Positions 1-32,004 of a stretch of 32,004 nt of DNA are shown here, one piece after another. The stretch is from positions 1-32,004 of the IMG/VR virus record IMGVR_UViG_3300050821_024077. The stretch is one strand, 5' to 3'. The notes beneath the pieces are model-generated. The model was not told the origin of the DNA. It saw only the letters and a list, made by a program, of their open reading frames with translations, and did not search any database. Position numbers and translations under genes: made by a program. The stretch comes from a virus. The first letter of the stretch is position 1, and the number at the start of each line of letters is the position of its first letter.

Positions 1-468
1 ATGACTACCGTCGATCGCGTTCGGCTCGTCATCCCCGGCAAGCCGATCCCGCTGGAGCGCCACCGAACGGGTCAGGGCCGCACATACCTGCCGCCGCGCT
101 CGAAGGCGTTCCGCGAACTTGTGCGGGCGGAGTGGATGATCGCTGGTCGCCCGACGCTTGGCGCCGAGCCCGTCGCGGCCTCCATGCGCTTCTACGGCCC
201 CAATCCTCGCTGTGATCTCGACAATCTCCTGAAGGCGATTTTGGATGCGCTCAACTCGTGTGCCTACGTTGACGACTCGCAGGTTTGTTGCTTCGCGGGC
301 ATCCATCGACTGCCAGCGGACAGCGCGGGCCCACGGAGCGAAGTCGATCTCTGGCGCGCGACGCACACGCAGGACTGCGCCTGTACGGAGCCCGTCACTG
401 ACGAGGACGACGGGGCACACTGCGCGCGGTGCGAACTGCCGATCGGCGGACTGGAGCGTGCCGCGTGA
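1..468 (+). CDS. rusA: RusA-family Holliday junction resolvase
   Basis: Likely a small homodimeric, Mg-dependent endonuclease that resolves four-way DNA junctions during phage recombination or before packaging. An N-terminal PGKPIPLERHR segment matches the RusA start. The catalytic signature DLDNLLKAILDALN (residues 72-85) is followed by DDSQV at 91-95, so D72, D74 and D91/D92 line up with the three catalytic aspartates of E. coli RusA, and K78 with its conserved lysine. At 155 residues it is longer than the roughly 120 of the E. coli protein. The extra C-terminus holds CAC (126-128) and CARC (141-144), a possible zinc-binding knuckle that the core family lacks. The ATG is the first base of the window, so an upstream start cannot be excluded. 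Its stop overlaps the next start by 4 bases. Family assignment is firm; the role of the cysteine tail is unknown. Confidence 0.87.
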   Translation: MTTVDRVRLVIPGKPIPLERHRTGQGRTYLPPRSKAFRELVRAEWMIAGRPTLGAEPVAASMRFYGPNPRCDLDNLLKAILDALNSCAYVDDSQVCCFAGIHRLPADSAGPRSEVDLWRATHTQDCACTEPVTDEDDGAHCARCELPIGGLERAA

Positions 469-770
469 ACCCGCCGACGCTCGGGGGACGTGCGCGGTGC
501 GCGAGCAGGCTCGTCGTGCGGGGCCGCAAGCGGCGGCTCGCCCTGATCTTGCTCGGCGCCATCGCGGACGCCAACGGCGGCGTCTGCCGGCCGGACATCG
601 ACGACCTGATCGCCCGCGTGCCGAACCTATACATGCGCCGCGACGCCCGCGCGCTGCTGCGCCGCCTGGAGGCCGACGGCTACATCCGCCGGCGCCCTGA
701 AGGCGAGATCGAGCTGCTGTTCGCGGCCCATGAGGCGGACATCGCCGGGACCGAGCAGGTGGTCGCATGA
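465..770 (+). CDS. Small winged-helix/HTH-like DNA-binding protein
   Basis: A protein of 101 residues starting at a GTG that overlaps the rusA stop (GTGA). An in-frame ATG at 429 exists but lies inside rusA, and the coupled GTG fits the overlap habit of this operon better. A basic N-terminus with GRKRR leads into a compact helical domain: an ALILLGAIADANGG helix, then DIDDLIARV, then DARALLRRLEADGYIRRR, ending in a short strand, EIELLF. That order, with a recognition-type helix followed by LEADGYIRR, is typical of winged-helix regulators that compare gene halves or bind operators. No specific family is recognised. It is likely a phage transcription or replication accessory factor, but the target is unknown. 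Confidence 0.62.
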   Translation: MNPPTLGGRARCASRLVVRGRKRRLALILLGAIADANGGVCRPDIDDLIARVPNLYMRRDARALLRRLEADGYIRRRPEGEIELLFAAHEADIAGTEQVVA

Positions 771-1072
771 CCTGGCGTATACGCACGCGCGCCGTCCGCG
801 ATCACGGCCACGGGCTCCGCTGGACGCTCTACGCCGCCTGCGACGACTACACAACGATCGTCGTCGCTGACTCGACGTTCGACGGCGTCCTGCTCGATGT
901 CCAGTCGGATGATTACGCCGGCACGACGGGCGACGCCGCGCTCGACTTCGAGGTCGGCGAGCACATCGCGGACTTCCTCGCGCTGCGAAGCGCATTGCAG
1001 TCGCTTGACGAGATCGACCGGCGACGGGGTCGCGTGCAGGTACCGGCGGATCGTTCGCGGTGGGCGGCGTGA
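767..1072 (+). CDS. Hypothetical protein
   Basis: A protein of 101 residues with its ATG inside the previous gene's stop (ATGA). It has a basic start (TWRIRTRAVRDHGHG) followed by alternating strand-like segments (RWTLYAAC, TTIVVADSTF, GVLLDVQS) and an acidic helical middle ending DFLALRSALQSLDEIDRRR. No signal peptide, membrane segment or catalytic motif is seen. The beta-rich first half and helical second half suggest a small folded domain, but I do not recognise the family. Its only functional clue is its place in a coupled operon with RusA and two HTH proteins. Confidence 0.62.
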   Translation: MTWRIRTRAVRDHGHGLRWTLYAACDDYTTIVVADSTFDGVLLDVQSDDYAGTTGDAALDFEVGEHIADFLALRSALQSLDEIDRRRGRVQVPADRSRWAA

Positions 1073-1659
1073 GCGCGGTCGCGGTGAGCCTCGACGCTGA
1101 GCGTCTGCGCCTCGATGCTGCGATCCGCGCCACGCTGATCCGCCTGACGCTGCTCTCGCAGGTCGCCGCGCACTCCTACGGCGGCGGCACCGGCGGCGGC
1201 CATCCGTCGAGCAGCGCGCCAGCCGGCGAGTCACGCCCGTCGCACGAGCGCCTGCACGCCGACTACGAACGCGCGCTCTCGAACGCCGACCGGCAGCGTG
1301 TCCTCGACCGCGCGAAGGCGGAGCTGGAGTCGTGGCGCAAGTGCGCGGTCAAGGTGGACGGCTCGATCAAAGCGGACGTCACGTTCGACGAGATCGTGCT
1401 TGAGGATGGCGAGGGCTTCGACGCGGAACTCGTCGCGCAGCGGTTCGGGATCGCCGTCGCCCACGTTTGTCGGATCAGGCACCGCGCGGGGCGCAACGCG
1501 AGCGACGGCACGGACCCCGAAGCAAGCGGTCTCCCGCGCGAGAAGCGTCGCGCCGAAGCTGTCAGGATGCGCGGAAAGGGCATGAGCCAACGCCAGATCG
1601 CGCTCGCTCTCGGATGTAGCCCTTTCACCATCAACCGTGATCTACGGGAGGCGAAATGA
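1069..1659 (+). CDS. Helix-turn-helix protein (resolvase/HTH_23-like C-terminus)
   Basis: A protein of 196 residues from the GTG at 1069, which overlaps the upstream stop as GTGA. A second in-frame GTG at 1060 is possible. The N-terminal half is helical with a glycine-rich loop (YGGGTGGGHPSS). The middle has a first HTH-like stretch, ELVAQRFGIAVAHVCRIRHRAG. The C-terminus has a clear helix-turn-helix, EAVRMRGKGMSQRQIALALG followed by CSPFTINRDLREAK, in the style of resolvase, Hin and transposase recognition domains (MSQRQIA, turn, STINRDL). Two tandem HTHs suggest a DNA-binding regulator, or a subunit recognising two half sites. No nuclease or recombinase catalytic domain is present. A small-terminase role was considered, but a better candidate lies immediately upstream of the large subunit. 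Confidence 0.7.
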   Translation: MSAVAVSLDAERLRLDAAIRATLIRLTLLSQVAAHSYGGGTGGGHPSSSAPAGESRPSHERLHADYERALSNADRQRVLDRAKAELESWRKCAVKVDGSIKADVTFDEIVLEDGEGFDAELVAQRFGIAVAHVCRIRHRAGRNASDGTDPEASGLPREKRRAEAVRMRGKGMSQRQIALALGCSPFTINRDLREAK

Positions 1660-2075
1660 GACGGTCAGCCATCGTCGGACTCGCCATCGGCGCGTCCCTG
1701 GCCCTCGCACCGCACGCTGGCGCCACGACGAGGCCGCGGTGCGGCGTCGTGCAGCGGTCCACTGGATCGTGGGCTCGCGTGGTCGTGAACAAGGGCAACG
1801 TCTCGTGCGTGGAGGCCGAAACGGTCGAGGGCAAGCTGTGGCGAGGCGAAGCGCCGACGGCCTGCGCAGTGAACGCGGCGCGCTGCCCGTACAGCGATCA
1901 GGTGTCCCGAGTCGATGGCTGGACGTGCAGCTACCACGGCGACTGTTTCCGGCGAGGCCGGACATGGGCCACCGCACGGGAACGCATTCTCGTCGTCCGC
2001 GTCTACTCCCGCAAGTGTGAAATCGAAGGCGCAGAACACGGCGCTGCTGGTGAAGAAGGCTGCTACGACGAATGA
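1656..2075 (+). CDS. Secreted eight-cysteine protein with signal peptide
   Basis: A protein of 139 residues. The N-terminus is a textbook Sec signal: MRRS, then hydrophobic AIVGLAIGASLALAP and a likely AGA/TT cleavage after residue 23. The mature part has cysteines at 29, 51, 70, 77, 91, 97, 121 and 136, an even number suited to four disulfides outside the membrane. The GNVSC, GWTC and YHGDC spacing resembles small secreted proteins that are common in actinobacteria (recall of the pattern, not a search). It lies in a coupled operon with DNA-metabolism genes, which is an odd place for an exported protein. It could act in superinfection exclusion or lysogenic conversion, but nothing in the sequence proves either. 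It is not a lipoprotein, since there is no lipobox cysteine at the cleavage site. Confidence 0.66.
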   Translation: MRRSAIVGLAIGASLALAPHAGATTRPRCGVVQRSTGSWARVVVNKGNVSCVEAETVEGKLWRGEAPTACAVNAARCPYSDQVSRVDGWTCSYHGDCFRRGRTWATARERILVVRVYSRKCEIEGAEHGAAGEEGCYDE

Positions 2076-2299
2076 GCCTGCTCGTCTCGACCGCGATCCA
2101 GGTGACAGGCCCCGACGGCGTGCAGCTCGTCAGCGTGACCGAGGGCGACACGTCGATCAACCTCAACCCGCAGGACGCCGGCGCGGAGATTCTGCTCGCG
2201 AAGGCTCGCGTCGAGGCCATCTGCGAACAAGCGAAGACCCGCGCACTGGAACGCCTCGACGAACTCCAGGGCGTCATCGAGCGGTGGGTTGAGCCGTGA
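2072..2299 (+). CDS. Hypothetical small protein
   Basis: A protein of 75 residues, coupled to the upstream gene by an ATGA overlap and to the next by GTGA. The first 36 residues look like strands (LLVSTAIQVTG, VQLVSVTEGD, TSINLNP). Residues 37-73 form one long charged helix (AGAEILLAKARVEAICEQAK and onward). There are no recognisable motifs. The beta-then-helix arrangement could be a small binding or inhibitor protein. The tight overlaps on both sides are the main reason to accept it as real. Confidence 0.6.
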   Translation: MSLLVSTAIQVTGPDGVQLVSVTEGDTSINLNPQDAGAEILLAKARVEAICEQAKTRALERLDELQGVIERWVEP

Positions 2300-2682
2300 C
2301 CACCACGCAAGAGCAGTTCGACGAGCTGCACGAGGCGTTCGGCGACCTCGGCCGCGCGGTTCTACGGACACGGCTCGGCCGCGGCTATGTGCGGCTCGCG
2401 GAACGGGTGCTGCGACGTCTCACCGGATGGCTGACCGCGGCGCAGCTACGCGCGCGGCGCGAGCCGCCGAGGCGCTTCTGCCTATGGGGCGCGCGGCGCG
2501 ACTACGTGCAGGTCGGCAGCTCCGAGGACGCGCTGATCCAGACCATGCGCGAGCTAGCCGCCAACTACCGCCGGACGCTGGAGGCGGCGGGCGTCGCGCT
2601 GACCCCCGTCGTGCAGGCGATAGGCGACGTCGCTGCGCACGTCGCCGCCGAAGTCTCCGCGCTCGCAGGTGCTCGCCGATGA
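2296..2682 (+). CDS. Hypothetical helical basic protein
   Basis: A protein of 128 residues starting at a GTG (GTGA overlap) and ending in an ATGA overlap with the metallopeptidase gene. It is almost entirely helical. The N-terminus is acidic (TTTQEQFDELHEAFGDLG). A strongly basic middle (RTRLGRGYVRLAERVLRRLTG) could bind nucleic acid or protein. The C-terminus is an Ala/Val-rich helix (AIGDVAAHVAAEVSALAGARR). No signal peptide or confident transmembrane segment is seen. The function is not recognised. Confidence 0.6.
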   Translation: MTTTQEQFDELHEAFGDLGRAVLRTRLGRGYVRLAERVLRRLTGWLTAAQLRARREPPRRFCLWGARRDYVQVGSSEDALIQTMRELAANYRRTLEAAGVALTPVVQAIGDVAAHVAAEVSALAGARR

Positions 2683-3167
2683 CTGAGCAGGGGATACGCG
2701 ACCTCTTCGCGGCGTGGCAGACGCGGCTCGGCCTCGCCGAATGGATCATCCGCATCGACTTCGAGGCGATCGAGCCGCACACGAGCACCATGCAGATTCA
2801 CCGCTCGACGAACTACAACCGCGCCACGATCAAGGTCAACGATTGGGTGACGAGCGGCGTGCCGCCCGACACCTGGGATGGGCACGTCAAGGGAGAAGTG
2901 ACGGACCTCGACATCGAGGAGGCCGTCGTCCACGAGCTGCTGCACGCCGCGATCGGACCGTTGTGGATCGGGCTGAACCTGCTGCGCGGCGAGTCTCACC
3001 GCGACGCGCACGACACCGCGGTCAACACCTACGACCGCACTGAGGAGAACATCATCGACCAACTCGCCGTCGCCCTCGTGAAATCGTGGCATGGGCGACC
3101 CCTCGCCGTGATATGCCAGCTCGATCGGCAGGAGGTCGGCCGCGCCTTCGTCGAGGGGCCAACGTGA
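2679..3167 (+). CDS. HExxH zinc metallopeptidase-like protein with tape-measure-like C-terminal motif
   Basis: A protein of 162 residues from the ATG at 2679 (ATGA overlap). The reading frame is open further upstream, but that part runs through the neighbouring gene. Residues 80-91 carry EEAVVHELLHAA, an HExxH zincin signature with H85, E86 and H89. A downstream helix RTEENIIDQLAVAL supplies E122 or E123 as a plausible third ligand. The N-terminal part (FAAWQTRLGLAEWIIRIDFE and strand-rich text after it) resembles SprT-like and other short phage metallopeptidases. The last 24 residues (from G139) closely match the C-terminus of the tape measure encoded at 20808-22562: VICQLDRQEVGRA here, VICQIDRKEVGRA there. 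A protease role is inferred from the motif; the substrate is unknown. Confidence 0.72.
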   Translation: MTEQGIRDLFAAWQTRLGLAEWIIRIDFEAIEPHTSTMQIHRSTNYNRATIKVNDWVTSGVPPDTWDGHVKGEVTDLDIEEAVVHELLHAAIGPLWIGLNLLRGESHRDAHDTAVNTYDRTEENIIDQLAVALVKSWHGRPLAVICQLDRQEVGRAFVEGPT

Positions 3168-3526
3168 CGTTCGTTCTGGTCGGCCTGGTGGACGCCGAGC
3201 AGCCGGGAACCTACGATGGCCGGCTGTGTGCAGCGGTCAGCGCCGATCCGCTCGAGGGCACAGAGTCGATCGAGCTCGACGACCTCGCGCTGCCAGATGC
3301 CGCACGTCGCTTCGACGATTTGAACGCCGCTATCGCCTTCGGCTCGATGCTGCACGCGATGGACAAGCGCATGTGGCCGCCGTTCAATCCGGTGGTCGGC
3401 GAGGCGCTCGACGGGCAGCTCGCGGCGCTGGTCCTGCCGCCCGAGGCTGAGAAAAGCGACCGTCTCGCGAGGACCGCGGCGCTGCGCTACGGCATCGTGG
3501 TCAGGCGCTTGCAAAGAGTCGCGTAG
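3164..3526 (+). CDS. Hypothetical protein
   Basis: A protein of 120 residues with a GTG start inside the metallopeptidase stop (GTGA). It has a strand-rich, hydrophobic start (TFVLVGLVDAEQPG) and acidic middle (GTESIELDDLALPDAARRFDDL). A conserved-looking segment, MLHAMDKRMWPPFNPVVGEALDGQL, is followed by a basic C-terminus. It is the last gene of the first coupled cluster, before a gap of about 120 bases. No family recognised. Confidence 0.6.
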   Translation: MTFVLVGLVDAEQPGTYDGRLCAAVSADPLEGTESIELDDLALPDAARRFDDLNAAIAFGSMLHAMDKRMWPPFNPVVGEALDGQLAALVLPPEAEKSDRLARTAALRYGIVVRRLQRVA

Positions 3527-3598
3527 GCCGTCTGGTACCCTGCAAACGCTTCCCGGGGCTCACTGCGCTCTCGTGCAGGCTCCGACTCTGGCGCTCCA

Positions 3599-3627
3599 TT
3601 GAAGTAAGGCGAGCGAGCGTCTATCCC
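3599..3627 (+). promoter_or_regulatory. Possible sigma-70-type promoter in the 3527-3648 gap
   Basis: This is the first real gap between genes in the window (122 bases). It contains TTGAAG at 3599-3604 and TATCCC at 3622-3627, separated by exactly 17 bases. The -35 element is good and the -10 lacks the final T. Transcription from here would begin just upstream of the cysteine-rich gene at 3649. The match is by eye only and short motifs of this kind occur by chance. Confidence 0.28.
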
Positions 3628-3648
3628 GTCGCAAAGCGAGGTCCGCCG

Positions 3649-3897
3649 ATGACCGGCTGCAAATGCAGGCGCTGCGGAGAAGGCAAGCCGCACGAGCCCG
3701 TCGACGAGCTGCGCATCCTCAAGGTCTTGTACAGCGCAGACGGCCGCATTCCCCGCCGTCTCCGCCGCTGCCACGGCTACCAGAACGGCTGCACCTGCAC
3801 TGAATGCCGGGCTCGCGAAGACGCCCAGACACAGGCGCTTCCGGCCGAGCCGTTGCAGCCGTGGGAGCCGCGCCCCGCGCGTCTCGCGGCAGCTTGA
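3649..3897 (+). CDS. Cysteine-rich, probably zinc-binding small protein
   Basis: A protein of 82 residues from ATG 3649, with GAGG about 8 bases upstream. There are two cysteine clusters: MTGCKCRRCGEGK at the N-terminus and CHGYQNGCTCTECRARE at residues 41-57. Together they can supply two zinc sites, or one site built from both ends. The part between them (ELRILKVLYSADGRIPRRLRR) is basic and helical, and the C-terminus is proline-rich and probably disordered. Zinc-knuckle mini-proteins like this often bind nucleic acid. It overlaps the HNH gene downstream by four bases (TTGA), so the two may be co-translated. The exact function is unknown. Confidence 0.66.
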   Translation: MTGCKCRRCGEGKPHEPVDELRILKVLYSADGRIPRRLRRCHGYQNGCTCTECRAREDAQTQALPAEPLQPWEPRPARLAAA

Positions 3898-4265
3898 CCG
3901 CAGCACCGCAGCTCTGCTCGACGCCGGGATGTTGGAATCTCGTCCCAAGCGGCAAGTGCTCGGAGTGCGCGAGCGACAGGCGCCGTGAGGAACGCGCGCG
4001 CCGCGCGAGCCCCGCTGACCTCGGCTACGACAGCCGTTGGCGGCGCACCGCAGGACGCTTCCTGAAGTACCACCCGCAATGCGAATGCGACGACTGCCTG
4101 AAGCTGCCGCGCGAGCGCCGTGCGAAAGCGACTGAGGTCCACCACCGCGACGGATGCGGGCCACTCGGACCAGCCGGCCACAAGTGGTTCAACCTCCGCG
4201 CGATGGCTGGCGAGCACCACAGCAAAGAGACCGCCAAGCAGCAGCCCGGCGGATGGAACGGATAA
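3894..4265 (+). CDS. HNH endonuclease (packaging-associated type)
   Basis: A protein of 123 residues starting at a TTG that overlaps the previous stop (TTGA). An ATG further upstream in frame would lie deep inside the neighbouring gene. The N-terminus has CSTPGC and CSEC (a zinc ribbon, residues 8-25), then a basic linker. The HNH core follows: GYDSRWRRTAGRFLKYHPQ, CECDDC, EVHHRDGCGP, then NLRAMAGEHHSKETAKQ. The paired histidines of VHHRDG, the Asn of FNL and the late HHS give the beta-beta-alpha metal fold. Short free-standing HNH proteins near the terminase genes (HK97 gp74 type) help the terminase cut concatemers during packaging. The location about 1.4 kb before terS fits that role, though three genes intervene. 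Family confident; role inferred. Confidence 0.85.
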   Translation: MTAAPQLCSTPGCWNLVPSGKCSECASDRRREERARRASPADLGYDSRWRRTAGRFLKYHPQCECDDCLKLPRERRAKATEVHHRDGCGPLGPAGHKWFNLRAMAGEHHSKETAKQQPGGWNG

Positions 4266-4278
4266 GGGAGACGGGACC

Positions 4279-4605
4279 TTGAGCGCTCAAGCACAGTGGC
4301 CGAGCCTGCCCGAGATCGACGCTCGACTCGCAGCCGAGGACACGCCAGCAGCCGACATGGAGTTCGAGCTGGAGTTCTTCAAGCCGATCGAGCTACGCAG
4401 CCACCCGAAGTACCGCGAGCGCTGCGCACACATGCTCGACGCGCCCGGCACCACCACCTACTGCGTCGCAACAGCCAACACGCGCAAGGGACCGTTCGTC
4501 TGCATCATGCCGCTCGACGGCAGGATCGCGCTACGAACACCCGACCTCACAAAGACCCTCATCGCGGAGGCGCAGAAAGAACTCACTCGCGCGTGGGCCA
4601 CCTGA
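4279..4605 (+). CDS. Hypothetical protein
   Basis: A protein of 108 residues with a TTG start at 4279, chosen because AAGGGAG lies 8 bases upstream and the frame has no better ATG nearby. The N-terminus is acidic (EIDARLAAEDTPAADMEFELEFF), followed by a compact domain with HPKYRERCAHMLDAPGTTTYC and strand-like PFVCIMPLDGRIALR, ending in a helix (IAEAQKELTRAWA). There is no recognised motif. The first base of the next ATG is the last base of this stop (TGATG). Confidence 0.6.
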   Translation: MSAQAQWPSLPEIDARLAAEDTPAADMEFELEFFKPIELRSHPKYRERCAHMLDAPGTTTYCVATANTRKGPFVCIMPLDGRIALRTPDLTKTLIAEAQKELTRAWAT

Positions 4606-5030
4606 TGAGCAGGCACCCCGGCTACGCCGCAGACATCGCCGAGGACGCCAACGGCAACGTCATCCACCTCGCCGTGCATCGCGTCGAGCGCGGCAAACCC
4701 GCCGTCGTCATCCACCGCCAGCGCTGGCAGCCAACCGACCGCAAGCCAGTCGCAGACATACTCGCCATCGCTGAGCAAGCAGCAGACGACGACCGCGCCG
4801 ACATCCTCGCCACGGCGACCAGGCGCACGCTCAAGGTAAGAGCGCCGCAGACAACCGAAGCCACCTTCACGGCGACGATCCCGCCACCCGCGCGCCCGCC
4901 ACGACGGCCAGCCACGCCGCCAGTCCCGCCCGCAGTAGCCACACCCGACCGTGAGCCCGACCGGCAAGGACGACGCCCACAGGCAAGCAAGCGCCGCCAC
5001 GGCAGGCCAAGCCGCACGCCCGCCCGATAG
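4605..5030 (+). CDS. Hypothetical protein with disordered proline/arginine-rich tail
   Basis: A protein of 141 residues coupled to the previous gene by TGATG. The first 85 residues look folded (strands NVIHLAVHRVERGKPAVVIHR, helix VADILAIAEQAADDDRADI). From about residue 95 the protein becomes PPPARPPRRPATPPVPPA, then a very basic end, which is probably disordered and may bind DNA or RNA. No family recognised. The low-complexity end could also mark a decayed or extended C-terminus. Confidence 0.52.
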   Translation: MSRHPGYAADIAEDANGNVIHLAVHRVERGKPAVVIHRQRWQPTDRKPVADILAIAEQAADDDRADILATATRRTLKVRAPQTTEATFTATIPPPARPPRRPATPPVPPAVATPDREPDRQGRRPQASKRRHGRPSRTPAR

Positions 5031-5088
5031 CGCCAGTGCGCCGCGCAGCAAACGAAACCCACAGCCACCCCGACACACGAGGGACGCC

Positions 5089-5229
5089 ATGAGCCGCGAC
5101 ACAACCCGACCGACCGCTAGATGCGGCGAGTCCACCCGGGGGTACACCTGTTGTAGACAACTGCGTGAGCGCGCCCAGCGGCACAAAAACTTGCCTACGA
5201 GTCTGGAGCGGGTTGATGGCTGCCGGTAG
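5089..5229 (+). CDS. Doubtful short ORF
   Basis: A possible peptide of 46 residues from ATG 5089, with GAGGGA a few bases upstream. A longer version would begin at GTG 4951, inside the previous gene and with no ribosome site. The content (RGYTCCRQLRERAQRH) is basic with adjacent cysteines and matches nothing I know. It overlaps the HNH gene by 14 bases. It is listed because the segment 5031-5215 otherwise has no gene. It may be non-coding leader sequence of the HNH gene. Confidence 0.22.
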   Translation: MSRDTTRPTARCGESTRGYTCCRQLRERAQRHKNLPTSLERVDGCR

Positions 5230-5701
5230 GGCGCGTAAGCCGCCGCCGGTCGGCGAGCGGTTCGGTCAGCTCACTGTGCTCGCCGCGGCACCCGATCGCT
5301 CGGGCCGTTCGGCGTATCACTGCCGCTGTTCATGCGGGGCTGAGACGGTAGTCGCTGCAAACGCGCTCCGCTCGGGCAGCGTCCGCAGTTGTGGTTGTCG
5401 CCGCGGTCATCCCGGCTGGCATCGCAGGTGTGGATCGCCGACATACGTTTCGTGGGCCAGCATGGTGCAGCGCTGCACCAACCCAAAGCGCGCGAACTAC
5501 CGCTACTACGGTGGTCGCGGCATCGTCGTCTGTGAGCACTGGCGCGGCAAGCACGGCTTTGAGGCGTTTCTCGCCGACATGGGCGAGCGCCCGGAGGGCA
5601 TGACGCTGGATCGGGTTGATCCGAACGGTGACTACCAACCCAGTAACTGCCGTTGGGCCACCGCGACGGAGCAGCGCATCAACCAACGTCGGGTCGCGTG
5701 A
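5216..5701 (+). CDS. Free-standing HNH homing-type endonuclease
   Basis: A protein of 161 residues from ATG 5216, with GGAG 7 bases upstream. A GTG at 5165 would add 17 residues but lacks such a site. The layout is typical of the phage homing HNH family: ERFGQLTVLA start, CRCSCGAETVV and SVRSCGC (a zinc-ribbon-like knuckle), then SPTYVSWASMVQRCTNPK, YYGGRGIVVCEHW, FLADMGERP, MTLDRVDPNGDYQPSNCRWAT and a terminal EQRINQRR. The DRxDxxGxYxxxNCRWAT stretch holds the catalytic and DNA-contact residues. Such genes act as mobile DNA cutters that spread into related phages lacking them. It lies directly against terS (TGATG overlap), a common landing place. It may also have been recruited for packaging. 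Confidence 0.85.
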   Translation: MAAGRARKPPPVGERFGQLTVLAAAPDRSGRSAYHCRCSCGAETVVAANALRSGSVRSCGCRRGHPGWHRRCGSPTYVSWASMVQRCTNPKRANYRYYGGRGIVVCEHWRGKHGFEAFLADMGERPEGMTLDRVDPNGDYQPSNCRWATATEQRINQRRVA

Positions 5702-6183
5702 TGGCGGGTCGTGGGCCGGCTCCGAAGCCGGCGGCGGCGCGTCAGCGCACGAACCGCAAGAGCACGGCGGCGAAGCTCGAAGCTGACCCGACGGCGGAGG
5801 TTCCGGCGCTCCCGGACCTGCCGGATGAGGACGGCAACTCGCACACGTGGCATCCGCAGACGCTCGCGGAGTGGGACGCGATCTGGCGTTCGCCGATGGC
5901 GTCGCAGTGGCCGGAGTCGGACTACTTCGGGTTGGCGAAGCTGATCGTTGTCGTCGATGACTTCTGGTGGGCGGGCTCGGCGTCGGCTCGGCGGGAAGCG
6001 GCGGTCGAGATTCGGTTGCAGCGCAGCGACTTCGGCTTGGCGCCGCGGCCGCGTGCCGGTTTGCATTGGGAGATCGCTCGGGCGGAGGAGGCGGACGCTC
6101 GCGCGGCGAAACGTAAGCCGCCGGCTGAGCCGGCCGGCGCTGGCGCGGTCGATCCGCGGCAGCGTTTGCGCGCGGTGAAGTGA
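5701..6183 (+). CDS. terS: Terminase small subunit
   Basis: A protein of 160 residues from ATG 5701, sharing one base with the upstream stop; a longer ATG at 5653 would run inside the HNH gene. The start MAGRGPAPKPAAARQRTNRK is the hallmark of small terminases from actinophage-like and P27-family phages. A proline-rich linker then leads to SHTWHPQTLAEWDAIWRSP, MASQWPESDYFGLAKLIVVV and FWWAGSASARREAAVEIRLQ. These helices recognise the packaging site and bring in the large subunit. The C-terminus is basic and disordered. Position immediately before the large subunit (GTGA overlap) supports the call. Confidence 0.85.
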   Translation: MAGRGPAPKPAAARQRTNRKSTAAKLEADPTAEVPALPDLPDEDGNSHTWHPQTLAEWDAIWRSPMASQWPESDYFGLAKLIVVVDDFWWAGSASARREAAVEIRLQRSDFGLAPRPRAGLHWEIARAEEADARAAKRKPPAEPAGAGAVDPRQRLRAVK

Positions 6184-7826
6184 GCGAGCTCGCGGTCCCG
6201 CGGTTCGATCCGGGCTCGACGTGGCCGACGCTGGGGCCGCAGGTCTGCGACTGGATCGAGACGTTCCTCGTGTTCGGCCCCGGCGACCTGCATGGGCAGC
6301 CGGCGAGGCTCAGCGAGGAAGCTCGCGGGCTCGTCTACAGCTTCTACGAGCTGCACCCGCAGGGCTCGGCGGCTGCCGGCAAACGCAGGTTCCGCCGGTG
6401 CGCGGTGTCGCTGCGCAAGGGCCTCGCGAAGACGGAGCTGGGCGCGTGGATCGCGGCGGCGGAGCTCCACCAAGACGCGCCCGTGCGGTGCGACGGCTTC
6501 AACGCCGGCGGCGAGCCGGTCGGCGTCGCGGTTCGTGACCCCTACATCCCGATGCTGGCGGTGTCGGAGGACCAGTCGGAAGGCTTGGCGTACGCGACGC
6601 TTCGTGCTTGCCTGCTCGAAGGGCCGCTCGCGGAGGACTTCGATATCGGCCTCGCGTTCATCACCCGCAAGGACGGTCGCGGCCGGTGCGAGGCGGTCGC
6701 CGGCTCGCCTGGGTCGCGCGAAGGCCCGCGCACCACCTTCGAGCTGTACGACGAAACGCACGGGATGACGCTGCCGCGCCTGCGTGAAGCGCACGCCGCG
6801 ATGGAGGGCAACCTCCTGAAGCTCCTGATCGCCGACCCGTGGTCGCTTGAGATCACGACGGCCCCAGTGCCGGGCGAAGGGAGCGTCGCCGAGGGCACCT
6901 GGGAGTACGCGGAGCAGATCGCAGCGGGCGAGGATCAGGACCGCAGTCTCTTCTTCTTCGCCCGGTGGGCGGGCGAGCAGCACGATCTCTCGAAAGGCAA
7001 GCAGACGCCGCGGGAGACGGTTCGTGCGGCCGTGCTCGAGGCGAGCGGTGACGCTGCGGTCTGGAGCAACGTCGACGCGATCATCGAGGCGTTCTACGAA
7101 CCCAACACCGACCAGGCGCGGTGGGAACGCCTGTGGCTCAACCGGAAGGTGCAGGCCAGCCGGCAGGTTTTCAGCTCGGCGCTCGTGAAGGCCGCCGCTG
7201 ACCCGCTGCCTGGTCGTGTGCCGCCGCGGCGCACCGCGATCGTGCTCGGCTTCGACGGGTCGCGGACGATCGACTCGACGGGCATCATCGGCACCGTCAT
7301 CGAGACGGGCTACCAGTTCACCGTCGGCGAGTGGGAGCGCCCCGTTGACCTGAAGGGCGACTGGGAAGTACCCGCCAGCGATGTTGACGAGACGATGAGC
7401 GACGCCTTTGAACGGTGGAAGGTCATCGTCGCACTGTGCGACCCGCCGTTCTGGGAAGAGCACGTCAACGCTTGGCACGGGCGCTGGCCTGACGTTGTAG
7501 CGCGCTACCACACCAACCAGCACAAGAAAATGGCGTTGACGCTCGCCGCGTACGTCGCTGCGTGGCAAGCGCGCGAAGTCACGCACGACGGTAGCGCGGC
7601 GTACATGAGGCACCTAGCGAACGCGCGCAAGCAGGAGCTGAACGTCACCGACGAGCGCGGCGAGAAGCTGTACGTGATGGTGAAGGAGCGCCGCAACAGC
7701 CCGCTGAAGATCGACCTGGCGATGGCGGGCTGCTTGAGCTGGCAGGCGCGCGGCATGGCAATCGCGAAGGGCGCGATGCAGCGGCACGGCTCCAAACCGG
7801 GGCGCACGACCGTCTACATGGGGTAG
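6180..7826 (+). CDS. terL: Terminase large subunit (packaging ATPase/nuclease)
   Basis: A protein of 548 residues starting at GTG 6180 inside the terS stop. It powers DNA translocation into the prohead and cuts the DNA. The ATPase half has a Walker A-like loop RKGLAKTE at 79-86 (the phage-type deviant P-loop) and Walker B ELYDETH at 188-194 with D191 and E192. The nuclease half has an RNase H-like first strand, IVLGFDGSRTIDSTG, with D359, then LCDPPFWEEHV with D421 and a late acidic residue near LKIDLAMAG. Length is normal for the family. It is followed after a few bases by the portal gene, the standard order. No frameshift or missing motif is seen. Whether packaging is cos or headful cannot be told. 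Confidence 0.93.
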   Translation: MSELAVPRFDPGSTWPTLGPQVCDWIETFLVFGPGDLHGQPARLSEEARGLVYSFYELHPQGSAAAGKRRFRRCAVSLRKGLAKTELGAWIAAAELHQDAPVRCDGFNAGGEPVGVAVRDPYIPMLAVSEDQSEGLAYATLRACLLEGPLAEDFDIGLAFITRKDGRGRCEAVAGSPGSREGPRTTFELYDETHGMTLPRLREAHAAMEGNLLKLLIADPWSLEITTAPVPGEGSVAEGTWEYAEQIAAGEDQDRSLFFFARWAGEQHDLSKGKQTPRETVRAAVLEASGDAAVWSNVDAIIEAFYEPNTDQARWERLWLNRKVQASRQVFSSALVKAAADPLPGRVPPRRTAIVLGFDGSRTIDSTGIIGTVIETGYQFTVGEWERPVDLKGDWEVPASDVDETMSDAFERWKVIVALCDPPFWEEHVNAWHGRWPDVVARYHTNQHKKMALTLAAYVAAWQAREVTHDGSAAYMRHLANARKQELNVTDERGEKLYVMVKERRNSPLKIDLAMAGCLSWQARGMAIAKGAMQRHGSKPGRTTVYMG

Positions 7827-7832
7827 GTGAGC

Positions 7833-9299
7833 ATGGCCGTCACGACCACTGAGGAAGCCGCTCGCGCGACGCTCGACAAGATGGTGAAGCGCCTCGAACG
7901 CGACCAGGACGCGATGGGGCGCTTTCAGCGCTACTACGACGGCCAGCACAACCTCCGCTTCGCGACGCGCAAGTTCCGCGAGTCCTTCGGCGCTCTCTTC
8001 AAAGAGTTCGCCGACAATTGGATGGGCGTCGTCGTGGACGCCGGCGTTGAGCGCATGAAAATCGAGGGCTTTCGCTTCCCGATCGCGGGCGAAGCGGAGG
8101 CCGCGGGCGACGAAGATGATGAGACGACCGGCGACAGGCTCGCGTGGGACATCTGGCAGCGCAACAACCTCGACCTCGCCTCCGAGCTGGCACACGAGCA
8201 GATGTTCGTCAGCGGCCGCGTGTACTTGATGGTCGGGCCGCAGGAAGACGGCTCGACCGAACACCCGCTGTTCACCGTCGAGCACCCGTCGGAGGTCTAC
8301 GTCCACCACCAGGCTAACTCGCTCTCGCCACGGGTAGCAGCGATCAAGCGGTGGTACGACCACGACTCCGAGCTGATGTTCGCCACGCTCTACCTGCGCG
8401 ACTCCGTGTGGAAGTTTCAGAGTAATCAGAAGGCGACGATGACGGAGGCCAGCACGTCGATCGCGTGGGTGCCGCGCGAAGTCGATAGCCCGGTGCTGGA
8501 GAACCCGGTCGGCGTGGTGCCCGTCATCCCGCTCTACAACCGCCAGCAGCTTCTCGGGCACGGCAAGAGCGAGATCGAGGAAGTCATCCCGCTACAGGAC
8601 GCCTTGAACAAGTTCTGGAATGACATGCTCGTGACGTCGGAGTTCTCGGCGTTCCGCCAGCGCGTCTTTATCGGTATGCAGACGCCGGAGGATGAGAAGG
8701 GCGACCCGATCCCCGACTTCGACCTCAAAGCCGCCGTGAACCGCATCATGGCGATCAAAGACCCCAATGTGAAGGTGCAGGAGTTTCAGATCAGCGACCT
8801 GTCGGGCATGATCTCCGCGATCGTCGCCTGTCGCGACCACATCGCCGCGCGGACGCGCACCCCGCCGCACTACCTCGTCGGGAACGTCGTGAACGTCTCC
8901 GGCGATGCGCTGAAGGCGTCCGAGGGCGGTCTCGTCTCGAAGGTCAAACGACGCTCGCGGTTCGCCGGCGAGGGCTGGGAGGAAGCGCAGCGCATCGCGT
9001 TCGCGTACAAGGCCCTCGCGGCGAGCGGCACGGAACGCAAGATGCTCGAAGCCCGCGCGAACTTCTACGCCGCCGAGACCATTTGGAGCAACCCGGAGAT
9101 CACGACCGAATCGCAGCTCGCCGACTCGCTCGCGAAGTACGCCACGCTCGGCGTGCCGCGAGTGCCCTTGTGGGAACGGATGGGCGCCACGCAGACGGAG
9201 ATCGTCCGCTGGAAGGGGCTGCTGGAGGAAGAACCGAAGGAACTGCCGCCGCAGGCGCTCGCTGCGCTTCTCCGCGCCGGCGCTACCGAGGGTCTGTAA
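7833..9299 (+). CDS. Portal protein (SPP1 gp6-like)
   Basis: A protein of 488 residues from ATG 7833. An in-frame GTG at 7827 is possible, but GGGGTAGGTG sits at a better distance from the ATG. Portal proteins form the dodecameric ring at one capsid vertex through which DNA enters and to which the tail attaches. Supporting text: helical start EEAARATLDKMVKRLERDQ, FQRYYDGQHNLRFAT, then ADNWMGVVVDAGVERMKIEGF, the clip/wing part with MFVSGRVYLMVG, VIPLYNR, IPLQDALNKFWNDMLVTSEF and RTRTPPHYLVG. These are the landmarks of the Gp6-like portals of high-GC phages. The acidic loop GEAEAAGDEDDETTGD is an expected exposed insertion. Position between terL and the scaffold is canonical. Confidence 0.9.
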   Translation: MAVTTTEEAARATLDKMVKRLERDQDAMGRFQRYYDGQHNLRFATRKFRESFGALFKEFADNWMGVVVDAGVERMKIEGFRFPIAGEAEAAGDEDDETTGDRLAWDIWQRNNLDLASELAHEQMFVSGRVYLMVGPQEDGSTEHPLFTVEHPSEVYVHHQANSLSPRVAAIKRWYDHDSELMFATLYLRDSVWKFQSNQKATMTEASTSIAWVPREVDSPVLENPVGVVPVIPLYNRQQLLGHGKSEIEEVIPLQDALNKFWNDMLVTSEFSAFRQRVFIGMQTPEDEKGDPIPDFDLKAAVNRIMAIKDPNVKVQEFQISDLSGMISAIVACRDHIAARTRTPPHYLVGNVVNVSGDALKASEGGLVSKVKRRSRFAGEGWEEAQRIAFAYKALAASGTERKMLEARANFYAAETIWSNPEITTESQLADSLAKYATLGVPRVPLWERMGATQTEIVRWKGLLEEEPKELPPQALAALLRAGATEGL

Positions 9300-9323
9300 G
9301 CCCTCGCACCGATCTTGCAATAG

Positions 9324-9344
9324 CTCGCGCCACCGGGGCGCGGG
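9324..9344 (+). other. Stem-loop between portal and scaffold genes
   Basis: Bases 9324-9331 pair with 9337-9344 (8 pairs, one of them U-G) around the loop ACCGG. There is no T tract after it. It lies just upstream of the scaffold ribosome site (AAAGGAAG at 9356-9363). It could act as a weak terminator or processing point, or stabilise the 5' end of the scaffold-capsid message. Confidence 0.45.
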
Positions 9345-9367
9345 TGACATAGAGGAAAGGAAGTGGC

Positions 9368-9898
9368 ATGGGCCAGGAGTCCACCACAACCACAGCCGGA
9401 GACCAGGCGTCGCCGGAGGCCCAGGAGGCCGCGAAGGCAGCAGAGGCAGCGCAGGCGGCAGACGCCGCCGCAACGGCAGCGTCAACCGACGACAAGTCAT
9501 TCTCGGCGGAGTATGTGAAAGGTCTCCGCGAGGAAGCCGCCAAGTACCGCACGGAGGCCAAAGCGGCAGCCGACAAGCTCAAAGAGCGCGAGGACGCCGA
9601 ACTGAGCGAAACGGAGAAGGCGAAGAAAGAAGCGAAAGAGGCGACGGAACGCGCCGATAAGGCCGAGGCCACGGCCGTTCGCTCCGAGGTCGCGATCAAG
9701 AAGAAACTCTCGCCGAGTATGGCCGCGCGCCTAGTCGGTGAGACGAAGGACGAGCTGGAAAAAGACGCCGACAAGCTGCTCAAAGACCTCGGCCCCGGAG
9801 CCACCGCAGGCGGCTTCGACCAGGGCGCGGGGCGCGGCGCGACACCGAAGGGCGGCCGCGATTGGCTCGGCCAGGCAATCGCAGGCAAAGGACAGTAA
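9368..9898 (+). CDS. Capsid scaffolding protein
   Basis: A protein of 176 residues with a strong ribosome site AAAGGAAG. Scaffold proteins assemble with the capsid protein into the prohead and are then expelled or degraded. The sequence shows the usual design. A disordered Ala/Gln/Thr start is followed by a long charged coiled coil (about residues 45-105: EYVKGLREEAAKYRTEAKAA and onward, rich in K, E and A). Then comes a small C-terminal domain (IKKKLSPSMAARLVGETKDEL, DKLLKDLG) and a glycine-rich tail with a basic KGGRDW patch that can touch the capsid shell. It lies between portal and major capsid genes. No protease is visible in or next to it. Confidence 0.87.
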   Translation: MGQESTTTTAGDQASPEAQEAAKAAEAAQAADAAATAASTDDKSFSAEYVKGLREEAAKYRTEAKAAADKLKEREDAELSETEKAKKEAKEATERADKAEATAVRSEVAIKKKLSPSMAARLVGETKDELEKDADKLLKDLGPGATAGGFDQGAGRGATPKGGRDWLGQAIAGKGQ

Positions 9899-9930
9899 CC
9901 GTGACGGGCCTCCCCGCAGTTTGGGGCGGC

Positions 9931-9956
9931 TGACTGGCACGGAGAAGTGCCAGTCA
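9931..9956 (+). terminator. Perfect 10-bp stem-loop before the major capsid gene
   Basis: TGACTGGCAC (9931-9940) pairs perfectly with GTGCCAGTCA (9947-9956) across the loop GGAGAA. No U tract follows. In high-GC phages such hairpins between scaffold and capsid genes can be partial terminators or mRNA-stabilising ends that change the ratio of scaffold to capsid transcripts. The capsid ribosome site (AAGGGA near 9975) lies outside the stem. Confidence 0.5.
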
Positions 9957-9990
9957 TCCCGTAACACTCAAACCAAGGGAGTAAAAGGCC

Positions 9991-10944
9991 ATGCCATACA
10001 ACAATGTGATCGACCGCTCCGGCGCAGTTGCACTCATGCCGGAGGACGTCAGCATGAAGCTGATGCAGGAAGTAAAGAGCGCGTCACTCGCACTGACCGC
10101 GTTCGTAGACGTCCAGATGGTTCGCGGACAGACCCGCACGCCGGTTATCTCCGCGCTCCCGATTGCCTACTTCCCCGGTGGTGACACCGGGATCAGCGGC
10201 ACGACGCAGATGGACTGGAAGAACAAGTACATCAACGCCGAAACGCTGGAGTGCATCGTCCCGATCCCGGAGAGCGTCGCCGAAGATATCGACGGCAACG
10301 TCTGGGATAGAGTCGAACCCTCGGTAAAGAAGGCCATCGCCCGGACGCTCGACGCTGCCGTGATCTTCGGCACGGGCGCCCCGGAAACGTGGGCGGAAAG
10401 CATCGTCGCCTCAGCCAAAGCGGCCGGCAACGAAGCGAAAATCGGCACCGCAAGCGCGGCAGAAGGCGGCCTCGCGGGCGACATCGATGTCGTGCTCGAA
10501 AAACTGGAGGAAGACGGCTTCGACTACGACTACGCTGCGGCGTACGTCGGGCTGAAGTCGAAGATTCGCAAAGCACGCAACACGCTCGGCGACCAGCTCG
10601 CGGACTTCTCGAACGACCGCGCCGGGGGCTTCTCCAGCCTGTACGACCAGCCGCTCGTCTTCCCGGCGCGCGGCATGTGGCCGACGGGCTCCGGTGAAGC
10701 TGCCGCGATCCTCTTCGAGCGTGAACAGTTCGCGGTCGGTCTCCGTACCGACTTCGACACGAAGCTGCTCGACCAGGCCGTGATTCAGGACAACGAAGGC
10801 AAAACGATCTTCAACCTCGCGATGCAGGACATGATCGCCTTGCGCATCCGTTTCCGTTGCGGATGGCAGGTCAGCAATCAGGTCACGTACGACCAGCCGA
10901 CCGAAGCCAGCCGCTACCCGGCGGGCGTCGTCACCCACACCTAG
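9991..10944 (+). CDS. Major capsid protein (HK97 fold)
   Basis: A protein of 317 residues that forms the icosahedral shell. The N-arm and start read MPYNNVIDRSGAVALMPEDV and lead into KLMQEVKSASLALTAFV and VRGQTRTPVIS, the typical opening of HK97-type capsid proteins without a large delta domain. Next come WKNKYINAETLECIVPIPES with VAEDIDGNVWDRVEPSVKKA, the spine helix region. Then FGTGAPETW, YVGLKSKIRKARNTLGD, PLVFPARGMWP, an FEREQFAVGLR strand and a closing QDMIALRIRFRCGWQV. These are the P-domain and A-domain landmarks. Length fits a short HK97 protein built with a separate scaffold. Its gene is bracketed by hairpins at 9931-9956 and 10954-10979, which suggests its own transcript level. 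Confidence 0.9.
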   Translation: MPYNNVIDRSGAVALMPEDVSMKLMQEVKSASLALTAFVDVQMVRGQTRTPVISALPIAYFPGGDTGISGTTQMDWKNKYINAETLECIVPIPESVAEDIDGNVWDRVEPSVKKAIARTLDAAVIFGTGAPETWAESIVASAKAAGNEAKIGTASAAEGGLAGDIDVVLEKLEEDGFDYDYAAAYVGLKSKIRKARNTLGDQLADFSNDRAGGFSSLYDQPLVFPARGMWPTGSGEAAAILFEREQFAVGLRTDFDTKLLDQAVIQDNEGKTIFNLAMQDMIALRIRFRCGWQVSNQVTYDQPTEASRYPAGVVTHT

Positions 10945-10953
10945 TCGCTGCGC

Positions 10954-10979
10954 GATGGCGGGACTCCGGTCCCGCCATC
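10954..10979 (+). terminator. 11-bp stem with UCCG tetraloop after the capsid gene
   Basis: GATGGCGGGAC (10954-10964) pairs perfectly with GTCCCGCCATC (10969-10979). The loop TCCG closed by C-G makes a C(UNCG)G tetraloop, one of the most stable RNA hairpin caps known. There is no run of T downstream, so it may be an atypical terminator of the kind proposed in actinobacteria, or a 3' stabiliser of the capsid message. Confidence 0.6.
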
Positions 10980-11028
10980 TGTGCATCCACTTCAAGAGCG
11001 CGGGTGATCCCGCAGAAAAGGAATTGCC

Positions 11029-11532
11029 ATGACTGCCAAGAACGAACAGAACATTCTCGAATTGGTGGCGGGCGAACTCGCCACCGAAGACGAGCAGGCG
11101 CTCTCTACGACGATCCTCGTCGAGCTGGGCGTCACGTCGGCCGCCAAAACGAGCTACGAAGACATCGTCGCCGTGGTCCCGTTCGCCGGGACCGTCACGG
11201 GCGTCACGTACACCCCCGAGGCCGAAGAGGGCGAATCCGGCACGGAATACCGCGTCTTCAAGGTCGAAGACCTGACCAGCTCACAGGTGCTCGCCGAATT
11301 CTCCACGAAAGCGGCGAAAATCAAAGCGGCCGAACAGAAGGCGCTCACCCTCAACGCGACCGCCGCTGACCTCGTCGTCAAAGCGGGCGACATCCTGAAG
11401 TGGAAGGACACGTCCACCGAAGGCAAAGAAACGAAGGGCGGCGTGCTGAAGATCACGATTGCGCGCACCGTCCAGTCGCCGAAGGCCAACGCGGGCGAGG
11501 GCCAGGCCACGGGCTTCGTCGGGACCGAATAG
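11029..11532 (+). CDS. Post-capsid structural protein, possible capsid decoration protein
   Basis: A protein of 167 residues with ribosome site AAAGGA 6 bases before the ATG. It follows the capsid gene, where decoration or cement proteins usually lie. The first 40 residues are charged and helical (NEQNILELVAGELATEDEQ). The rest is strand-rich with Thr/Val alternation: LSTTILVELGVTSAAKTSYE, VVPFAGTVTGVTYTPEA, EYRVFKVEDLTSSQVLAEF, LVVKAGDILKWKDTST, GGVLKITIARTV. Such a beta sandwich could bind the capsid surface. It does not match SHP or gpD types by eye, so the role rests on position. Confidence 0.62.
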   Translation: MTAKNEQNILELVAGELATEDEQALSTTILVELGVTSAAKTSYEDIVAVVPFAGTVTGVTYTPEAEEGESGTEYRVFKVEDLTSSQVLAEFSTKAAKIKAAEQKALTLNATAADLVVKAGDILKWKDTSTEGKETKGGVLKITIARTVQSPKANAGEGQATGFVGTE

Positions 11533-11535
11533 GTC

Positions 11536-11976
11536 ATGGAGGCCGCAAGCGTGCCGCCGGAGTTCGCGGAGGGCGGCGAGGTATCCCCGGAGGCTGCCGC
11601 AGCGGCGCAGGCAGCCATCGGTGCCACCGCGGGCGATCAGGTCGCGCCGCCAGCTTCAGCGCCATCGGCGCCGGAGACGGTCGAGTCCGTAGCCTCGGAG
11701 GGCCAGGAGCCCGCCGGGGCGCCGCCAGAGACCGCCGAGGGGGCGCCAGGTGCGTCACCGGAGCAGTCGGCAGCGGGCGACGCCCAGGCCCCGGTCGAGG
11801 AGGCGGTCGTCGTCGACGGCCCCGGCTACCTCGGCCACGCACCCGGCGACCCGGGCTTCGAGACCCCGAACGGGACGCCGGCTCCGCCGAACGGCTCCCC
11901 GGTCGGGCGTATGGAAGCGGAGAAGGTCGGCTACCTCGGCGTGCGTAGCGGCGAAGCGCCGCGCAGGGGCCTGTAG
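11536..11976 (+). CDS. Low-complexity Ala/Pro/Glu-rich protein
   Basis: A protein of 146 residues starting 4 bases after the previous stop. Most of it (residues 1-90) is a disordered mix of Ala, Pro, Glu and Gly (VSPEAAAAAQAAIG, APPETAEGAPGASPE), with few hydrophobics. The C-terminus has the short motif GYLG twice: DGPGYLGHAPGDPGF and EKVGYLGVRSGEAP. The repeated motif within a disordered protein may be a docking peptide for another virion component. No family is recognised. It ends the post-capsid pair before a strong hairpin. Confidence 0.6.
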   Translation: MEAASVPPEFAEGGEVSPEAAAAAQAAIGATAGDQVAPPASAPSAPETVESVASEGQEPAGAPPETAEGAPGASPEQSAAGDAQAPVEEAVVVDGPGYLGHAPGDPGFETPNGTPAPPNGSPVGRMEAEKVGYLGVRSGEAPRRGL

Positions 11977-11986
11977 ACGAGAATCG

Positions 11987-12032
11987 AGCGGCCCCGGCCT
12001 AGAGCGTCCATGCAGGCGTTGCCGGGGCCGTT
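11987..12032 (+). terminator. GC-rich inverted repeat after the post-capsid genes
   Basis: CGGCCCCGGC (11989-11998) is the exact reverse complement of GCCGGGGCCG (12021-12030), extended by G-U and A-U pairs at 11988/12031 and 11987/12032. The loop is 22 bases. A modestly T-rich stretch (TTCGTGCTTT) follows. This could be a terminator closing the capsid transcript before the connector genes. Confidence 0.5.
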
Positions 12033-12051
12033 CGTGCTTTGAGGAGGCGCG

Positions 12052-12336
12052 ATGCCAGTCAAATCGGAGGACGAACGCGCGATCCTCTACCGGAACCAGA
12101 ACGACGCGCGCATCGCGTTCCGCGCGAACCAGATACGCGCGCTGGCCCCCGACCCCGCCGCGTTCGAGCTGCTGTGGCGGAACTACCGCAAGGTGTACGA
12201 CCCGACGAACTACATCGAAGGTGAAGATTATCTCCGCGAGGAAGACTTCATGGCGATCTTCGACTACGACAACGACGACGGGAATATCTCGGCGAGTCAA
12301 GTTCACTTGAGGCACGTTCGCCGCCCGAACAAATAG
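12052..12336 (+). CDS. Hypothetical head/connector-region protein
   Basis: A protein of 94 residues with GAGGAGG just upstream of the ATG. It has a charged helical N-terminus (EDERAILYRNQNDARIAFRANQIRAL), a middle AAFELLWRNYRKVYDPTNYIE, and an acidic end DYLREEDFMAIFDYDNDDGN. The end looks superficially like a calcium loop, but the spacing does not fit an EF hand. It lies between the capsid and connector genes. It is probably a small virion or assembly protein; function not recognised. Confidence 0.6.
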   Translation: MPVKSEDERAILYRNQNDARIAFRANQIRALAPDPAAFELLWRNYRKVYDPTNYIEGEDYLREEDFMAIFDYDNDDGNISASQVHLRHVRRPNK

Positions 12337-12353
12337 AAGGGCAGGTGATCGAA

Positions 12354-12812
12354 GTGCCCTCGTCTGACTACCGGCCATCGATCGAAGATATCGGCGCGCG
12401 CATGTTCGCGCGGACGCTCGACTCCAACGGGAACCGTCGCAGCGGCACCTTCACCGCGACCACGACGCCGACCGCGTCCGCTGTAGACGTCCTGATCGAC
12501 GATGCGCTCACTACTGTCGAAGCGGCCGTCGGCCAGGACATCGACGGTGCGTTCCTGAATAGCGCGAAGACATGCGTGATCTACAACACCGCCATGCTGA
12601 TCGAGCTGAGCTACTTCCCGGAGAGCACGGACGCCGGGGATAGCGCCTACAAGGCATACGAGCAGCGCTACGAAGACACGCTAAAGCACTTGAAGGAGGC
12701 GATCAATCAGGTGCGGCCGGGCGACAAGCGCGTCGTCTCGCTGGAAATGCACTCACCGGTGCGAATGCCAGGCAACCGGCTCGACCCTTACGGCAACTTT
12801 CTCTTCCCGTGA
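12354..12812 (+). CDS. Head-tail connector (adaptor) protein
   Basis: A protein of 152 residues from GTG 12354, with AGGTG 6 bases upstream; GTG 12345 would add three residues but is too close to a ribosome site. The opening PSSDYRPSIEDIGARMFART followed by DSNGNRRSGTFTATTTPTASAVDVLID is the familiar start of gp6/adaptor-type connectors in high-GC phages. Next come long helices (DALTTVEAAVGQDI, AKTCVIYNTAMLIELSYFPE, YKAYEQRYEDTLKHLKEAIN). These proteins stack as a ring under the portal and bind the completion protein. It overlaps the next tiny ORF by one base. Call supported by both sequence pattern and place. Confidence 0.78.
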   Translation: MPSSDYRPSIEDIGARMFARTLDSNGNRRSGTFTATTTPTASAVDVLIDDALTTVEAAVGQDIDGAFLNSAKTCVIYNTAMLIELSYFPESTDAGDSAYKAYEQRYEDTLKHLKEAINQVRPGDKRVVSLEMHSPVRMPGNRLDPYGNFLFP

Positions 12813-12910
12813 TGCGCCGACGGCTGGTGGGCTTCCTCGAAGTGTGCGGCAACTGCGGCCTGGAGCGCTTTTACTGCGGCTGCTGGTGGGATCGGCGCCG
12901 TCGTGGCTAA
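12812..12910 (+). CDS. 32-residue CxxC/CxC mini-protein
   Basis: A very short ORF starting with TGATG coupling at the connector stop and overlapping the next gene by 8 bases. The peptide has a basic hydrophobic start (MRRRLVGFLEV), then CGNCG (C12, C15), LERFYCGCWW (C22, C24) and DRRRRG. Four cysteines in CxxC and CxC pairs can hold one zinc ion as a miniature ribbon. Arginine-rich ends suggest contact with nucleic acid or the acidic connector. Its tight coupling on both sides argues that it is translated. The function is unknown. Confidence 0.55.
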   Translation: MRRRLVGFLEVCGNCGLERFYCGCWWDRRRRG

Positions 12911-13376
12911 AGGGAACGTTCCGCGGCTGAAGCTCTACATCGAGGACGAGGACCGCACGTCTGAGGAGCTAGCGGCGATCGGCGCGCGTGCGCGCGACGC
13001 GAAGCCCGTGATGCGGCTGATCCAAGCGTTGATGATGGAGAGCAGCGCCGAGCAGTTTCTCTCCGAGGGCGCGAGCGTCGGCGAGCCGTGGAAGCGAGAC
13101 ACGGACGAATGGACCGAACGCAAGCAAAAAGAAGGTCTATCGGACGGGACGCTCGAGCGCCGCGGCGACCTGCGTAGCGCGATGTTGGCGAAGACGAGCG
13201 GCGGCGCATCGATCCGGCGACTGAGCAAACAGTCCACGAGCGTCGGAGTGCGTATCTACTACGCGCGCTTCGCCGGCAAGAAACGCCGGCTGCTGACGAT
13301 GACGGTCCCGCAGCAGGACAAGTACGCGAGCATGATGATCGACTACATCCTCACCGGAAGGCTGGCGAAGCTATGA
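12903..13376 (+). CDS. Phage virion morphogenesis / tail completion protein (gpG-like)
   Basis: A protein of 157 residues, GTG start at 12903 within the preceding mini-ORF. The pattern matches the phage virion morphogenesis family. An N-terminal helix is followed by ALMMESSAEQFLSEGASVGEPWKRDTDEWTERK, where a conserved region ends with the G-x-x-W of these proteins. Then come LSDGTLERRGDLRSAMLAKTS, strands SVGVRIYYARF and a C-terminal region around LLTMTVPQQDKYASMMIDYIL. In related phages it helps complete the head-tail joint or tail tip. Coupled downstream by ATGA. Confidence 0.72.
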   Translation: MAKGNVPRLKLYIEDEDRTSEELAAIGARARDAKPVMRLIQALMMESSAEQFLSEGASVGEPWKRDTDEWTERKQKEGLSDGTLERRGDLRSAMLAKTSGGASIRRLSKQSTSVGVRIYYARFAGKKRRLLTMTVPQQDKYASMMIDYILTGRLAKL

Positions 13377-14005
13377 GTTCATCCTTTGGTGAAATCGTCA
13401 CGGTCCCGCAGATCGAGCAGGCGATCCTCGCGACGCTTCAGAAGTGGAGCAACACCTACCTGCGCGAGATCGAGCGCCGCACCGGCCGCGAACCAAATGC
13501 CTTCCCGGACGTCGCGTCGTGGCGCCCGACGGACGACATCCTCGACCGCTTCCCCGAGCAGCAGATTCCCTCCGTGCAGCTCCAATGCACTTCGGAGGTC
13601 GATATCGAGACGAGGGCGCAGGACGCGGTTGCGGGCCTGCGCGGCACGGTAGACGTGCTGGTGCAGACCAACGAAGCCGAAACGGCGAGAGAAGTCGCGT
13701 CGCTCTACGTCTACCACCTGGCGCTGATCCTCGTGCAGAACCCCGAGCTTGACGGCTCCGTGAAATGCGCCGGCGTCGTGTGGGAGAAAATGGGCGTGCC
13801 GGATGTCGGGAGGCTGAAGGACAAGTCGCGTTGGCTGGCGTGGGGTGACGCGACGATCTTCCTCGCGATCGAAGGGTTCGCGTCGCCGCTCATGGGGCCA
13901 GCGGAACCGATCCCCGCGGACGAAGAAGGCACGGCGCCACCCGAGTACCCGGTCGCCGAGACGCACCATCTGGACGTCGAGTTGGAGGACGACGAAGATG
14001 CCTGA
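13373..14005 (+). CDS. Probable tail terminator / completion protein
   Basis: A protein of 210 residues, coupled to the previous gene by ATGA. An N-terminal helical part (VPQIEQAILATLQKWSNTYL) is followed by strands PSVQLQCTSEVDIETR, GLRGTVDVLVQT and a helix ETAREVASLYVYHLALILVQ. This alpha/beta layout, in the slot between the morphogenesis gene and the tail genes, is typical of the tail terminator that caps the tube. The last 40 residues are acidic and probably flexible. The call depends mostly on gene order. Confidence 0.62.
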   Translation: MSSSFGEIVTVPQIEQAILATLQKWSNTYLREIERRTGREPNAFPDVASWRPTDDILDRFPEQQIPSVQLQCTSEVDIETRAQDAVAGLRGTVDVLVQTNEAETAREVASLYVYHLALILVQNPELDGSVKCAGVVWEKMGVPDVGRLKDKSRWLAWGDATIFLAIEGFASPLMGPAEPIPADEEGTAPPEYPVAETHHLDVELEDDEDA

Positions 14006-14468
14006 AGCTAGCAAGCAAGACCTCACACTCATCATGGGCGACGCCTACAGTCGCGTCTTTGCTCTCTTCTCCGACGCCCGTGTTAAGCAGTGGCGCGGAG
14101 AGTGGCACGAATACTTCATGTATGAACCGGGCGAGGCTGTCGAGCTTGAACCCGGCGAAGCGTTCGTCGCCCTCCTGAAGTCGATGGTCGCAAAGCCCGG
14201 CGCGGAAGGCTCCGAAGAGTTCTGGTCGCCGCTCACACCGAAGGACTTGACCGACTACGAAGTCACGCTCGTCTGCGGCACGCTGTTCACACTCACCGAA
14301 GGCCACGGGCTGACGGTGACGCCCAAACTCGGCAAGATCGAAGTCGAGGTGGAACCCGCGCAGATTGCCGCGGCGCCCACCTCCGAACGCTATTACGTGC
14401 AGATCGTCAACGGTGAAGGTAAGCCGTCCACGCCCGTCAGCGGGACCATGATCTTCAAGCAACCCTGA
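13998..14468 (+). CDS. Structural protein of unknown function
   Basis: A protein of 156 residues from ATG 13998, with GGAGG about 9 bases upstream inside the previous gene; the two genes overlap by 8 bases. It is predicted mixed alpha/beta: DLTLIMGDAYSRVFALFSD, WRGEWHEYFMYEPGEAVEL, EEFWSPLTPKDLTDYEVTLV, then strand-rich GLTVTPKLGKIEVEVEPAQ and RYYVQIVNGEGKPSTPV. The closing strands resemble a small Ig-like or beta-sandwich tail domain. Its location points to a connector or tail component. No family recognised. Confidence 0.6.
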   Translation: MPEASKQDLTLIMGDAYSRVFALFSDARVKQWRGEWHEYFMYEPGEAVELEPGEAFVALLKSMVAKPGAEGSEEFWSPLTPKDLTDYEVTLVCGTLFTLTEGHGLTVTPKLGKIEVEVEPAQIAAAPTSERYYVQIVNGEGKPSTPVSGTMIFKQP

Positions 14469-14478
14469 TAGGAGAGCC

Positions 14479-14652
14479 ATGAACGCCAGGCAGAACGCAA
14501 AGTCGGTGGTCCTTGAAGCCTCGATCACCCGCGCGGACGGCACCGTCGAGCCGCAGGGCGTCGTGGCTGTGTACTACCGCAGTCCGGTCAAGCGCGCGTG
14601 GGCTCGCCTTCGCGGCATCAAGGGAAAGGCAACGGTGACACCATGCGCGTAG
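14479..14652 (+). CDS. Small hypothetical protein, 57 residues
   Basis: A short ORF with a good ribosome site (AGGAGAG at 14470-14476) right before its ATG. The peptide starts MNARQNAKSVVLEASITRAD, continues as GTVEPQGVVAVYYRSPVKRA and ends with a basic tail, GIKGKATVTPCA. The alternating V/A strands suggest one small beta unit. It overlaps the next gene's ATG by 10 bases, so the two are probably co-translated. Nothing else can be said about its role. Confidence 0.5.
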   Translation: MNARQNAKSVVLEASITRADGTVEPQGVVAVYYRSPVKRAWARLRGIKGKATVTPCA

Positions 14653-14987
14653 CAATCCACCAGCCGGCGGGCAAGGCGCCCGACGGGACGGAGATCCCGG
14701 CAGCCGTCGGGGCCTACCACCTGGGCCGCATCGAAGACTTCGTGAATCAGGTTACGGGCGAGGTCACGAAGGCGGAGGACTTGGCGAAGGCGCTGCTCGC
14801 GCAGGCCAAGGCTGAGTTCCCCGACCTGACCGTCGTGATTGAGCACCTGATCGACAACGGTGACGGGACGTCCCGCTGGGCCTCCGAGCCCGCGGCTACC
14901 GATACCCCGGCGCCACCCGGAGCCACTGTCGAGGCGCCGGAGCTGGCGGCAACTCAGACGCAGGTCGCAGGAGGTGAGTCGGCATGA
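14643..14987 (+). CDS. Hypothetical protein with disordered tail
   Basis: A protein of 114 residues from ATG 14643 inside the end of the previous ORF; an upstream start in this frame has no support. The folded part (residues 1-80) reads MRVAIHQPAGKAPDG, AYHLGRIEDFVNQVTGEV, AKALLAQAKAEFPDLTVVIE and a strand DGTSRWA. The rest is Pro/Ala/Thr-rich and likely unstructured. It is coupled by ATGA to the next gene. It belongs to the accessory block before the sheath gene. Confidence 0.6.
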   Translation: MRVAIHQPAGKAPDGTEIPAAVGAYHLGRIEDFVNQVTGEVTKAEDLAKALLAQAKAEFPDLTVVIEHLIDNGDGTSRWASEPAATDTPAPPGATVEAPELAATQTQVAGGESA

Positions 14988-15442
14988 CGGGCAACACAGG
15001 GACACTCGCACTTCCCCGGCCGTACCGCAGCCGGCTAGGAGGGCTGATCTCGTGGGCGTTCGGCGTGGCAACGGTCGTTACGAACAAGGGCAAAGAAATC
15101 TGGGCCGAACGACTCATGGAAACGCCGGCGACCTACACCCACTCGCCGCACTGGATGGCGATGGGCGTGGGAGCAACCGGTGCCGGGCGCACCGCGGAAA
15201 AAACGAACACGGCCCTGACCACCGAAAAGATGGCCCGCACGGTCGGCACGGAGTCCGTCTCCACGAACAAATACAAAGTCACCGGCTCGATCACCGCCAC
15301 GGAAGAATTGAAAGTGGACGAGGCCGGGCTGTTCGACCAACTTGCGACCGGCGGCAATATGTACACGTCGGCGACGATGAACGTGGACACCTTGGCGAAC
15401 GCCGACTCGATCACGTTCACTTGGACAGTCGAACTCTCGTAG
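14984..15442 (+). CDS. Phage structural protein, conserved but unnamed type
   Basis: A protein of 152 residues. It carries the pattern VVTNKGKEIWAERLMETPA, then HWMAMGVGATGAGRTAEKTN, ALTTEKMARTVGTESV, YKVTGSITATEELKVDEAGL, FDQLATGGNMYTSATM and SITFTWTVELS. I recall similar proteins in many phages near tail and fibre genes, where they are annotated as unknown or fibre-related; this is memory, not a search. The sequence is strand-rich and probably assembles into the virion surface. ATGA coupling links it to the upstream gene. There is no enzymatic motif. Confidence 0.68.
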   Translation: MTGNTGTLALPRPYRSRLGGLISWAFGVATVVTNKGKEIWAERLMETPATYTHSPHWMAMGVGATGAGRTAEKTNTALTTEKMARTVGTESVSTNKYKVTGSITATEELKVDEAGLFDQLATGGNMYTSATMNVDTLANADSITFTWTVELS

Positions 15443-15484
15443 ACGCCACTACTGCTCTTAGACGGTTGGAGCTAAGGAGAAATC

Positions 15485-16078
15485 ATGGCCGAACCAAAGG
15501 GCTGGGTGGCTCTCGGTAACGCATACCAGGGAAGCGGCAATGCGTCCGGGGCTGCATACGCATCATCGAAAGTGCTGACCGACGTCTCGCCCGGCGGCAA
15601 AAACGCCGGGTCGGCGTTGGTCATACCGGCGTCGTCGCTCATCGTCGGGAACGTCTTCCGCTTCACGGCGATGGGAACGTACTCGACCAAAGCGGAAGTC
15701 ACGAAAGCCGTGCTGGGCATCTACTTCGGCGGTGTTGCCGGGACGGCCCTGGTGAAAACCGGGGAACTTGCACTGGAAAAATCGGCCAAATCGTGGCCGT
15801 GGATGCTTCAGGCTATCGCTCGCGTGACGGCTGTGGGCGTGGCTGGCGTGAGCACTGGAGCAAAGTTCATCACGGAGGGGTTCGGGCACTATGCCGTCGC
15901 GGCGACCGGCCTCGCGTCTTCCACGTTTCAGATGCCGGGGGAATCGGCGACCGGCGGGGAAGTCACCGAATTGTCCTCCGGCGTCTCGAACATCGTTACC
16001 CTCGGCGCTGAATGGAAGACGGAAGGTGCGGAAAATACCCTCACCTGCTACCAGTGGCTAGTCGAGTCGTTGAACTAG
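15485..16078 (+). CDS. Probable virion surface protein, beta-rich
   Basis: A protein of 197 residues with AAGGAG 5 bases before the ATG. It is rich in Gly, Ala, Ser and Thr with many short strands: KGWVALGNAYQGSGNASGAA, SALVIPASSLIVGNVFRFTA, AVLGIYFGGVAGTALVKTGE, WMLQAIARVTAVGVAGV, FQMPGESATGGEVT, ENTLTCYQWLVESLN. This is a jelly-roll-like profile seen in fibre tips and head decorations. It sits 6 bases before the large repeat protein gene, so the two may be partners. No family recognised. Confidence 0.64.
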   Translation: MAEPKGWVALGNAYQGSGNASGAAYASSKVLTDVSPGGKNAGSALVIPASSLIVGNVFRFTAMGTYSTKAEVTKAVLGIYFGGVAGTALVKTGELALEKSAKSWPWMLQAIARVTAVGVAGVSTGAKFITEGFGHYAVAATGLASSTFQMPGESATGGEVTELSSGVSNIVTLGAEWKTEGAENTLTCYQWLVESLN

Positions 16079-16084
16079 GCAGTC

Positions 16085-17851
16085 ATGCCGGTGCTACTGC
16101 GCGATCCGCCCTCTGCGGGTGGTGGACGACCACCGATACCGCGCTCTCCGTGGGGTCTGTGGCGTCCACCCCTCATAGCGCCGGAACCGATCTACAGGGA
16201 AGCCGAAGCCTTCGCGGCTACCCAGGCGCAATCGGCCACGCTGGCGAAGGTCATCCAACGCTCGCTTGAATCGACACAGCCGCAGGCGCCTACGAGGATC
16301 GCTAGGCCGACGAGGCTATTGAGCGCCAAGCAGTATCAGTTGGGCGTAGGGCACGCGCAGAACTACGTGGCTAACCCGAGCTTCGAGTACGACACGGCCG
16401 GCACGCACACGCCGGCCGCATGGAGCACGTCGTCCAGCTCGATCAAATTGGGTGCAACGGTCACCGTCGAAGCCGGCGAAGCAGCGGAGGGCCTTCAGTA
16501 TTTGAGCGTGGCGTGCGCTGGTGAACACTCGCACGAAGGCGCGATCTCCGAAGAGTCGATCCCCGTTGAAGCGGGCGTACCACAGCAGGGGTACCTTTGG
16601 GTAAAGGGGCCAGCCGGGAAGCAGATCGAAGTCGTGATTGGCAGCGTATCCCAGGGATTCACCGGGGAGATCAAGACACTCACAGGGGCGTGGGAACAGG
16701 TGGAAAGCGCCGAATTCACGCCTTCGGCGTCAGGCTACATAGCGCTAGGGGTCAGGTCTGCAAACGACGAAGTGCTGACCTTCTCGATTGATGGCGCGAG
16801 CACCACGCAGGTCTACTTCGATGGCAGCTACCCCGGGGCGTGGTGGGCGGGCACGCCGGGGGATAGCCAGTCAACGTTCTCGGGATCGCTGTTGGCCAGG
16901 GCGCCGACTCGTCTCCTCGGCCCGACGCAGGCGCAAGTCCCGGCATTCGCCAAGATCGTCAAACGAGCGCTCAGCGCCACGCAGGCGCAGGTGCCGACGC
17001 TGCTCAAGACGCCGAAGCGCCTGCTCTCCGCCACGCAGGCCCAGGTCGCTTCGCTCGTCAGGGCGCCGCTCCGCCTTCTCAGCACCGTGCAGGCGCAGGT
17101 CGCTACGAAGACGAGGACGCCCGCCAGGCTTCTCAGCGCCACGCAGGCGCAGGCGTCGACGAGAGTAACCACACCGCGGCGGTCGCTCTCGACCACCCAG
17201 GGGCAGGCCGCAACGGCACCCAAGACACCCAAGCGCCTTCTCGGCGCCACGCAGACGCAGGCCAGCACGAAGCTCACGACGCCTACTAGGCTGCTGGGCG
17301 CCAGCCAGGCGCAGGCGGCGACTAGGGCCACGACGCTCGCTCGTCTCCTGAGCGCCACGCAGGCCGAGCTCGCTTCGCTCAAGCGGGCGCTGACCCGCGG
17401 GTTGACCGCGACGCAGCCGCAGGCGGCGACCCTGCTGAAGACGCCAGCGCGCCACTTGACCGCGACGCAGGCGCAGACGGCGACGCGGACGGTAGCGCTA
17501 TCCAGGGGGTTCGTCGCGACGCAGACGCAGCTCGTGGGCGTCGCGCGGCGCTTTGTGAGCACCCACAGCGCCACGCAGGCGCAGACGGCCGCGCTCAAGC
17601 GTTCCCCGTCGCGGTCGATGTCGGCCACGCAGACGCAGCTCGTGGGCGTCGCGAGGGCGCCCAGCCGCCACCTCAGCTCTACACAGCCGCAGCTCGTCAT
17701 CGTGCGCCGCTGGCGCCCGGAGGATGCCGAACCCATCGCCGTCACAACGGTCCTGCTGTGGCCGGCGCCCGTCACGTCAGTAATCGTCGCGCCCGAAGAG
17801 ACGGTGTCGGTCGTCGTCGAGCAGGCCGAGACGACCACCGTCGTCCTGTAA
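16085..17851 (+). CDS. Large repeat protein with embedded CBM/jelly-roll-like domain (putative fibre or adhesin)
   Basis: A protein of 588 residues. After a Pro-rich start come about three 18-residue units (residues 43-86, e.g. FAATQAQSATLAK). Then residues about 91-265 form a beta-sandwich: NYVANPSFEYDTAG, AAWSTSSSSIKLG, LQYLSVACAGE, QGYLWVKGPAGKQIEVVIG, GAWEQVESAEFTPSASGYIA, LTFSIDGASTTQVYFDGSYPG. The NPSFE...W opening and ligand-type tryptophans resemble carbohydrate-binding modules (CBM4/9-like). After it the 18-residue repeat resumes for about 15 units (residues 270-541; consensus LLSATQAQVATLLKTPKR). The last 45 residues are strand-rich. A sugar-binding fibre or whisker is the best guess; the family is not recognised and an enzymatic role is not indicated. 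Confidence 0.66.
   Translation: MPVLLRDPPSAGGGRPPIPRSPWGLWRPPLIAPEPIYREAEAFAATQAQSATLAKVIQRSLESTQPQAPTRIARPTRLLSAKQYQLGVGHAQNYVANPSFEYDTAGTHTPAAWSTSSSSIKLGATVTVEAGEAAEGLQYLSVACAGEHSHEGAISEESIPVEAGVPQQGYLWVKGPAGKQIEVVIGSVSQGFTGEIKTLTGAWEQVESAEFTPSASGYIALGVRSANDEVLTFSIDGASTTQVYFDGSYPGAWWAGTPGDSQSTFSGSLLARAPTRLLGPTQAQVPAFAKIVKRALSATQAQVPTLLKTPKRLLSATQAQVASLVRAPLRLLSTVQAQVATKTRTPARLLSATQAQASTRVTTPRRSLSTTQGQAATAPKTPKRLLGATQTQASTKLTTPTRLLGASQAQAATRATTLARLLSATQAELASLKRALTRGLTATQPQAATLLKTPARHLTATQAQTATRTVALSRGFVATQTQLVGVARRFVSTHSATQAQTAALKRSPSRSMSATQTQLVGVARAPSRHLSSTQPQLVIVRRWRPEDAEPIAVTTVLLWPAPVTSVIVAPEETVSVVVEQAETTTVVL
16211..16342 (+). repeat. Short first block of degenerate 54-bp repeats
   Basis: Codes for about three degenerate units (ATQAQSATLAKVIQRS, LESTQPQAPTRIARPT and RLLSAKQYQLGVG) that belong to the same family as the long array further on. 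The block is cut off by the CBM-like domain. Confidence 0.6.
16892..17707 (+). repeat. Tandem 54-bp coding repeats
   Basis: About 15 in-frame units with an 18-residue period. The best conserved core is S/T-A-T-Q-A/T-Q (DNA GCCACGCAGGCGCAG), followed by two or three residues, then K/R-T-P-x-R. Some units are shortened or lengthened by three residues with compensation in the next one. Near the end an identical 27-base stretch occurs at 17519-17545 and 17627-17653, exactly two periods (108 bases) apart. Confidence 0.85.
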
Positions 17852-17874
17852 ACGCTAAGCGAAGGGAGTGGCCC

Positions 17875-18132
17875 ATGCCACGTTTCAAGGCCGGAGTCGC
17901 CGGGCCAATCTCGCTCGAAGATGGCCGCGTGGTCACTGCCGAGCAGGGGCCATTCGACCTCGACATCACCACGCCGCACGATCAAGACCTACTCGACCGG
18001 GGAGTGATCGTCGCCAGCGCCGATCCCGCCGAGCCGGAGTCATTGCCGTCGCCGGCAGGCCGGCAGCAGCCATCCTCGTCGCCCGCGGGCAGCGAGACGA
18101 CCAGCGCCGTTAGCGGCGGGAAGGAGGGCTAG
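17875..18132 (+). CDS. Small hypothetical protein before the sheath gene
   Basis: A protein of 85 residues from ATG 17875, with GAAGGGAG 6 bases upstream. The first half is compact (MPRFKAGVAGPISLEDGRV, VTAEQGPFDLDITTPHDQ, LLDRGVIVASADP). The second half is Ser/Pro/Gly-rich and disordered (SLPSPAGRQQPSSSPAG). Proteins of this size often precede the sheath gene in myovirus-type tail modules. The sheath gene's own ribosome site (AAGGAGG, 18121-18127) lies inside this gene's end, implying coupling. Confidence 0.6.
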   Translation: MPRFKAGVAGPISLEDGRVVTAEQGPFDLDITTPHDQDLLDRGVIVASADPAEPESLPSPAGRQQPSSSPAGSETTSAVSGGKEG

Positions 18133-18134
18133 TT

Positions 18135-19529
18135 ATGCCCGGAGTCAAGGTCAATCTACAGAGCGCCCCGACGGCAACGTTCAACCCGGCTGCGACCGGC
18201 AAGTGGTTCTGTGTCGGGCTCTTTGAACGCGGCTCGACGAGCGTCCCGATCCTCGTCACGTCGATGAGTGAGTTCAAGGAACTCGCCGGGAGTCGCGTGT
18301 CCTACAGCTATATGTGGGACGCCGCGGAAACGTACTTTGAAGAGGGTGGCTCCGAACTCTTCCTGTCCCGCGTGGTCGGCAAAACGCCGATCGCCGCCTC
18401 GCTCGTGCTGAAACACACCGCTGAAGCGTCGCTGAAGGTCGCCGCCAAGAACGTCGGCGAATGGGGCAACAAGCTCGAAGTGGAAGTCGTGATCGAGACG
18501 GGTGAAGAATACCGGCTGCTGATCTACGAAAACAAAGTGCTCGTCGAAGAATCGCCGACGCTCGCGTCGCAGGTCGCGGCCGTCACATGGTCGGAAAGCT
18601 CGGCCTACGTGACAGTGACCGTGGAAGCGGGAACCAAAAACCCGACGGTGCTCGCGGCCAAAGAACTCGCGGGCGGCACGTACGACTCGGCCGAAGTCGA
18701 AACGGTCGGCTGGGAAGCTGCGCTCGCGCGCTTCGACGCCGAACTCGGCTGCGGCCAGGTCAGCGCCCCGGGCAACACCACGGAAGCCATTGGCAAACTC
18801 GTCGAGGCGCACGCCGAAGCGAACAACCGGACGGCCGTGCTCGACCTGACCAACACGGGCACCGTCGGCACGCTCGTCTCCGCCGCTGCGGCGCTGCGCT
18901 CCCTGACGGGCTCGCGACGCAGCGCGGCCTACGCGCCGTGGGCGAAGATCCCCGGCCTCGCGGGAGGCTCCGAACGCACGGTCCCGTATTCCGCGGTGCA
19001 GGCCGGCATGTTCGCTCGTAACGACGCGAGCGCCACGCCGCCGCCGGTCGGCGAAGCATCCGCCGGCACGTTCGGGCGTCCGCGGTACGCGCGCGGGCTC
19101 ACCTACGAATGGACGAGGGCGCAGCGCGAAGAACTCAACACCGCGCGTGTCAACGTGGCGCGGACGTTGCCGAGCGGGAGCATCGAGACCTACGGCAATC
19201 AGACGCTCGCACCGGCCACCGAAGGCGCGTGGCAGGAGGTCTCCTCGGCCCGCCTGTATATGTTCATCTGGTCCGCTGGTGAAGGGTTCTTGGAGGCGGC
19301 GACCTTCAAGAACATCGACCCGAAGAACGTGCTGCTGAGCAAGATCGAAGGGCGCCTGTCGGCCTTCCTCGCGAGCCTCGGCGGAGTGCTCAACACCTAC
19401 TCGGTGAGCACCGGGCCGTCCGTCAACACGTCGGCCACGAAGGCCAAAAAAGAAGTCCTGGCCAACGTCGAAGTCGAACCGTCGGCCATCGCCGAAACGG
19501 CAGTCCTCAATATCTCCGTGGCGGCGTAA
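18135..19529 (+). CDS. Contractile tail sheath protein
   Basis: A protein of 464 residues with a near-perfect ribosome site AAGGAGG. Sheath subunits wrap the tube and contract to drive it through the host envelope. Landmarks: start MPGVKVNLQSAPTATFNPAA, VGLFERGSTSVPILVTSMSE, FKELAGSRVSYSYMWDAAET, YFEEGGSELFLSRVVG; insertion domain of strands in the middle; SLTGSRRSAAYAPWAKIPG; then the conserved C-terminal half ARGLTYEWTRAQREELNTAR, NQTLAP, SARLYMFIWSAGEGFLEAAT and a final strand extension. The tube and chaperone genes follow. This gene is the main reason to call the phage a myovirus. Confidence 0.9.
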   Translation: MPGVKVNLQSAPTATFNPAATGKWFCVGLFERGSTSVPILVTSMSEFKELAGSRVSYSYMWDAAETYFEEGGSELFLSRVVGKTPIAASLVLKHTAEASLKVAAKNVGEWGNKLEVEVVIETGEEYRLLIYENKVLVEESPTLASQVAAVTWSESSAYVTVTVEAGTKNPTVLAAKELAGGTYDSAEVETVGWEAALARFDAELGCGQVSAPGNTTEAIGKLVEAHAEANNRTAVLDLTNTGTVGTLVSAAAALRSLTGSRRSAAYAPWAKIPGLAGGSERTVPYSAVQAGMFARNDASATPPPVGEASAGTFGRPRYARGLTYEWTRAQREELNTARVNVARTLPSGSIETYGNQTLAPATEGAWQEVSSARLYMFIWSAGEGFLEAATFKNIDPKNVLLSKIEGRLSAFLASLGGVLNTYSVSTGPSVNTSATKAKKEVLANVEVEPSAIAETAVLNISVAA

Positions 19530-19542
19530 GGGCGGAGCCCTT
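19528..19542 (+). other. Small hairpin at the end of the sheath gene
   Basis: AAGGGC (19528-19533) pairs with GCCCTT (19537-19542) around GGA, with its left arm starting in the sheath stop codon. A ribosome site for the tube gene follows at 19546. It may stabilise or process the message at the sheath/tube boundary. It is short, so its significance is limited. Confidence 0.4.
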
Positions 19543-19562
19543 CAGAAAGGAAGTGAAGCCTC

Positions 19563-20018
19563 ATGGCACTCAAGTCAGCATTTAGGGCCGTCCTCGCTGT
19601 CGCCAACAGCGCCGGCGTCTTCGAGGAGTGGCCCCCCGCAACTGGTGGTATGTGGGACGCCTTCGCCGGCGGCAAGCTCACCATGAAAGAGACGAAGTAC
19701 ACGCCGTGGAGCGGCGAACAGCGCGTCTACGCGGGGATCAAGGAAACCGAAAACTACACGCTGGAGCAGGACTACATGATCGACCTTCACGGGCCGCTCG
19801 TGAAGCAGTGGGAGGTCGAAGGCGATCTCCGCGGCCGGCGCTGTCTCGTGACGATCATCGAGCGCGACACCGAAGGCCAGTGGCAGTACAACCGGGAAGC
19901 CAAGGAAGGGCAGGTGCTCGAGATCACCCTGCCGGACGGCGACTCCAACGACGCTTCGGCGATCGACAAGATCGGCCTGATCGTCTCCATCGGCAAGCCC
20001 GCCGGCGAAGGCGAGTAG
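19563..20018 (+). CDS. Tail tube protein
   Basis: A protein of 151 residues with AAAGGAAG 9 bases before the ATG. It follows the sheath gene and precedes the chaperones, the invariant tube position. The fold pattern is that of phage tube proteins. A start AFRAVLAVANSAGVFEEWPP is followed by a loop and strands GGKLTMKETKYTPWSGEQRV, NYTLEQDYMIDLHGPL, a helix region, GRRCLVTIIERDTEGQWQ, GQVLEITLPDGDSND and IGLIVSIGKPAG. Subunits stack as hexameric rings and form the conduit for DNA. Length fits tube proteins of contractile tails. Confidence 0.83.
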   Translation: MALKSAFRAVLAVANSAGVFEEWPPATGGMWDAFAGGKLTMKETKYTPWSGEQRVYAGIKETENYTLEQDYMIDLHGPLVKQWEVEGDLRGRRCLVTIIERDTEGQWQYNREAKEGQVLEITLPDGDSNDASAIDKIGLIVSIGKPAGEGE

Positions 20019-20050
20019 TCACCACCCAACCCAAGAGGAGCGCAGCGCCT

Positions 20051-20593
20051 ATGAGCACCGCACCCGCAGAGACCCCGCAGGCAGCCGAGCCGGTCGAGGA
20101 GCCGACGAGCGCCACGCCAGCCGCGGGCGCCGACTCGATGCCGTCCGCGCTCGACAAGCTGCGCGCGGAATACGCAAAGCCGGTCGAAGCCAAGAGTCTC
20201 TTCAAGCGGCTGCTGTCCCGCGGCGAACGGCTCGTCGCGGAGTACAAGCCGCTGAAGCTCGACGACGCGAAGGCGGCGATCGAGAAAGAGTCCGACCCCT
20301 CGATGCTCATATCGTCGCTGAAGGCCATCTGGATTCACGACCCCGAGCACGCGGAGGCGAGCGACCGGGGCCTCGTGAAGCTCGGCGCGTGGAGCGGTCA
20401 GCCGCAGCTCGACCCGCTCGGCTTCGACAAACGCCTGACGGACCTTCTCGGCATCCCGTTCGGGTCATCTGGTGCGATCCTGCTGTCGCTGTTCGAGGGC
20501 AACGATCTCGCGATCGGCGCGCAGGCGGCAGAACTCGGCGAATGGTCCGTGAAGACCAAGCGCACCGATCTACAGGATTTTCGGCAGGGCTAG
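20051..20593 (+). CDS. Tail assembly chaperone, short form (gpG-type)
   Basis: A protein of 180 residues from ATG 20051, with GAGGAG about 11 bases upstream. An acidic disordered start is followed by a helical body: DKLRAEYAKPVEAKSLFKRL, RLVAEYKPLKLDDAKAAIE, SDPSMLISSLKAIWIHDP. It ends LGIPFGSSGAILLSLFEGND, ... TDLQDFRQG. Chaperones of this type bind the tape measure and the tube protein and are not in the final virion. The ORF lies between the tube and tape-measure genes. Just before its stop is a -1 frameshift heptamer (20575-20581), so a second, longer product is expected. The longer product would have 177 residues in common. Confidence 0.82.
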   Translation: MSTAPAETPQAAEPVEEPTSATPAAGADSMPSALDKLRAEYAKPVEAKSLFKRLLSRGERLVAEYKPLKLDDAKAAIEKESDPSMLISSLKAIWIHDPEHAEASDRGLVKLGAWSGQPQLDPLGFDKRLTDLLGIPFGSSGAILLSLFEGNDLAIGAQAAELGEWSVKTKRTDLQDFRQG

Positions 20594-20655
20594 GAGAGGA
20601 TGAGTCGATTCAGTTCGCGGGCCTCGCTGCGCTGGTCTGCGGACTGAATCCTCTC
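20575..20655 (+). promoter_or_regulatory. Programmed -1 ribosomal frameshift signal
   Basis: The heptamer GGATTTT (20575-20581) is in the right phase (G GAT TTT) to slip by -1, three codons before the TAG at 20591. The same heptamer, GGAUUUU, is the shift site of dianthoviruses such as red clover necrotic mosaic virus (known). Downstream, 20607-20623 pairs with 20634-20650: 17 consecutive pairs, three of them G-U, with a 10-base loop. An extra 5-pair foot, 20594-20598 with 20651-20655, starts 12 bases after the heptamer. After slipping, the frame continues to 20793, and no ATG or GTG occurs early in that frame. Confidence 0.8.
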
Positions 20656-20793
20656 GCGGCCCTGGACTGTCACGACCCGGTAGAGATGGTCGCACTCGAA
20701 AGCGCCGTCGAGCACGCAGCCAAACTCCGCGACGCGGAGCGCCAAGACCTCGCTAACAAATTCGGCGAGGTGATGAGCAAAGTCTTCTCCTGA
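20581..20793 (+). CDS. Tail assembly chaperone, frameshift extension (gpT-type)
   Basis: The -1 frame portion read after slipping at 20575-20581. It adds 70 residues (SAGLGEDESIQFAGLAALVC, NPLAALDCHDPVEMVALESA, AKLRDAERQDLANKFGEVMS) to the first 177, giving about 247. It has no start codon of its own before a Met well inside the domain, so translation by frameshift is the best explanation. The extension typically binds the tape measure while the G part recruits tube subunits. The tape-measure gene begins 15 bases later, as expected. Confidence 0.78.
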   Translation, partial: SAGLGEDESIQFAGLAALVCGLNPLAALDCHDPVEMVALESAVEHAAKLRDAERQDLANKFGEVMSKVFS

Positions 20794-20807
20794 AGGCAGG
20801 TGACGCA

Positions 20808-22562
20808 ATGGCGGGCTCAAGCAAAGGGATCACGGTCGTCGCGCGCCTGCTCGGCGGGAAGGAGATTGAGAAGGAATCCGAGCGGATCAGTGGCTCGATC
20901 GACGGCATGGCGGAGGACACGAAGGTCGCCGACGACAAGATGGGCCAGTCGGGCGGCGGCTTTGAACTCTTCCGCGGCAAGCAGAAGCAGGCCCTCGCGG
21001 ACAGCGAGAAGGATCAGCACAGCTTCCTGCGCTCGACGGGCTCGACGCTCGCGAAGTACGGCGCGATGTTCGGCGGCGCCGTCATCCTCGGCGGCGGATA
21101 CGAGTCGATCAAGAAGGCGCTCGGCACCGAAAAGATCGAAGCGTCACTGAGGACGACCCTCAAAAACACGGGGCAGCTCCACGCCAACACCATGCAGCAG
21201 ATCACATCGTCGAGCGCGCGCCTGGCGACGCACGGTGGCTTCTCCCAGCAGGAACAGCTCAAAGGCATCACGCAGCTCGTCGGCGAGACGGGCAGCCACA
21301 CCGCGGCGGTGAAGCTCAACGCGGCGGCAGTGAACCTCGCGCGCGGCGAGAACCTTGAATACTCGGCCGCCCTGAAAATGGTGTCGATGGGCGTGACCGG
21401 CTCGACGGGCCGGCTTCAGAAGTATCTCGGCATTATCCAGCCGGTCAAGACCGCGATCGACCGGGTGAAGGAATCCGAAGCGGGCATGACCACGGCGCAG
21501 AAGGCGACGAACTCGGCCGCGCGCGAAGCCGCCGAACTGCAAGACAAGCGGCTGACGGCGCTGAAGGTCGCGGCGATCACCGAAGCCAAGTACCACGGCG
21601 CCACCGCCGCCTTCAGCAAGACGACCGCGGGCCACATTCAGAACCTCAAGAACGCCTTCGAGGGGCTTGAGGAAACGGTCGGCAAACGGCTCGTGCCGGG
21701 CGTGACGAAACTGCTGACCGTCGGCTCGAACGTCGTGACGTGGGTGCTGAAATCGAAAGTGGCGCTGATCGCGCTCGGCGGCGCCGTCGGCCTGCTCATG
21801 GTCGCGTTCGCTGTCGAGAAGGTCATCCGCTTCGTGGAGGCCGTGAAAGCGCTGACGCTCGTGACGAAGTTGCAGACCGGCGCGCAGTGGCTTCTCGACG
21901 CGGCACTCGACGCCAACCCGATCGGCCTCGTCGTGGTGGGCGTCGCTGCGCTCGTGGCGATCCTCTACGTCGCCTACACGAAGGTCGCGTGGTTCAGGCA
22001 GGGCGTGCAGGCCGTGTGGACGTGGGTGAAGGCGCACTGGCCGCTGCTGGCCGGCATCGTGCTCGGCCCGTTCGTGTTCGCCGCTATCCAGATCGTCACG
22101 CACTGGACCGCGATCGTCGGGTTCTTCAAGGGCGTGCCCGGCAAACTCGCCGCGGCCGGCAAGGGAATGTGGAGCTTCGTCAAGACCGAGTTCAAATCGG
22201 TCATCGACTGGATACTCCGTGGCTGGAACCGGCTGCACTTCAAGATGCCGGGCGTCCACACGCCGTTCGGGACCATCGGCGGCTTCAACATCGGCCTGCC
22301 GCAAATCCCGCTGCTCGGCGAAGGCGGCACCGTCCGCGAACGCGGCTCGGTCGTCGTCGGCGACCGCGGCCCCGAGCTTCTGAGCCTCCCGCCCGGCGCG
22401 CGCGTCGACCCGTTGCTGCCTGGGAGCCGTTCGCAGGGCGCTCCCGGCACGTTCCACCACCAGGGCCGTGACCTCATCGTTATCTGTCAGATCGACCGCA
22501 AAGAGGTCGGGCGCGCGGTGGTGGACGAAATCGACAGGGAATTCGCGCGGGGCAACCGATGA
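20808..22562 (+). CDS. Tail tape measure protein
   Basis: A protein of 584 residues that sets tail length and helps DNA exit. Residues 1-300 are helical coiled coil with typical text (GITVVARLLGGKEIEKESER, TGQLHANTMQQITSSSARLA, KTTAGHIQNLKNAFEGLEET). Three hydrophobic segments lie at about 317-337, 371-391 and 411-431. The C-terminal domain has the classic LGEGGTVRERG, VVVGDRGPELLSLPPGARV motif (503-532). It ends with VICQIDRKEVGRAVVDEIDR. By the usual 0.15 nm per residue it would measure a tail near 88 nm, which is short. The C-terminal motif reappears in the metallopeptidase at 2679-3167. Confidence 0.88.
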   Translation: MAGSSKGITVVARLLGGKEIEKESERISGSIDGMAEDTKVADDKMGQSGGGFELFRGKQKQALADSEKDQHSFLRSTGSTLAKYGAMFGGAVILGGGYESIKKALGTEKIEASLRTTLKNTGQLHANTMQQITSSSARLATHGGFSQQEQLKGITQLVGETGSHTAAVKLNAAAVNLARGENLEYSAALKMVSMGVTGSTGRLQKYLGIIQPVKTAIDRVKESEAGMTTAQKATNSAAREAAELQDKRLTALKVAAITEAKYHGATAAFSKTTAGHIQNLKNAFEGLEETVGKRLVPGVTKLLTVGSNVVTWVLKSKVALIALGGAVGLLMVAFAVEKVIRFVEAVKALTLVTKLQTGAQWLLDAALDANPIGLVVVGVAALVAILYVAYTKVAWFRQGVQAVWTWVKAHWPLLAGIVLGPFVFAAIQIVTHWTAIVGFFKGVPGKLAAAGKGMWSFVKTEFKSVIDWILRGWNRLHFKMPGVHTPFGTIGGFNIGLPQIPLLGEGGTVRERGSVVVGDRGPELLSLPPGARVDPLLPGSRSQGAPGTFHHQGRDLIVICQIDRKEVGRAVVDEIDREFARGNR

Positions 22563-23269
22563 CGAGCGCCCTAGAAGCGATCACCGGCGGCGCCGAAGCC
22601 CCGCCCGAGGACAGCTCGGCAGCAGGCCCGACGCCTTACGACCTCATCGTCAAATGCAAGGGCTGGAAGACGCAGGTCGGCGGCTACCGCACGGACGCGC
22701 CGATCGAGCCGTCGCTTGGCTACGGAGGCCACCCGATCGCGGTGCGCCCGAAGACGTCGGCGCTGACGGTATGGGAGGGGCGCCAGCCGTTTCAGCTCGA
22801 CGTCCCGATGCTGTTCTCCGGCAACCACGTCCCGGAGCTGTGTCGCCTGCTCGACCAGATGGCGAGCGCGAAACCCCCGACGTCGAACCTGGCGCAGCCG
22901 ACCGCTCCCTACGCCGTCACGATCCACAGCACGGTCGGCTCGCTCCCGCTCCCCGGCGGAATGCAGGAAGGCGACGAGTGGTGGATCGAGGATCTGAAGT
23001 GGGGCGACGAGAAACGCAACACCCTCAACGAACTGTATTACAAGGAGGTCGTCGTCACGCTGCTGGAGACGGTGGTCGATGTCACCCTGAAAACGAAAGG
23101 CGCGCACGCCTACACAGTGAAGCACGGTGACACCTGGGCGCGGATCGCAGCCAAGCAGCTCGGCGACCAGGAACGCCAATATGAACTCCGCGAAATGAAC
23201 GGCAATAAGACGAATGCGCAGCTCGCCAAGATGGCCGGCAAGCGCATCCGCATCCCGCAGTCGATATGA
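22559..23269 (+). CDS. LysM-domain baseplate/hub protein (gp53-like)
   Basis: A protein of 236 residues, ATGA-coupled to the tape measure. An N-terminal domain (about 25-175) with strands (YDLIVKCKGWKTQVGGYRTD, ALTVWEGRQPFQLDVPMLF, WWIEDLKWGDEKRNTLNELY, KEVVVTLLETVVDVTLK) fits a baseplate hub connector between tape measure and hub. The C-terminal LysM (183-233: HAYTVKHGDTWARIAAKQLG, QYELREMNGNKTNAQLAKMA, KRIRIPQ) binds peptidoglycan sugars or acts as a protein-protein fold in baseplates. Order TMP, LysM protein, hub matches contractile tails such as Mu- and P2-like systems. Confidence 0.85.
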   Translation: MTSALEAITGGAEAPPEDSSAAGPTPYDLIVKCKGWKTQVGGYRTDAPIEPSLGYGGHPIAVRPKTSALTVWEGRQPFQLDVPMLFSGNHVPELCRLLDQMASAKPPTSNLAQPTAPYAVTIHSTVGSLPLPGGMQEGDEWWIEDLKWGDEKRNTLNELYYKEVVVTLLETVVDVTLKTKGAHAYTVKHGDTWARIAAKQLGDQERQYELREMNGNKTNAQLAKMAGKRIRIPQSI

Positions 23270-25278
23270 GCATTCGCGGCCTCGGCACCAGCATGACCAT
23301 GCAGGTCGGCGGCAAGACGCTCGAAGGCGCGATCCTCGAAACGATCGTCGCGATGGGGTTGACGTTGACGACACAGGGTTCATCAACGATCTCAGCGACC
23401 GCGAAAGACCCCGAGAAGCTGCTCGTGAAATCGGGCTGGTTCAGCAGCAAAGCCGAGGCGTTCCTAGACGGCCTGCCGTTCGTCGCGTGCGCCTTCGTAA
23501 AGAAGGTGGACGAATTCACTCTCGAATTTGAAGACCGCGACTTCTGGAAGATGAAGGAAGGCACGCACTCGCGCGACCCGGTGAGGGTACTCCGCGGCTC
23601 GAAAACGTTGCAGGAGTTCGTGAAGGAACAGACGCAGCGGCTATGCCCGCATACCGACTTCGTCTGTCCGCAGCTCCACGAACAGCAGGCCCGTGAACCG
23701 GAGAAAATCGAAGGCGGCAACAAGGCCGCGCCGTCGCCTGGCGCGGGTGGCGCTGTCAAGATCAAGGGCAAAGTCGCCGACGCAGACCAAGAAAACAACC
23801 TCACCATCATCCTTGCGGTGATCCACGAGAAGCAGGCGCCAAAGGAGGCGTGCCTAGCGATCCTTGAGGCTGGGCTAGCGGAAACCGTCGCGGGCTTCGC
23901 GAGTGAACGTGACCCGCTCGAAGGCTCGACGGGCGTCTTTCAGATCAACCCGCAGGCGCACCCCGGGCTCAAGGTGGACACGAAGCAGAACGCCGAAGAA
24001 TTCCTGACGGGTGGCGGCTTCGGGCCGCCCGGTGGCGCTAACAAGCTCGCGCGCGAAGGTAAGAAGGCCGGCGAAATCGCGAAGCTAGTTGAGGAGCCCC
24101 AGCAGGAACCATCCTTCTTTGAAGCCTACCGCAAGGAAGCCGAAGAAATCCTCAAGAACGCCGGCGGCGCACCGCAGGGCAACATCAAGACGGTGCTTAC
24201 ACCTAAGCCCGAATTCTTTGAACTCAATCAGAAGGTGAACACGCAGGAAGAACCCGAAGAAGAAGACGAAAGCGAAGAAAACGCGCTGTCCGGGATCGAA
24301 GCCTACCTGAAACCGGGGAAGTGGCTGCTGTGGAAATACGGCAACACGTTCTTTCTCTACACGGAGGAGTACCTAGCGCACTCTAAATCCGTCGTGACAC
24401 TCTCCGAAGACACGCCCGGCATCATCGACATCGGTTGGAGCCTCGATCACAGTAAGAAAAAAGTGTCGAAGGTGACGGTCGAATGTCGCGCGCTGCTGTG
24501 GGAGGTGCCGCCCGGTCAGCTCGTCTCATTCGAGGACTCCGTCGGCGAAGAGATCAGCCGCGACAACGACGGCAAAGTAAGGCGCTGGGTTGTGCTCAAC
24601 ATCGAACGCAAGGACATCACCGATAACGCGACGACCGTCGAACTGATCCTCCCCGAACAAGGCAAGCGCGAAAAGGCCGTCACCGCAAAGGAGGAAGTGA
24701 TCGCGCTCAACGGCGCCACCGGGCACCATGAAGCGCAGACCAACGCTTCGGGCACGGCGGGCGCCGGGAAGCTCAAACGGGACTCGGTCATCTGGCAGGT
24801 GTACGTGCAGGCGAAGTGGATCGCCGAACAAGGATTCTTCTACTGGTTCGGTGGCGGTCACGCTAGCTTCGGGCCGACCGTCTTTCAGCAGGCCGGGCCG
24901 GAAGGCAACCCGCCGAAAGAGGAAGGTCTCGACTGCTCCGGCCTGCTGTCGTGGGCGCTGCACTCCGCCCATGCGTGGGTCGAAGGCGAACCGCCGTTTG
25001 ACACGCAGCTCTTTGAAAAATGGGGGGAACCCGGCGAAGGCAAGTACATCACCGTGTGGGTGGCCGACACCGTTGCGCAAGCCCACTGCTTCCTATGGAT
25101 TCAGATACCGAGCGTCCTGCGCCCCGAAGGTGGCCCCGACATCGACTACGCACTGGAAGCGTCGCACTCCGGGGCGACCGTACCGGTGCCGCGCGGTGTC
25201 GGCTTGCGACCCCGCACGCAGTATTACCCGAACCCCGCGGCTGAAGGCTTCAAAGCTCGACACTGGCCCGGTACGTGA
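23266..25278 (+). CDS. Tail hub protein with transglycosylase-like and NlpC/P60-like domains
   Basis: A protein of 670 residues, ATGA-coupled to the LysM gene. The hub part (1-150 and about 345-470; e.g. ILETIVAMGLTLTTQGSSTI, FEDSVGEEISRDNDGKVRRW) resembles gpD/gp27-type proteins. Residues about 178-300 look like a lytic transglycosylase: EAGLAETVAGFASERDPLEG, STGVFQINPQAHPG, with E206 as the likely acid. An acidic linker (329-339) follows. The C-terminal part (about 505-645) has LDCSGLLSWAL with C557, AHCFLWI with H607, and EASHSGATV with H634, the Cys-His-polar pattern of NlpC/P60 peptidases. Together they would cut glycan and peptide bonds at the puncture point. The domain borders are by eye. 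Confidence 0.83.
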   Translation: MSIRGLGTSMTMQVGGKTLEGAILETIVAMGLTLTTQGSSTISATAKDPEKLLVKSGWFSSKAEAFLDGLPFVACAFVKKVDEFTLEFEDRDFWKMKEGTHSRDPVRVLRGSKTLQEFVKEQTQRLCPHTDFVCPQLHEQQAREPEKIEGGNKAAPSPGAGGAVKIKGKVADADQENNLTIILAVIHEKQAPKEACLAILEAGLAETVAGFASERDPLEGSTGVFQINPQAHPGLKVDTKQNAEEFLTGGGFGPPGGANKLAREGKKAGEIAKLVEEPQQEPSFFEAYRKEAEEILKNAGGAPQGNIKTVLTPKPEFFELNQKVNTQEEPEEEDESEENALSGIEAYLKPGKWLLWKYGNTFFLYTEEYLAHSKSVVTLSEDTPGIIDIGWSLDHSKKKVSKVTVECRALLWEVPPGQLVSFEDSVGEEISRDNDGKVRRWVVLNIERKDITDNATTVELILPEQGKREKAVTAKEEVIALNGATGHHEAQTNASGTAGAGKLKRDSVIWQVYVQAKWIAEQGFFYWFGGGHASFGPTVFQQAGPEGNPPKEEGLDCSGLLSWALHSAHAWVEGEPPFDTQLFEKWGEPGEGKYITVWVADTVAQAHCFLWIQIPSVLRPEGGPDIDYALEASHSGATVPVPRGVGLRPRTQYYPNPAAEGFKARHWPGT

Positions 25279-25556
25279 TGCACCCCGCCTTCGGTGATCT
25301 TCAGAAGAGTCAGCACCGCGCCGCGCGCAGGCGCCCATCGTTTCTAGTGGGCGAAGTCATCGAAGCGCCGGGGAGCGTCGCCGACAAGGTGAGGGTGCGC
25401 GAGCAGGGCGACACGAGCGGGCTCTACCTCGGCGAAGCGTCGTGGCCGAAACCCGCGGCGCCGAAAGAACTACCGGCAGCGGGCGACGTCTGCCTAGTGG
25501 CGATCGACAACCGCGGCGTGCCGTGGATCGCCGGCTGGGCGATACCGAACTGGTGA
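25278..25556 (+). CDS. Small OB-fold baseplate spike protein (gpV-like)
   Basis: A protein of 92 residues; ATG 25278 shares a base with the hub stop (GTG 25275 is also open). After a basic start, strands form an OB-like barrel: PSFLVGEVIEAPGSVADKVR, VREQGDTSGLYLGEASWP, AAGDVCLVAIDNRGVPWIAG. Position between hub and gp25-like genes is that of the spike (gpV/gp5 tip), but this version is very short and lacks a visible beta-helix tail or HxH iron site. It may be a spike base or a truncated form. Confidence 0.72.
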   Translation: MHPAFGDLQKSQHRAARRRPSFLVGEVIEAPGSVADKVRVREQGDTSGLYLGEASWPKPAAPKELPAAGDVCLVAIDNRGVPWIAGWAIPNW

Positions 25557-25566
25557 GGAGAGCGCG

Positions 25567-25890
25567 ATGGCCGAATCACTCGAAGTACCCGTGATGAAGT
25601 GGCCCTTTCGCATGGGTGGCTTCAACTCCAGCGAGATCGCCTACGTCGAACAAGACACGCCCGAAGAGGTCGCGCAGTGCGTGGCGATGGTCTTCAGCGT
25701 CGAACAAGGCGCCCTCGTGGACGCGCCGAAACTCGGCCTGCCCGACCCTACGTTCCGAATCGGCGGCGTCAGCGAAGCGACCCTGCTGGCCGTGGCGCAG
25801 CGGTGGGAGCCGCGAGCTGCGCTGAATCTCACCCGCGACACGATCGTCGCGCTCGCGCAGGCCGTTGACGTGGAGGTCTCCGATGCCTGA
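25567..25890 (+). CDS. Baseplate wedge protein, gp25-like (W)
   Basis: A protein of 107 residues with GAGGAG 6 bases upstream. The text VPVMKWPFRMGGFNSSEIAY, VEQDTPEEVAQCVAMVFSVE, QGALVDAPKLGLPDPTF, EATLLAVAQRWEPRAALNLT follows the gp25/lysozyme-related wedge family, with the conserved turn before LxxGxPDPTF. The family lost lysozyme activity and nucleates the sheath. The next gene starts 8 bases before its end. Confidence 0.84.
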   Translation: MAESLEVPVMKWPFRMGGFNSSEIAYVEQDTPEEVAQCVAMVFSVEQGALVDAPKLGLPDPTFRIGGVSEATLLAVAQRWEPRAALNLTRDTIVALAQAVDVEVSDA

Positions 25891-27262
25891 ACCCTTCCCC
25901 GAACCGCCGCTGATCCCCTCCAGCGAAGCGCTCGTGCAGCGCGTCATCACGCAGCTCCAGGCGCAGTACCCGAACTGGACGCCGAACCCGGCGAGCCCCG
26001 AATACCGCATGTTCTTGGCGTTCGCCGCCATCGCGTGCGAAGTCATCGTCCTATGCTTCCAGGCGCCCGAAGAACTGATCCGCTGGATCGGCGAAGTCGT
26101 CTACCAGACGCCGCCGACGCCGGCGACCTACGCCACTGCGACGGCCACCGTCGAAGCGGTGGACACGCTCGGGCATACCCTCGAAGCGGGTGCGGTTGTC
26201 CTCGTGACCCCGGAAGGCGGGACGCCTGTCGCGTTTGAAGTGACCGCGAGCGTCACGATCCCGCCGGGCGAATCGAAAACCGCCGCGGGCGCCGTGAAGC
26301 TCCAGGCGGTCGAACCCGGCACCGAAGGCAACATCCCCGGCACCGCCGCGGTGGAACCCAACGAACTGCTCGCGTGGGTGAAGCCGAAAGGGATCACGCT
26401 CGCCGCGGCGCCGGCCGGCGGCGAGGCCGAAGAAACGATCGTGGCGTACACGCAGCGCATCCGCGAACTCGCGCGGCTCGTCAAGCCGCAGCCGATCCTC
26501 CCCGCCGACTTCGCCAACTATGTGCGGCTGTTGATCCCCGGCATCGAGCGGTGCGTCGCCGTTGACATGCTCGAACTGAAGCACACCACGCCGACCGCGG
26601 AAGAAATCGCCAAAGAGGAAGGCAGCGAAGTCGAAGCGGAAGGCGTCGAACGGTGCGTGACGGTGATCCCGCTGACCGCCGAAGGAAACGTTCCGCCCAA
26701 AGCGACGCTCGAACTCGCCTACGAAAAGCTGAAGGCCGCGCGCGAGGAGACATTCAAGCCGTACGTGGGCCTGCCGTCGCTGCATCCCATCACGATCAAA
26801 CTCGTCGGCACCTTCCTCCCCGGCTACGCGAAAGCGGCCGTCGCGGCGAACCTCGAATCGGCCCTCGAATCGCTGCTGAGCCCCCCCATGTTCGGCGTCG
26901 CGGCCACGGGAGACACAACGACGTGGATCAATAAGAAGAATCTCTTTTACCAGGACGTCGTTACGGCCATCGATAACGTGCAGGGCTTCGGCCACTACAC
27001 CGAACTGAAGGTCAACGGCGGGGAATCCACCGTGGCGCTGTCGGGCATCGCGCCGCTCGTGCGAACGCACACGCTGACCGGCATCGCGGCCTACGCCGCT
27101 GGCACCGAATACAGCGAGGGCCAGCTTGTCTACGAAGCCGGCATCGTGTACGAATCGATCACGTCGGGCCTGCAAAAAGGGCACACGCCAAGTTCTGACG
27201 CCGGCGTCCACTGGAAGTCGCTCGGCGGCATGACCATCACCCTGAGCGAAGGCGCGGAATGA
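25883..27262 (+). CDS. Baseplate J-like protein (wedge)
   Basis: A protein of 459 residues from ATG 25883, with GGAGG 6 bases upstream; the frame is open a little further, to a TTG at 25865. It has the classical J/gp6-like wedge design. A helical start, SEALVQRVITQLQAQYPNWT, is followed by PASPEYRMFLAFAAIACEVI. Then come ATATVEAVDTLGHTLEAGAV, PVAFEVTASVTIPPG, LQAVEPGTEGNIPGTAAVEP, EETIVAYTQRIRELARLVKP, and the later VRLLIPGIERCVAVDML, THTLTGIAAY and a C-terminal carbohydrate-like strand domain (EYSEGQLVYEAGIVYESITS). It forms the baseplate ring with gp25 and tail protein I. A clear and common family. Confidence 0.88.
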   Translation: MPEPFPEPPLIPSSEALVQRVITQLQAQYPNWTPNPASPEYRMFLAFAAIACEVIVLCFQAPEELIRWIGEVVYQTPPTPATYATATATVEAVDTLGHTLEAGAVVLVTPEGGTPVAFEVTASVTIPPGESKTAAGAVKLQAVEPGTEGNIPGTAAVEPNELLAWVKPKGITLAAAPAGGEAEETIVAYTQRIRELARLVKPQPILPADFANYVRLLIPGIERCVAVDMLELKHTTPTAEEIAKEEGSEVEAEGVERCVTVIPLTAEGNVPPKATLELAYEKLKAAREETFKPYVGLPSLHPITIKLVGTFLPGYAKAAVAANLESALESLLSPPMFGVAATGDTTTWINKKNLFYQDVVTAIDNVQGFGHYTELKVNGGESTVALSGIAPLVRTHTLTGIAAYAAGTEYSEGQLVYEAGIVYESITSGLQKGHTPSSDAGVHWKSLGGMTITLSEGAE

Positions 27263-27897
27263 GCGTCGAACCGGAGATCAGCGCGAGCGGAGAACTGCTC
27301 TACCAGCGGGTGCTCCCGCTCATGGGGAGCGATGAAGAATACGGCTGGTTCGGCCGCTACTTGTGCGGCGCTCTCATGGACGGTCTCCTCCAGGGCTTCG
27401 ATCAGGTCGTTCTCGGTAGCGAGATCGACGGCGTCGTGTACGGCCCGTGGTGCGTGGTCGCGGTCCCGGCGGTCTGCCCGCCCGCGTGGCTCCCGTGGAG
27501 TAGCGCGCTCTACGGCGTGACTCTCACTCCGGGGTCGAGCGTCGCTGTGCAGCGGCAGACGATCGAGGAACTGCCGCCGCAGAAGCGCGGTGGCATCACG
27601 GCGATGGCTGCTGCTGCTGCCCCCGAGCTGATCGGTACAGGGACCGCCGAAGCGCCGCAGTTCAATCTCACCCTGATCGAGCGGCCCGCTGGCAAAGCGT
27701 ACAAAATCAACGGCTACGTCGCGCCCGAACCGAGCACGGCGCAGCAGGCCGCGATCGAAGCGGCACTGCTGACACAGAAGGCCGGCGGCATCAAGCTCAC
27801 GATGTCGTGGAACGTCGTCGAGTGGGAAGAAGCGACGCTGAAGTACGAAGAAACCTCGGAGACCTGGGCCGGCGCCACGCTGGCCGGTGTTACCTGA
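27259..27897 (+). CDS. Tail protein I (gpI-like baseplate wedge)
   Basis: A protein of 212 residues, ATGA-coupled to the J gene. It has an N-terminal region ELLYQRVLPLMGSDEEYGW, PPAWLPWSSALYGVTLTPG and a C-terminal half rich in strands (FNLTLIERPAGKAYKINGYV, KAGGIKLTMSWNVVEWEE). The PPxWLPWxxALYGV motif is typical of the tail-protein-I family, which joins the wedge to fibres. Position between J and the collar fibre supports the call. Confidence 0.77.
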   Translation: MSVEPEISASGELLYQRVLPLMGSDEEYGWFGRYLCGALMDGLLQGFDQVVLGSEIDGVVYGPWCVVAVPAVCPPAWLPWSSALYGVTLTPGSSVAVQRQTIEELPPQKRGGITAMAAAAAPELIGTGTAEAPQFNLTLIERPAGKAYKINGYVAPEPSTAQQAAIEAALLTQKAGGIKLTMSWNVVEWEEATLKYEETSETWAGATLAGVT

Positions 27898-27916
27898 TCG
27901 AGACCGGGAGGTCCGC

Positions 27917-29077
27917 ATGGCCGTTACCGACTACACCACGAACCGCCATCTGCCCTACCCGACCGGGGCAGACTACATCCCGGAAGGCCCCGCCGAGCTG
28001 GAGGCCATCGCCAACGCACTCGACGGCGAAAACCGTGGGGAGATCGACTTCCTCCAAGTGGGAGTCGTGAGCGCGACGGACTGGTCGTTTACCGCGACGA
28101 TGGAATCCAGCAGCGAATGTAAGCTGGGGTCTACCGCGACGGTCGGCGGTGTCGCGTGGCTGCCCCTGGCGGCGATCGGGCTGGTGCGCAGCGTGACGAC
28201 AGCCGCGAAACTATCGGCGCTGAAACCGGCCTCTTTGCCCGGCAGCGGTAAATACCTCACGGTCGGGTTCGAGCTGACGCCATCGACCTCCGACGCGGCG
28301 GCGACCGTCAGTGTGGTGTCGGGCACCGAACAGACCACGCAGGCACTCGCGGAAGTGAACTCCCCGGCTATCACGGCGGGCAACGCCCGCGTGCGGGATG
28401 TCGTGGTCTTGAACACGGCTGGCGTTTACTCGATCGCGTCGCAGACCGACCGGCGCTCGCAGGTTGACTTGACGCATATGCCCGGAGACTTGATCTTCAC
28501 GGCTACGTCTTCGCGGTTCGGGTGCCTGCCGTGCGAAGGGCAGGCGGTGCCACGTACGAGCTACCCCAATCTTTTCGCAGCGATCGGCACGACGTACGGG
28601 GCGGGCAACGGCACTACGACGTTCGGCCTCCCGGATTATCGAGGCCGTGTGCCTATGGGCGCAGGCACGGGAACCGGGGGCGAAGAATCGGAAAGTTTCC
28701 CGGCGCGTTCGCTCGGCCAGAAAGTCGGCGCGCTCGTTCACAAACTGACCGTCGGGCAACTCGCCTCCCACTCGCACGGCGGCAAAACGGGCACCAGCAC
28801 CACCGGTGCTGGTGGCTTCCACAGTCACTTGATCTTGGCCTCCACGACAAACAACCCCGCCAGCGGCGGGGCGTGGGAAGGCGGCGGCGGCGAGTGGACG
28901 TTCGGAGGCGTGTCCTTCCAGTCTCCGACCTATGTGGGCGTCGATACCGGGATCACGAACGGCTCCGGGGAACACACGCATACAGTGCCGGCGCTGGCGA
29001 TCTCCGCGGAAGGTGGCGGGGAAGCTCACAACATCGTCCAGCCCTCGACGACCTGCAACGTTTGGATCAAGTTCTAA
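27917..29077 (+). CDS. Tail collar/fibre protein
   Basis: A protein of 386 residues from ATG 27917, with GGGAGG 6 bases upstream. The N-terminal region (YTTNRHLPYPTGADYIPEGP) is the baseplate anchor. The middle is strand-rich. Residues about 185-247 are a tail collar domain: MPGDLIFTATSSRFGCLPCE, GQAVPRTSYPNLFAAIGTTY, GLPDYRGRVPMGAG. The tip has three HxH pairs (285-287 HSH, 302-304 HSH, 353-355 HTH) as in T4 gp12 and gp37, where such pairs hold zinc or iron and lock the trimer. It is the best candidate receptor-binding protein here. No separate long-fibre gene or fibre chaperone is seen. Confidence 0.86.
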   Translation: MAVTDYTTNRHLPYPTGADYIPEGPAELEAIANALDGENRGEIDFLQVGVVSATDWSFTATMESSSECKLGSTATVGGVAWLPLAAIGLVRSVTTAAKLSALKPASLPGSGKYLTVGFELTPSTSDAAATVSVVSGTEQTTQALAEVNSPAITAGNARVRDVVVLNTAGVYSIASQTDRRSQVDLTHMPGDLIFTATSSRFGCLPCEGQAVPRTSYPNLFAAIGTTYGAGNGTTTFGLPDYRGRVPMGAGTGTGGEESESFPARSLGQKVGALVHKLTVGQLASHSHGGKTGTSTTGAGGFHSHLILASTTNNPASGGAWEGGGGEWTFGGVSFQSPTYVGVDTGITNGSGEHTHTVPALAISAEGGGEAHNIVQPSTTCNVWIKF

Positions 29078-29421
29078 TGCCGGAGGAGACGGAGCAGCAG
29101 CGCGAGGCGAAGGCCCTCCAGCTCGCCGAAGCCCGGGGGCGCCGACAGCAGGTCGTGGACGGCCGATTGGATGAGCACGACCGGCGGTTCGAGCGGATCA
29201 ACGGGTCGATCGACCGCTCAGCCGACGCGCAGGAGAAGACGGAGACCCGGCTCGCTGGCCTGGAGCGCAAGGTGGACCAGGTCATCGCGAAAATGAAGAC
29301 AGCGGACGAGGTCTCCGGCGCGCTCGCGAAGGCCGCGGTGTCCCGCCGCGAGTTCTGGCTCGGCGTCGCCGCAGTCGTCGCCGTGCTTGTCGCATCTCTA
29401 CTCCAGGGGGCGCACCTATGA
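29077..29421 (+). CDS. XhlA-like membrane protein (coiled coil plus C-terminal TM)
   Basis: A protein of 114 residues starting with the final A of the fibre stop (TAATG). Residues 1-85 form a charged coiled coil (EQQREAKALQLAEARGRRQQ, FERINGSIDRSADAQEKTET, LAGLERKVDQVIAKMKTADE). The end is a single membrane segment (EFWLGVAAVVAVLVASLLQG). This design is that of XhlA/haemolysin-type proteins which cooperate with holins in lysis. The position right after the fibre gene fits a lysis cassette. No endolysin gene adjoins it, so the role is inferred. Confidence 0.66.
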   Translation: MPEETEQQREAKALQLAEARGRRQQVVDGRLDEHDRRFERINGSIDRSADAQEKTETRLAGLERKVDQVIAKMKTADEVSGALAKAAVSRREFWLGVAAVVAVLVASLLQGAHL

Positions 29422-29738
29422 ACCGCCACGGCTTCTACACCGTGGGCCTCGTGATCCTGCTCCTGGCGATCGGCGTGAACACGTACTACACGGTCAGCGA
29501 CCACGGCCGGCTGAACCACAACGAACACCAGACGTGCGTGATCCAGGGCCGCGGGCTGGAAGGCCAGCGACACTTGACGGCGATCATGCGCGACATCGCT
29601 GCGCTGCTCACGCCGGCACCGGCGGTTCACGCGGCACCGGTGCCTCCGTCGCTCGTCGCTCCGCTGGCGAACCTCCGCGAACAGCTCGGGGAGTACGTCA
29701 CGATCGAGCGCGCGCAGCCCGCGGGCCGCAGCTGCTAG
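29418..29738 (+). CDS. Single-TM membrane protein, possible lysis partner
   Basis: A protein of 106 residues coupled by ATGA to the XhlA-like gene. The N-terminus has one membrane anchor (about 7-23: YTVGLVILLLAIGVNTYYTV). The rest faces outside or inside with a His-rich piece (DHGRLNHNEHQTC), a helical stretch (HLTAIMRDIAALLTPAP), proline/alanine text and a final Cys. Membrane anchors of this kind near XhlA-like genes are often holin partners or spanin-like. The family is unknown. Confidence 0.6.
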   Translation: MNRHGFYTVGLVILLLAIGVNTYYTVSDHGRLNHNEHQTCVIQGRGLEGQRHLTAIMRDIAALLTPAPAVHAAPVPPSLVAPLANLREQLGEYVTIERAQPAGRSC

Positions 29739-29759
29739 GCGCTGATGGGGGAGGGGGAG

Positions 29760-30665
29760 ATGCAGGCAATAACGCCGCTCAGCCGCAGCGAGTTCGATCG
29801 CGTCATCCGCGCCACCTACCCCGTCGCCGGGTCGTACGCGGACGCCGAGGAATGCGCGCTCGACGCGCAGCTCCAAGTCCTCACTAAAGAAGTGGACAAC
29901 CCCGGCGACGTGGGTGGTCTCGTCGCCCGGATCAGCCGCGACAACGCGCTCAAGCGACGACGCCAGCGGCGCGTCCACCCACTCCAAAGCCTCGACGCGA
30001 TCGAAGCTCACGACCGGGGCGACGTGTTCCGCGACCACGAGCCGATCCGACGCGCCGCGGACTGGCGCACGTTCTACTTGTGGCCCGGCTCAGATGTCCA
30101 TATCGACCTGCTCGCCATCGCCGAAGACCACGACGAGCGCCACCGCCTCGCGCTCGCCATCGCCGCGCTACAGGACCGCGCGGAGTCCGCGGACTACATC
30201 GGCTTGCACCGCAGCTTCAGGGAGTGGGATCGCGAGAGCGTGCTCGACGCGCTCCGTGAGTTCGGCGAGCACAAGGGCAGCACGCCGACGCACGCCGACC
30301 TCAACCGGCACGAGTCGCTGCCGTCGATCAGCACGATCTACCGTTTCTTCCGGCAGTGGGAGACGGCGCTCCGCGCGGCGGGCTTCGAGCCCCACAAGGC
30401 CAGCCGATCCTTCTCGCGCTGGGATCGCGAGACGGCGCGCGCAGCGTTCTGTGCGTGGGTCACGCGCCACGGCCGCATACCGGGCCGTCACGAGCTACAG
30501 GTCGAGCAGGCCGACCTCCCGAGCCTCACAACGCTCCGGCGCCTCTTCGGCACGGGCGGCGCTCTGCGCCTCAGCGTCGAGATCAACCGTCTCTGCCTGG
30601 ACGCGGGTTGCGCGCACACCTGGCGCCCCGGGACGCCTCACGCGGCCGCACGCCATAGCCTATGA
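29760..30665 (+). CDS. Sigma-70 region-2-like protein fused to two HNH-associated repeats
   Basis: A protein of 301 residues from ATG 29760, which has a GGGAGGGGGAG ribosome site; ATG 29745 would add five residues. Residues about 9-75 (EFDRVIRATYPVAGSYADAE, ECALDAQLQVLTKEVDNPGD, VGGLVARISRDNALKRRRQR) read like ECF sigma region 2: the DAE..DAQ..VL helix, a core-binding helix and basic RxRRxRR. Region 4 is absent. Instead residues 155-209 (REWDRESVLDALREFGEHKG, STPTHADLNRHESLPSISTI, YRFFRQWETALRAAGFE) and 219-275 (a second copy: SRWDRETARAAFCAWVTRHG, ...) are homing-endonuclease-associated repeats, small DNA-binding units. It may be a phage transcription switch; function inferred only. Confidence 0.72.
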   Translation: MQAITPLSRSEFDRVIRATYPVAGSYADAEECALDAQLQVLTKEVDNPGDVGGLVARISRDNALKRRRQRRVHPLQSLDAIEAHDRGDVFRDHEPIRRAADWRTFYLWPGSDVHIDLLAIAEDHDERHRLALAIAALQDRAESADYIGLHRSFREWDRESVLDALREFGEHKGSTPTHADLNRHESLPSISTIYRFFRQWETALRAAGFEPHKASRSFSRWDRETARAAFCAWVTRHGRIPGRHELQVEQADLPSLTTLRRLFGTGGALRLSVEINRLCLDAGCAHTWRPGTPHAAARHSL

Positions 30666-30712
30666 CCGGGTTAGCTCGCAGGCTGCAACGTAACCCGTCG
30701 CGAGGGGTCGCA

Positions 30713-30738
30713 GAAGTGTCGCAGGGTTGCGACACTTC
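30713..30738 (+). terminator. 11-bp perfect hairpin after the sigma2-like gene
   Basis: GAAGTGTCGCA (30713-30723) pairs perfectly with TGCGACACTTC (30728-30738) across GGGT. It is followed by GTTT, a weak T tract. It could be a terminator for the structural/sigma transcript. It overlaps two of the TCGCAG motifs, so it may instead be a protein-binding palindrome. Confidence 0.5.
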
Positions 30739-30775
30739 GTTTCAAGCTCTCACCCTGCGAGGTTGAAAAACGGGG

Positions 30776-30803
30776 AACCACTCGCAGCGTGCGAGGGGTT
30801 TTT
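30776..30803 (+). terminator. Rho-independent terminator candidate
   Basis: AACC-A-CTCGCA pairs with TGCGAG-G-GGTT (one mismatch, loop GCG), directly followed by a run of five T (30799-30803). A run of five A at 30766-30770 on the other side gives the reverse strand a T tract as well, so it may work in both directions. It is the clearest intrinsic terminator in the window, placed between the structural block and the integrase. Confidence 0.6.
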
Positions 30804-30846
30804 GCGCCGGCCTGCCACCCTTTGGTCTCCCAGGGCGGGAGGTTCT

Positions 30847-30875
30847 TTGCGTTCCAAAGGGCGGAGCGCTACCCT
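30847..30875 (+). promoter_or_regulatory. Possible integrase promoter
   Basis: TTGCGT (30847-30852) and TACCCT (30870-30875) are separated by 17 bases, a plausible sigma-70-type pair just after the terminator. It would give a leader of about 150 bases containing the nested inverted repeats before the integrase ribosome site at 31021-31027. It was found by eye and is unconfirmed. Confidence 0.32.
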
Positions 30876-31032
30876 GTGCCCATCCATACAAGTGCCCCCG
30901 CGCCGATGGCACGGCCGGGGGCGTGGCCCCGTGAGTGCGACCTCCCGGAGCGATGGGCACGCTACAGCACTGTCGGGCGTCGCTCAACCTCCCAGGCAGC
31001 ATCCCCGGAGCCTCCGATCCAAGGAGGAACCG

Positions 31033-32004
31033 ATGAGCAGCATGAAGTGGCCGGACGCGATCGACTCCTACCTGCGCGACCAGCGGCAGTACGGGCGGAT
31101 CAACAGCGAGAACACGACGCGGGCGTACCGCTCAACGCTGCTCCTGCACGCCGAAGACACGCCGGACGGGCCGGTGGAGGCGGGCCGGGAGGACATCAAG
31201 CGCACTCTCGCTCGCTGGGAGACGCCCAACACGCAGACGCGGGCCCACTCGGTGATGATGTCGTTCTACGACTGGCTTTGCATGGAGGGCCACCGCGAGA
31301 CGAACCCCGCGCGCCAGGTCCGCAAGGCGAAGCGCCGCACGCCGAGCGTGTACCGTCTCACACGCCAGGAGACGCAGGCGCTGATCGAGGCGTGCGAGAC
31401 GGTCAGGGAGCGCCGCGTGATCCTGCTCGGGCTCTGCACCGGCGCACGCAACGGTGAACTGCATCAGTTCCAGGGGCGCCACTTCTCACGCGAGGGCTAC
31501 GTGTGGTTCTCGCCCGATATCACGAAGGGCAAAACCGAGCGCTGGACGCCCGTTCTGCCCGAGCTTGAGCCCGTCGTCGCGGACATCCGCGCGACCGTCC
31601 CGAGCGACCACTACGTCATTGCGAGCTACCGCCGCGGCGGCGGCGAACGCGACCCGACCTATCCGACGAACCGCGTGACGATCGGGCGGATCGTCAAAGC
31701 CGTCGCGCGGCGCGCGGGAATCGCGGCGAACGTCTACCCGCACATGCTGCGCCACGCCTACGGCGACCACATCGCCAAGCACGCCGGTCTGCGCGCCGCG
31801 CAGGCGCTCATGGGGCACGCTTCAGTGCAGACAACCGCGAGCGTATACGTAGACCGACCCGACCTCGACGAGCTATCCAGCAGCGTCCGGGGCCTGCGCT
31901 ACACGAGCGACGCGCCCCGGCTGACACTCGCCCGGGGCGACGAGAGCGCCGCGCGCTGGGAGGCCGAGGCGGAGATCGCCCTCAGCGCTTACCTGCGCTA
32001 CTAA
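31033..32004 (+). CDS. int: Tyrosine integrase / site-specific recombinase
   Basis: A protein of 323 residues with a strong AAGGAGG (31021-31027) 5 bases before the ATG; the frame is open further upstream but lies in non-coding repeats. A core-binding N-terminal domain (DSYLRDQRQYGRINSENTTR, AYRSTLLLH, VMMSFYDWLCMEGHRETNPA) precedes the catalytic domain. Active-site residues are R139 (LCTGARNGEL), K165/K167 (TKGKTERW), H237 and R240 (HMLRHAYGDH), H262 (LMGHASVQTT) and the nucleophile Y272 (TASVYVDRPD). The full set is present, so it should be active. It lacks a clear arm-binding N-terminal domain, like XerC/D-type and simple integrases. It supports a temperate lifestyle. Confidence 0.9.
   Translation: MSSMKWPDAIDSYLRDQRQYGRINSENTTRAYRSTLLLHAEDTPDGPVEAGREDIKRTLARWETPNTQTRAHSVMMSFYDWLCMEGHRETNPARQVRKAKRRTPSVYRLTRQETQALIEACETVRERRVILLGLCTGARNGELHQFQGRHFSREGYVWFSPDITKGKTERWTPVLPELEPVVADIRATVPSDHYVIASYRRGGGERDPTYPTNRVTIGRIVKAVARRAGIAANVYPHMLRHAYGDHIAKHAGLRAAQALMGHASVQTTASVYVDRPDLDELSSSVRGLRYTSDAPRLTLARGDESAARWEAEAEIALSAYLRY

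Follow-up and report, generated by a model that had tools for sequence, protein, structure and literature searches.

An ECF sigma region 2 homologue joined to HNH-associated repeats: a putative family of mobile-element transcription regulators

Introduction

ECF (group IV) sigma factors contain a region 2 (Sigma70_r2, PF04542) in which a docking-helix motif touches the beta-prime clamp and the -10 element is recognised through the area of regions 2.3 and 2.4. In SigI (sigma-I) of Bacilli and Clostridia, region 2 is combined with a non-homologous C-terminal domain that reads the -35 element (PMC10575876), and gp55 of phage T4 is a specificity factor with a region 2 homology domain that works at promoters that lack a conserved -35 element (PMC7892883).

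The protein described here is encoded near the end of a 32,004-base virus record from IMG/VR; this whole record is referred to below as the window. It resembles ECF sigma factors in its region 2, in the AED..QE docking helix and in the start of the linker (SLDA/SLEAL), but it lacks region 4 and carries two HNH repeats instead; moreover, most members of its family have lost the W and N residues of region 2.3/2.4, and no anti-sigma gene was recognised. As in SigI, region 2 is joined to a C-terminal domain that is unrelated to region 4; in contrast to SigI, this domain consists of HNH repeats, the phylum is a different one, and the setting is that of mobile elements. SigI gave no match when the family profile was compared, at the level of sequence only, with the PDB up to an E value of 10, where only the ECF factor SigE was returned. 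What the fusion shares with gp55 is a region 2 homology domain as the basis of a phage-encoded factor, but gp55 employs gp33 and the gp45 sliding clamp and has no DNA-binding repeats of its own, and no sequence similarity between the two was found. Finally, the tandem repeats, the first of them above the Pfam cut-off, are shared with HNH_repeat (PF18780) proteins, but the other partners observed for such repeats in this analysis are a serine recombinase, T5orf172/MUG113 or other HTH domains, and a sigma region 2 partner is undescribed in the sources searched. Neither an annotated family nor a published description of the fusion was found, and among the papers searched none pairs an HNH repeat with a sigma factor and none mentions the homing endonuclease associated repeat.

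The fusion gene and its surroundings in the phage record

The relevant features of the window are as follows.

29760..30665, plus strand: sigma2-HNH-repeat fusion protein, 301 aa (open reading frame, codon-position GC)
29766..30005, plus strand: sigma-70 region 2-like domain, residues 3-82 (ECF profiles; PDB matches, all ECF sigma factors; alignment)
30006..30224, plus strand: linker without recognisable region 4, residues 83-155 (Pfam, NCBIfam, PHROGs; alignment)
30225..30392, plus strand: HNH_repeat unit 1, residues 156-211 (PF18780, E 3e-12; own repeat profile, 87 bits)
30420..30584, plus strand: HNH_repeat unit 2, divergent, residues 221-275 (own repeat profile)
30713..30738, no strand assigned: perfect inverted repeat with 11-nt arms and a 4-nt loop, in the gap between the fusion gene and the integrase
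30781..30795, plus strand: terminator-like hairpin with a T-run, between the fusion gene and the integrase
31033..32004, plus strand: tyrosine integrase (PF00589, E 4e-19; matches phage integrases)

The open reading frame picked out by a previous sequence-only reading is a real gene, with a GC content of 0.87 at the third codon position versus 0.71 and 0.50 at the other two. It starts either at ATG 29760, which is immediately preceded by a purine-rich, Shine-Dalgarno-like stretch, or at an in-frame upstream ATG at 29745, which would extend the protein to 306 residues, and its TGA codon ends at 30665. The same reading had correctly placed the gene upstream of an integrase on a tailed-phage record. 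The window encodes an SPP1-type portal, an HK97-like capsid protein, baseplate J, a tail collar protein and the tyrosine integrase, together with a tail sheath whose match stays under the Pfam cut-off and an actinophage-type terminase. The record opens with a RusA start codon (ATG) and stops at the integrase stop codon, as if it had been excised from a longer contig at gene boundaries, with the real prophage ends lying outside it; since both record ends fall on gene boundaries, it is probably a predicted provirus.

The fusion gene is followed by the terminator-like hairpin and then by the integrase, which likely begins at ATG 31033 in a reading frame that is open from 30727. The inverted repeat may be an operator, a terminator or an integration-related site. 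The terminator-like hairpin is a weak signal, as two such hairpins were found in comparison to 1.0 expected by chance. Elsewhere in the window, two small proteins encoded near the terminase (5165-5701 and 3804-4265) look like HNH-type endonucleases by eye and have no Pfam match at E 0.1.

Homology of the N-terminal domain to ECF sigma region 2

The N-terminus of the window protein by itself has no sigma match in Pfam. When 16 ECF domains were collected via Pfam without reference to the window and made into an independent profile, the window protein ranked first among the 315 open reading frames of the window, with an E value of 0.018 and a score that was equalled in 0 of 7,817 scored shuffles. 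An earlier ECF profile had given 30.5 bits to the same N-terminus, but that profile contained sequences chosen for their similarity to the family, and the fair figure for the sigma signal in the window is that of the independent 16-member profile. The best PDB match of the window protein (177,635 sequences) is ECF SigE, aligned with query residues 6-72 at an E value of 0.29, and the three proteins matched over residues 7-89 in 397 actinobacterial genomes (L036, L042 and L049) are all genuine ECF sigma factors. In low-confidence structural models, helices are predicted at about residues 26-43, corresponding to the core-docking helix, and at about residues 49-68, corresponding to region 2.3/2.4.

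Four full-length relatives were found, L033/L100 in genome G371, L081/L104 in G603, L082/L105 in G669 and L110 in G789, all within a single order of Actinomycetota, in which 232 genomes were searched. L105 reaches 29.4 bits with Sigma70_r2 (cut-off 24; E 7e-7) and 54.5 bits with HNH_repeat, and its N-terminus is matched by 11 NCBIfam sigma-70 models. L100/L033 likewise combines Sigma70_r2 (E 6e-5) with HNH_repeat and exceeds the cut-off in a genome-wide search. The window protein is collinear with L105 in both parts, at E values of 3e-4 for the N-terminal part and 5e-23 for a stretch spanning both repeats. With the independent ECF profile, the scores of L104 and L110 stay within the range of their own shuffles, and the family membership of these two is based on full-length similarity.

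With the five-member N-terminal profile, six PDB sequences were obtained up to an E value of 10, all of them ECF sigma factors, among which SigE scored 9.8e-5, SigJ 0.004, SigL 0.02 and RpoE 0.11. In a profile-profile comparison of the family N-termini with the independent ECF set, a probability of 95.1% and a score of 45.1 were reached, and the maximum in 299 column-shuffle controls was 27.6. These findings confirm, by sequence comparison, that the N-terminus of the window protein is a homologue of ECF sigma region 2, an assignment whose signal is weak when the protein is taken alone but which is secure because full-length relatives with the same architecture score as sigma. The earlier proposal of such a domain is thereby borne out, and its expectation of a PF04542-like hit in the first 80 residues, which failed for the window protein in Pfam, holds for L105 and for the family N-terminal profile; a match to an unrelated helical family, named in advance as grounds for rejection, did not appear in the PDB. 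The structure prediction that had been suggested was less informative, and the single-sequence AlphaFold models, which had low confidence (pLDDT 38.5 and 57.3), were of insufficient quality for searching by fold.

In a 399-genome sample of the class, three of the four relatives and no others were recovered, and no further full-length member was found at E 1e-10 in 251 genomes from the phylum of the Chloroflexi genome G014 or in 277 sampled genomes of Actinomycetota. The window protein, when used directly as a query, retrieved no relative from IMG/VR, from a GTDB contig scan or from the viral kin of the window, and its matches in phage and plasmid collections were all weak and mainly concerned the HNH-repeat region. 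Nothing was retrieved in viral scans queried with the relatives, the integrase, the baseplate protein or the family alignment, and the relatives surfaced solely through sensitive per-genome searches.

The HNH-associated repeats and the linker

The C-terminal half had been read as two HNH-associated repeats, which is correct, as are the motifs quoted for them (WDRE, HKG and LPSISTIYRFF in the first; WDRE, HG and LPSLTTLRRLF in the second). Repeat 1 matches PF18780 over residues 157-210 with 47 bits (gathering cut-off 26). Repeat 2 is too diverged for Pfam and was detected only by a profile built from such repeats, with 18.6 bits over residues 221-264, so that of the two PF18780 hits anticipated earlier only the first is above the cut-off; repeat 2 is nevertheless collinear with that of L105, and the repeat profile found a second repeat in all five family members (14.6 to 23.2 bits). 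A PDB search with this profile gave no credible relative, and neither the window protein nor any relative that was scanned has a recognisable nuclease domain.

In related genomes, HNH repeats are also joined to serine recombinase, T5orf172/MUG113 and region-4-like HTH domains, and because of these combinations a role as an add-on DNA-binding module would suit the repeats here too. The linker between the two halves comes after an ECF-linker-like QSLDAIE segment in the alignment. As had been expected for the window protein, no region 4 was matched in it (Pfam, NCBIfam, PHROGs), nor in the relatives (Pfam, NCBIfam).

Gene neighbourhoods

In L100, L104 and L110, the fusion gene overlaps an upstream winged-HTH-like gene by TGATG. 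This partner is conserved in the three relatives, its Pfam similarity having been tested in L100 and L104, and none was found in the window. A tyrosine integrase adjoins or is near the fusion gene in the window and in two relatives. In L104, it is located about 2 kb away, beside tRNA-His, with a toxin-antitoxin-like gene pair in between; the stretch at 3690-13719 of this locus, which contains Upx-like (E 2e-25) and SIR2-like genes, the winged-HTH and sigma2-HNH pair and the integrase, is probably a defence island. In L105, a small HTH_17 gene and the integrase are oriented divergently from the fusion gene. In L100, the gene adjoins a gene pair that resembles an AbiE-type toxin-antitoxin system by eye, and its 72-kb contig contains no integrase.

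The recurrence of the fusion in four genomes, by or near an integrase in two of them, gives it the appearance of a small family of mobile-element-borne transcription regulators that is as yet undescribed. The cellular relatives occupy integrase-bearing or variable chromosomal loci, one of them with defence genes, and not recognised prophages, and because of this the function probably relates to mobile elements in general rather than to a lytic decision. The lysis-lysogeny or late switch that was imagined for the window gene has no direct support.

Docking residues and the proposed function

An alignment of the five family members with the 16 ECF sigma factors indicates which parts of region 2 have been kept. 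The docking-helix motif AE(D/E)xxQ(E/D) is largely preserved: it reads AEECALD in the window protein, the most diverged copy at this motif (Q to L), and AEDAVQE, AEDAIQD, AEDAAHD or AEDAIQE in the four relatives. The AE(D/E) and acidic positions of the motif are conserved in all five members. By contrast, a Y or an L stands in place of the region 2.3 W that 15 of the 16 ECF factors have, and L105 alone has kept the region 2.3/2.4 N found in 16 of 16, the window protein having L54 and D61 at these positions. Since the docking motif survives and the W and N are mostly lost, docking is more likely to have been retained than promoter melting.

With the architecture, the ECF region 2 homology, the four-genome recurrence, the winged-HTH partner in three relatives and the integrase neighbourhood demonstrated, the interpretation that we lean towards on balance is that the protein is an RNA polymerase-docked transcription regulator of mobile elements, which would derive from an ECF sigma ancestor whose -35 reader was replaced. 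The sigma region 2 domain would dock on the beta-prime clamp helices of the host RNA polymerase, and the two HNH-type helix-turn-helix repeats, having taken the place of the lost region 4, would bind a specific upstream site. In this way, the polymerase would be recruited to the promoters of the element or retained there, and the genes of the element could be controlled. This docked regulator is supported by the sigma and HNH_repeat scores of L105 and L100 and the largely kept docking motif, by the partner gene with its TGATG overlap, by the use of HNH repeats as add-ons in serine recombinases and T5orf172 proteins, and by the precedents of SigI and T4 gp55. It is counted against by the window copy, which has the most diverged docking motif, no W or N in region 2.3/2.4, a weak sigma signal and no winged-HTH partner.

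In its strongest form, this explanation becomes that of a true alternative sigma factor, in which region 2 would dock and melt the -10 element while the repeats would read the -35 element in the manner of SigI. Such a factor is possible but on the doubtful side, and its probability is included in that of the docked regulator. The homology extends along the entire length of region 2, L105, the least decayed copy, retains the complete DxxQE docking motif and, in region 2.3/2.4, the N and an aromatic residue (Y), and SigI demonstrates that an unrelated domain can replace region 4 (PMC10575876); however, four of the five members, including the window protein, have lost the W and N that nearly all ECF factors of the comparison set keep, and no anti-sigma partner was recognised.

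It is unlikely that the protein is instead an accessory or regulator of site-specific recombination, with a region 2 domain that is a relic acting off RNA polymerase. The integrase next to the gene in the window and L105 and about 2 kb from the L104 copy would fit such a role, as would the fusion of HNH repeats to a serine recombinase and the decay of region 2 in the window copy. Against it are the docking-helix positions conserved throughout the family, the apparent co-translation of three members with a transcription-factor-like winged-HTH protein, and the 72 kb around the L100 copy that contain no integrase. A remnant of an HNH homing endonuclease that lost its nuclease and has an unrelated helical N-terminus, as the naming of PF18780 repeats after their association with homing endonucleases might suggest, is very improbable and disfavoured, given the absence of a nuclease domain in the members scanned, the N-terminus that matches only sigma factors in the PDB, the architecture conserved in four genomes and the intact codon bias in the window.

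If the docked regulator is true, a sigma factor can exchange its -35 reader for a DNA-binding repeat known from homing endonucleases and recombinases, a second route beside that of SigI, and mobile elements carry such factors of their own. Region 2 would then be a modular scaffold for promoter specificity, and the family would offer a handle on gene control in actinobacterial prophages and genomic islands. More tentatively, these proteins may form a new sigma-like class in actinobacterial phages and integrative elements, in which an ECF region 2 docks and the tandem HNH repeats provide an entirely different promoter code, in some cases with a co-translated winged-HTH protein.

Other sigma-like and HNH-repeat proteins

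An early-region protein of the window (1060-1659) has a C-terminal HTH that comes near sigma region 4 (Sigma70_r4_2, 24.1 bits versus 25.7). In the order that contains the four relatives, a separate family joins a sigma-70-region-4-like HTH to two HNH repeats and is thus a mirror image of the sigma2-HNH fusion. Its members are L114 (1456-2361, minus strand), L115, L117, L120 (1360-2340, plus strand) and L125, and the two that were scanned match Sigma70_r4 at E values of 1e-6 and 3e-7. Large serine recombinases with C-terminal HNH repeats are encoded in L126 (112-2040, plus strand; two repeats) and in L083/L112.
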